Assembly (NCBI RefSeq): GCF_018474015.1
Contig: NZ_JAHCSG010000002.1
Coordinates: 248,001-312,000 of the forward strand
DNA from: Williamsia sp. CHRR-6
GTDB lineage: Bacteria; Actinomycetota; Actinomycetes; Mycobacteriales; Mycobacteriaceae
Direction of reading: 5' to 3'
Length of the DNA: 64,000 nt
The position numbers were made by a program, and so were the translations under genes. The notes below the pieces were generated by a model. The model worked only from the letters and a program-made list of their open reading frames with translations, was not told where the DNA came from and ran no database searches. Below, in pieces: positions 1-64,000 of the stretch (positions are counted from its first letter, which is position 1; the number at the start of each line of letters is the position of its first letter).

Positions 1-809
1 ACACCGCGACCGTCGCCCTGGTCACCGGGGCCTCCAGCGGGATCGGGGCGGAGGTGGCGCGGTTGCTCGTCGCCGCCGGAGTCACCGTCATCGGGACCAG
101 CCGCAACCCTGAGACCGTCGCCCACCCGGTGCCCGGGGTGCGCTACCTCGCCCTCGACCACAACGACCCGGACAGCATCGTGCGGTGCGCGGCTCAGGCG
201 GGCGCGGTGGACATCCTGATCAACAACGCCGGGACCAGCCACATGGGCCCGCTGGAGGACACCTCGATGGACACCGTCGAGATGGTGTTCGCGGCCAACG
301 TGTTCGGGCCCATCGCCCTGACCAAGGCGCTGTTGCCGGGTATGCGAGAGCGCCGCCGCGGCACGGTGGTGATGGTCGGTTCGATGTTGGCGTCGTTCCC
401 CATCCCGTTCCGATCCACCTATGCCGCCACCAAGTCGGCGATCAAGACCTACGCCGACGCCACCCGCCGCGAGCTCTCGCCTTTCGGGATCGGGATGGTG
501 ACGGTGGAGCCGGGCACCATCGCGACCGGCATCGGTGACCGGCGCGTGTACTCGGTGGCCGATGACACCGCCTACCGAGTCGACTATGAGACCGTGGCCG
601 CGGCCACGCGACGCAACGAGGACAACGGGGTACCGGTCGAGCCGATGGCCCAGCTGATCGTGCGAGCGGCGTTGGCGCAGCACCCCAAACCGCTCTATGC
701 GTTGGGCAACAAGGCGCCCGTGGTGTTCGCGTTGCGTCGGCTGCTGCCGCGTGCAGCCATGCTGGCCGTGACGGCCCGCTTCCACGGATTGCGTTCCGTC
801 CCAAAGTGA
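1..809 (+). CDS. Short-chain dehydrogenase/reductase (5' end outside window)
   Basis: The reading frame is open from base 3, so the true start lies before the window. The first visible residues already contain the Rossmann glycine motif TGASSGIG. NNAG follows, then the catalytic Ser/Tyr-Lys region (serine in VGSML, YAATKSA), then PGTIATGI. This is the classical NAD(P)H-dependent SDR fold, about 270 residues if complete. Family membership is clear. The substrate cannot be read from sequence: such enzymes oxidise or reduce alcohols, ketones or sterols. Its TGA overlaps the GTG start of cobF by 4 bases, so the two are probably translationally coupled, although a functional link to cobalamin synthesis is not obvious. 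Confidence 0.85.
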   Translation, partial: TATVALVTGASSGIGAEVARLLVAAGVTVIGTSRNPETVAHPVPGVRYLALDHNDPDSIVRCAAQAGAVDILINNAGTSHMGPLEDTSMDTVEMVFAANVFGPIALTKALLPGMRERRRGTVVMVGSMLASFPIPFRSTYAATKSAIKTYADATRRELSPFGIGMVTVEPGTIATGIGDRRVYSVADDTAYRVDYETVAAATRRNEDNGVPVEPMAQLIVRAALAQHPKPLYALGNKAPVVFALRRLLPRAAMLAVTARFHGLRSVPK

Positions 810-1567
810 CCCGCACCCTACGCATCATCGGTATCGGGGCGGGTGATCCGCGGCAGGTCACCCTCCAGGCCCTCGACGCGATGGCCGGCGTGGACGCCTT
901 CTTCGTCCTGGACAAAGGGGCGGAAAAGGATTCGCTGGTGGCCGTGCGACGCCAGATCTGCGACGAGCACCTGGGCGTGGGCGCCTATCGGGTGGTCGAG
1001 ATCGCCGACCCGCCGCGAGATCGGCAGCCGGTGGATTACGACGCCGAGGTGTTGCGCTGGCATGACGCACGGGCCCAACGGATCTCGGCAGCGTTACGCA
1101 CCGAGCTACCCGAGGGCGGGGTGGGTGCCATCCTGGTCTGGGGCGACCCGGCGCTCTACGACTCCACCCTGCGCATCGCCGAGGCCATCGCCGCCGGCGG
1201 CGAGGTGGCCCTGGCGTTGCAGGTGATCCCGGGAGTCACCAGCGCCTCGGCTCTGACTGCGGCCCATGGCATCTCGGCCAACCGGATCGGTGAACCCATC
1301 ACCATCACCACCGGGCGCCGACTGGCCGACACCCCGCCCGGTGCCGACACCAACCAGATCGTGATGCTCGACGCCGACTGCACCTTCCGCCGCACCGCAG
1401 ACCCCGACGATCACATCTGGTGGGGCGCCTACCTGGGCATGGACCACGAGATCCTGATCGCGGGCACAGTGGCCCAGGTAGGCGAGCAGATCGCCGAGCG
1501 TCGCGCCCGAGCCCGTGCCGAACACGGCTGGATCATGGACATCTACCTGCTGCGTAAACGTCGATGA
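806..1567 (+). CDS. cobF: Precorrin-6A synthase (deacetylating) CobF
   Basis: 253 residues. CobF of the aerobic cobalamin pathway methylates C1 of precorrin-5 with SAM and releases the acetyl group to give precorrin-6A. The N-terminal GIGAGDP loop, the second motif GDPALYDS and the PGVTSASAL segment are those of tetrapyrrole (precorrin/uroporphyrin) methyltransferases. Length and overall sequence fit CobF rather than CobI/J/M. The start is GTG inside the upstream SDR stop (GTGA overlap). No other cob gene is present in the window, so it is an isolated member of the pathway here. It ends 31 bases from the convergent glpF. Confidence 0.87.
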   Translation: MTRTLRIIGIGAGDPRQVTLQALDAMAGVDAFFVLDKGAEKDSLVAVRRQICDEHLGVGAYRVVEIADPPRDRQPVDYDAEVLRWHDARAQRISAALRTELPEGGVGAILVWGDPALYDSTLRIAEAIAAGGEVALALQVIPGVTSASALTAAHGISANRIGEPITITTGRRLADTPPGADTNQIVMLDADCTFRRTADPDDHIWWGAYLGMDHEILIAGTVAQVGEQIAERRARARAEHGWIMDIYLLRKRR

Positions 1568-1598
1568 TGCGTCGGCCCAGCCGATCTCGGGCGAATGC

Positions 1599-2348
1599 TC
1601 AGACGTTCTGAGTGAGCAGGAACAGCCCGCCCGCCAGTGCGCCACCGATGAGCGGCCCGACCACCGGGACCCACGCATAGTTCCACTCGAGGCCGCCCTT
1701 GCCCTTGATGGGCATCAGCGCATAGGCGATACGTGGAGCCAGATCGCGGGCCGGGTTGATGGCGTACCCGGTGGGGCCGCCCAGGCTGTTGCCGATCACG
1801 AGCACCACGAAAGCGACTCCGGCGTAACCAAGTCCGGAGTTGCCCAGGTTCAGGGTGTCTCCGGTTCCGCTGATCGCCGGCGACCGCAGGATCCAGAACA
1901 CCAGCACGAACGTGCCGATCACCTCGGTGACGGTGTTCCAGAAGTAGTTCTTCACCTGCGGGCCCGTACAGAAGATGCCGCGGGTGTCCTCAGGGTGCGG
2001 ATCGGCGTCGAAGTTCTTCTTGTAGGCCAGATAACAGAGCATGGCCCCGATGAACGCACCGATCATCTGCGCGCTGATGTAGATCGGGACCTGCGACCAC
2101 GGAGTCTTGTCCGCGATCGCCAACCCGAGGGTCACCGCCGGGTTGAGATGTGCCCCCGACTTCCAGGCGATGGACGCGCCCGCGAACACCGCCAGGCCCC
2201 AACCGAAGTTGATGAACAGACCGCCGCTGTTGTGGAAGCCCGACTTCACCAGGTTGTTGCCCGCGACGACACCGGTGCCCAGGAGGATCAGCACCGCGGT
2301 GCCGATGATCTCCCACAGCCAGATCTGGCCGTCGCTCAGCGCGCTCAT
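1599..2348 (-). CDS. glpF: Glycerol uptake facilitator (aquaglyceroporin)
   Basis: 249 residues with six predicted membrane spans. Both NPA boxes are present: SGAHLNPAVT after span 2 and GYAINPARD after span 5. The Asp right after NPAR in the second box is typical of glycerol-conducting members (GlpF) rather than strict water channels. It mediates passive glycerol entry across the cytoplasmic membrane. The ATG chosen overlaps the glpD stop (ATGA), as expected for the third gene of a glpK-glpD-glpF operon. The open frame extends upstream through glpD but has no family-like sequence there. Confidence 0.93.
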   Translation of the reverse strand: MSALSDGQIWLWEIIGTAVLILLGTGVVAGNNLVKSGFHNSGGLFINFGWGLAVFAGASIAWKSGAHLNPAVTLGLAIADKTPWSQVPIYISAQMIGAFIGAMLCYLAYKKNFDADPHPEDTRGIFCTGPQVKNYFWNTVTEVIGTFVLVFWILRSPAISGTGDTLNLGNSGLGYAGVAFVVLVIGNSLGGPTGYAINPARDLAPRIAYALMPIKGKGGLEWNYAWVPVVGPLIGGALAGGLFLLTQNV

Positions 2349-4081
2349 GCCGACACGTCCGCGACGAGAGCCGAACCGCGGACACCAGGTGCGCCCATCC
2401 GGGCGGCGTCGGCGGTCGCGTCGTCGGGCTGGCGTTGCGACTCGATCTCGGCCGCGACGCGCGCACGATAGTTCGCGATCTCGCGATCCCGCTGCGCGGC
2501 GTTCCAGCCGAGTGGCCCGGCCACGATGTCGGCGACGGCGACCGCCGCCGAGGTTCCGCGGTCGAGGGTCTCGATGGACATGTGGGTGCGGCGGGCGAGG
2601 ATGTCCACCAGGTGCAGGGCGCCCTCGTGGGTGGCCGCGTACCGGATCTCGGCGCCGAGGTACCGGTTGTCTGATTCGGCAAGTGGGGCAGCCAGTTCCG
2701 GCTCGGCGTCGATGATCGCGAAGATCTCCGAGATCATGCTGCCGTAACGGTGTAGGAGGTGCTCGACGGTCGTCACGGGTAGACCGTGCTCGTCGGCCAG
2801 ACGCACCCGCGCGGCCCACAGTTCCTCGTACCCGTCGGCGCCGGCGAGCGCGATGCTCGCCGTGCGTGAGGGTTCCACGCCACGCTGTCCCTGCACGGCG
2901 GCGTCGATCGCGTCGGCCGCCATCACCCGGTAGGTGGTGTATTTGCCCCCGGCGATCACGGTGAGACCTGGTGCGGCGGGGACCACGGCGTGCTCACGCG
3001 AGAGCTTGCTGGTCTCGTCGGATTCCCCGGCCAGCAGTGGACGCAAGCCCGCGTACACGCCGACGATGTCGTCGCGCACCAGCGGCGTCTGAAGCATCAC
3101 GTTGACCTCGGCGAGGATGTAGTCGAGATCGGCACTGCTCGCCGCGGGATGGGCGAGATCGAGGTTCCACTCGGTGTCGGTGGTGCCGATGATCCAGAAG
3201 TCCTCGCTCCACGGGCACGGGATCACGAACAGCAGGCTCTTCTCGGTCTCGGTGATGAGGCCGACCTCGGAGTCGATGCGGTCGCGGGGAACCACGATGT
3301 GCACGCCTTTGGACGCCTTCACGCGCAGTCCGCTGGCGCCGCCCACCATCTCCTGCAGTTCGTCGGTCCACACGCCCGCCGCGTTGACCACGTGCTTGGC
3401 GCGGACGTCGATCTGCTCGCCGGACTCGAGGTCCTCGATGCGGGCGCCGACGACGCGATCACCCTCACGCAGGTAGCTGGTGACCCGTGCGCTGGAGGCG
3501 CATAGGGCGCCGTAGCTCGCCGCGGTGCGCGCCAACATCATCGTGTGCCGCGCGTCGTCGACCTGACCCTCGTAGAACAGCACGCCGCCGCGGATGGTTC
3601 CGCGTTTGGCGCCGGGAAAGATCGAGAACGTCTTCTTCTTGCCGATGTGCCGAAGGTGATGGGGCACACCGCGTCCCGCGCCGAGGATGTCGTAGAAGCC
3701 GATGCCGGCGCCGGCGTAGGCGCGGTCGTATGCGGGGGTGACGAGCGGGAAGATGAACTCCACCGGACGCACCAGATGCGGCGCGACGGTGGTGAGCATC
3801 AGTTTGCGCTCGCGTAGCGCCTCGAAGACGAGGGAGAAGTTGAGCTGCTTGAGGTAGCGCAGGCCGCCGTGAAAGAGCTTGGAGCTGCGGCTGGAAGTGC
3901 CCGCACCGTAGTCGATGGCCTCCACCAGGCCCACGCGCAGACCGCGGGTGGCGGCGTCGAGGGCAGCGCCGCCACCAACGACACCACCTCCGATGACGAG
4001 GACGTCGAGCTCGGTGGCGGCCATGGATGTCAGTGCGGCGCGGCGTGATTCGGGGTTGAGGGCGATGGGTGGCAAGGTCAT
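2345..4081 (-). CDS. glpD: Aerobic glycerol-3-phosphate dehydrogenase
   Basis: 578 residues, the usual length for GlpD. It oxidises sn-glycerol-3-phosphate to DHAP and passes electrons to the quinone pool at the membrane. The N-terminal FAD-binding motif VIGGGVVGGG is followed by the Glu of VGLVE that contacts the ribose. GTSSRSSKLFHGGLRYL, WIIGTTDTEW and the C-terminal GGKYTTYR are all family blocks. An AGGAGA ribosome site lies 7 bases before the ATG. The gene sits 49 bases after glpK and overlaps glpF by 4 bases, so the three form one operon. M. tuberculosis has two such enzymes; which paralogue this matches is not decided. Confidence 0.95.
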   Translation of the reverse strand: MTLPPIALNPESRRAALTSMAATELDVLVIGGGVVGGGAALDAATRGLRVGLVEAIDYGAGTSSRSSKLFHGGLRYLKQLNFSLVFEALRERKLMLTTVAPHLVRPVEFIFPLVTPAYDRAYAGAGIGFYDILGAGRGVPHHLRHIGKKKTFSIFPGAKRGTIRGGVLFYEGQVDDARHTMMLARTAASYGALCASSARVTSYLREGDRVVGARIEDLESGEQIDVRAKHVVNAAGVWTDELQEMVGGASGLRVKASKGVHIVVPRDRIDSEVGLITETEKSLLFVIPCPWSEDFWIIGTTDTEWNLDLAHPAASSADLDYILAEVNVMLQTPLVRDDIVGVYAGLRPLLAGESDETSKLSREHAVVPAAPGLTVIAGGKYTTYRVMAADAIDAAVQGQRGVEPSRTASIALAGADGYEELWAARVRLADEHGLPVTTVEHLLHRYGSMISEIFAIIDAEPELAAPLAESDNRYLGAEIRYAATHEGALHLVDILARRTHMSIETLDRGTSAAVAVADIVAGPLGWNAAQRDREIANYRARVAAEIESQRQPDDATADAARMGAPGVRGSALVADVSA

Positions 4082-4130
4082 GCGAAGGTTCTCCTGACGA
4101 TCAGATGTGACGGTGGCGTAAGCGTGGAGA

Positions 4131-5645
4131 TCACACGTCGACCCAGTCGAGGGTGCGGGTGACCGCTTTGCGCCAGCGGCCGTAGTAGTCGGCGCGTTCG
4201 TCCTCGGTCCAGTGCGGCGCCCAGCGGGAGTCCTCTTTCCAGTGCGTCTCGAGTTCGTCTGTGTTCGACCAGAACCCGACCGACAGCCCGGCCGCGTAGG
4301 CGGCGCCCAGCGCGGTGGTCTCGGCCACCACCGGTCGGCTCACCGGGATGCCGAGCACGTCGGACTGGATCTGCATGCACAGCGAGTTGGCGGTGACGCC
4401 GCCGTCGACGCGCAGCACCTCCAGCTTCACCCCGGAGTCCTTCTCCATCGCGTCGGCGACGTCGCGGCTCTGATAACAGATGGATTCCAGTGTGGCCCGG
4501 GCGATGTGGGCGTTGTTGTTGAAGCGGGACAGCCCCACGATCGCGCCGCGGGCATCCGAGCGCCAGTAGGGGGCGAAGAGGCCGGAGAACGCGGGCACGA
4601 AGTAGACGCCGCCGTTGTCGGGAACCTCGCGGGCCAGCGATTCGCTCTGTGCCGCACCGGAGATGATGCCCAGCTGGTCGCGCAGCCACTGCACGGCCGA
4701 ACCGGTGACCGCGATCGACCCCTCCAGCGCGTAGACCGGTGCCTGGTCACCGAACTGGTAGCAGACGGTGGTCAACAGCCCGTTCTTGGACCGCACCAGC
4801 TTCTCCCCGGTGTTGAGCAGTAGGAAGTTTCCTGTGCCGTAGGTGTTCTTGGCTTGGCCGGGGGCAAAGCACACCTGGCCCACCATCGCGGCCTGCTGAT
4901 CGCCCAGCGCGCTGGCGATGGGGACCTCACCGGCCAGCGGTCCGGTGCGGGTGGTGTGGCCGTAGGGCTCGCTCGGCGACGACGGCACGATCGTCGGCAG
5001 CATGGCCTTGGGGATGTCGAACAGCGCGATGAGCTCGTCGTCCCAGTCGAGGGTCTCGAGGTTCATCAGCATGGTGCGGCTGGCGTTGGTGACGTCGGTG
5101 ACGTGCACACCGCCGTCGACGCCGCCGGTCAGGTTCCAGATCACCCAGGTGTCGATGGTGCCGAACAATGCCTCGCCCGCTTCGGCGTCGGCGCGCACCC
5201 CGTCGACGTTCTCGAGGATCCACTGCGCCTTGCCTGCGGCGAAGTAGGTGGCCGGCGGGATGCCCGCCTTGGTGCGGATGATGTCGCCCGCGCCGGAGCG
5301 CTCGAGTGCCGAGGCGATCTTGTCGGTGCGGGTGTCCTGCCAGACGATGGCGTTGTAGTAGGGCCGACCGGTGGTCTTGTTCCACACGACGGTGGTCTCA
5401 CGCTGGTTGGTGATGCCCAGCGCCGCGAGGTCGGCGGCGGTGAGGTCGGCTTTGCGCAGCCCGTTCTGCAGCACCGACGAGGTCCGCTCCCAGATCTCGA
5501 TCGGATCGTGTTCGACCCAGCCGGCCTGCGGCATCACCTGTTCGTGCTCGAGCTGGTGGCGCGCGACCTCGGCGCCGGAGTGATCGAAGATCATGAATCG
5601 GGTACTTGTCGTGCCCTGGTCGATGGCGCCTACGTAGCTGGTCAT
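4131..5645 (-). CDS. glpK: Glycerol kinase (canonical)
   Basis: 504 residues. It phosphorylates glycerol to sn-glycerol-3-phosphate. FGGY-fold hallmarks are intact: [10 protein letters not shown] phosphate loop, [30 protein letters not shown] (catalytic Asp), [27 protein letters not shown] and the signature around [16 protein letters not shown]. The start is the ATG preceded by GGAAAAGGA. A longer open frame (to 5723) only adds 26 residues unlike the family. It is first in a glpK-glpD-glpF operon and diverges from the IclR-type regulator gene. The 140-base gap between them holds a perfect inverted repeat likely to be the operator. Confidence 0.96.
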
Positions 5646-5740
5646 GGGTCCTTTTCCGCCGTTGGAAGAACACGTGATCGGTGATCTGTGTCTCACCGTG
5701 TCCTCGACCTTAGGCACGCTCACGACCGATGAGTAGTTCT

Positions 5741-5763
5741 GCCGTTCGGCATTGTCGAACGGC
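5741..5763. promoter_or_regulatory. Inverted repeat, probable IclR-type operator
   Basis: GCCGTTCG-N7-CGAACGGC is a perfect 8-base inverted repeat in the gap between divergent glpK and the IclR-family gene. It is the only strong dyad there. IclR regulators bind such dyads, usually close to their own divergent promoter, so this is the natural candidate site for control of both transcripts. The binding protein is inferred from position. Confidence 0.6.
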
Positions 5764-5785
5764 GCACGCGAGTTAACGTGGCTCG
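5752..5785 (+). promoter_or_regulatory. Possible promoter of the IclR gene, near-leaderless
   Basis: TTGTCG (5752-5757) and TAACGT (5774-5779) are separated by 16 bases, about 7 bases before the GTG start. This would give a leaderless or almost leaderless transcript, common in actinobacteria. The -35 box lies inside the operator-like dyad, so autoregulation is likely if both readings hold. Confidence 0.35.
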
Positions 5786-6574
5786 GTGCCGGGTCTCATC
5801 CAGTCGGTCGAACGTGCCACCGCGGTGATGCACCTGTTGGCCGCACGTGACGAGCCGATGACCCTGGCCGAGATCGCCGCCGCCGTCGGCGTCGTGAAGT
5901 CCACCGCCCACGGTCTGGTCCGAACCTTGGTGGCCGGCGGGATGCTGGATCAGGACGCCGACACCGGTCGATACCGCCTGGCCGACGACCCGTTCGGGCC
6001 GCGCCGAAACCTGTGGGACGTCAACGAGATCCGCTCGCGTGCCCTCAATTGGACCGACGCGCTGGCGTCGCGGTCGACGCTGGCCACGCAGGTGACGGTG
6101 GTGCGTGGCGGCGTGGTGCGGGTGGTGCACGACGTGCTCGCCACCCGCGGAGCCGGCGCCCGACCCCTGATGACCGGGGCGACGGTGCCCGCTCACGCCG
6201 GTGCACTCGGGCGCGTGCACCTGGCCTACGACGCCCACCTCGCGCGATCGGTGTCGCGGTCGCCGCTGGCGGCGCACACCCACCGCACCATCGTCGACGC
6301 GGGAGTCCTCGCCGGTGAACTCGCCCGCGTGCGCGACACGGGGTGGGCGGTCGCGATCGGCGACCTCGTCCACGACCAGGCCACCGTGGCCGCACCCATC
6401 CGCGACGCGGGCGGCACGGTGATGGCCGCGGTCGGCGTGATGGGCGCGGTCGACGACATCTGTGGTCGCGGCGAGATGCCACGAACCGCTCTCGTGGACA
6501 ACGTGATCGCCGCGGCGCGGTCCATCTCGCGCGAACTCGGACACGGCCTCGCCGTACCCGGAGGGAACCGATGA
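5786..6574 (+). CDS. IclR-family transcriptional regulator of the glycerol locus
   Basis: 262 residues. The N-terminal winged helix-turn-helix (about residues 5-65: [53 protein letters not shown]) is typical of IclR. The C-terminal part is the effector-binding domain, with a degenerate glycine-rich core. It starts with GTG close to a putative promoter. Its stop overlaps the start of the second glycerol-kinase gene (ATGA), so it is co-transcribed with that kinase and diverges from glpKDF. Gylr/GylR-type IclR proteins control glycerol operons in Streptomyces, which supports this role. The effector (glycerol or glycerol-3-phosphate) is inferred. Confidence 0.82.
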
Positions 6575-8088
6575 GCACCCGCTATGTCGCCGCGATCGAC
6601 CAGGGCACCACCTCGACCCGCTGCATCGTCTACGACCGCGGGGGAGTGCTGGTGTCGGTCGCCCAGCGCAGACACCGCCAGTACTTTCCCCGGCCGGGCT
6701 GGGTCGAACACGACGCCACCGAGATCTGGTCACTGGTGCGCCTGCTGATCCCCGAGGCGCTGCGGTCGGCGGGCGCGACGGCCGAACAGATCGTCGGGCT
6801 GGGGATCACCAATCAGCGTGAGACGACGGTGATCTGGGACCGCGAGACCGGGACCCCGCTGCACCGGGCGATCGTCTGGGAAGACACCCGCACGTCCGAT
6901 CTCGTCGAGTACCTCCGGTCGCACGGCCATGCCGACGAACTCCACCGCCGCAGTGGTGCACCGCTGTCGAACTACGTCTCTGCGCCGCGATTGCGCTGGC
7001 TCCTCGACACGGTCCCCGGGGCGCGCGAGGGGGCACGGGCGGGCCGTGTCCTGTTCGGCACCATGGACAGCTGGCTGGTGTGGAACCTGACCGGAGGGCC
7101 CCACGGCGGCCTGCACGTCACCGACCCCACCAACGCAGGCCGCACCATGCTGATGAACATCGAGACCGGCCGTTGGGACCCGGAGTTGTTGGCGGCGTTC
7201 GACATCCCCGAACAAATGTTGCCCGAGATCGGTCCCTCGCTGACCGAAGTCGGGGTGAGCACCGACCCGGTGCCCGGGGTCGCGATCACCGCGATGATCG
7301 GAGACCAGCAGGCGGCGTTGGTGGGGCAGACCGCGTTGGACAGCGGTGAATCGAAGTACACCCTTGGCACCGGTGGCTTCCTGCTGTTCAACACCGGTGC
7401 CGAGCTGGTGCGTTCGCGCAACGGTCTGATCACCACAGTCGCCTACCAGATCGACGGCGAACCCCTCTGTTACGCGCTGGAGGGCTCGAACCCGACCGCC
7501 GGCGCACTGGTCGAGTGGCTGAAGGAGAACGTCGGGCTGATCGAGACCGCAGCCGCGATCGAGACCCTCGCGGGCACCGTCGAGGACAACGGCGGCTGTT
7601 ACATCGTGCCCGCGTTCTCGGGTCTGCATGCGCCACACTGGGTCTCGGGCAGTCGCGGACTCATCGTCGGTCTCACCGCCTACGTCACCCGTGGCCACCT
7701 CGCGCGAGCGGCGTTGGAGACCAACGCCTTCGGGGCTCAGGCCATGATCGCCGCGGTCAACGACGACTTGGCTGCCGCCGACGCCGCGACCCGCCTGACC
7801 GAGCTCGTCGTCGACGGCGGGATGACCGCCAACAACCTGTTGATGCAGATGATCGCCGACATCTGCGGGCTGCCGGTGGTGCGTCCCCGGATGGCCGAGG
7901 CCGTGGCGCTCGGCGCGGCCTACGGGGCCGGCCTCACCGCCGGGTTCTGGACCGACCCCGCACAACTGCGCCGCAACTGGCAGGCCGCGGCCCGCTGGTC
8001 ACCGCAGATGCCCGCCGACGAACGGGACCGGCAGGTCGCGACCTGGGCCCGTGCGGTCGAGCTGTCGTCGACCTGGCGTCCGGCCTGA
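6571..8088 (+). CDS. Second FGGY-family (glycerol kinase-like) kinase
   Basis: 505 residues, alignable with GlpK end to end: [34 protein letters not shown] with the catalytic Asp. Several positions differ from canonical GlpK. IVWQDTRT is IVWEDTRT. GTGNF is GTGGF. The C-terminal ATP-side motif reads [27 protein letters not shown] is replaced by LETNAFGAQAM. It is therefore a divergent paralogue that may act on glycerol with different kinetics, or on another polyol. The start is the ATG overlapping the stop of the IclR-type gene; RBS-like GGAGGGA precedes it. It converges with cysQ 18 bases downstream. Confidence 0.85.
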   Translation: MSTRYVAAIDQGTTSTRCIVYDRGGVLVSVAQRRHRQYFPRPGWVEHDATEIWSLVRLLIPEALRSAGATAEQIVGLGITNQRETTVIWDRETGTPLHRAIVWEDTRTSDLVEYLRSHGHADELHRRSGAPLSNYVSAPRLRWLLDTVPGAREGARAGRVLFGTMDSWLVWNLTGGPHGGLHVTDPTNAGRTMLMNIETGRWDPELLAAFDIPEQMLPEIGPSLTEVGVSTDPVPGVAITAMIGDQQAALVGQTALDSGESKYTLGTGGFLLFNTGAELVRSRNGLITTVAYQIDGEPLCYALEGSNPTAGALVEWLKENVGLIETAAAIETLAGTVEDNGGCYIVPAFSGLHAPHWVSGSRGLIVGLTAYVTRGHLARAALETNAFGAQAMIAAVNDDLAAADAATRLTELVVDGGMTANNLLMQMIADICGLPVVRPRMAEAVALGAAYGAGLTAGFWTDPAQLRRNWQAAARWSPQMPADERDRQVATWARAVELSSTWRPA

Positions 8089-8106
8089 GTGTCCGAGCCC
8101 GCGTGC

Positions 8107-8832
8107 TCAGACGATCTCGGCCAGCGAACGCAGGATCGGCTCGGCCAGCTCGGGACGGCAGATGAGGAAGTCCGACATGTACGGGCTGGGTCGGTTGTAG
8201 CGCAGCGGCGACCCGTCAAGTCGACTGCAATGCAGGCCTGCCGCCCGCGCCACCCCGACCGGTGCGCAGTTGTCCCACTCGTACTGACCGCTGCCGTGGA
8301 TGTAGGCGTCGGCGTCGCCACGCACCACCGCCATCGCCTTGGCACCGGCCGAACCCATCACGATCGCCCGCAGGCCCAGCCGCGCCGCCACCCACATCGA
8401 CTCATACGAGCCACCGAACCGGGACATGACCAGGGCCCCGGCCGCGTGGGCCGGGGTGTCGACGGTGTCGGTGCGGAACACCTCACCGCGCTCAGGCAAC
8501 GACACCGCGCAGTCGGTGGGCTGCCCGTTGACGGTGAGCGCCACGTGTACGGCCCAGTCCGCGGTCCCGGCCGCATACTCGCGGGTGCCGTCGAGTGGAT
8601 CGATGATCCACACCCGCTGGGCATCGAGCCGGGCGCGGCTGTCGGTGGCCTCCTCCGACAGCACCGCATCCTTGGGGCGGTGTGCGGCCAGCACCCCGGC
8701 GATCCAGTCCTGGGCCAGCGAGTCGCCGAGATCACCGAGCCGGCGTCCGGTGAGCAGGGCGTCGTGTCGGGCCGCGACCAGGATGCGTCCGGCCCCGACC
8801 GCGATGGCCGCGGCCAGGTCGACATCGGTCAT
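8107..8832 (-). CDS. cysQ: 3'(2'),5'-bisphosphate nucleotidase / inositol monophosphatase family, CysQ
   Basis: 241 residues. CysQ removes the 3' phosphate of PAP, the by-product of sulfotransferases and of sulfate assimilation. The Li-sensitive, Mg-dependent phosphatase motifs are visible: LSEEATDS (metal Glu), WIIDPLDGTREY (metal Asp pair, DPLDGT) and EWDNCAPVGVARAAG with the third metal Asp. GSAGAKAMAVVRG and SRLDGSPLRYN match mycobacterial CysQ closely. ATG at 8832 is preferred. Further in-frame starts upstream would overlap the divergent glycosylase gene, and the intervening 55 bases hold both promoters. Confidence 0.88.
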   Translation of the reverse strand: MTDVDLAAAIAVGAGRILVAARHDALLTGRRLGDLGDSLAQDWIAGVLAAHRPKDAVLSEEATDSRARLDAQRVWIIDPLDGTREYAAGTADWAVHVALTVNGQPTDCAVSLPERGEVFRTDTVDTPAHAAGALVMSRFGGSYESMWVAARLGLRAIVMGSAGAKAMAVVRGDADAYIHGSGQYEWDNCAPVGVARAAGLHCSRLDGSPLRYNRPSPYMSDFLICRPELAEPILRSLAEIV

Positions 8833-8887
8833 CGTCGATGAGCCCGACCAGCCCAGATCCCGGTACACATAGAGCAGACTAGAGGCC

Positions 8888-9778
8888 ATGCCCGAACTGC
8901 CCGAGGTGCAGGCGATCGCCGACCACGTCGACGGCCGTGCCGCCGGATTGCCCATCCGTCGTGTCGACGTGGCGTCGCTGGCCGTGCTCAAGACCGCCGA
9001 CCCGCCGTACTCCGCCCTGGCCGGGCGGGTGATCACCAGCGTCGGCCGGGTGGGCAAGTACCTGGTCATCACCACCGAGCCGGGACCCGATTCGGCGGCC
9101 GAACCGCCGACCATCGCGATGGTGATCCACCTGTCGCGGGCCGGGTGGCTGCGCTGGTCGTCGAACCTGTCGCAGACCCCGCCACGCCCCGGCGGCAAAG
9201 GTCCCATCGCGCTGCGGGTGCACTGCGGTCTGCCCGGCGAGGGGTTCGACGTGACCGAGGCCGGTACTCAGAAACGGCTGGCCGTCTGGATCGTTCGCGA
9301 CGTGAGCGAGGTGGACCGCATCGCCACCCTGGGCCCCGACGTGCTGGAGCTGGACCGCGAGGCGTTCGGTGCGATCCTGGGCGCCACCGGCGCGCGCATC
9401 AAGACCGTCCTGACCGATCAGCGCACCATCGCCGGTGTGGGCAACGCCTACAGCGACGAGATCCTGCACACCGCGCAGCTGTCCCCGTTCGCCCCGGCCA
9501 AGGGACTCTCCGCCACCCAGGTCGATCGATTGCACGCGGCCATCCGCTCGGTACTGCTCGACGCGATCACCCGGCAGTCCGCGCAGGAGATCGCAACCAT
9601 GAAGGGCGAGAAGCGATCTGGGATGCGGGTACATGCCCGCACCGGGATGCCGTGCCCGGTGTGCGGTGACACCGTGCGCGAGGTGTCCTTTGCCGACCGG
9701 TCGTTCCAGTACTGCCCGACGTGCCAGACTGGCGGCAAGGTGTTGGCTGACCGGCGGATGTCGCGGCTGCTCAAATGA
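8888..9778 (+). CDS. Fpg/Nei-family DNA glycosylase
   Basis: 296 residues. Base-excision repair glycosylase/AP lyase for oxidised bases. It begins MPELPEVQ, so after Met removal Pro and Glu form the catalytic N-terminus. VGRVGKYLV carries the conserved loop Lys. GVGNAYSDEILHTAQLSP is the helix-two-turn-helix. A C-terminal zinc finger of CPVC...CPTC type (residues about 257-279) completes the domain set. It is full length and occupies the place of M. tuberculosis Rv0944, which there is a shortened Fpg2. Whether it prefers oxidised purines or pyrimidines is not decided. The ATG is 7 bases after an AGAGG-like site. Confidence 0.9.
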   Translation: MPELPEVQAIADHVDGRAAGLPIRRVDVASLAVLKTADPPYSALAGRVITSVGRVGKYLVITTEPGPDSAAEPPTIAMVIHLSRAGWLRWSSNLSQTPPRPGGKGPIALRVHCGLPGEGFDVTEAGTQKRLAVWIVRDVSEVDRIATLGPDVLELDREAFGAILGATGARIKTVLTDQRTIAGVGNAYSDEILHTAQLSPFAPAKGLSATQVDRLHAAIRSVLLDAITRQSAQEIATMKGEKRSGMRVHARTGMPCPVCGDTVREVSFADRSFQYCPTCQTGGKVLADRRMSRLLK

Positions 9779-9806
9779 GTCCGGCGGCCGTCGGTACGCT
9801 CGGCGC

Positions 9807-10547
9807 ATGACTCGACAGCGGATCCTGATCACCGGTGCCAGTTCCGGTCTCGGTGAGGGCATGGCCCGCACGTACGCCCGAGAGGGTCGGGCGCTGGCCC
9901 TGTGTGCCCGCCGGGTGGATCGGCTCGACGCACTGGCCACCGAACTCGGTGCCTCGGCGCAGCAGGTGGTCACCAGCGCGCTCGACGTGACCGACGTCGA
10001 CACCGTGGCCCCGGTGTTCGACGACCTGGCCGCTGGTCTCGGCGGCCTCGACCGAGTGATCGTCAACGCCGGATCCGGTGCCGGTGCGGTGCTGGGCACC
10101 GGCGGACTGCACCACAACATCGACACCGTGACGACCAACCTCGTCGGAGCGTTGGCCCAGATCGAGGCGGCCATGGCGATCTTTCGAGCTCAACAGTCCG
10201 GCCACCTGGTGCTGGTGGCCTCGATCGCCGGAGTCCGTGGACTGCCCAAGGCCCAGGCGGCCTACTCGGCGTCCAAGGCGGGCCTCATCTCCCTGGGGCA
10301 GAGCCTGCAGACCGAGTTGGCGCACTCGCCGATCCGGGTGACCATCCTGCTGCCGGGCTACATCGAGACCGCGATCAACGCCGGCGTGCAGACGAAGCTG
10401 AAGGTCGACCGCGACCGTGGTGTGGCCGCCCTTGTCGCGGCGATCGAGCGCGAACCGGCCCGAGCGTCGGTGCCGTGGTGGCCGTGGACCCTGGTCGGCA
10501 CCGCGCTGCGCTTGCTGCCCGCTCCGGTGGTCCGAAAGATAGTTTGA
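9807..10547 (+). CDS. Short-chain dehydrogenase/reductase (Rv0945-like)
   Basis: 246 residues, complete. TGASSGLG cofactor loop, CARRVDRL (Arg pair suggests NADP preference), NAGSG, catalytic Ser in LVASIAG and YSASKAG Tyr-Lys are present. The C-terminus is hydrophobic and rich in Trp/Pro (VPWWPWTLVG), hinting at membrane association, as in Rv0945-type proteins. It lies 28 bases after the glycosylase and in the same order as Rv0944-Rv0945. The start is the ATG; the frame continues upstream only into the glycosylase gene. Substrate unknown. Confidence 0.87.
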   Translation: MTRQRILITGASSGLGEGMARTYAREGRALALCARRVDRLDALATELGASAQQVVTSALDVTDVDTVAPVFDDLAAGLGGLDRVIVNAGSGAGAVLGTGGLHHNIDTVTTNLVGALAQIEAAMAIFRAQQSGHLVLVASIAGVRGLPKAQAAYSASKAGLISLGQSLQTELAHSPIRVTILLPGYIETAINAGVQTKLKVDRDRGVAALVAAIEREPARASVPWWPWTLVGTALRLLPAPVVRKIV

Positions 10548-10641
10548 GATAGCATAGAGATCGATCGCGGCGCTGCACCGTCTCAGATCACGATCTTCAC
10601 ATCGTGGGTCGAACCCGCCGGGGGGCGGAATCGGACATAGG

Positions 10642-11871
10642 GTGCAACCAACCGCCGCATTGGGGGAGTTGATCGTTGGTGTCACGATGACGCGTTTCGC
10701 TGTAGGCCTCGGGCAACTGGGCTGGGCCATCTCGCACTGGTGGAATCGAAAAGATCAGTTCGAGTGGTTCAGCAGCTACCTGTCCGATCGCCAGCTCGTC
10801 GAGCCCACCCGCATCCTGCTGGGCATCACCTGCGGTACGGCGTCGTTGGTGCCGTGGGTGATCCTGCTCGACGCCGGCGGCCCGGAGAACGTGCTGCAAC
10901 GGTATGCCGCGCTGGCCTCCGGGGTCATCGGCGTGGGCATGACCGTGATGTGGCTGCTGCTGCCGTGGCCCAGCGCCACCCGATCGCGCAGCTGGGTCGT
11001 CGTGGCCGACCTGTCGATTCTGCTGGGCTGTCTGGCCCAGATCCACCACGTGGGTGCAGTTGCCGGATGTGCAGTGTTCGGGCTGGTGAGCGGGTACATC
11101 GCGTTCTTCCACGGGGCGCGGATGCTGGCCGTCCACATCGGGTTCTCGCTGGTGGTGGCATGCCTGCTGTCGGTGCTTCTGATGCGTGCGGACACCGCAT
11201 CGCTGTCGACCGTCGTCATCGGCATCATCCAGGCCGCAGCGGTGGGGATCGCGATCCCGGTTGCCACGCAGTTCATGTTGGAGGTGCTGGCCTCGGATGC
11301 GGCGGCCTCGGAGATGGACACGCTGACCGGCGTGTTGAACCGACGCGGACTCGAGCGGGCACTGGAGCGGCTCACCGCGATGGACCGGCAGAACTCGCAC
11401 GGTTTGGCGGTGATGGTTGCCGATCTGGACAACTTCAAGGAGATCAACGACCACTACGGGCACCGCTACGGCGATCGGGTGTTGGCCGAGATAGCCGCAC
11501 GGCTGCGGGTGGCCGTCGGGGTGGGGGGTGTGGTGGCCCGCATCGGTGGCGACGAGTTCGTGATCGCCGACAGCCTGCGCTTCAACGACCCCGTCCGGTT
11601 GGCCAACACCGTGCTGCTCACCATTTCCACCGTCAGCGATCCGCCGGTCACCGCCAGTGTCGGTGTCGTGCACTTCACCGGTGTCATCCCGACCAACAAG
11701 TCGCTGATGTCGACGGTGCTGTTCACCGACCTCGCCGATGCCGCGATGTACGAGGCGAAACGAGCCGGTGGCAACACGGTGCGTACTCGCGGGCACAACT
11801 ACGGCGCCCCCAGTCCGGCGCCGGTCGTGCGCCCGACCACCATCCGTCCCGGGGCTCGCGGTACCGCCTGA
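10642..11871 (+). CDS. Membrane-bound diguanylate cyclase (GGDEF)
   Basis: Up to 409 residues. The first half has about six membrane spans (roughly residues 50-220). The second half is a GGDEF domain (about 235-385): DTLTGVLNRRG, VADLDNFKEINDHYGH and intact ARIGGDEF. It should make cyclic di-GMP from two GTP. No RxxD inhibitory site precedes GGDEF, so product feedback through the I-site is probably absent. There is no EAL or HD-GYP domain. GTG 10642 is the longest start; ATG 10687 is an alternative and neither has a clear ribosome site. It sits between conserved genes Rv0945 and pgi, so it is an insertion relative to M. tuberculosis. Confidence 0.87.
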   Translation: MQPTAALGELIVGVTMTRFAVGLGQLGWAISHWWNRKDQFEWFSSYLSDRQLVEPTRILLGITCGTASLVPWVILLDAGGPENVLQRYAALASGVIGVGMTVMWLLLPWPSATRSRSWVVVADLSILLGCLAQIHHVGAVAGCAVFGLVSGYIAFFHGARMLAVHIGFSLVVACLLSVLLMRADTASLSTVVIGIIQAAAVGIAIPVATQFMLEVLASDAAASEMDTLTGVLNRRGLERALERLTAMDRQNSHGLAVMVADLDNFKEINDHYGHRYGDRVLAEIAARLRVAVGVGGVVARIGGDEFVIADSLRFNDPVRLANTVLLTISTVSDPPVTASVGVVHFTGVIPTNKSLMSTVLFTDLADAAMYEAKRAGGNTVRTRGHNYGAPSPAPVVRPTTIRPGARGTA

Positions 11872-11880
11872 CGACCGCGC

Positions 11881-13269
11881 TCACCAGGCTTGCGCGGTGA
11901 GTCCCCAGTCGGCCAGCGTCGTCTGTGCCAGGCGACGCAGTGCATGAGCGTCGCTCGCCGCCCACGGCGCCGCGTCGAAAGTCAGGGTGAACCGGCCCGC
12001 GGCGATCGCCGTCCAGCACCGCAGCGTCACGGTCGAATCCTGTTCGCCCGCACCGTGGCCGGGTGTCGCAGGTGCGGTGACCGTCACCGACCGGACCGCC
12101 ATGCCGGTGGATGTGTGACCGGCGATCGAGTCGAACATCGGTCCCATGTCACCCAGCGGTGACACCAGCGCCTCGCGCGCGCCGGGGACCGGAACGATCG
12201 CGTGCGCCCACCGGTCACCGAGCAGTTGCAGCAACTCCGCAGGCATCCCGCCGGGCGGACCGAGACCCATGTTGCCGCCGTGGTCGCCGTCGAGATCTTG
12301 ATACCCCGCGCGCAGGGTGTCGGCCACCTCACGCACCGAGCCGGCGCGGTCGACGGTGGGCATGATCTGCACCTCAGCCATCCGCAGCATGCCCGGTGAA
12401 CCGATCGAGGAGTGCAGCGCCGGCGCCACCGGAACGGTGATGTCGACCGGGGCGCCGCACCCACCGTGCCCGCCGGCCGACCGGATCCGAGCCACCATGT
12501 CGGCCACGATCGCGGCGGTCAGCGCCGTGGACGTAGCGTCGGCGGTGAGCACCCGTTGCGCCCAGTCGTCGGCCCCCACGCTGAGCACCGCGGTTGGCCG
12601 CACCCCGGGCACCCGATGCCGGGGCGCACCGACCGGCTGGTCGGCAGCGTCGTGACGGCCGCGTAGCGCGGCGAACAACTCCGCCCGTACCTGGCGGTCC
12701 ACGCAGCCACGCGCCAGGCTGGCCACCACCCCGCAGATCACCCGAACCCACAGCGCGACGGCGTCGGCGAGGTCATCGCGCCAGCGCACCCGGGCAGCCT
12801 CGCTGCCCGCCGAACCGTCGGGTCCCAACGCGTCTCTCGCCGCACTGATCATGCCCAGACCGTCGGACACCAGATGCGAACACGTCAGGGTGATGACCGA
12901 GCTGCCATCAGCCACCCGGGCCACCGACAACTCCCACGCCGGACCGTTGTCCACGTCCAATGGCGCCGCGGCCCGTCGGTCAGCCCACGCCACCACCTCA
13001 TCGACCGCGATCGGTTCGGGTTCGGCGTACACCGGCGCCACCGCGCCGCCGGTGGTGAAGTACCGCCGAGCCCAGGGAATCCGGGGTGAACGGACCCGTC
13101 GGTTCAGCGGACCAGCAGCCAGAAACGCATGCAGGAACGCCACTTCGGCGGCGCTGACGGTCGAGTCGAACCGCCAGATGCCCTGCATCACCTCCGCCGC
13201 GCCGCGACCGTGGTGGCCGCGATAGAAGATGTCGTCGAGGACGTCGAAGCGACGTACCGCTGTCCTCAC
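11881..13269 (-). CDS. Acyltransferase-like protein of the condensation/WS-DGAT superfamily
   Basis: 462 residues. HLVSDG (about residue 135) is the HxxxDG active-site motif shared by NRPS condensation domains, Pap acyltransferases and wax ester synthase/DGAT enzymes. The opening RRFDVLDDIFYRG resembles WS/DGAT-type N-termini, and a second domain with GHTSTGMAVRSV and late ALRRLAQTTL follows. It probably transfers an acyl group from acyl-CoA to an alcohol or amine. No partner is evident. GTG 13269 is chosen because it lies just after the pgi stop on the same strand, so the two could be co-transcribed; the frame upstream is inside pgi. The substrate and exact subfamily are not established. Confidence 0.68.
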   Translation of the reverse strand: MRTAVRRFDVLDDIFYRGHHGRGAAEVMQGIWRFDSTVSAAEVAFLHAFLAAGPLNRRVRSPRIPWARRYFTTGGAVAPVYAEPEPIAVDEVVAWADRRAAAPLDVDNGPAWELSVARVADGSSVITLTCSHLVSDGLGMISAARDALGPDGSAGSEAARVRWRDDLADAVALWVRVICGVVASLARGCVDRQVRAELFAALRGRHDAADQPVGAPRHRVPGVRPTAVLSVGADDWAQRVLTADATSTALTAAIVADMVARIRSAGGHGGCGAPVDITVPVAPALHSSIGSPGMLRMAEVQIMPTVDRAGSVREVADTLRAGYQDLDGDHGGNMGLGPPGGMPAELLQLLGDRWAHAIVPVPGAREALVSPLGDMGPMFDSIAGHTSTGMAVRSVTVTAPATPGHGAGEQDSTVTLRCWTAIAAGRFTLTFDAAPWAASDAHALRRLAQTTLADWGLTAQAW

Positions 13270-13273
13270 CGCG

Positions 13274-14947
13274 TCAGACTGCGCGTCCGCGGTGTTCGCG
13301 ATACCAGCGGACGAGGCGGTCTGTGGACGAATCCTCCTGTGCAGCAGGGGCTTGCGCGGACTCGATGACACCGAGGAGCTCCTTGGCCTGGGCCTTGCCC
13401 AGCTCGACCCCCCACTGATCGAACGAGTTGATCCCCCAGATCGCACCCTCGACGAACACCTGATGCTCGTAGAGGGCGATGAGCTGCCCGAGCACCGACG
13501 GCGTGAGCTTCGGTGCCAGGATCGAGGTCGAGGGCCGGTTGCCCGGCATCACCTTGTGCGCCACCACGTGTGGGTCCACGCCGTCGGCGGCCACCTCGTC
13601 AGCGGTCTTGCCGAAGGCCAACACCTTGGTCTGGGCGAAGAAGTTGCTCATCAACAGGTCGTGCATCGAGCCCGATCCGTCGTCGGCCGTGGGCAGATCG
13701 TCGGTGGGCGTGGCGAATCCGATGAAGTCGGCGGGCACCATCCGGGTGCCCTGATGCAGCAGCTGATAGAACGCATGCTGTCCGTTGGTGCCGGGTTCAC
13801 CCCAGAAGACCTGGCCGGTGTCGACGGTGACGTGGTGTCCGTGGATGTCGACCGACTTGCCGTTGGACTCCATGGTGAGCTGCTGCAGATAGGCGGCGAA
13901 CCGGGCCATGTCGTCGGAGTAGGGCAGCACCACGCGCGAGTCGACGTCGAAGAAGTTGTTGTACCAGAGCCCGATCAGGCCCAGGATCACCGGTGCGTTC
14001 TGGTGCAGCGGCGCGGTCCGGAAGTGCTTGTCCACCAGGTTGAATCCGTGCAGGAAGTCGGCGAACGCCTCCTTGCCGACCGCGGCCATCACCGACAGCC
14101 CGATCGCCGAGTCCACCGAGTAGCGCCCGCCCACCCAGTCCCAGAACCCGAACATGTTGTCGGTGTCGATGCCGAACTCGGCCACCTTCTCGGCGTTGGT
14201 GCTCACCGCGACGAAGTGTTTGGCCACCGCCTCCTCGCCCGCGCCCAGTGAGCGCAGCAGCCAGCGGCGCGCGGCGGTCGCGTTGGTCAGCGTCTCCAGC
14301 GTGGTGAACGTCTTGGAGGCGACGACGAAAAGCGTTGTCTCGGCGTCCAACTCGCCCAGGGTGCCCACCAGGTCGGCGGGGTCGACGTTGGAGACGAATC
14401 GGCAGCTGATGCCGGTGTCGACGTAGTGACGCAGCGCCTGGTACACCATGGCCGGACCGAGATCCGAACCGCCGATACCGATGTTGACCACGGTGCGGAT
14501 TGCTTTGCCGGTGTGCCCGGTCCACGCCCCGCTGCGCAGCCGGTCGGTGAACTCTCCCATCCGGTCCAACACCGCGTGCACGTCGGCCACCACGTCCTGA
14601 CCGTCCACCTTCAGCGTGGCCTCCGACGGCAGCCGCAGGCCGGTGTGCAACACCGCGCGATCCTCGGAGGTGTTGATGTGCTCGCCCCAGAACATGGCGT
14701 CGCGCTTGCCCTCGAGGTCGACCTCACGGGCCAGCTGCAACAGCAGCTCCAGCGTCTCCCGCAGCACGCGATGCTTGGAGTAGTCGATGTGCAGATCGCC
14801 CACGTCGATGGTCAGCTCTGCCCCCCGGTCGGGGTCCACGGCGAAGATCTCGCGCAGATGCATCGCGAAGACGTGCGGGTGGTGAGCCGACAGTTCCTGC
14901 CAGGCGTGTGCGGCGGTGATGTCGTGGTCACGCGAGTCGATGGTCAT
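13274..14947 (-). CDS. pgi: Glucose-6-phosphate isomerase
   Basis: 557 residues, the usual bacterial length. It interconverts glucose-6-phosphate and fructose-6-phosphate. GIGGSDLGP, the SIS-domain [28 protein letters not shown] and the C-terminal [18 protein letters not shown] signature are all present with the catalytic Lys. A GGAAGG ribosome site precedes the ATG. Its position between the SDR and chorismate mutase corresponds to Rv0946c. Confidence 0.97.
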
Positions 14948-15114
14948 GGTCGGCCTTCCCGAGCACAGTCGTCGCCGTGAACGTCGTCGGGCGTGAGGGT
15001 CGCCACCCGTGACGGTGAAACACTGCGACCCAGCTTAGTGGGCGGGGTTCTCGCGTTCGCAGACCGACCGACCGAACGCCGCGAGGGGCCTGGGTGATGC
15101 GAACCGCCGACGCG

Positions 15115-15441
15115 TCAGCGACCGAGCGGCCCGCGGCCCAGACGCAGCAACAACATCGCCAACGTGTGGCCTTCCTGACCCAGCTCGGAGAAACGCTCGA
15201 GCACCTTGACCTCGCGGCTGTGCACCAGTCGCGGTCCACCCGAGGCCATCCGAGCGCGACCCACCTTCTTCGACACCGCGCTGCGCCGCTTGATCGCGCC
15301 GAGGATGATCGCATCGAGCCGATCGATCTCCAACCGCAGCTGTTCGATCTCGTCCGGCAGGTCGTCGACGTCGGGGGACAGGTGCAGGGCCTGCAGATCC
15401 GCGGGGATGCTGTGCGCGGGAGTGCTGTCGGGAGAGTCCAC
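15115..15441 (-). CDS. Chorismate mutase, AroQ-delta type (cytosolic)
   Basis: 108 residues from GTG. It converts chorismate to prephenate for Phe/Tyr. The helical core IEQLRLEIDRLDAIILGAIKRR, then KKVGRARMASGG and HSREVKVLERF match the short mycobacterial intracellular enzyme (Rv0948c), including Arg/Lys active-site positions. The C-terminal LLLRLGRGPLGR tail is the segment that in M. tuberculosis contacts DAHP synthase and boosts activity. No signal peptide is present, in contrast to the secreted mycobacterial mutase. The much longer open frame upstream is antisense to the neighbouring membrane protein gene and is not coding. Confidence 0.93.
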   Translation of the reverse strand: MDSPDSTPAHSIPADLQALHLSPDVDDLPDEIEQLRLEIDRLDAIILGAIKRRSAVSKKVGRARMASGGPRLVHSREVKVLERFSELGQEGHTLAMLLLRLGRGPLGR

Positions 15442-15492
15442 GCTGCGATCTTGCCACGCGAGTTCGGAGGGCAGAGGTGGTAGGCAAGAGCC

Positions 15493-17313
15493 ATGGCCGC
15501 ACCCACCGTCGACGTCTGCGCTCCGGCGGTCGGGCACCGGTCCACCCCTGCGCGCCGACTGCTGTCGCGCTGGTGGATCGGCGTCGCGGCGCTCATCGTG
15601 GGCCAACTCGCGCTGCGCGCGCTCACCCTCGGTACGGGCAACTTCTACTGGGACGACCTGATCCTCATCGCTCGTACGCACCGTGACGGTCTGTTCGCCG
15701 GGCACGACGGACACCTGATGCCCGCGGCGAAGCTGGTGATCGCGGTGGCCACCGACGTGGCCCCGCTGCGCTGGTCGGTGGCGGCGGCGACACTGCTCGT
15801 CGGTCAGCTGCTGGCGTCGATGGCGCTGGTGCGGATGGTGTGGTTGATCACCGGCCCCCGACCGGGTGGTCTCGCGGTGATCGCGTTGGCCCTGTTCACC
15901 CCGATGACGGTGCCCGCCGCCGCGTGGTGGGCGGCCGGACTCAACGCGTTGCCGTTGTGTGCCGCGCTGGCCTGGGTGGTCGGTGATGCGATCCGACTCA
16001 CGCGCGGCGACGTTCCCCGCCCGTCGGTGCTGCTCATCCGGTCCCTCGGGGTGACCGTGGTGGCACTGCTGTTCTTCGAGAAGTCCGTCGTCATCGCACC
16101 GGTGGTCGCGGTGACGGTGCTGCTGCTGGCGCGCGGGCGCCCTCTCCGATCCGACCCGGCGCGCCAGCGTGTCCGATGGCTGCTGGTCGCGCTGTTCGCG
16201 ATCTGCGGGGCCTGGGCGGCGGGATATGTGGCGTGGGTGCCCGGCACCGCCGGAGACCACACGGTGCGCCAAACCATCAAACTACTGTGGCGCGCAGTCT
16301 CTGACGGGGTGATGCCCAGTCTCATCGGCGCCCAATGGGATTGGCAGCGGTGGAATCCCAGCCCGCCGTTCGTGGTGCCGTCGCTGCCGGTGGTGCTCGC
16401 GGGGTGGGCAGCCATGATCACCGTCGTGGTGGCGACGGTGCGTCGCCGACGCGGTGCGGGGGCGATCATCGTCGCGGCCGGCACCTACGTGATCGCCGCG
16501 CAGGCCGCGGTGAGCTGGTCGCGCAGCAGCGCACAGACGGCACTGGAGTTGTCGCAGACACTGCGGTATCTGCCCGACACCGCCGTGGTGCTGGCGTTGG
16601 CGGCCGCGCTGGCGGTGGCCGCGCCACGTCGGAGCAGCTCGGGATCGCCGGGGTTGAGATCAAGCGGACCACAACGTGATCGGCTGATCGCCGCAGCCGT
16701 GGTGAGTGCCGTGGTGGTGGCTTCGATCGTGTCCACCGTCGCCTTCGTCCGGCAGTGGCGCGACAACCCCACCGGCGAGTATCTGCGCAACGTGCGTGCC
16801 TCGGTCACCGCACACCCCACCTCGCCGCTGTTCGACCAGGCCGTCCCACTGAGCGTGCTGCTGCCGGTGGTCTACCCCGACAACCAGCTCAGTCGGGTCG
16901 TCGGACCGCTGGCCCACCGATCGGCGTTCGCGCCCTACACCGATCGGCTGCGGTTGATCGACGAGCGTGGACGCACCCGCGACGCGGTCGTCTTCCCGCT
17001 GCGCACCTTCGCCGCCGGGCTCGGGGACTGCGCGCGGCCGGAGATCGGCGCGGGGCCACCTCGCGTGATCATGTTGTCGGGGCCGATGATCACCTACACC
17101 TGGACCGCCCGCCTGCCCTACTGCGCCACCCGGGCCGGTGCGCTGGTGGTGTCGCTGGGGTCGGGGCCACCGGTACGGGTCCCGGTGAGTGCCGGGCTGG
17201 GGCAGGTTTGGGTACAGATCCGGGGCACCGGGAGCACCCTGCAGGTCACCGCGCAGTCGACGCAGGTCCATCTCGCCGGCGGCGAGGTGGGGCTGGTGGT
17301 GCCGGCCGGGTGA
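15493..17313 (+). CDS. Polytopic membrane protein, possibly GT-C glycosyltransferase-like
   Basis: 606 residues. There are about ten to eleven membrane spans in the first 430 residues, then a soluble, probably extracytoplasmic C-terminal domain (about 435-606). The first loop carries YWDDLILIAR. A paired acidic motif after span 1 is typical of GT-C fold enzymes that use polyprenyl-phosphate sugars, but no family is recognised with certainty. The start ATG lies 51 bases from the divergent chorismate mutase. It is absent from the corresponding place in M. tuberculosis. Function unassigned; a role in cell-envelope glycan assembly is only a guess from topology. Confidence 0.65.
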   Translation: MAAPTVDVCAPAVGHRSTPARRLLSRWWIGVAALIVGQLALRALTLGTGNFYWDDLILIARTHRDGLFAGHDGHLMPAAKLVIAVATDVAPLRWSVAAATLLVGQLLASMALVRMVWLITGPRPGGLAVIALALFTPMTVPAAAWWAAGLNALPLCAALAWVVGDAIRLTRGDVPRPSVLLIRSLGVTVVALLFFEKSVVIAPVVAVTVLLLARGRPLRSDPARQRVRWLLVALFAICGAWAAGYVAWVPGTAGDHTVRQTIKLLWRAVSDGVMPSLIGAQWDWQRWNPSPPFVVPSLPVVLAGWAAMITVVVATVRRRRGAGAIIVAAGTYVIAAQAAVSWSRSSAQTALELSQTLRYLPDTAVVLALAAALAVAAPRRSSSGSPGLRSSGPQRDRLIAAAVVSAVVVASIVSTVAFVRQWRDNPTGEYLRNVRASVTAHPTSPLFDQAVPLSVLLPVVYPDNQLSRVVGPLAHRSAFAPYTDRLRLIDERGRTRDAVVFPLRTFAAGLGDCARPEIGAGPPRVIMLSGPMITYTWTARLPYCATRAGALVVSLGSGPPVRVPVSAGLGQVWVQIRGTGSTLQVTAQSTQVHLAGGEVGLVVPAG

Positions 17314-17338
17314 ACCGGCTCAGCTTGTCGGGGTGGGA

Positions 17339-18904
17339 TCAGGGTGCCTGAACGGGCACGGTCACGACGTCGATGCCGGTGATCTTGTTGGCCGCCAACA
17401 GCTTTGCGAATGCATCGGCGGCGGGCGGCTCAGCGAAGACCCAGCGTAGCGGCGCCCCCTTCGCCCCGGCGACCGACGCCGTGGCCGCCACGGTCAGGGC
17501 AGCGGTACCCGGCCAGGTGGGATCGAAGGCGCCGCTGCGCTCGACGTGGGTGGCGTACCCGGGACCGCGGGTCACCAGCAACACGCCGTCGGCGGCGCGA
17601 CCGTCGAACACCACCTCGCCCACGCGGAAGCCGTAGTCGCGGGCCAACCCGGTGATCTGGGTTCCGTAGTCGCTGGCCGCCGACTCGGCCCTGGTCCCCA
17701 CGCGGCTGTAGCGCCCCGGCGCGGGGCTGGTGCACATCGCCTGATTCGCGGTGATGGCGGCGGTGATCGCCGCGGGCGCGGTGTCGGCGAAGACCTGTGC
17801 GGCGAATGTGGGCCGGTATCCGATGGGACCTGGCGGCAAGAAGGTGACCGTGCACCGCAGTCGGGTGGTGCTGTTGCGGGCCGCGGCGATGCTGCGCACG
17901 CAGGGCCGCCCGACCTGCCGCGGCCCCTGCCCCGCGGTGATGGTGGTGGTGGCCACCACCGTCAACGGCCCGGGGGCAGCCGGACCATCGGCCACCACCG
18001 TCACCTCGAGGTCGCAGTTGGGCGGACCGCACGGACCCGGTACCGGGCGAGCGCTGCTGCGCGCCAACGACACCGACGCGTACGGCGCCACCGCATGGGC
18101 CAGGTTGCCTGCGGACTCGGTGGCCGCCCGGTAGAGAGCCTTCACCTCGTCCACCCCCACCGTCTGCATCGTCAACTCGACGCTGATCCGCTCGTCGAGC
18201 CGACCGCTGAGCGAGGTGATGCGGGTGCCATCGCGGTCCAGCCCCACGCGCAACGGGCCCATCGGGCCACCGACGACCAGGCCGTTGGACCCAGACCGTG
18301 TCACCGCGGGGTCGGAGGTGGCCGCCCGCCGCGTATCCGGGGTCACGTCGCCGCGGCGTGCCGCCGGACTCGCGCCGGCTCGCACACCGGCCAGCCCGCT
18401 GATGAGACTCGCCGGGCGCAGCAGCGCACCGAGGTCGGGCACCACGCGGGGATCGGGTGCACCCCAGGTCTGGCCGTCCGGGGTGGCGGTGAGGGCCGGA
18501 TCGGTGATCACGCCGCGCCAGAACGGTTGTGGCCCTCGCGCTATCGCGGCTGCACCGACCTGCAGATAGTCCGCCGGCGCCGAGCTCTGCGCACCCAGTT
18601 GTCCGCGCACGTCACCCGATGCCGTGACCACAAGGTCGGTCACCGACAACCGGACGGTGATGCGCGCGGACGGATCGGCGGCTGGGGGATCGGTGCGAAC
18701 GGTGATCGCGCCGGTGTAGCGCACCCCGGGCGCCGACGTGATTGCCGCACCCGCGCGGTCAAGGGCCTCGGTGGCTTGAAACGCCGCAGTGGCTCGGGCC
18801 GACCCGTCGGTCCCGTTGGGGAGCAGTGCGATCACCGCCACCACCACCAACGCCACCGACGCGATCGTCGCCGACGTGACCGGCCGCCGATAGGTGTCCT
18901 TCAT
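17339..18904 (-). CDS. Unrecognised membrane-anchored exported protein
   Basis: 521 residues. One N-terminal hydrophobic segment (about 10-30: TSATIASVALVVVAVIALLP) follows a short basic start, so the protein is likely anchored with a large extracytoplasmic domain. The rest is rich in Ala, Thr, Pro and beta-prone stretches. It has four to six Cys (for example CGPPNCDLE and CVRSIAAARNSTTRLRC), which suggests disulfides outside the cell. No known domain is recognised. Its size and TGAITVRTDP-type N-terminal domain resemble lipid- or substrate-binding periplasmic folds only in a general way. It converges with the membrane protein gene and diverges from pcrA. Confidence 0.6.
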   Translation of the reverse strand: MKDTYRRPVTSATIASVALVVVAVIALLPNGTDGSARATAAFQATEALDRAGAAITSAPGVRYTGAITVRTDPPAADPSARITVRLSVTDLVVTASGDVRGQLGAQSSAPADYLQVGAAAIARGPQPFWRGVITDPALTATPDGQTWGAPDPRVVPDLGALLRPASLISGLAGVRAGASPAARRGDVTPDTRRAATSDPAVTRSGSNGLVVGGPMGPLRVGLDRDGTRITSLSGRLDERISVELTMQTVGVDEVKALYRAATESAGNLAHAVAPYASVSLARSSARPVPGPCGPPNCDLEVTVVADGPAAPGPLTVVATTTITAGQGPRQVGRPCVRSIAAARNSTTRLRCTVTFLPPGPIGYRPTFAAQVFADTAPAAITAAITANQAMCTSPAPGRYSRVGTRAESAASDYGTQITGLARDYGFRVGEVVFDGRAADGVLLVTRGPGYATHVERSGAFDPTWPGTAALTVAATASVAGAKGAPLRWVFAEPPAADAFAKLLAANKITGIDVVTVPVQAP

Positions 18905-19075
18905 CTGCCGTCCTCGCTACCTCGATCAGCCCCGTGTCGTGGTCACGCGCCCAGGTGTGCGACCCGTTCGCATCGCGAAGAATCGTAACCGCACCGACGA
19001 CCGACGGCCGACGATCGGCCACCCCCGGTGAGGAGAGCCGACCCTGTCCGACCGTCGGGGTAACGTCGATACACG

Positions 19076-21628
19076 ATGACGTTGCCTTTCGACCTCGAAC
19101 CCACTGTTGAACCGACCGCCCGCGACGGTGAATCCCTGACCGCCCGCGACGGTGAATCCCTGACCGCCCGCGACGGTGAATCCCTGACCGCCCGCGACGG
19201 TGAATCCCTGACCGCCCGCGGTCGTGAACTCCTCGACGGACTCAACCCCCAGCAACGAGCCGCCGTCATGCACTCCGGCGGTCCGCTGTTGATCGTGGCC
19301 GGTGCCGGGTCGGGTAAGACAGCGGTGCTCACCCGTCGTATCGCGTTCCTGCTCGCCGAGCGCGACGTGTCGCCTGGGGAGATCCTGGCGATCACCTTCA
19401 CCAACAAGGCCGCCGCGGAGATGCGCGAGCGGGTCATCGGCCTCGTCGGCCCGCGGGCATCGCGGATGTGGGTGTCGACCTTCCACTCCACCTGCGTGCG
19501 CATCCTGCGTGCCCAGGCCGCCCTCATCGCCAGCCGCAACTCCAACTTCTCCATCTACGACGCCGACGACTCGAAACGCTTGTTGGCCATGATCATCCGT
19601 GATCTCGACCTCGACCCCAAGAAGTTCAGCCCGCGTGGGGTGGGGGTACACATCTCCAACCTGAAGAACGAGCTGATCACCCCAGCGCAGGCCGCTGTGC
19701 AGGCCGCCGAGGGTGATGACGACACCGTCGTCACCCTCGCCGACATCTACACCCAGTACCAGCGTCGGCTGGCCGCAGCCAATGCCTTCGACTTCGACGA
19801 TCTGATCGGCGAGACCGTCACGCTGTTGCAGGCGCATCCGGAGGTGGCCGAGTACTACCGACGTCGGTTCCGCCACGTGATGGTCGACGAATACCAGGAC
19901 ACCAACCACGCCCAGTACGTGCTGGTGCGTGAGTTGGTGGGCACCGGTGAGGGCGCGGTCAGCCCGTCGGAACTGTGCGTGGTCGGCGACGCCGATCAGT
20001 CGATCTACGCGTTCCGGGGCGCCACCATCCGCAACATCGAAGAGTTCGAGCGGGACTTCCCCAACACCGAAACCGTACTGCTGGAACAGAATTACCGCTC
20101 CACCCAAACCATCCTGTCGGCCGCCAACGCGGTGATCGCGCGCAACGCCAACCGTCGTGAGAAGAAGTTGTGGACCGATTCCGGAGACGGTGACCTGATC
20201 GTCGGGTACGTGGCCGACAACGAGCACGACGAGGCGTCGTTCATCGCCGGCGAGATCGACGCACTCGCCGACACCGGCGAGTTCAACTACTCCGACGTGG
20301 CCGTCTTCTACCGCACCAACACCGGCTCGCGGGCGTTGGAAGACGTGTTCATCCGGCTCGGCATCGCCTACAAGGTGGTGGGTGGGGTGCGCTTCTACGA
20401 GCGAAAAGAGGTGCGTGACATCGTGGCCTACCTGCGGGTGGTGGCCAACCCCGACGACACCGTGAGCCTGCGCCGCATCGTCAACACCCCCAAGCGTGGT
20501 ATCGGCGACCGGGCGCAGGCGTGCGTGGCGGTGTACTCGGAGAACTCCGGGGTCAGCTTCTATCAGGCCCTCATCGATGCCGCCGACGGCGCGGTGCCGT
20601 TGCTCAACACCCGTGCGGTGAAACAGATCTCCGGTTTTGTCGAGCTGATCGAGGGGCTGCGCAACGATTTCCTGGTGGCGTTCGGTGCCGCCGACGGTCC
20701 CGATGCCGACACCGCCGCCGCCGACGCCGGGCAGGCCGCCGCCGACATCGGTGATCTGGTGGAGGCCATCGCATCTCGATCCGGCTACCGCGACGAGCTT
20801 GAGGGATCGTCGGACCCGCAGGATGGGGCTCGGCTGGACAATGTCAACGAATTGATCTCGGTGGCAAGGGAGTTCAGTGTCGAGGCCGCGTCGATCGATG
20901 AGGCCGACCGCCCCGATCCGGCCGACGGCGAACCCGAGCCCGGATCACTGGCCGCCTTCCTGGAGCGGGTGTCGCTGGTGGCCGACGCCGACCAGGTACC
21001 CGATTCCGATGCCGGCATGGTGACCATGATGACGCTGCACACCGCCAAGGGTCTGGAGTTCCCGGTGGTCTTCGTGACCGGCTGGGAGGACGGGCAGTTC
21101 CCTCACCTGCGGGCGTTGGGCGATCCGGCGGAGCTGAGCGAGGAGCGTCGGCTGGCCTACGTCGGCATCACCCGTGCGCGCAAGCGCCTCTACCTCACGC
21201 GTTCGATGGTGCGTTCGGCGTGGGGACAGCCGGTGTCCAACCCGGAATCGCGCTTCCTGCAGGAGATTCCACAGCACCTCATCGACTGGCGGCGCACCGA
21301 GCCGCGGCGGCGGGAGCGGTCGTTCGGCAGTTCCGGCGGGTTCTTCGGCGGCGGGTCGTACCGCTCGGACGATTCCGGTCCGGCACACCGTGGTGAGGCG
21401 TCATCGGGGATGCGGGGCCGCTCGTCGTACTCCAGCGATCCCACCCGTGGCCGCAACCGGCAGGTGTCGGTCGACGTCGGTGATCGGGTCAACCACGCCA
21501 AGTACGGGTTGGGCAAGGTGGTGGCCAAGGAGGGCTCGGGTGCCACCGAGCGGGTGACGTTCGACTTCGGCAGTGCCGGTCGGATCACGCTGATGTCGCT
21601 GGGTGGGCTTCCGGTCGACAAGCTCTAG
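19076..21628 (+). CDS. pcrA: ATP-dependent DNA helicase UvrD1/PcrA
   Basis: 850 residues. SF1A 3'-5' helicase in nucleotide excision and double-strand-break repair. Walker A GAGSGKT (Lys about 81), VDEYQDTN (motif II), GDADQSIYAFRGA (motif III), QNYRSTQ (IV), TLHTAKGLEF (V) and VGITRARKRLYL (VI) are all intact. After a disordered Gly/Ser/Arg linker, a C-terminal Tudor-like domain (VGDRVNHAKYGLGKVV) matches the UvrD1/PcrA module that contacts RNA polymerase or Ku. It corresponds to Rv0949. The N-terminus is unusual: residues 14-45 are four exact copies of TARDGESL before the normal start of the fold (LNPQQRAAV). Confidence 0.96.
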   Translation: MTLPFDLEPTVEPTARDGESLTARDGESLTARDGESLTARDGESLTARGRELLDGLNPQQRAAVMHSGGPLLIVAGAGSGKTAVLTRRIAFLLAERDVSPGEILAITFTNKAAAEMRERVIGLVGPRASRMWVSTFHSTCVRILRAQAALIASRNSNFSIYDADDSKRLLAMIIRDLDLDPKKFSPRGVGVHISNLKNELITPAQAAVQAAEGDDDTVVTLADIYTQYQRRLAAANAFDFDDLIGETVTLLQAHPEVAEYYRRRFRHVMVDEYQDTNHAQYVLVRELVGTGEGAVSPSELCVVGDADQSIYAFRGATIRNIEEFERDFPNTETVLLEQNYRSTQTILSAANAVIARNANRREKKLWTDSGDGDLIVGYVADNEHDEASFIAGEIDALADTGEFNYSDVAVFYRTNTGSRALEDVFIRLGIAYKVVGGVRFYERKEVRDIVAYLRVVANPDDTVSLRRIVNTPKRGIGDRAQACVAVYSENSGVSFYQALIDAADGAVPLLNTRAVKQISGFVELIEGLRNDFLVAFGAADGPDADTAAADAGQAAADIGDLVEAIASRSGYRDELEGSSDPQDGARLDNVNELISVAREFSVEAASIDEADRPDPADGEPEPGSLAAFLERVSLVADADQVPDSDAGMVTMMTLHTAKGLEFPVVFVTGWEDGQFPHLRALGDPAELSEERRLAYVGITRARKRLYLTRSMVRSAWGQPVSNPESRFLQEIPQHLIDWRRTEPRRRERSFGSSGGFFGGGSYRSDDSGPAHRGEASSGMRGRSSYSSDPTRGRNRQVSVDVGDRVNHAKYGLGKVVAKEGSGATERVTFDFGSAGRITLMSLGGLPVDKL
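19114..19209 (+). repeat. Tandem repeat, 4 x 24 bp, in frame in pcrA
   Basis: Four identical 24-base units each encode TARDGESL. A fifth, diverged unit (TARGRELL) leads into the helicase fold. Exact identity suggests recent expansion by slippage or unequal recombination; the phase keeps the frame open. Copy number could vary between strains. Confidence 0.95.
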
Positions 21629-21661
21629 CGAGCGTGGACTACCACCAGTGACGGCCGGTGG

Positions 21662-22834
21662 TCAGCCGGTGTAGGCCGACACCTGGACGCCGCGCTGGGC
21701 CAGCCACGGCATCGGGTCGATCTTGGTGGTGCCGTTCTTCCACACCTCGAAATGGCAGTGCGGGCCGGTGGAGTATCCCTCGTTGCCGACCTGCGCGATG
21801 GTCTGCCCAGCGGTGACCCGGTCGCCCTTGGAGACCAGCACCCCGCTGGAGGCCATGTGGCCGTACATGGTGACGGTGCCGTCGGCTGCCTCGATTTGCA
21901 CCCAGTTGCCGTAGCCCGACGCGGGTCCGGCTTCCTTCACGATGCCGTCGGTGGCGGCGTGGATGGGGGTGCCCAGTGGGGCGGCGAAGTCGATACCGCC
22001 GTGGAAGGTGCCCCAGCGATTGCAGAAGCACGAGGTGAACTGGTACTCGCCCAGGGCGACCGGCGAGGCGAAGAGCGGGATGCGTGAGGCGCGGTCGGCG
22101 GCCTTGGCGTCGGCGGCCATCTTGGCGCCGGTCTGCAGCCCACCGGTGAAGGCAGACATGTCGGCCGGTGCCGGGCTGTCGGCCAGGCCTGCGTCGCCAT
22201 TGATCGACGGGTCGGTGGGGGCAACCGCGGCGGCCGGGTTGACCTCCTGCTTGGCGGGCTCGACCGTCTGGTCGGTGGCCGGGGTGGTGTCGATCTGGCC
22301 GGTCACCGCGACCACCGCGGCGCCTGCGGCCATGGCGATCAGGGCGGCACGGCCCTTGAGGGCACCCGGAGGGGCTGCGATGCGATGGCGCCCGCCGGTC
22401 TTGACCGGCCGCGGCGCCACCGAGGGCAGCAGTGCGTCGGGGTCGCGGCGGTAGTCGTCGAGAACGGCGCCGGAGACGGCGAACGGGTGGTGATGTGCGG
22501 TCTCGTCGAACTCGCACTCGGCGATGAGAATGTCTTGGGTGACCTCGGCGGTCCGCGGGCCGCGACGTCGGGTTCGCTCCCGAGCGGGCTGATCGCGCTC
22601 GAAGAGGTCTCGCTCGGGGTTGGGCGCGTCCCATTCCCGGGTGATGACCGAGGTGACCTCAGATCGGTACTCGTCGGTCTCGTGATCGTGCGTGGCGAGC
22701 AGCGGTCCGGACCCGACAGCGTTGCCTCGTACCGACAAGATCGCACCCTTCGATTCGCATCTGGCGCGACACCCCGGATGTCGCCACGCGCTGACAGGCC
22801 GTGGTGAAAGCCCGCCGAGTCTCTGGTTAACCAT
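21662..22834 (-). CDS. M23-family (LytM) peptidoglycan endopeptidase
   Basis: Up to 390 residues, equivalent of Rv0950c. Cytoplasmic basic/acidic N-terminus, one membrane span near residues 170-190 (AALIAMAAGAAVVAVTG), linker, then the LytM domain (about 270-390). The zinc and active-site motifs are complete: FHGGIDFAAPLGTPI (His/Asp), GHMASSG and GPHCHFEVW. It should cleave peptide cross-links in the wall, with activity possibly controlled by partners. The start is uncertain. ATG 22834 is the longest, but a TTG at 22738 has a better ribosome site (GAAGGG), and the first 32 residues are not family-like. It is divergent from sucC. Confidence 0.85.
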   Translation of the reverse strand: MVNQRLGGLSPRPVSAWRHPGCRARCESKGAILSVRGNAVGSGPLLATHDHETDEYRSEVTSVITREWDAPNPERDLFERDQPARERTRRRGPRTAEVTQDILIAECEFDETAHHHPFAVSGAVLDDYRRDPDALLPSVAPRPVKTGGRHRIAAPPGALKGRAALIAMAAGAAVVAVTGQIDTTPATDQTVEPAKQEVNPAAAVAPTDPSINGDAGLADSPAPADMSAFTGGLQTGAKMAADAKAADRASRIPLFASPVALGEYQFTSCFCNRWGTFHGGIDFAAPLGTPIHAATDGIVKEAGPASGYGNWVQIEAADGTVTMYGHMASSGVLVSKGDRVTAGQTIAQVGNEGYSTGPHCHFEVWKNGTTKIDPMPWLAQRGVQVSAYTG

Positions 22835-22933
22835 CCGTTATCGGAGGTTGGCCACGCCGTGATCTGTGGCTGGTGACGACGGTAACGAAACGATCGCAGT
22901 GTGTGCAACCGGTTGGAGAGATGTCGCCACTTC

Positions 22934-22949
22934 TGTGATTCGCATCACT
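22934..22949. promoter_or_regulatory. CRP/GlxR-like binding site
   Basis: TGTGA-TTCGCA-TCACT matches the actinobacterial CRP/GlxR consensus TGTGA-N6-TCACA with one end-base mismatch. It contains the dyad GTGAT-N4-ATCAC. It lies about 190 bases before sucC and 100 before the peptidase start, so it could act on either. Cyclic-AMP control is inferred. Confidence 0.6.
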
Positions 22950-22958
22950 GTCGAATTG

Positions 22959-22974
22959 GTCACGAGAAAGTGAC
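22959..22974. promoter_or_regulatory. Inverted repeat GTCAC-N6-GTGAC
   Basis: A perfect 5-base dyad only 9 bases from the CRP-like site. It could be a second regulator site or an extended operator. GTCAC is also the half-site of MtrA boxes, which control wall hydrolases, but MtrA boxes are direct repeats, so this assignment is weak. Confidence 0.3.
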
Positions 22975-23067
22975 GATCAGTGAACCTGCGCAGCTCCGGA
23001 GCGATCGCTCGGACGGGCGACGTCTCTCGCGCGGGTGTCGGGCCGTCTCGACGGTCAATCCTGCAGA

Positions 23068-23073
23068 TATAAG
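23068..23073 (+). promoter_or_regulatory. Candidate -10 box of sucCD
   Basis: TATAAG is the best -10-like hexamer before sucC and would give a leader of about 55 bases. No good -35 hexamer is seen at the right spacing, so this is tentative. Confidence 0.35.
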
Positions 23074-23136
23074 GTCGACCCGGAGCTTGCGACCGCACAC
23101 AGACACCGCAGGCAAACCTACGAGATGGTGAGCTGA

Positions 23137-24300
23137 ATGGATCTCTTCGAATACCAGGCGAAGGAACTCTTCGCCAAGCACCAGGTACCCACCTCGGCCG
23201 GACGTGTCACCGACACGGTCGCCGGGGCGAGCGCCATCGCCGAGGAAATCGGCAAGCCGGTGATGGTCAAGGCCCAGGTGAAGGTGGGCGGCCGCGGGAA
23301 GGCGGGTGGCGTCAAGTATTCGAAGGACGTCGCCGAGGCCACCGCCAACGCTGAGGCCATCCTGGGCCTCGACATCAAGGGCCACGTGGTCAAGAAGTTG
23401 TTGGTGGCCGAGGCCAGCGAGATCGCCGAGGAGTACTACATCTCCTTCCTGCTCGACCGCACCAACCGCACCTACCTGGCCATGTGCTCGGTCGAGGGTG
23501 GCGTGGAGATCGAGGTGACCGCCGAGGAGAACCCCGACGCGTTGGCCCGGATCCCGGTCGATGCGGTGACCGGTGTGGACCTCGCGTTCGCGCGTCACAT
23601 CGCTGAGGCAGGCAAGCTGCCCGCGGAGGTCCTCGACGCGGCCGCGGTGACCATCCAGAAGCTGTGGGAGGTGTTCATCTCCGAGGACGCACTGCTGGTC
23701 GAGGTGAACCCGCTGGTGCGCACGCCCGACGATCAGATCCTGGCGTTGGACGGCAAGGTGTCCCTGGACGCCAACGCCGATTTCCGTCAGCCCGGGCACG
23801 CAGAGTTCGAGGATCGTGACGCCACCGATCCCCTGGAGCTCAAGGCCAAGGAGAACGACCTCAACTACGTCAAGCTCGACGGCGAGGTGGGCATCATCGG
23901 CAACGGTGCGGGTCTGGTCATGTCGACCCTCGACGTGGTCGCCTACGCAGGCGAGAACCACGGTGGGGTCAAACCCGCCAACTTCCTCGACATCGGTGGT
24001 GGCGCCTCGGCTGAGGTGATGGCTGCCGGCCTCGACGTGATCCTGGGCGACAGCCAGGTCAAGAGCGTGTTCGTCAACGTCTTCGGTGGCATCACCGCGT
24101 GTGACGCGGTGGCCAACGGGATCGTAGGTGCGCTGAAGGTGCTGGGCGACAGTGCGACCAAGCCGCTGGTGGTGCGCCTGGACGGCAACAAGGTCGACGA
24201 GGGTCGGGCGATCCTCGCCGAGGCCGCGCACCCGCTGGTGACGCTGGCTAACACCATGGACGAAGGCGCCGACAAGGCCGCCGAACTGGCGAGCAAGTAA
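23137..24300 (+). CDS. sucC: Succinyl-CoA synthetase beta subunit (ADP-forming)
   Basis: 387 residues. TCA cycle: succinyl-CoA + ADP (or GDP) + Pi to succinate + CoA + ATP. The ATP-grasp domain begins [29 protein letters not shown] holds the nucleotide loop. LVEVNPLV and [14 protein letters not shown] carry the Mg ligands. FLDIGGGA and [14 protein letters not shown] form the C-terminal interface with SucD. It is 14 bases upstream of sucD; the operon corresponds to Rv0951-Rv0952. Confidence 0.97.
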
Positions 24301-24314
24301 AGGACTGCTGACTC

Positions 24315-25205
24315 ATGTCTATTTTTCTCAACAAGGACTCCAAGGTCATCGTCCAGGGCATCACCGGCGGTGAGGGCACCAAGCACACCGCTCTGATGCT
24401 CAAAGCCGGCACCCAGGTGGTCGGTGGTGTCAACGCCCGCAAGGCCGGGACCACCGTCTCGCATGACGGCGGCGTTCAGCTGCCGGTGTTCGGCACCGTG
24501 GCCGAGGCCATCGAGAAGACCGGCGCCGACGTGTCCATCGCGTTCGTGCCGCCGAAGTTCGCCAAGGACGCCATCATCGAGGCCATCGACGCCGAGATTC
24601 CGCTGCTGGTCGTCATCACCGAGGGAATCCCGGTACAGGACAGCGCGTACGCCTGGGCCTACAACAAGTCCAAGGGTGAGAAGACCCGGATCATCGGCCC
24701 CAACTGCCCGGGCATCATCACTCCCGGCGAGTCGCTGGTGGGCATCACCCCGGCCAACATCGCAGGCACCGGCCCGATCGGGCTGGTGTCCAAGTCGGGC
24801 ACGCTGACCTATCAGATGATGTACGAGCTGCGCGATATCGGTTTCTCGACCGCCATCGGCATCGGCGGCGACCCGGTCATCGGTACCACCCACATCGACG
24901 CCATCGCGGCGTTCGAGGCTGACCCGGCCACCAAGGTCATCGTGATGATCGGTGAGATCGGCGGCGACGCCGAGGAGCGTGCCGCCGACTACATCAAGGC
25001 CAACGTCTCCAAGCCGGTGGTCGGCTACGTCGCGGGGTTCACTGCGCCGGAGGGCAAGACGATGGGCCACGCCGGCGCCATCGTGTCCGGCAGCTCAGGC
25101 ACCGCGCAGGCCAAGAAGGATGCACTTGAAGCTGCGGGGGTGAAGGTGGGCAAGACCCCGTCGGAGACCGCAGCATTGGCCCGCGAGATCTACCAGAGCC
25201 TGTAG
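24315..25205 (+). CDS. sucD: Succinyl-CoA synthetase alpha subunit
   Basis: 296 residues. Partner of SucC; carries the CoA-binding Rossmann domain ([24 protein letters not shown]) and the phosphohistidine loop GHAGAIVSG, where the His is transiently phosphorylated. [12 protein letters not shown] and [10 protein letters not shown] are family blocks. It ends 19 bases before a strong hairpin that closes the operon. Confidence 0.97.
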
Positions 25206-25224
25206 CGATCGAGCAGACGTCGAA

Positions 25225-25248
25225 CGCCCCGGAGTGATCTCCGGGGCG
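25225..25248 (+). terminator. Hairpin terminator after sucCD
   Basis: A perfect 10-base GC-rich stem CGCCCCGGAG/CTCCGGGGCG with a 4-base loop lies 19 bases after the sucD stop. No U-run follows, as is common in actinobacteria. A second small dyad (GTGGTC-N6-GACCAC, 25262-25279) may serve the convergent gene. Confidence 0.85.
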
Positions 25249-25317
25249 CTCGGTAACGCGGGTGGTCTGTAGCGACCACGGACGGCTGGCCGACGCATCG
25301 CGTCGGAAGCGGTGCGA

Positions 25318-26793
25318 TCAGTCCTCGGGGTGTGTCCGGGGACGACGGATCATGCGCTCGACGTTGCGCTCGAGCTCGGCGGTGACGATCGGTCGGCTCG
25401 GCATCGATGCGGGGGTGTCCTCGTCGGCCACCGGGATCTCGCCGCTGTCGGTGCGATCGGCCTGCGTCCACTCGTGTGCGCCCGCGCTGAGCACCGCGGT
25501 TGCGGCTGAGCTCGACGCGCTGGGCCGCGAGGATGTCGACGGCGTCGGTGACCGGCGCGGAACGAAGCGGCCGGACGCGGGGCGACCGTCCATCTCGGAG
25601 TCGAGATACAAAGTGTCCGACTCGGTTTCGGCTTCGGCCAGGGCAGTGTTGGGGTCCTTGTCGGCCGGGTCGGCGAGGCCGAATCGGGCGAGTGTGGCCT
25701 CGCGTCGAGCCACGGCGTCTGCGTTCATCTTCGCCTGGGCGACAGCCATCATCGTCGACGTGCCGTTGAGCATTCGACTGAGGTCCTTGGCCTCGCGCCA
25801 CCGTTTGCCCACCACCGAGGCGATGATCGCGAACGCCAGGTAGCAGCCCATCATCACCCAGCCCTTCCACATCGGCTGGCCGACGCCGTAGACGATCTGT
25901 TTGATCTGCTCGGTGATGCCGCCGCCGACGACGAACGGATGCAGGTCTTGGAAGAAGCCGGGCATCATCCACACCGGGTAGGCGGCCCCGGATGACGGAA
26001 TCGACAGGAATACGAAGATGGCCATGGCGGGCGCGGCTATGAAGCGACCAAAGAAGTAGGCCAGACCGTTCACCGTGAGCCCGACGGTGAAGACCCACGG
26101 AATGGAGATGCCGATCAGCTTCCAGACCTCGGCGCCGTGGAAGATCCCGAGGATCGGGCCGGCGATGATGATGGCGATCAGTGACGAGACCACGGCCATG
26201 CACGCGATGATGGCGACCCGCAGGCGGTGGCGCAGTCCGTTGCCGAACATGCCGACCATCATGGCCGAGATGTAGCCGCCCACACACCAGGTGAGCATCA
26301 GATACATCGAGGACATCCCGTAGGCGTCGTTCTTGGGCAGCGGTGCGAGGTCGGTGATCGCGTAGGGCTGCCCGGCGCGGTCGAACGCGGTCTGGAAGGT
26401 GAGTTTGAGCTGCCGGGCTGCCTGGTACTGGTGGCCGCTGGCGATGGTGATCTCGGCCTTGTCGCCCCGAGCAGTGGGGAGTTCGACAGCGGCGGCGGCG
26501 GAGCCATCGCGCACCTTGCCGACGGCTTCATCGGCGGTGGTCTCGAACTGGAAGTCGAAGGTTCCCGGCGACGCCTTGCTCAGTTGGGCCGTGAACTGCG
26601 ACGCCGCCGGAGAGTTGACAATCGTGACCGGCGCGTCTTGGAACTTCGGCGCGTGGAACGCCGCGAGGTACACCGACGCGAACATCGTGACGAACAGCAG
26701 CGGCATCCACATCTGCAGCGTGATGACCTGAAGGTTGCCAGGCAACTGGCTGAACTTCGCACGCCAGCGAGCAAGGGTTGACGTCTGTTCCAT
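25318..26793 (-). CDS. DUF3533 / YhgE-Pip-like membrane protein
   Basis: 491 residues. One N-terminal span (LLFVTMFASVYLAAFHAP) is followed by an extracytoplasmic domain of about 150 residues (VTIVNSP, AVELPTARGDKAEITIASGHQ). Five or so further spans form an ABC-2-permease-like block (YLMLTWCVGGYISAMMVGM onward). A charged, disordered cytoplasmic tail of about 120 residues ends the protein. The layout matches YhgE/Pip and DUF3533 proteins, some of which act in export or as phage receptors; no ATPase is adjacent. The start is the ATG after GAGGTG. It is downstream of the heliorhodopsin gene on the same strand, 299 bases away. Confidence 0.72.
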   Translation of the reverse strand: MEQTSTLARWRAKFSQLPGNLQVITLQMWMPLLFVTMFASVYLAAFHAPKFQDAPVTIVNSPAASQFTAQLSKASPGTFDFQFETTADEAVGKVRDGSAAAAVELPTARGDKAEITIASGHQYQAARQLKLTFQTAFDRAGQPYAITDLAPLPKNDAYGMSSMYLMLTWCVGGYISAMMVGMFGNGLRHRLRVAIIACMAVVSSLIAIIIAGPILGIFHGAEVWKLIGISIPWVFTVGLTVNGLAYFFGRFIAAPAMAIFVFLSIPSSGAAYPVWMMPGFFQDLHPFVVGGGITEQIKQIVYGVGQPMWKGWVMMGCYLAFAIIASVVGKRWREAKDLSRMLNGTSTMMAVAQAKMNADAVARREATLARFGLADPADKDPNTALAEAETESDTLYLDSEMDGRPASGRFVPRRSPTPSTSSRPSASSSAATAVLSAGAHEWTQADRTDSGEIPVADEDTPASMPSRPIVTAELERNVERMIRRPRTHPED

Positions 26794-27092
26794 GAGGCAC
26801 CTCGACGATCGGAAAAGGGTAAATTGGTTAGCAAAACTACATACTTTGAACAACGATGTGCTGTTGGTATTCCCCTGTCGGTACGTCAGGGGGCTTACCG
26901 GTGGACAGACGGGCCGTTCGTACCTCGTCCCACCGCCCGGACCGGCAACGATGTTTGCGTCTTCGACGTTACGGGCGCCAGATGTCGTTTGTGTCGCGAA
27001 GTGTCATCGGTTGGTCACGGCACCGCCACTAAGGACGCGCTCGGGCGGCGGTTGGTGCCAGTTCTCGCACGACACCTCGGCGGTGGGTGGGC
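26794..27092. other. Intergenic region, locally AT-rich
   Basis: The gap between the heliorhodopsin stop and the DUF3533 start. Bases about 26810-26870 are markedly AT-rich for this genome (runs such as AAAAGGGTAAATTGG), as expected for a promoter or regulator site of the DUF3533 gene. No coding region was found. Confidence 0.5.
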
Positions 27093-27881
27093 TCAGCCCG
27101 CGAGCGAACCACCGAAGATCTGCCACGCCAGCAACGATTTCGAGACCAGGCTGAGCACGAGATAGGTCTTCTCCCCGAAGGCGTAACTGCGCCACGGGCC
27201 GATCTCGCGGTACTGCAACCACTGGTTGACTGCGAAGGTGGAAAAGAAGATCAGCAGTGACACGAAGATGCCGATGACGAACCCGGGCACACCGCTGCCG
27301 GCGCCGACGAAGTTCACCACGATGACGATCCACGGCACGGCACCGGCGATGGTCCCGAACCAGAAGGGCAGCATCGTGGTGCGATCGCGACCGGGCGGGT
27401 TCGCGCGTTCCTGAAGCCAACCGAACAGGATCATCGCGACGTTCGCGCCGAACACGGCGATCACCGCGTCGATGTTGGTGACGCCGAAGTAGAAGCCGAT
27501 CATCACGATCATGATCGAGGCGCTCAGCGAGTACTCGATCCAGCGGAACCGGTTGATCCCGCGGCGTAGATCGTTGTCGTAGACGCTGCGACCCACGGTC
27601 GCGGTGACGAGGTGGTCGACGGCGGCCAGCGCGAGGAACACCGCGATGGCCGGACCGATGGCCACATCGACCAGACGCTGCGGCGCAGGTGTTGCGGTAC
27701 CGGGCGGTCCGACCGGGAACGTGGAGGTGACGGTGATGGCGAAACCGTTGGCCAGCAGCAGCACGGCCGCTGCTTGGGCGGCGTGCACAACGGTCAACCC
27801 GATGTTCCAGCGCCGCACACCGGCCAGTGCGGCGTCGGTGACGCCGGTGGCGACCGGGGCGGGTCCCGCAGATGACGGCAT
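27093..27881 (-). CDS. Heliorhodopsin
   Basis: 262 residues, seven predicted spans, the normal size of heliorhodopsins (HeR), light-sensing retinal proteins with inverted topology (N-terminus inside). All family blocks are present: WIEYSLSASIMIV with the counterion Glu116, FGANVAMILFGWLQE, LPFWFGTIAGAVPWI, VPGFVIGI and YLVLSLVSKSLLAWQIF with the retinal-linking Lys248. His33 and His90 match the two internal histidines of the reference protein 48C12. This is not a type 1 pump: no DTD/DTE-type motif. The ATG is preceded only by a weak ribosome site. No carotenoid or retinal synthesis gene is in the window, so retinal must come from elsewhere. The signalling partner is unknown. Confidence 0.95.
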   Translation of the reverse strand: MPSSAGPAPVATGVTDAALAGVRRWNIGLTVVHAAQAAAVLLLANGFAITVTSTFPVGPPGTATPAPQRLVDVAIGPAIAVFLALAAVDHLVTATVGRSVYDNDLRRGINRFRWIEYSLSASIMIVMIGFYFGVTNIDAVIAVFGANVAMILFGWLQERANPPGRDRTTMLPFWFGTIAGAVPWIVIVVNFVGAGSGVPGFVIGIFVSLLIFFSTFAVNQWLQYREIGPWRSYAFGEKTYLVLSLVSKSLLAWQIFGGSLAG

Positions 27882-28357
27882 GACCGCGACGCTACGGCAC
27901 ACCGCCCAGCCATCCTCTGCTGGGACCGACGCCGGAACCGCCCCTGACACCCCGAGATCCGACACCCCGGCGGTACTGGGCGGTTTGCCTGACCGCCCAC
28001 CGACCGAGGGCGCCCCTGCCGCGTGCACCGGCAGAAAGGTCACCGGGTCGCAACCGGCTATGCCGGGGGCCATTGCGGTACTACTACGCGGTGCTGCAGG
28101 GTCCAGACGCATCGGGTCAGTACCCGATCATGGCGTCGAGCAACGACTGCAACCCGGCCTGCGCCGCCGGTACCATCACCTCGAAGATATTGCGCTGGAA
28201 CGGAAGTGGCTACGTCGGCTGACGTGTCGGGGTGCGTTGTCTTTGCGTGGGCAGAGTTGTCTTAGGCATCGACAGGCTTTTCTCGTGTCACCGCTCGATC
28301 ACCTGGACCCACCGAGACACCGGGCAGGTGTTCACCACCCATCCGGTGCGATAGGGC
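27882..28357. other. Non-coding gap upstream of heliorhodopsin
   Basis: 476 bases between the IOR stop and the HeR start. It holds the HeR promoter region and a perfect dyad at 27977-27999. On the minus strand near 28100-28200 a short frame reads RNIFEVMVPAAQAGLQSLL... to a stop, which looks protein-like and may be the tail of a lost gene. It has no start and no recognised family. Otherwise nothing was found. Confidence 0.5.
27977..27999. other. Perfect hairpin TGGGCGGT-N7-ACCGCCCA
   Basis: 8-base stem, 7-base loop, about 100 bases upstream of the HeR start. It could be a terminator for transcription from the IOR side or an operator/leader structure for HeR; the sequence alone does not decide. 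Confidence 0.45.
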
Positions 28358-31300
28358 TCAGACCCCCAACGCATCTCGCTTCCGTGACAGTTCGTCACGA
28401 TAGCGCTCGACGTTCGCCATCTTGATCGACTCGTACCCCCGGACCATGTCAGGCAGCTCAGCCAGTGCCACCGCGGCCTCGAGGCGGTCACGATCGATGG
28501 CCCCGGACGCCAGCGCCTCGATCAGCCCGTCCACCACGCCGCGGTATTCGACGATCAGGTCGCGTTCGGTGCGACGCACCTGCGCTCGACCGAAGGGGTC
28601 GAACCGGGTGCCCCGCAACCTCTTCGCCCGCGCCAGGCCCACGAGCGCCGGGCGCGCCCAGCCGCCCAGTGACAGCTTGTTGCGCATGCCCATCGCCCGC
28701 AGGGTCGGCGGATGCAGCCGCACCGCGACCTTCGCGTCGTCGCCGAACTGCTCGGCCACCTGCGCTGAGAACGCGGGATCGCACGTCAGGCGAGCTACCT
28801 CGTACTCGTCTTTGTAGGCCATCAGCTTGAACAGATTACGGGCCACAGCCAAACTCAGACTCGATGTGCCACATACTCTCTCGGCGTCAAGGACCCGCGC
28901 GACGTCATCGACGTAGCGGCGTGCGTATCGCTGATCCTGGTAGGCGATCAGCTCGTCGGTGCGCACCAGGAGGGCATCGCGCAGCTCCTCAGGCAGCCCG
29001 CCGAGCCGATCGACCATGCTGACCGCGACGGCCGATGGCTCGCAGGTGGTGTCGGCCGGGTGAAGCGCGGCGATCGCAGCCCGCAACGACTCCGGGTCGG
29101 CCACCACCTGACGTCCGCGTCGGAACGCCTGGATGTTGGCGTCCACGGCCACCCCGTTGACCTCGATGGCCTGTTCGATGGCCGACACCGAGATGGGCAT
29201 CGACCCCGTCTGCACCGCGGCACCCACCATCATCATGTTGGCCGACTGCTCGTCACCGAACAGTGCGGTGCTCAGCTGCGCCGGATCCAGATACACTGCG
29301 CGCGAACTGTTTTCGTCGATCCGCTGATGGATGGCGGTGGCGGCGGGAAATCCCACCGAGGTGTCGACCACCATCGCCCCGGTCGGGATCTCGCTGGTCG
29401 AGACCACCGCGACGGTGCGGTCGGCGGTGGCCACCTTCAGGTGCACCGGGTCGGTGGCCACCAGCGGATCGCAGGCCAGGTACAGGTCGCAGTCGCCAGT
29501 GGCGATCTTGGCGGCCTGCTCCACCCGGTGCCCGGTCGGGCCGGCGGTGACCTTCAGATCGCTGACCACCGCCCCGCCCTTCTGAGCCAGGCCGGTCATG
29601 TCGACGGTGCGGGCGTCGTGACCGTCGATGACTGCGGCGGTGGCCAGGATCTGATTGACCGTCACCACACCGGTGCCGCCGATGCCGGTGACACGTAGCC
29701 GGAAGCCGTTGGGCAACAGAGCCGTCGATCGTGGGGCCGGTATCGCGTCGGCGGCCAGATCGGCCACCACCGCACGAGCGGTGCCGGTCCGATCAGGCGT
29801 CTGACCGGGTGTGACGGTGACGAACGACGGGCAGTCGCCGTTGAGGCACGACAGATCCACATTGCAGGAACTCTGGTCGATGCGGGTCTTGCGGCCGAAC
29901 TCGGTGGCCACCGGATGCACCGACAGGCAGCTCGACTTCTCGCCGCAGTCGCCGCAGCCCTCGCAGATGCGTTCGTTGATCATCACGCGCTGGGTGGCCA
30001 CCGGGTAGTCGCCCCGCTTGCGCTTACGGCGCTTCTCGGCGGCACAGTGCTGGTCGTGGATGAGGACGGTGACGCCGGCGACCGCGGCCAGCTCACGTTG
30101 CACCGCGAGGGTGTCGTCACGGTGGCGAACCTGCACACCGCTGGGAAGACCAAGGGCGGCAGTTCGTTTCGGATCGTCGCTGGTGATCACGATGCGCGCC
30201 ACCCCTTCGGCCTGCAGCAGCGCGGCCAGTTCGGGTAGGCCGCGTGCACCCACCGCGTCTTGTCCGCCGGTCATGGCGACGGTGCCGTTGTAGAGCAGTT
30301 TGTAGGTCACGTTCGATCCGGCGGCCACCGACGCGCGCAGCGCCAGCGAGCCCGAATGCATGAACGTCCCGTCGCCGAGGTTCTGCACGAAGTGTTTCTC
30401 GTCGACGAAGGGCGCCATCCCCAGCCACTGGGTGCCCTCGCCGCCCATCTGGGTGACTCCGGTGATGTCGCCGACCTGCGCTGGGTCCATCAGCAACACC
30501 ATTGCATGGCAACCGATCCCGGCGCCGACCAGGGTGTCGGGGGAGACCTTGGTGGCGCTGTTGTGTGGGCATCCGGAGCAGAAGAACGGGCTGCGCACGG
30601 CCAGCGGGAGATCGATACGGACCCGACGGCGATTGCGTCGATCGAGCCAGGTGCGGGCCGCGTCCATCCCGGGATGTCGTGAGAGTCGTTGCGCCAGGCC
30701 CACGGTCACCGCGTCTACGTCCAGCTCACCGAATCGGGAGAACAACGTGGAGCCGTCCTCGTGTTCTTTGCCCACGATCCGGCCGATGGTTCCCGCCCGG
30801 GCCCGGTCGAACAGGATCTCGCGCATCATCGTCTCGATGAAGTCGCGCTTCTCCTCCACGACAATCACCTCGTCGAGACCGTCGACGAACTGATCGAGGA
30901 TGGAGCGTTCGAAGGGGTAGACCATGCCCAGCTTGAGGATTCGGATTCCCAGCGCCCTGAGGTCGGCATCGGAGATGCCGATCAGCCGCAGCCCCTCGCG
31001 AACATCGAGGTAGGTCTTGCCCGCGGCGACGATGCCGATGCGGTCGTCGCCGCTGCGCACCACGATGCGGTTGAGGCCGTTGAGCCGCGCGTATTCCAAT
31101 GCCCGCGGCTTGCGTATGGTCAGCTGATTCTGTTCGAGCTCCATCAGGTTGGCGCCCAACAGTTTTCCGCTCGGGATGTGTGGGCTGGTTCCGAGGTCGC
31201 CGTAGACCGGTGAGATCCGATCGGGGGCGAGGACCGCGGTGGAGGCGCCGTCGGCGACGTGCGCGGAGATCTTCAACGCCGTCCACAGTCCCGACACCCG

Positions 31301-31927
31301 TGACATCAGCGCCGCGTGTACGCCGAAGTCGAGGATGTCCTGGGACTCGGCCGGGTACAGCGTGGGCAGATACAGGTCGGCCAGCGACATCTCCGATGCA
31401 CACGGAACCGTCGAGCTCTTGGCGCCCGGGTCGTCGCCGACGAGCGCCACCGCGCCGCCGCGATGATGTGTGCCGATGAGGTTGGCGTGGCGCAGGGCGT
31501 CGGTGGCGCGGTCGAGTCCGGGTGCCTTGCCGTACCAGTAACCGACCACACCGTCGCGCGGATGGCCGTCGGCGTCGGGGGCCAGGTGGGCCACGCGGGC
31601 CGCCACCTGCGAACCCATGATGGCGGTGGCGGCGAGTTCCTCGTTGAGGGCGGGGCGGTGCACCACGTCGAGACCGTCGAGGTGGCGTCGCCGTCGAGCG
31701 ATCTCGAGGTCGTAACCGGCCAGCGGTGACCCCTCGTACCCGGATATGAACGACCCGGTGCGCAACCCGGCGGCCCGATCGAGGCGGGCGCGGTCGGCGA
31801 CCATGCGGACCAGCGCGGCGATGCCCGACAGATAGATCGAGCCGTCGGTACGGGTGTAGCGGTCGTCGAGTGAGAACGGCTCCGAACTCTGACGATTCGA
31901 GGCGGGTCGATCGGGGGCGAGGGTCAT
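28358..31927 (-). CDS. Fused indolepyruvate:ferredoxin oxidoreductase
   Basis: 1189 residues. It oxidatively decarboxylates aryl-2-oxoacids (from Trp, Phe, Tyr) to aryl-acyl-CoA, reducing ferredoxin. Order: pyrimidine-binding/PFOR domains; TPP domain with FCSGCPHNSAT and GAGIGCHAM (about 470-520); a ferredoxin-like segment with two Cys groups (CEGCGDCGEKSSC and CNVDLSCLNGDC, about 650-690); the gamma (IorB) domain (VTGIGGTGVVTVNQIL, GLAQKGGAVVSDL); and a DUF6537-type C-terminal domain. Fusion of IorA and IorB is common in actinobacteria and proteobacteria. The start is the ATG after AGGTGA. It is divergent from the fadD-aacS set. Confidence 0.9.
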   Translation of the reverse strand: MTLAPDRPASNRQSSEPFSLDDRYTRTDGSIYLSGIAALVRMVADRARLDRAAGLRTGSFISGYEGSPLAGYDLEIARRRRHLDGLDVVHRPALNEELAATAIMGSQVAARVAHLAPDADGHPRDGVVGYWYGKAPGLDRATDALRHANLIGTHHRGGAVALVGDDPGAKSSTVPCASEMSLADLYLPTLYPAESQDILDFGVHAALMSRVSGLWTALKISAHVADGASTAVLAPDRISPVYGDLGTSPHIPSGKLLGANLMELEQNQLTIRKPRALEYARLNGLNRIVVRSGDDRIGIVAAGKTYLDVREGLRLIGISDADLRALGIRILKLGMVYPFERSILDQFVDGLDEVIVVEEKRDFIETMMREILFDRARAGTIGRIVGKEHEDGSTLFSRFGELDVDAVTVGLAQRLSRHPGMDAARTWLDRRNRRRVRIDLPLAVRSPFFCSGCPHNSATKVSPDTLVGAGIGCHAMVLLMDPAQVGDITGVTQMGGEGTQWLGMAPFVDEKHFVQNLGDGTFMHSGSLALRASVAAGSNVTYKLLYNGTVAMTGGQDAVGARGLPELAALLQAEGVARIVITSDDPKRTAALGLPSGVQVRHRDDTLAVQRELAAVAGVTVLIHDQHCAAEKRRKRKRGDYPVATQRVMINERICEGCGDCGEKSSCLSVHPVATEFGRKTRIDQSSCNVDLSCLNGDCPSFVTVTPGQTPDRTGTARAVVADLAADAIPAPRSTALLPNGFRLRVTGIGGTGVVTVNQILATAAVIDGHDARTVDMTGLAQKGGAVVSDLKVTAGPTGHRVEQAAKIATGDCDLYLACDPLVATDPVHLKVATADRTVAVVSTSEIPTGAMVVDTSVGFPAATAIHQRIDENSSRAVYLDPAQLSTALFGDEQSANMMMVGAAVQTGSMPISVSAIEQAIEVNGVAVDANIQAFRRGRQVVADPESLRAAIAALHPADTTCEPSAVAVSMVDRLGGLPEELRDALLVRTDELIAYQDQRYARRYVDDVARVLDAERVCGTSSLSLAVARNLFKLMAYKDEYEVARLTCDPAFSAQVAEQFGDDAKVAVRLHPPTLRAMGMRNKLSLGGWARPALVGLARAKRLRGTRFDPFGRAQVRRTERDLIVEYRGVVDGLIEALASGAIDRDRLEAAVALAELPDMVRGYESIKMANVERYRDELSRKRDALGV

Positions 31928-32046
31928 GGGGTCACCTGGACTTCTCTGGGTTCGGGCCCCCGGGGGTGGTGGGTGGCGCGAAACGATGTGGATTTGTGTC
32001 CTCAACCCTAGCGTCTGCTGAGACGTGGAGCACATCTGCCGCGCAC

Positions 32047-32064
32047 TGTGATCCAGCTGTCACA
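32047..32064. promoter_or_regulatory. Inverted repeat TGTGA-N8-TCACA before fadD
   Basis: A perfect 5-base dyad about 18 bases before the ligase start, in the 154-base gap between the divergent IOR and ligase genes. It resembles a CRP site but with an 8-base instead of a 6-base spacer, so a different regulator (for example a GntR or TetR protein) is also possible. Confidence 0.4.
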
Positions 32065-32081
32065 AGCGCCTCGGGGCGGTC

Positions 32082-33734
32082 ATGATGGACGTCATGACAA
32101 CCGTCGATGCCGCCGTTGCCGCGCACACCCGTGGACCCGACTCCCCGCCGCTGCTCACCGACACCATCGGCGCTGTACTGGCCGCCACCGCCGCCCGGGT
32201 GCCGCAGCGCGACGCCCTCGTCGACCGCGCGTCGGGCGTTCGGCTCACCTACGCCGAGTTCCACACCGCGGTGCGTGGGCTGGCTGCCGGCCTGCTGCGC
32301 GGTGGCCTGCGACCCGGTGACCGACTGGGTCTGTGGTCGCCCAACCGCCACGAGTGGGTACTGGTGCAGTACGCGACCGCCGAGATCGGCGTCGTGTTGG
32401 TCACCCTCAACCCCGCCTACCGGCAAGCCGAGCTGGAGTACGCACTCAACCAGTCCGGGGCGAGCGTGGCGGTGGCAGCGCCGTCGTTCAAGGACTCCGA
32501 CTACGCCGCGATGCTCGACACCGCGCGTGCGGCGTGTCCGGCCCTGCGCGAGGTGATCGTGTTCGATTCCCCCGACTGGGCGCAGCTGACCGCGACGCCG
32601 ACCGCCGAGGAACTGCAGCAGGTGGCCGACATCGCCGCCGGTCTGCACCACGACGACCCGATCAACATCCAGTACACCTCGGGTACAACGGGTTTCCCCA
32701 AGGGTGCCACCCTCACCCACGCCAACATCGGCAACAACGGCTACGTCGTGGGGTCGTTGCTCGGCTACACCGAGACCGACCGGATCTGTCTGCCGGTGCC
32801 GTTCTATCACTGCTTCGGGATGGTGATGGGCAACCTTGCGGCCACCTCGTGTGGGGCCGCGATGGTGATCCCCGCACCCGCTTTCGATCCGGCGGCCACG
32901 CTGGCCGCGGTCAGTGACGAACGCTGCACCAGCCTCTACGGGGTGCCCACGATGTTCATCGCCGAACTCGCCCTGCTCGATCGCGTCGACGCTGCGAACT
33001 ACGACCTGAGCAGCCTGCGGACCGGGATCATGGCCGGCTCGCCATGCCCGGAACACGTTATGCGCCAGGTGGTCTCGCGGATGCACATGCCCGAGGTGTC
33101 CATCTGCTACGGGATGACCGAGACCTCGCCGGTGTCCACCCAGACCCGGGTCGACGATCCCCTGCACCGCCGGGTCGCCACCGTGGGACGAGTGGGTCCA
33201 CACCTGGAGATCAAGGTCGTCGACGCCGACGGTGCCACTGTTCGTCGCGGTGACACCGGTGAACTGTGCACCCGGGGATACAGCGTCATGGCCGGCTATT
33301 GGGGCGAGCCGGAGAAGACCGCAGCCGTGCTCGACGACGACGGTTGGATGCACACCGGCGCCCTCGCCGTCATCGACGACGAGGGCTACGTCTGTATCAC
33401 CGGGCGCATCAAGGACATGGTCATCCGCGGCGGGGAGAACATCTATCCGCGCGAGATCGAGGAGTTCCTCTACACCCACCCCGACATCCTCGACGCCCAG
33501 GTGATCGGGGTGCCCGACGAACGCTACGGCGAGGAGCTGATGGCGTGGGTGCGCCTGCGTGAGGGATCAGCGGAACTGACTGCAGAATCGTTGCGCGAGT
33601 TCGCGACCGGCCAGATCGCGCGGCACAAGATCCCGAAGTACGTGCACGTGGTCGACGAGTTCCCGATGACGGTCACCGGTAAGGTGCGCAAGGTGGCCAT
33701 GCGGGAACAAGCGACGGAGATGCTGGGATTGTGA
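32082..33734 (+). CDS. FadD35-like fatty-acid--CoA ligase with altered TGD motif
   Basis: Up to 550 residues. ANL-superfamily ligase that activates a fatty acid as acyl-AMP, then acyl-CoA. P-loop [11 protein letters not shown] (about 200), [30 protein letters not shown] hinge and GKVRK with the C-terminal Lys are intact, and the sequence follows mycobacterial FadD35. The motif usually written TGD, whose Asp binds the AMP ribose, reads HTGALAV: residue 427 is Ala (codon GCC for GAC). This may weaken or abolish adenylation. In-frame ATGs at 32082, 32085 and 32094 are all possible starts. Its stop overlaps the start of acetoacetyl-CoA synthetase. Confidence 0.88.
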
Positions 33735-35761
33735 ACAACGACGTGGATCGGCGAGCCGAGACCGACGCCCGCCGGCTGGCGGCCTTCACCGACTTCGCGG
33801 CGTCGCTGCCCGACGGGGTGGGCCCGGACTACGACAGTGTCTGGCGGTGGTCGGTCGACGACCCGGCCGCGTTCTGGCGTGCGGTGTGGGAGCACTCCGG
33901 GATCCGTAACCGCGCCGCCACCCCGCTCGGCGACGCCGACACCGACGTGTTGGCCAGTCGCGACATGCCCGGCACCCGCTGGTTTCGGGGGGTGGAGCTC
34001 AACTACGTCGACCTGATCCTCGATCATGCTGCGCACCACGGTGATCGAGACCCGCAGCGCCCCGCCATCATCGCCGTCGACGAGACCGGGACCCGGACGG
34101 TCATCACCTGGGGTGAGTTGCCCGGGCGCGTCGGTGCCACCGCTGCGGCTCTGCGCGCGGCCGGGGTGAGCGCCGGCGACGTGGTCGTCGCCTACCTGCC
34201 CGACGTCGCCGATGCCGTGACGGCCTTCCTGGCGACTGCGAGCCTGGGCGCCCTGTGGTCGGCGTGCGGTGCCGACTACGCCCCCGATGGGGCCGCCGCC
34301 CGACTGGGACAGCTCGACCCCACCGTGCTGGTGGTGGCCAACGGTTATCGGTTCAACGGTTCCTGGGTGGACAAGCGTGGGGACGCAACCGAACTCGCTG
34401 CCGCCATCGACTCGGTGAGCACGGTGATCACCATCGCCGAGCCCGGCGGGCCGGATTTCTCCGGCGACCTGGCCGGGCGCACGGTGCTGGCCATGGCCGA
34501 CATCGTCGCCACCCCGGTGGCCCCGGAGCCGGTGGCGGTGGCCTTCGACCATCCGCTGTGGGTGATGTTCTCCTCCGGCACCACCGGCAAGCCCAAGGGC
34601 ATCGTGCACGGCCACGGCGGGGTGACCCTGGAGTTGGTCAAGTCGATGACCCTGCACGCGGGGTTGGGGCGCGCGGACCGCTTCTTCTGGCACACCGCGC
34701 TGAGCTGGATGATGTGGAACTACCGCACCAGTGGATTGCTCTGTGGCGCAACAATTGTCAGCTACAGCGGACATCCGCTGCACCCGAGTGCCGACCGGTT
34801 GTGGGAGATCGTGGAATCCGAGCGGGTCACCTACTTCGGTACCAGCCCCGGGCACCTGCAGGCCTCCCGCAAAGCCGGCCTCACCCCGGGCGCCACGCGT
34901 GACCTCGCCGCGTTGACCACCGTCGGCAGCACCGGCTCCACGCTGGTCCCCGATCTGTTCGAGTGGGTGACCGACCATGTCGGGGTGACCGTCTCCTCGA
35001 TCAGCGGTGGCACCGACGTGTCGACCGCGTTCGCCGGCGGGTCGGTGGGCGTGCCGGTGGTGCCCGGCGAGTTGTCGGTGCGCTATCTCGGTGTCGACCT
35101 GCACAGCTGGTCGCCGCAGGGTCGCGACCTCGTCGGCGAGGTGGGCGAGATGGTCATCACCACCCCGATGCCCTCGATGCCGGTGTCGTTCTGGCGCGAT
35201 GGCGACGGCACGCGATACCGCAGTGCCTACTTCGATCACGAGTGGACCGGCCGTGGTGTGGTGCCCAATGTGTGGCGCCACGGCGACTGGGTGACCCTGA
35301 CCGACCGCGGCTCGGTGATCATCCACGGACGCAGCGATGCGACGTTGAACCGCAACGGTATTCGGATGGGGTCGGCCGACATCTACGAGGTGGTCGAGGC
35401 CATCGACGAGATCGCCGAGGCGTTCGTGGTCGGGGTGGACGGCCCCGACGGCGCCTACTGGATGCCGTTGTTCGTCACCCTCGTCCCCGCCGCCGCCGCC
35501 CGACACGACGATGCGACGCTTGATCCAGACCTGGTGTCGCGCATCCGAACCGACATCCGGGCGCGGCTGTCGCCGCGGCATGTGCCCGACGAGGTGATCC
35601 TCGCGCCCGGTATCCCGCACACCCGGACCGGTAAGAAGCTGGAGGTGCCGATCACCGGCATCCTGGCCGGCCGCACGGACGTGTCCCTGGATCCCCGCTC
35701 GGTCGACGACGCCTCGCTGATCGACTGGTACGCCGCCCGCGGCGCCGACCACTCGTGGTGA
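33731..35761 (+). CDS. Acetoacetate--CoA ligase (acetoacetyl-CoA synthetase)
   Basis: 676 residues, the usual AacS length. It activates acetoacetate (or similar 3-oxoacids) with ATP to the CoA ester. An N-terminal ACS domain ([16 protein letters not shown]) precedes the P-loop [31 protein letters not shown] (ribose-binding Asp retained) and [16 protein letters not shown] follow. [12 protein letters not shown] carries the catalytic Lys. The GTG start overlaps the upstream ligase stop by 4 bases, so the two ligases are translationally coupled. Together with the next gene it looks like a small catabolic operon for ketone bodies or leucine/aromatic-derived acids. Confidence 0.92.
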
Positions 35762-35825
35762 GCCGACCCCAGAGTTGAAACCATCGCGGTCCCAAGGGGT
35801 CACACGGCCCCGCACCCCTGGTGAC

Positions 35826-37070
35826 ATGACCGCCATGACATCCACACTCAATTCCACACTCACCGTCGACCGGTCCGACTGGGCCACCACCACACCCACC
35901 GACGCCGCCGGCTGGATCGCACGCGCCCACGAGGTGGCCGCGATCCTCGCCGCCGATGCGGTGGAACGCGATCGGGCCGGCGCCGCACCGCACGCCGAGG
36001 TCGACCTGCTCAAACAATCCGGCCTGGTCACCCTGCTCGGGCCGGTGGAGCACGGCGGCGGCGGACAGAACTGGGTCACCGCCTACCAGGTGATCCGCGC
36101 GGTCGCGACCGGCGACGGCTCCATCGGCCAGCTGCTGGGTTATCACCTGCTGTGGTTCTGGGCGGCGCGCCTGGTGGGTACCCGCGAGCAGATCGAGGCG
36201 GTGGAAACCGCGGCCACACAGAACAAGTGGTTCTTCGGCGGGGCGGTCAACCCGCGTGATGCCGACGTGGTCATCACCGACAACGGCGACACCATCAGCT
36301 ACAACGGGCGCAAGTCGTTCTCCACCGGATCGGGGATCTCCGACGTCACCGTGCTCGAAGGGGTGTTGGAGGGCACCGACAAGCACATCTTCGCCATCGT
36401 CCCGAGCAACAGCGACGGACTCGTCTTCCACGACGACTGGGACAACCTCGGCCAGCGCCTCACCCAAAGCGGCAGCGTCACCATCGACAACGTCACCACC
36501 GACTGGGCGTCGGCCGCGGGATACGTCGACAAGGTCTTCACCCCGCGCGTCTACAACACCCTCAACGTCCCGATCATCCAGTTGGTGTTCGTCAACTTCT
36601 ACCTCGGCATCGCCCGCGGCGCGCTGGAGACCGCGGTGGACTACACCCGATCCACCACGCGGCCCTGGCTGCACGGCGGCCACGAGCGCGCGACCGACGA
36701 GCCGTACGTGATCGACACCTACGGCGACCTGCTGAGCAAGTTGTGGGCGGTCGAGGCGCTCGCCGACGCCGTGGCGGCCGAGCAGCAGATCATCCACGAC
36801 AACGCCTGGGACGTGACCGCCGAGGAACGCGGCGTGCACGAGGTGCGGGTGGCGGCGGTCAAAGCCCAGGCGACCGACGTGGCGCTGGACATCACCACCC
36901 GGATCTTCGAGGTGACTGGCGCGCGCGCCACCGCCTCGTCGGTGGGGCTGGATCTGTTCTTCCGCAACGTCCGCACTCACTCGCTGCACGACCCGGTGGC
37001 CTACAAGCGGCGCGAGGTGGGCCGCCACCTTCTCGTCGGTGAGCTGCCCGAACCCACCTGGTACAGCTGA
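35826..37070 (+). CDS. DszC/SfnC-like flavin-dependent monooxygenase (acyl-CoA dehydrogenase fold)
   Basis: About 414 residues. The acyl-CoA dehydrogenase fold is evident throughout. The details fit group D monooxygenases such as dibenzothiophene monooxygenase DszC: ERDRAGGxA-like start (VERDRAGAAPHAEVDLL), GYHLLWFW, FVNFYLGIARGALETA, EVTGARATAS and the C-terminal FFRNVRTHSLHDPVAYKRREVG. It probably uses reduced FMN from a separate reductase to oxygenate a sulfur or aromatic compound; no reductase is adjacent. The substrate is unknown. ATG 35826 is preferred; ATG 35835 is possible. A terminator hairpin follows directly, so it ends the fadD-aacS transcript. Confidence 0.82.
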   Translation: MTAMTSTLNSTLTVDRSDWATTTPTDAAGWIARAHEVAAILAADAVERDRAGAAPHAEVDLLKQSGLVTLLGPVEHGGGGQNWVTAYQVIRAVATGDGSIGQLLGYHLLWFWAARLVGTREQIEAVETAATQNKWFFGGAVNPRDADVVITDNGDTISYNGRKSFSTGSGISDVTVLEGVLEGTDKHIFAIVPSNSDGLVFHDDWDNLGQRLTQSGSVTIDNVTTDWASAAGYVDKVFTPRVYNTLNVPIIQLVFVNFYLGIARGALETAVDYTRSTTRPWLHGGHERATDEPYVIDTYGDLLSKLWAVEALADAVAAEQQIIHDNAWDVTAEERGVHEVRVAAVKAQATDVALDITTRIFEVTGARATASSVGLDLFFRNVRTHSLHDPVAYKRREVGRHLLVGELPEPTWYS

Positions 37071-37079
37071 TCGGCCCGT

Positions 37080-37113
37080 GGCAACCCCCCCACGCCGGGC
37101 GTGGGGGGTTGCC
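37080..37113 (+). terminator. Hairpin terminator after the monooxygenase gene
   Basis: A long GC-rich stem of about 15 pairs (GGCAACCCCCC-type arm against GGGGGGTTGCC) with one bulged C and a 3-base loop, starting 9 bases after the stop codon. Confidence 0.85.
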
Positions 37114-37213
37114 AGAGGTCGCAGGTAGGTTAGCGTGGACAACTGAGATTGCCGGTCGGACGTCAGGGACGTGAGATCGGCGACTGCCAGCGCTTACACC
37201 GTGAGGAGACACG

Positions 37214-38446
37214 ATGACGTATCAGTCCGGCGGACCTTCCTACTCGCCCGGTGGCGAGGGCGGGTCGGAGCAGGCGCAACAGGGCTATGGCTCCTACCCG
37301 CAGCAGGGTCAGGCCGGCTACGGCCAGTACGGATCGGGCCAGCACGGCTACGCGCAGCCAGGCCAGGGTCAGCAGGCCGCCCCGCAGCAGGGGTACGGCC
37401 AGCAGGGGTACGGCGAGCAGGGCTACGGTCAGCAGCAGGCCGCTCAGGGCTATGGTCAGCAGGGCTACGGCCAGCAGGCCGCCCCCCAGCAGGGGTACGG
37501 CCAGCAGTACGGCGGCTACCCGCAGCAGGGGTATGGCCAGCAGGGCTACGGGCAGCCCGCACCCGCGCCCAAGCCGCCTCGCCAGGGCCTACCTGCCGAG
37601 ATCACCACCTATCTCACCTACGGCGTCGGCGCACTCGGCCTGATCAACCTGTTCCTCGGTTTCGTCACCGGGTGGAAGTACGACGGCGCTGCGGAATACG
37701 GTGGCGCCGACGGCCAATCGGTCTTCAACACGAGCGGCAGCTCGGCGGTGGTGGTCCTGGCTGCGGCCGGTCTCATCGCGCTCGCGACATTGCTGCCCAA
37801 GTTCACCTCGTCCACCTACAGCCCGATCGTCGCCGGTCTCTCGGTCACGGGTCTGCTGGTGTCGGCCTTCCTGCTGGTGACGGTGCCCGGTGCGGCCAGC
37901 GCGGGGATCGGCCTCATCCTTGTGCTGGTATTCGCCCTCATCCAGACTGCGGTCGCGATCACCTGGCTGCTGGTCGACGGCGGTGTCCTCAAGACTGCGC
38001 CGGCCGACGGCGCGACTGCGACGCCGACCGCAGACTCCACTTCTGCGGCCGCTACCGCGACCGCCTACCCGAGCACCACCGATGCTGCCGCTGCGCAGAA
38101 CCAGTCAGCGGCCTACGGCTACGGACAGGCCGGCCAGCAGGCTGATGCCGCCGGTTCGGCCGCCGCCTACGGGCAGGGGTACGGCTCGTCGGCGTCCTAC
38201 GGATCGGCGGAGAGCTACCAGCAGCACGCCGGCTACCAGCAGTCCGGATATCAGACACCGGCCACCCCGACCCCGGCCGCCGCTCCCACACCGTCCACCC
38301 CGACCCCGACCCCGGCCGCACCCAGCGCGTCGGCGGAGTCGGCCGGTGCCGCAGGGCTGCCCACCGCAGGCGAGCAGTCCTCAGCCCCCTCGGCGTACGA
38401 CGCCACCACGGCGTTCCCCAGCCAGGAGAAGAAGTCCGGACAGTAG
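37214..38446 (+). CDS. DUF5336 membrane protein with Gln/Gly/Tyr-rich N-terminus (Rv0954-like)
   Basis: 410 residues. Residues 22-113 are low-complexity repeats of QQGYG type; four membrane spans follow (about 130-260); then an Ala/Pro/Thr-rich tail of about 140 residues. This layout and the place before DUF6350-purN-purH match mycobacterial Rv0954, the 34-kDa antigen family, which associates with the growing pole or septum. The flanks are probably disordered and cytoplasmic and could drive multivalent contacts. The ATG follows GAGGAGA. Function is not established by sequence. Confidence 0.85.
37277..37552 (+). repeat. Degenerate QQGYG-coding repeats
   Basis: The DNA encodes many copies of GYGQQ/QQGYG with 15- to 18-base periodicity (CAGCAGGGGTACGGC-like units). 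Imprecise tandem repeats like these can vary in length between strains. Confidence 0.8.
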
Positions 38447-38466
38447 CCGGATCGAGCATTCGACTG

Positions 38467-38494
38467 AGCCCCGTCACCGTCAGGTGGCGGGGTT
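38467..38494 (+). terminator. Hairpin terminator after the DUF5336 gene
   Basis: CCCCGTCACC-GTCA-GGTGGCGGGG forms a 10-pair stem with one G-U pair and a tetraloop, then a TTCGTCGTT stretch, 20 bases after the stop codon. Confidence 0.8.
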
Positions 38495-38614
38495 CGTCGT
38501 TGCTGCCGGTCACGACTCGCGGTCGGTCACAACTGGCCCGGTCGGTCACAACACGGCGGTGGTGCGGCGCGCCTGATTCCGGGCACGCGCCGCAGATGTC
38601 ACCCTCGATGGACA

Positions 38615-40108
38615 ATGGCTGTGTCGACCGATGAGTCCCTTTCCACCCGCCTGCGCGAGCTGCGACGCGTGCAGCGCTCCGCTGCCGCGCGCACCGTCAG
38701 CTCGACGCGCGAGCTGGTGGTGGTCGCCTTCGGGGTGCCGGTTGCGGTGTTCCTACTGGTCGCGGTGGTCGCGCTGCTCACCCTGGTCACCGCCGACGGC
38801 GACCTGACCGGGCTCACCGCGGCCATCGGTGCCATCTGGCTCGCGGTTCATCAGGTACCGCTGTCGGTGTCGGAGGTGACCATCGGGGTCCTTCCGCTGG
38901 CCCCGACCATCGCGGTGGTCGCCGCGGTGGCCCGGATGACCGCGAGCGCCGCGCGGGGGCGCACCCCCGACGAGTTGCGCGCCGTGGTGGGCGCGGCAGT
39001 GGGTGGCCCGCTGGTGTTGACCGTGTTGGCCTCGGCGTTGGTGATGGACGGGTCGTCGGCGGTCACCGTACGGGCACCCAACGTGGCCCTTGCGCTGGCG
39101 TGCACGGCAGCGGTGCACGGGCTGGGTGCGGTCATCGGGGTGGCGCGTGGCCGTGGCCGGGCGATCGCGCAGCGCCTCGGGCTTCCCGACTGGGCGCCGA
39201 CCGCGGTGCGCAGCGCCGGCTGCGGGCTGGCCGGACTGTTCGGCGTGGCCGCCGCCGTGGTCCTGGTGCGGCTGATGATCAACATCGACGGTGTCGGTGC
39301 GGTGATCGAGTCCGGTGGCGGGGTGGCCGGTGCTCTGGGGCTCACCCTGCTGTCGATCCTCTACCTCCCCAACGTCGTCATCGGCGCCGCGGGCCTGCTG
39401 GTCGGGGCGCAGGTCCACGTCGGCGCGGCCGGCGGGGACCTCTTCTCCGCGCACGGCGGCGCCGTGCCGCCGCTGCCGATCCTGGCCGTGTTGCCCGTCA
39501 GCGGTGGCCCGGGAGCGGCGCTGATGCTGCTCACCGGGGTGGTCGCCATCATCGTCGGTCGGTCGGCCCGGCACGTAGATCCCACCCGCGCCACCCGGAC
39601 CGTGGCCGTCACCGCCGCAGTGGCCGCGACCGTTGTGGTGGTGCTGTCGTGGTTGGCCGGTGGGTCACTCGGCGAGCTCGGTTCGGCGGGTGTCGCAGTG
39701 CCTGCCGCGGGCGTCTACACCTTCGCCTGGTTCGCAGTGGTGGGAATGCTGGTGGTGCTGGTGCACGGCTTGATGCCCGCCACCCGTCGGAGCCGCACCG
39801 GGAGCACCACCGAACGCGGTGAGCCCGACGGTGACGTCGCTGCCGCCACCCCCGAGCCGGTCGAGATCCCAGCCGCCGCCGAGAATCCCGCTGCCGACAT
39901 CCCGACCGATGACATCCCTGCCGACGACATCCCTGCCGACGACATCCCTGCCGACGACATCCCGACCGACGGCGACGCCGAGGACGAACCGCCGGTGGCT
40001 GCAGGCGCTGTGCCCACCGAGCCCGCGCCGGGTCCGCGTCTGGAGGACCGTGCGCCGCCATCGACCGTGCGGGCACCAGCATCTGAGGTGTTCGGCCGCG
40101 CCTACTGA
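38615..40108 (+). CDS. DUF6350 polytopic membrane protein (Rv0955-like)
   Basis: 497 residues. About nine to ten membrane spans cover residues 30-395 (for example VVVAFGVPVAVFLLVAVVALLTLV). An acidic, Pro/Ala-rich cytoplasmic tail contains five DDIPx repeats. It takes the place of Rv0955 between the DUF5336 gene and purN, a linkage conserved across Mycobacteriales. Known as an uncharacterised family; transport or envelope roles are speculative. The ATG has no strong ribosome site. Confidence 0.82.
   Translation: MAVSTDESLSTRLRELRRVQRSAAARTVSSTRELVVVAFGVPVAVFLLVAVVALLTLVTADGDLTGLTAAIGAIWLAVHQVPLSVSEVTIGVLPLAPTIAVVAAVARMTASAARGRTPDELRAVVGAAVGGPLVLTVLASALVMDGSSAVTVRAPNVALALACTAAVHGLGAVIGVARGRGRAIAQRLGLPDWAPTAVRSAGCGLAGLFGVAAAVVLVRLMINIDGVGAVIESGGGVAGALGLTLLSILYLPNVVIGAAGLLVGAQVHVGAAGGDLFSAHGGAVPPLPILAVLPVSGGPGAALMLLTGVVAIIVGRSARHVDPTRATRTVAVTAAVAATVVVVLSWLAGGSLGELGSAGVAVPAAGVYTFAWFAVVGMLVVLVHGLMPATRRSRTGSTTERGEPDGDVAAATPEPVEIPAAAENPAADIPTDDIPADDIPADDIPADDIPTDGDAEDEPPVAAGAVPTEPAPGPRLEDRAPPSTVRAPASEVFGRAY
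39896..39970 (+). repeat. Five 15-bp tandem units coding DIP(A/T)D
   Basis: Units of GACATCCCTGCCGAC type; the three central copies are identical and the outer two differ at two or three bases. They lie in frame in the acidic tail of the DUF6350 protein. Confidence 0.9.
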
Positions 40109-40197
40109 TCTCCGGCGCGCCGGGGCACCGATCGCACCGATCGCCATGCCCACTAGGGTTGAGACCGTACTCATCCCCACCCGCGAGGAGCCGGTTG

Positions 40198-40813
40198 TTG
40201 AACGCGTCGCCCGAGGCCAGCGCCACCCTGGTCGTGTTGGCGTCCGGGTCGGGCACACTGCTCGCCGCGCTGCTCGCCGCCACCGCCGCACCGGAGTTCG
40301 GGGCGCGGGTCGTGGCAGTCGTGGTCGACCGTGAGTGCCCGGCGAGGGGTGTCGCCGAGCGCGCCGGCGTAGCGACCCACGTGATCCCGCTGTCAGATTT
40401 CGCCGACCGGCCCGCCTTCGATCGGGCCCTGACCGATGTGGTGGGGTCGTGTGCGCCGAGCCTGATCGTGACGGCGGGTTACATGAAGATCCTCGGACCG
40501 GCGTTCCTCGCCCGCTTCGGCGGCTCGATCATCAACTCCCATCCGGCGCTGCTGCCGTCGTTCCCGGGGGCGAGCGCGGTGGCCGATGCCCTCGCGCACG
40601 GGGTGAAGGTGACCGGGGCGACGGTCCACCTCGTCGACGACGGCGTGGACACCGGCCCCATCCTCGCGCAGGCGCCCGTGGTGGTCTCCGATGACGACGA
40701 CGAGGTCACCCTGCATGAGCGCATCAAGTCCGTCGAGCGTGTGCTGCTGGTTCAGGTGGTATCCGCATGTGTCACCAAAGGTGTTGTCTGCCAAGGACGA
40801 AAGGCCCGTTTCC

Positions 40814-40821
<8 letters not shown>
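40198..40821 (+). CDS. purN: Phosphoribosylglycinamide formyltransferase PurN
   Basis: 207 residues from TTG 40198, chosen because GAGGAG lies 8 bases before it; TTG 40195 is adjacent. It formylates GAR with 10-formyl-THF in purine synthesis. [10 protein letters not shown] (phosphate loop), [13 protein letters not shown] with catalytic Asn and His, [16 protein letters not shown] with catalytic Asp are intact. The loop has T where most PurN have N (SGSGTL rather than SGSGSN/TN). The stop overlaps purH by 8 bases. Confidence 0.93.
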
Positions 40822-42373
<1,552 letters not shown>

Positions 42374-42868
42374 GCGGACGTACAGTTCACGAAGTTCAAG
42401 CATCGATGTGATGTAATGATGTGCACGCTCGCAGCCGGGGGGCTGACGAGCTCGGGGGACGACTCGTTTCGGGGGAAACATGTCACGAGGGACGCTGTTG
42501 TCGGCGGGGCCACGTAACGCGGCCGCGCATCTTTGCGATACCAATGTGCAGATGCGCCAACGGCGAGAACGGTCGGGATCCGGCGGTCCGGTATGTCGGA
42601 TTTCGACGTTGTTCGCGCCGTCGATCGTGGATCATGAACCCACGCGTCCGGCCGCCGGTTCGACGGTTGGTTTGGGCAACGAAAGTTGTTGGGGCAGTGG
42701 GGGGAACACCGCATCCAGAGGCCGTTTCGGATCGGCGGGTCGGCCATGATCGATGTCCGAAATCCAAATGACCGAGTTTTCTTTGCTACAGCCAATCCAG
42801 AGCGGAGTCGGCGTCGAATGACGGTCGGTTGACCCAGGCGCCAGGAGACGAGAGGGGGGTGAACAAGC
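42374..42868. other. 495-base non-coding region upstream of the NRPS operon
   Basis: The longest gap in the window and lower in GC than its surroundings. It marks the junction between conserved purH and the NRPS operon and should contain the operon promoter and any operator. A near-direct repeat CTCGGGGGA/CGTTTCGGGGGAAA lies at about 42450-42478. An open frame at 42480-42749 has no ribosome site and no protein-like composition and is not called. No IdeR-type iron box was seen. Confidence 0.55.
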
Positions 42869-56601
<13,733 letters not shown>

Positions 56602-56605
<4 letters not shown>

Positions 56606-56832
56606 AGAACCCCTTCGACGAAGAGTCTGCGCAGTTCCTGGTTCTGGTGAACCACGAAGGCCAGCACTCGTTGTGGCCCGTGTTCGCCGCGGTTCCCCCC
56701 GGCTGGGACTCGCACCACGGTCCGGCGTCCCGTGTGGAATGCTTGGACTTCGTGGAAGCCAACTGGCAGGACATGCGGCCCAAGAGCCTGATCGAATCGA
56801 TGGATTCGTACAGCACCGCTGCGGCCGGATGA
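56602..56832 (+). CDS. MbtH-like protein
   Basis: 76 residues. Small chaperone-like partner that binds A domains and is needed for their activity or solubility. [30 protein letters not shown] and the C-terminal [10 protein letters not shown] are the family signature, including the conserved Trp residues. The ATG overlaps the NRPS stop (ATGA) and its own stop overlaps the ABC ATPase start, so it is part of one tightly coupled operon. Confidence 0.97.
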
Positions 56833-58652
56833 CATCGTCCGATTCTCAGCCCGGCGGAGGCGCGCCATGGGAGACCTGGCGCGCCGCTGTGCCGACCCCG
56901 GCCGCCGGCGCTGAGATCGGAGACACCACCCCCGACCCGTCGAGTGGGCGGAAAACCCCGTCGAGTGGGCGGAAAACCCCGCCGACTGGGCCGAAAACCC
57001 CGTCGACTGGGCCGAAATCTGTACCGAACGAACCGGATTCGGCTCCGACGCCACCGCAGCCCGCGCCGAGCTCGCAGCCGTCGCCGGCGTCCGGCCCGCA
57101 GGGCACCGAGCCTGCACGCGACGTCGAGCCGCCGCACGACGTCCAGCCACCCCAGGATGTTCAGACACCACGCGCAGCACAGGCTCCGGTAGCCGAGCCG
57201 ATCGCACCCATCCGACCCACCGACCCTGCCCCGGTGCCGCCGCCGACCCCGCCCGCAGCCGCGCCGTCGCAGCCACGACAGTGGGTGACCGCGGGCCAGG
57301 CCGCAGCCCCCGCAGCCGCAGCCCCCGCTCCCAGCGCCCCGGGTCCCGGCGCCCCCGCTCCCAGCGCCCCGGGTCCCGGCGCCCCGGGTCCCGCCGCCGC
57401 GGGTCGCGGAGTCCCGATCGACACCGCCCCTGCTTCTGCCCCTGCCGGCCCCGGCCCTGCTGACACAGGTCGTGCCGGCACAGTCCCGATGTCGTCTGGC
57501 ACCGATGTCCCGCCCGTGTTCGTGGGCCGTCATCCGGTCGGTCCGGCGATGTCGGTCGCCGACGGCGGTGTCGCGGTCTCGGTGCGCGGGTTGGTCAAGA
57601 CCTACGGCGGCGGGTGGTTCCGATCCAAGGACACCGTGCACGCGCTGTCCGGGGTGGACCTGGAGGTGAAGGCGGGCACCGTCCACGCTCTCCTCGGCCC
57701 CAACGGTGCCGGCAAGACGACAACGGTGCGCATCATCTCCACCCTGTTGCGCCCCGACGCGGGCACGGTGTCGGTGCTGGGACACGATGCCCTGCACGAC
57801 CCGGTCGGCATCCGACGCGCCATCGGCGTGTCGGGGCAGTACGCCGCCGTCGACGCCAACCTCACCGCCTTGGAGAACCTGCGGATGGTCGGTCAGCTCT
57901 ACGGGCTCAACTGGTTTGCCGCCACCGAGCGCGCCAAAGAACTGCTCGCCGATTTCCGCCTCACCGACGTCGCCGACCGACCTACCCGAACCTTCTCCGG
58001 CGGTATGCGCCGGCGCATCGACCTCGCCGGCGCGCTGGTGGCGCGACCCGGACTGGTCATCCTCGACGAGCCGACCACCGGCCTCGACCCGCGCGGGCGG
58101 CGCGACATGTGGGCGCTGATCGAGGATCTGGTGGCCGACGGCACCACGGTCTTGTTGACCACGCAGTACCTCGAGGAGGCCGACACCCTCGCCGACGAGA
58201 TCACCGTCATCGACAAGGGCACCGTCGTGGCCCAGGGCACCGCCCAGCAGCTCAAGACCCGCATCTCGCCCACCCGGCTCACGGTGGCGATCGCCGGTGA
58301 TGTCGACTCCCATGCGGTGGCGGCCGCGCTGCGCCCGGTGGGCAACGGCAGCGACGTGGTCTCCGAGCGGTCGGGGGAGTGGACCATCGGGGTGGACGAC
58401 GGATCCCGCAGTGCCGCAACCGCAGTCACCGCGCTGGTGCACGCAGGGTTCACCGTCACCGATGTACGGGTGACCACCCCGACCCTCGACGACGTGTTCC
58501 TCGCGCTCACCGAGACCGCGCACGGATCCGTCGATCACGCGCAGGTCGACGAACCACTCGGGCCGCTGCCCGGTGATCCCACCTACGACCAGTGGGTGCG
58601 CGACCAGGCTCGCGCAGCCGCCCCGGCAGGCGATGGAGAGGCCGTCCGATGA
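56829..58652 (+). CDS. DrrA-like ABC transporter ATPase with long Pro/Ala-rich N-terminus
   Basis: 607 residues. The C-terminal ABC domain starts near 249. Walker A GPNGAGKT (290-297), FSGGMRRRI signature (389 on), VILDEPTTGLDP Walker B (D413 E414) and the switch region are intact. A DrrA-type C-terminal extension (TLDDVFLALT) follows. Such ATPases power export of drugs or peptides with a DrrB permease, which is the next gene (4-base overlap). Residues 1-248 are unlike the family: low-complexity, Pro/Ala/Gly-rich with SSGRKTP and APSAPGPG repeats, probably disordered. Later in-frame starts exist, but the ATG overlapping the MbtH stop supports translation of the extension. Confidence 0.92.
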   Translation: MTSSDSQPGGGAPWETWRAAVPTPAAGAEIGDTTPDPSSGRKTPSSGRKTPPTGPKTPSTGPKSVPNEPDSAPTPPQPAPSSQPSPASGPQGTEPARDVEPPHDVQPPQDVQTPRAAQAPVAEPIAPIRPTDPAPVPPPTPPAAAPSQPRQWVTAGQAAAPAAAAPAPSAPGPGAPAPSAPGPGAPGPAAAGRGVPIDTAPASAPAGPGPADTGRAGTVPMSSGTDVPPVFVGRHPVGPAMSVADGGVAVSVRGLVKTYGGGWFRSKDTVHALSGVDLEVKAGTVHALLGPNGAGKTTTVRIISTLLRPDAGTVSVLGHDALHDPVGIRRAIGVSGQYAAVDANLTALENLRMVGQLYGLNWFAATERAKELLADFRLTDVADRPTRTFSGGMRRRIDLAGALVARPGLVILDEPTTGLDPRGRRDMWALIEDLVADGTTVLLTTQYLEEADTLADEITVIDKGTVVAQGTAQQLKTRISPTRLTVAIAGDVDSHAVAAALRPVGNGSDVVSERSGEWTIGVDDGSRSAATAVTALVHAGFTVTDVRVTTPTLDDVFLALTETAHGSVDHAQVDEPLGPLPGDPTYDQWVRDQARAAAPAGDGEAVR

Positions 58653-59437
58653 CCGTGCTCAACGACAGCATCGTGATGGTGGGGCGCAACCTGACCACCA
58701 TCAAACGGGTGCCCACCCTGCTGGCCACCGCGACACTGCAGCCGCTGATGTTCGTGTTCCTCTTCGCCTACGTCTTTGGCGCCACCTTCGGTGGTGGGGC
58801 CTACCGCGAATACCTGATGGCCGGCATCTTCACCCAGACCGTGGCGTTCAACGCGGCCTTCACCACCGTCGGTCTGGCCAGCGATCTGCAGGAGGGCATC
58901 GTCGACCGGCTGCGGTCGCTGCCCATGTCGCGGATGGCGGTCATCCTGGGCCGCACCGCATCTGACCTCGTGCTCAGTGTGATCAGCGTGTTCGTGATGT
59001 CCATCTGTGGACTCATCGTCGGCTGGCGGATCCGCGGTTCGTTTCTCGACGCGCTACTCGCCTATGCGATCATCCTGCTGTTCGGGTTCGCGATGAGCTG
59101 GACCGGCGCGTGGGTGGGACTGCTGTCGAAGAACGTCGAGGTGGCCCAGAGCTTCGGGTTCGCCTGGCTGTTCCCGGTCACGTTCCTCTCCAGCGCATTC
59201 GTCTCCGCGCAGAGCCTGCCCGGACCACTCAAGCCGATCGCCGAGTGGAACCCGGTGACCGCAGTGGCCACCTCGTGTCGAGAGCTGTTCGGCAACAAGG
59301 CACCTGCGCTGTTCCCCACACCCACCGGCTGGGTGGCCGAACACGCCACCCTGTACTCGATCGTGTCGTCGTTGGTGATCTTGGCGATCTTCGTGCCGCT
59401 CGCCACGCTGCAGTACCGAAAGGTCGCCAGTCGCTGA
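58649..59437 (+). CDS. ABC-2 type permease (DrrB-like)
   Basis: 262 residues with six membrane spans. The Q-loop/ABC-2 signature region (GIVDRLRSLPMSRMAVILGR) and the C-terminal PLKPIAEWNPVTAV and CRELFG blocks are those of daunorubicin-resistance-type permeases. It should pair with the preceding ATPase to export the NRPS product. The ATG overlaps the ATPase stop, and its stop overlaps the next gene's start by one base. Confidence 0.93.
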   Translation: MTVLNDSIVMVGRNLTTIKRVPTLLATATLQPLMFVFLFAYVFGATFGGGAYREYLMAGIFTQTVAFNAAFTTVGLASDLQEGIVDRLRSLPMSRMAVILGRTASDLVLSVISVFVMSICGLIVGWRIRGSFLDALLAYAIILLFGFAMSWTGAWVGLLSKNVEVAQSFGFAWLFPVTFLSSAFVSAQSLPGPLKPIAEWNPVTAVATSCRELFGNKAPALFPTPTGWVAEHATLYSIVSSLVILAIFVPLATLQYRKVASR

Positions 59438-60324
59438 TGTCTGGACCGCATCACCCCGGACAAGTCCCACCCGGTCAGCTCCCGCCCGGCCCGTTCCCAC
59501 CCGGACAGCTCCCACCCGGGTCGTACCCGCCGCGACCGCCGACCGCAGCCAGTCAGGCCCGGCAAGGCACCGCCCGCCGCCGCACCCGCATCGCGCAGAT
59601 CGTGGCCACCGCGCTGGTGGTCGCCGCGGCGGTGAGCGTCGGGGTCTATCTCATCGTCACCAAGGACGACGGCCGATCGTCGAGTGCCGCCGCTCGCGGA
59701 CCGGCCGGCGCTGCGGCGGCCTCGGGTCCGCTGCCCAACTCCACCGCCGACGGCGCCTATCGCGTCAGTGGGCCCGCGAGCGGGGCCGCGGTCACGCTCA
59801 GCCTGTTCGAGGACTTCCAGTGCCCGGCGTGCCGCGAGTTCGAGTCGATGTTCGGTGGCGTCCTCACCCAGATTCGCGCGCTGCCCGGGGTGGCGGTGGA
59901 TTATCACCCGATCACCTTCCTCGACTCGGCGTCGTCCACCCGCTATTCGACGCGAGCGGCCAACGCGTCGGCGTGTGTGGCCGAGGCGACCGGTGCACCG
60001 GTGCCCGAATCGTCCGGTGGCTCATCGCGATTCGCGGTGTGGTTGCGTTTCCACGATGCGCTGTACGCGCAGCAGCCGCAGGAGGGTTCAGCCGGCCTGC
60101 CCGATTCGACGCTGGTCACCATGGCGGTCACCGCGGGTGCGCCGACATCGGTCGAGTCCTGCATCGCCGGCGGCACCCATCAGCAGGCCATCGCGGGCAT
60201 CACGCGTCGCGCGCTCACCGACGACAAGGTGCAGGGCACTCCGACGGTGCGGATCAACGGCGACGACGTGGACCTGTCCACCCCCAGCGAGTTGCTGGCT
60301 GCGGTCCAGAAAGCGTTGCGCTGA
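59437..60324 (+). CDS. Membrane-anchored DsbA-like thioredoxin-fold protein
   Basis: 295 residues. A Pro/Gly-rich cytoplasmic N-terminus with PPGQLPPG repeats (1-35), one membrane span (about 52-74) and an extracytoplasmic thioredoxin fold of the DsbA/DSBA-like_4 family. FEDFQCPACREFE holds the redox CPAC motif (Cys129, Cys132), and the cis-Pro loop reads QGTPTVRING. It probably forms or reshuffles disulfides outside the membrane. The start overlaps the permease stop (TGATG), so it belongs to the NRPS operon, an unusual place for such a protein. It converges with the STAND gene. Confidence 0.9.
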   Translation: MSGPHHPGQVPPGQLPPGPFPPGQLPPGSYPPRPPTAASQARQGTARRRTRIAQIVATALVVAAAVSVGVYLIVTKDDGRSSSAAARGPAGAAAASGPLPNSTADGAYRVSGPASGAAVTLSLFEDFQCPACREFESMFGGVLTQIRALPGVAVDYHPITFLDSASSTRYSTRAANASACVAEATGAPVPESSGGSSRFAVWLRFHDALYAQQPQEGSAGLPDSTLVTMAVTAGAPTSVESCIAGGTHQQAIAGITRRALTDDKVQGTPTVRINGDDVDLSTPSELLAAVQKALR

Positions 60325-60369
60325 CGCCGTTGTCGTGATTTGAGCGCCGTGCGCGCGGACCCGGCCGCC

Positions 60370-63300
60370 TCATTTGGCGGGTCGGGGTGCGCACTCGAAG
60401 GTGGTGTCGGGTCGGATCGGGGCGGGTGCGGCGGCACAGATGCGCGCTGCGACGGCGGCCGGATCGGTGGACCAGGTGCGTTGCCATCCGTCGGGACCGG
60501 TGACCATCACCCCGGCGTCGGCTGCTGCGGCCGCCCTGATCCCTCCAGCCGCCGCCGATGCGTCGCTGATCGTCGGTGCGGGCGCGCCCACCGGTTCCAG
60601 CCGGCCCTTGTCGGTCCAGCGCCGCAGGCCACCGTCGGCGCCGGCTGCGATCACGTCGGCGCCGCTGACCGCGACCGAGGTGACGGGGGTGCCCAGGCGC
60701 ACCGACCGTGCCGGGGTGGTGCCCGAGGCCACCTCGTACTCACCGATCGACCCGGCGGCGTCTCCGATCACCAGTCGGCCCGCCCCGAAACTCATCGAGG
60801 TCACCGGTGCACCCACCCGGATGCCGGTGGGTGCCTGCTGTAGTCCGGTCGGGGTGACCCCGGCCAGGGTGACGGTGCCGTCGTTGCCTGCGACCGCCAG
60901 CGACTTCGAATCGGGTGCGAACGCCACCGCGGCGACCTGGGTGCTGTCGCCGCGCAGTGTGCCCACCGGCAGCAGACCTGACGCCGACACCTGCCACACC
61001 CGGATGGAGGTGGTGCCGTCGATTCCGGTGGCCAGCAGAGCGCTCGACGGACTGAACACCAGCGGGTTGCTCTGCTGCGGGCCCACGTGCAGGGCCGCAC
61101 CCGCCTCCACCGGACGGGCGAGGTCACGCGCATCCCACAGTTGCACCTGACGTCGTGCGTCGACGGTGACCAGCCAGTTGCCGTCGGGGCTCATCGCGGC
61201 CCCGTTGAGTGGGTCCGTCGGCGTCATCTGGCTCACCGTGGTCGGTGCCAGCGGGTTGGCGGTGTCGATGATGTGCAGCGGGCCACCGAGGAAACCGGTG
61301 GCGCAGGCCGTGCGGGCGGGCGAACAGGTGGGCGTGGTGGCCGAGCCGTAGCCGCCGGTGACCAGACCTGAGGGCAGGGTCCAGCGAACGGCCGGACCCT
61401 CGCCGGTGGTGATCAGCGCGTCCTCGCCCTGGAAGACCGTCGTGGACAGGCCGGTGATGCCGGTGGCGATCGGCGCGGTCAGTCGGTAACGCGCCGCCGG
61501 GCGGGTGATGTCGTAGACCGAGATGGTTCCCGACGCCGAGACCACCGCCAGGCGGGTACCCGACGGTGAGAACACCGCGGTGGCAGGACCTTTGCCGTCG
61601 GGATCGATGGGTTCACCGATGCGCTGGGGATTCGTGGGATCGGCCACCGACCACAGTTGCACGGCACCGGATTCGTAGCTGGTGACCGCGAACTGGGCGT
61701 TGGGCGAGTAGTCCAGCGCCTCGGGGGTGGTGTTCTCCTTGCCGCTGCTCTGCAGCCGCGCCGGGTTGTCCGGGTCTGATGTGTCCACCAGGACCAGTGG
61801 TCGGTCGGAGCCGCCGAGTGCCAATTGTGAAGCGGCGGGGTTGAACTCGACGAACTGAGCGGGGGTGGTGACGGCATCGAGCACGCTGCGTTGCGTCGGG
61901 CTGCTGGGATCGGACAGGTCGTAGAGCCGCACCGTCCCGGTGCTCTCGGCCACCGCGAGCAGCCGCTGGGTGGTGCCGAAGGTGATGGCGTCGGTGCGAA
62001 CCCCCGGACCGGTGGCGGCGATGGTGGACAGCTGTCGGACTGCGGCGAGGTCGCTGAGGTCCCACACGGTGACGGTGCCGTCGGGGCCGGTGCTGGCCAG
62101 AATGGTGCCGCTCGGGTTGAGGGTGATGTCGGTGACGCTGCCGCCGTGCGAATCGGGCAGTGTGGCAACAGTTGTCAGCGCCGGATTCTCTAGGATTCGG
62201 ATGCTGCCGTCGCGGTCGCCGAGTGCGATGCGGCCGGTGGTGCGCGCGGTGGCCAGCGCGACGGCCGGGGTGGCCCCCAGATCGGTGCGTAGGGCGACGT
62301 TCTGGGTGTTGAGCAACGCCTGGCGCAGCTGCGGGTCGTCGGAGCGTTTCTGGTACGCCGACAGCGCCAGCTGGGCGGCGGCGGTGCTGTCGGTGCGGGC
62401 CAGCGCGGCGATCTCGGAGACCGTCGCGTCCGAGTTGCCCTGCCCTCCTGAGGACTTGGAGTCGCCACCACCACCGATCAGAGTGGTGAGCACCAGTGCG
62501 ATCACCACCACCAAGGCCACCGCGCCGCCGATCAGCGCGCTGATCCGGGCGCGTTTGCGGCCGATGATGTGGCCACGCGACTGGGCCAGGAAGTCGCGGG
62601 TGTCGCCGCTGAGCATTCGCGGGTCGGGGACCGTGCGGTCCACCTCGTCGAGTCGCACCTGTGAGTAGAGCGCAGAGTTGCGGCGTCCGCCGCGCTTCCA
62701 GGCCTGCGCATCGGCGTCCAGCGCTGCGAACAGGCCGTCGGTGGTCTGGACATCGGTCACCCACTGCTGCAACCGGTTCCACAAGCGAGCCAGCTGCGGG
62801 TGGCGCAAGCTCACCTCGTCGTCGGCCGACACCGTCAGCAGGCCCGCGGCCACCAGCTGGCCCACCAGTCGGCGGGTCGCATCTGCGGTGGGGGAGCCCT
62901 CGAGGTGGTCGATGTGTCGGGTGACGGCGAACATGGTGCCGTCGGCACCGCGCTCGGTCAGGCGCAGGGCCAGCGCTCGGGCGGCCGGCTGTTCCTCGGG
63001 AGTCAGTGTGGCCCAGGCGCGCTCGGCTTCTCGGTCCACTGCCCCGGCGATCGGCAGGATGCGGGCCACGTCTTCGGCGGTGATCTCGGAGGTGTGGTTG
63101 TCGCGCCACAGCTCGTGCAGGGCCGTCGAGAGCGCCATCGTCGGAGGCAGCGAGGGGGGCAGCGAACTGAGACCACCGAGCACGGCGAACACCGCGGTGG
63201 ACTGCACCCCCACCCCGCGGGCGCGGGCCGGCTGCACGATCACCTCGGTGGTCTCCTCGACCGTCATCGGCAGCAAGCGCACCGTGCGGGAGCTGATGGC

Positions 63301-63969
63301 CTCGGCCAGGTCGGCCTCGGCGCCGGCCGCGGTCAGCAGCGAGTCGTCGACGGCGATGACCACGCAACATCGGGGGTCGGAGGCGAGTCGCCGGATGGTC
63401 TTGAGGAAACGGTTGCGGGTCACCGCGTCGACCCGCACGAACAGGTCGACGATGTCGTCGACGATCAGCAGGGTGGCCGCGCCCTCAGGCACTCTCGACA
63501 GCGCTGGTTCCACCCAGGCCGACGGGTTCTCGGGGGTGGCCGGTGGGGCCGGCAACGCGAACACCGTCGCCAGATGGCCCATGGGGTCGGCGCCCGGCGA
63601 CATGGACCGCACCTGGCAACTGAGGGTGGTCGCGTCGCGGCGCAGTCCGTGCCGGGCAGCGTCCATCCGCAAACCTGCGGCCAGCAGCGAGGTCTTGCCG
63701 GTGCCGGTGCCGCCGATGAGCACGATGATGCCGCCGCCGGGTACTGCTGCGGTGAGCAACGCCCGTCGCATCGCCGTGCGCCCGGCGAACAGTCCCGCGT
63801 CGTCGGGGCCGTAGGGCCGCAGACCGGGGTAGGGGTTGGTGCCCCGCAGCTGGGCGCGCTCAGTGGGTCCCACCTGCGCAGAGTCTCCGGTCGTCCCGCC
63901 CGTGTTCGAACCACCGTCGGCCCGTCCGGGCGTGGTGTCGCCGGCACCGGGGGAGGGGATGTGGTCCAT
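60370..63969 (-). CDS. Membrane-anchored STAND NTPase with WD40-type beta-propeller
   Basis: 1199 residues. After a disordered start, NPYPGLRPYGPDDAGLFAGR (45-64) is the entry motif of nSTAND1 ATPases. Walker A GGTGTGKT (Lys92) and Walker B LLIVDD (Asp171-172) follow, then helical STAND regions to about 470. One span (about 475-499) precedes a coiled linker. From about 545 to the end a WD40-like propeller of some 12-14 blades is visible (repeats such as GPDGTVTVWDLSD, LAVVSASGTISVYDI). STAND proteins act as ATP-switch signalling hubs; the propeller would be outside the cell. ATG 63969 is chosen (GAAGGAG 10 bases before); GTG 63978 is possible. It lies 45 bases from the convergent NRPS operon. 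Confidence 0.88.
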   Translation of the reverse strand: MDHIPSPGAGDTTPGRADGGSNTGGTTGDSAQVGPTERAQLRGTNPYPGLRPYGPDDAGLFAGRTAMRRALLTAAVPGGGIIVLIGGTGTGKTSLLAAGLRMDAARHGLRRDATTLSCQVRSMSPGADPMGHLATVFALPAPPATPENPSAWVEPALSRVPEGAATLLIVDDIVDLFVRVDAVTRNRFLKTIRRLASDPRCCVVIAVDDSLLTAAGAEADLAEAISSRTVRLLPMTVEETTEVIVQPARARGVGVQSTAVFAVLGGLSSLPPSLPPTMALSTALHELWRDNHTSEITAEDVARILPIAGAVDREAERAWATLTPEEQPAARALALRLTERGADGTMFAVTRHIDHLEGSPTADATRRLVGQLVAAGLLTVSADDEVSLRHPQLARLWNRLQQWVTDVQTTDGLFAALDADAQAWKRGGRRNSALYSQVRLDEVDRTVPDPRMLSGDTRDFLAQSRGHIIGRKRARISALIGGAVALVVVIALVLTTLIGGGGDSKSSGGQGNSDATVSEIAALARTDSTAAAQLALSAYQKRSDDPQLRQALLNTQNVALRTDLGATPAVALATARTTGRIALGDRDGSIRILENPALTTVATLPDSHGGSVTDITLNPSGTILASTGPDGTVTVWDLSDLAAVRQLSTIAATGPGVRTDAITFGTTQRLLAVAESTGTVRLYDLSDPSSPTQRSVLDAVTTPAQFVEFNPAASQLALGGSDRPLVLVDTSDPDNPARLQSSGKENTTPEALDYSPNAQFAVTSYESGAVQLWSVADPTNPQRIGEPIDPDGKGPATAVFSPSGTRLAVVSASGTISVYDITRPAARYRLTAPIATGITGLSTTVFQGEDALITTGEGPAVRWTLPSGLVTGGYGSATTPTCSPARTACATGFLGGPLHIIDTANPLAPTTVSQMTPTDPLNGAAMSPDGNWLVTVDARRQVQLWDARDLARPVEAGAALHVGPQQSNPLVFSPSSALLATGIDGTTSIRVWQVSASGLLPVGTLRGDSTQVAAVAFAPDSKSLAVAGNDGTVTLAGVTPTGLQQAPTGIRVGAPVTSMSFGAGRLVIGDAAGSIGEYEVASGTTPARSVRLGTPVTSVAVSGADVIAAGADGGLRRWTDKGRLEPVGAPAPTISDASAAAGGIRAAAAADAGVMVTGPDGWQRTWSTDPAAVAARICAAAPAPIRPDTTFECAPRPAK

Positions 63970-64000
63970 GTGGAGCACGCTCCTTCGGGTCGGGCGCAGA

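Follow-up and report, generated by a model that had tools for sequence, protein, structure and literature searches.

The closest described counterpart of the protein considered here is 48C12, a heliorhodopsin (HeR) from an uncultured actinobacterium (6su3, 6su4, 6uh3). The two have in common seven helices, an A-B hairpin, a Lys/Glu/His-His/Ser core and 116 of 237 aligned residues, and differ in genomic setting and at the positions of two 48C12 residues, Ser76 and Ala240. Nearer in sequence are the HeRs of W. herbipolensis and four other members of Williamsia (79-87% identical), and those of the Geodermatophilaceae genera Modestobacter, Blastococcus and Geodermatophilus (70-74% identical). The Geodermatophilaceae are not known to be mycolate bacteria. 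A Williamsia HeR has been printed before, that of W. herbipolensis being named '208HeR' in a supporting-figure legend of PMC9529153. Published HeRs regulate a glutamine synthetase (PMC9529153) and an ABC transporter (PMC11109279), and the pairings of HeR with glutamine synthetase in IMCC26103 and with OmrDE in Ornithinimicrobium cerasi, where the protein is a light-dependent regulator of a neighbor's product, provide the model adopted here, although the HeR of our host had neither of these partner genes next to it.

A restriction of HeRs to monoderms has been argued (PMC8612252), and few other general clues point to what these proteins do. In that study a genome counted as diderm when it had 10 or more of 27 curated markers, which had been taken from studies of diderm Firmicutes, and contigs were assigned by 'known monoderm phyla'; the words mycobacteri, mycolic and corynebacteri are absent from its text. 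Mycolate bacteria are not expected to carry such markers and would presumably score as monoderm. The rule has been built upon in PMC9726877, which proposes that HeRs may transport compounds unable to cross the diderm outer membrane. The nearest approach to the question of the mycomembrane concerned aquatic low-GC actinobacteria of the class Acidimicrobiia, which had no mycolic-acid genes and in which an outer membrane was judged unlikely (PMC7771536). The bearing of the mycomembrane on the rule was not found in passages of PMC8612252, PMC9385722, PMC9601134, PMC9726877, PMC10238734, PMC11519504, PMC12422013, PMC7771536 and PMC9529153.

The locus lies in a 64-kb stretch of DNA, which was analyzed as a whole and is called the window. 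The gene itself is an ordinary member of its family, and what is new may lie in the conclusion drawn from its host.

Identity, fold and retinal pocket

27093-27881, minus strand: heliorhodopsin (HeR), 262 aa, identified by PF18761, NF038020, predicted fold and key residues

The first-pass annotation had called this protein a heliorhodopsin, and both family profiles and the modeled fold agree. PF18761 matched with an E-value of 6.4e-99 (330.6 bits, cut-off 26.7) and the NCBIfam profile NF038020 'HeR' with 282 bits (cut-off 100), the final 240 residues of the frame covering the heliorhodopsin family end to end; the type-1 rhodopsin family PF01036 gave no match to the ORF at E 0.001. The nearest solved chains were heliorhodopsins (9ljj, 6su3 and 6uh3, E about 2e-65). 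The 23-row AlphaFold model (pLDDT 88.4) displayed seven long helices and a two-strand hairpin in the A-B loop, and its best PDB match was 6su3, the 48C12 HeR (TM 0.88); the 50 matches listed also included type-1 rhodopsins, at TM 0.51-0.66. Homology implies an inverted topology for the Williamsia protein, with its N-terminus predicted to lie in the cytoplasm. The minus-strand frame is open from 27093 to 28112 at most, and an ATG at 27881 gives the 262-aa form, but the start is uncertain because start sites vary among relatives. By eye, no clear ribosome-binding site was seen upstream of 27881, and there was no match to a sigma-70-type promoter near the gene. The plus strand of 27093-27881 is interrupted by internal stops.

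Residues of the retinal pocket were examined by mapping to 48C12 and in an alignment of 89 rows, consisting of the HeR, 80 loci from the main relative search and eight further loci, with duplicate copies of the same records dropped. Since the main search retained the top 80 out of 533 confirmed stretches, these rows represent close relatives and not the whole family. Lys248, Glu116, His33 and His90 correspond to Lys241, Glu107, His23 and His80 of 48C12, so that the retinal lysine, the counterion and the two inner histidines are retained, as had been noted at first pass. The helix 7 motif SxxxK (Ser244-Lys248) and the glutamate counterion of helix 3 (Glu116) are both present. Lys248, Glu116, Ser244 and His90 occur in every one of the 89 aligned HeRs, and His33 in 88, with a gap in the other. 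Fourteen of the 15 residues of the 48C12 proton/hydrogen-bond network, as listed in PMC9726877, are identical (Asn26, His33, Gln36, His90, Tyr101, Arg113, Glu116, Tyr117, Ser120, Glu158, Glu237, Ser244, Lys248 and Trp253), and the sole exception, Ala86 in place of 48C12 Ser76, is alanine in 88 of the 89 rows.

A peculiarity of the host protein is Ser247, immediately before the retinal lysine, where 48C12 (Ala240), the five other Williamsia HeRs and indeed all of the other 88 rows have alanine. When this alanine was mutated to serine, the absorption of both 48C12 and an Ornithinimicrobium HeR was blue-shifted by about 5 nm, and serine occurs there naturally in a Thermococcus HeR (PMC7807009); on these grounds a small blue shift (about 5 nm) is predicted. 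Purifying selection was evident among the six Williamsia HeRs, with dN/dS values of 0.07-0.24 in all 15 pairs. The gene encodes a real and probably functional heliorhodopsin, a further member of a known family.

A conserved site in Williamsia

The HeR gene had been placed, at first pass, in an insert between sucD and the DUF5336 gene, and profile annotation gave the same arrangement:

23137-25205, plus strand: sucC and sucD, forming one edge of the insert (PF08442, PF02629, PF00549)
25318-26793, minus strand: ABC-2/YhgE-Pip-like membrane protein, next downstream of HeR (PF12698, 6e-16)
28358-32035, minus strand: indolepyruvate ferredoxin oxidoreductase family protein (IOR), upstream of HeR (NF009589, 1535 bits, cut-off 816)
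37214-38446, plus strand: DUF5336 gene, the other edge of the insert (PF17270, 3.9e-20)

The full order is pcrA, an M23 peptidase gene, sucC and sucD, followed by the insert (ABC-2-like protein, HeR, IOR, two AMP-binding synthetase genes and an acyl-CoA dehydrogenase gene) and then by DUF5336, a DUF6350 gene, purN and purH. Presumably, the insert genes, from the ABC-2-like gene to that of the acyl-CoA dehydrogenase, are missing between sucD and DUF5336 in M. tuberculosis.

HeR was detected with PF18761 in six of eight Williamsia genomes, and in all six it lies between the IOR and ABC-2-like genes, within the sucD-DUF5336 interval (some of the compared loci end short of DUF5336). IOR holds the same position in all eight loci. 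A TetR-carboxylesterase gene pair is variable at the HeR site, being present in three of the six HeR-bearing genomes. The two genomes lacking HeR have the order IOR-TetR-esterase-ABC2 beside sucD; in that stretch no match to HeR reached an E-value below 0.026, and PF18761 had no match genome-wide. An unrooted tree built from IOR, ABC2 and sucD recovered the two as sister genomes (83/87) and joined them to one that has HeR (100/99). A single loss of HeR therefore suffices to explain its absences in the genus.

The ABC-2-like protein had a single NCBIfam match, to TIGR03062 and below the cut-off, and its AlphaFold model was too poor to be usable (pLDDT 47). Searches with 25318-26790, one residue short of the gene, recovered homologues at 51-55% identity in the seven other Williamsia genomes and matches of 24-30% identity in 11 of 12 other genomes.

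Among the loci compared, none of the genes flanking the host HeR was seen next to a HeR from another mycolate genus. Four Rhodococcus-type HeR loci (L112, L113 and L116, in genomes G180, G241 and G318, and L115, the second copy of G200) have a common neighborhood of their own, with lipid-type genes that include an M50B peptidase gene (4/4), a fatty-acid desaturase gene (3/4) and an acyltransferase gene. If overlapping frames antisense to HeR are disregarded, no neighbor linked L110, L114, L117 or L118 to any other locus at the chosen threshold. The Geodermatophilaceae HeRs also have other neighbors (the Modestobacter copy L011, for example, adjoins a gene for an ANTAR/GAF regulator), and 20 selected neighbors of HeRs elsewhere belonged to mixed families, six of them to none. 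As neighbors differ among genera, gene order names no general partner for HeR.

Distribution and phylogeny

The PF18761 survey that the first-pass annotation had proposed returned 13 positive genomes, all above the family cut-off, out of 401 sampled from the GTDB family, and these fall into five genus groups. The sampled family is taken here to be the mycolate lineage. In a quick tree of the 89 aligned HeRs, Williamsia together with G018 was placed next to the Geodermatophilaceae, the nearest clade, with moderate support (82-86), and a separate Rhodococcus-type clade was recovered. The tree separates the HeR rows of the mycolate family, but a single clade for them was not rejected by the AU test (p 0.42, whether 14 or 13 rows were used).

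Three minor observations came from the same survey. A genome of a related genus (G362) has a partial PF18761 match (L119; profile positions 67-174, 20.7 bits against a cut-off of 26.7) in a 276-aa open frame, and this sub-threshold match was left out of the tree. Rhodococcus sp. AW25M09 (G200) carries two HeRs, L110 and L115, on different branches. A HeR titled Bifidobacterium breve, from a metagenome-assembled genome (L026), groups with unnamed Actinomycetota and Acidimicrobiaceae bins and is probably mislabelled.

Retinal supply

An earlier remark that no retinal synthesis gene is nearby holds for the 64-kb window, in which none was found, but not for the genome, whose single PF15461 match lies on another contig. 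This gene, blh (G000:C4:344625-345413), scored 126 bits with TIGR03753 (cut-off 95), and it is divergent from a type-1 rhodopsin gene on contig 4, the genome's single PF01036 match, whose product has a DTE motif (by eye) and DxxxK. A crtI gene (TIGR02734, 371 bits, cut-off 238) is accompanied within 2 kb by a gene of the phytoene-synthase family (PF00494, 229 bits) that reached no NCBIfam equivalog cut-off. A search of the same genome for a lycopene cyclase and a Blh-type dioxygenase, suggested at first pass, succeeded for the dioxygenase, whereas the cyclase is represented by a candidate (PF05834, 168.7 bits) that stayed below the TIGR01790 cut-off (180 against 209.5 bits, scanned without ends). 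Because PF05834 also recognizes FAD enzymes of other kinds (it matched 10 of 14 controls, nine of them over the cut-off), the strongest match alone was counted. A PF18916-type lycopene cyclase and an RPE65-type oxygenase (PF03055) as a retinal source were ruled out, the host genome containing neither. From blh, crtI, the phytoene-synthase-family gene and the lycopene-cyclase candidate, a complete retinal route in the host is judged probable, not proved, and retinal is probably available to the HeR.

Across the 401 genomes of the family sample, blh occurred in 10, HeR in 13 and both in six (Fisher p 6e-8, uncorrected for relatedness). PF01036 was searched in 20 genomes (those with HeR or blh, the HeR-less Williamsia, and G362), and a type-1 rhodopsin occurred in precisely those ten genomes that have blh; in nine of them no more than about 2 kb separates the two genes, and in the tenth they are on separate contigs. 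Thus blh accompanies the pump-type rhodopsin, and HeR would take its retinal from the same supply.

Among the 13 HeR genomes, blh occurs in six, an RPE65-type oxygenase alone in three, and neither gene in four. The last group consists of W. deligens, W. herbipolensis, Rhodococcus AW25M09 and G318, in which neither PF15461 nor the RPE65-type family had a match; the two Williamsia species differ in this from the host. A 9-row Blh profile built for this study and run on 10 genomes likewise found nothing in these four, and recovered the host's own gene and a chance-level match (E 0.05) in G003. Retinal auxotrophy in the presence of rhodopsin genes has been described for aquatic Actinomycetota (PMC12422013).

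In the Blh of G007 (L121), a HeR-bearing Williamsia that also has an RPE65-type gene, the second histidine of the WHxxRH pair is replaced by glutamine; this histidine is presumably an iron ligand.

Proposed function and alternatives

The interpretation considered likely is that the HeR is an inner-membrane, retinal-binding light sensor or regulator, fed by the cell's own retinal route, and not a pump. In Williamsia the protein would reside in the inner membrane and would bind retinal at Lys248, with Glu116 as the counterion. The retinal would be provided by a putative pathway of phytoene synthase, CrtI, lycopene cyclase and Blh, which would primarily serve the DTE-type, proton-pump-like rhodopsin encoded on another contig. 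Light would then drive a slow photocycle, in which the Schiff-base proton would pass by way of Glu116 to His90/His33 without transport, and a partner protein would sense the resulting change of shape, making the HeR a light sensor or regulator rather than a pump. The ABC-2-like neighbor is a candidate for such a partner. Several facts count against this interpretation: the host's neighbors are not shared by HeRs of the other mycolate genera compared, the ABC-2 gene persists in genomes that lack HeR, 48C12 Ser76 is replaced by Ala86, blh adjoins the type-1 rhodopsin gene and not HeR, and the lycopene-cyclase candidate and the phytoene-synthase-family gene fell short of their NCBIfam cut-offs.

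A narrower proposal, that the HeR controls the neighboring ABC-2/YhgE-like protein by direct contact and light, in the manner of the Ornithinimicrobium HeR and its OmrDE exporter, is improbable. It has a precedent (PMC11109279), and in five of the six HeR-bearing Williamsia the ABC-2 gene is next downstream on the same strand, at a distance (from called starts) of 42-107 bp in four, with about 300 bp for the host; in the sixth a TetR-esterase pair intervenes. However, the ABC-2 gene is retained at the same site in both HeR-less genomes; in the loci compared from other mycolate genera, Geodermatophilaceae and Nocardioides, HeR did not have it as a neighbor; and its product, with the poor model mentioned above, is not a typical ABC exporter. 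Proton transport by the HeR, like that of the viral V2HeR3, is very improbable: transport has been reported for the viral protein (PMC9448325), but the cell already possesses a DTE-type rhodopsin for pumping and its HeR groups with those of actinobacteria in a tree whose rows are prokaryotic relatives only.

Two further alternatives question whether the gene serves the host at all, or even belongs to it. It could be a silent or chromophore-poor passenger, derived from Geodermatophilaceae-like bacteria and drifting, as its patchiness in the genus (6/8), the four of 13 HeR genomes with neither Blh nor RPE65-type oxygenase and the tree position beside Geodermatophilaceae (82-86) might indicate. 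This is quite improbable given the low dN/dS (0.07-0.24), the retained key residues, the conserved site, the sufficiency of one loss to explain the absences, and the blh and crtI genes of the host. Contamination by a non-mycolate organism was rejected and has next to no probability. The identity of 70-74% to copies from Modestobacter, Blastococcus, Geodermatophilus and some Nocardioides might be cited in its favor, but the contig is at least 508 kb long in a genome rated as 0% contaminated, the neighboring sucD shares 93-96% identity with those of the seven other Williamsia loci, and the occurrence of HeR at the same place in six Williamsia genomes is decisive against it.

Heliorhodopsins and the mycomembrane

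The host (G000), whose contig C2 contains the window at 248001-312000 and whose genome of 4.0 Mb is rated 99.96% complete, is a Williamsia, a mycolic-acid genus, and falls in the same genus group as records named Williamsia deligens (G001), W. herbipolensis (G002), W. serinedens (G005) and uncultured Williamsia (G007). According to PMC7084869, Williamsia mycolic acids are about C30-C60 in length, and members of the order possess an outer membrane that serves as a permeability barrier; its make-up in Rhodococcus and Williamsia is there called 'not well documented'. Genes for MspA-type porins (PF09203) numbered four in the host and occurred in all eight genomes of the genus and in 17 of the 20 searched, compared with none of 14 controls. 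They were present in 11 of the 13 HeR genomes of the family, the exceptions being G018 and G076; such absence is uninformative, because Corynebacterium glutamicum, a mycolate control, also lacks MspA. The genus, the published mycolates and the porins together uphold the first-pass placement of the host among mycolate bacteria.

The first-pass annotation had also proposed that a HeR in such a host bears on the rule that HeRs belong to organisms without an outer membrane. That it does bear on the rule stands, but the rule needs rewording and is not overturned by one oddity; the data suggest that it concerns Gram-negative-type diderms and not outer membranes in general. On balance, we lean to the view that HeRs work behind an outer mycomembrane and that some, such as that of W. 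deligens, are kept under selection without a known retinal-forming enzyme. If so, the confinement to monoderms is not a consequence of having or lacking an outer membrane, and the idea that HeRs move compounds blocked by that membrane, put forward in PMC9726877, would lose its main support. Retention without a known retinal-forming enzyme would mean, in turn, that retinal crosses the mycomembrane or comes from an unrecognized enzyme. Williamsia, with its outer mycomembrane, offers species with and without HeR, the same site filled or empty, and genomes with and without blh, and so makes this clue to HeR function testable by ordinary genetics.

Other features of the window

Elsewhere in the window, a non-ribosomal peptide synthetase of 4578 aa is encoded on the plus strand (42869-56605), containing four condensation, adenylation and carrier domains together with a thioesterase, and an nSTAND1 NTPase with WD40 propellers on the minus strand (60370-63978). 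The N-terminal coding part of pcrA contains a perfect 24-bp tandem repeat of 4.5 copies (19114-19220).
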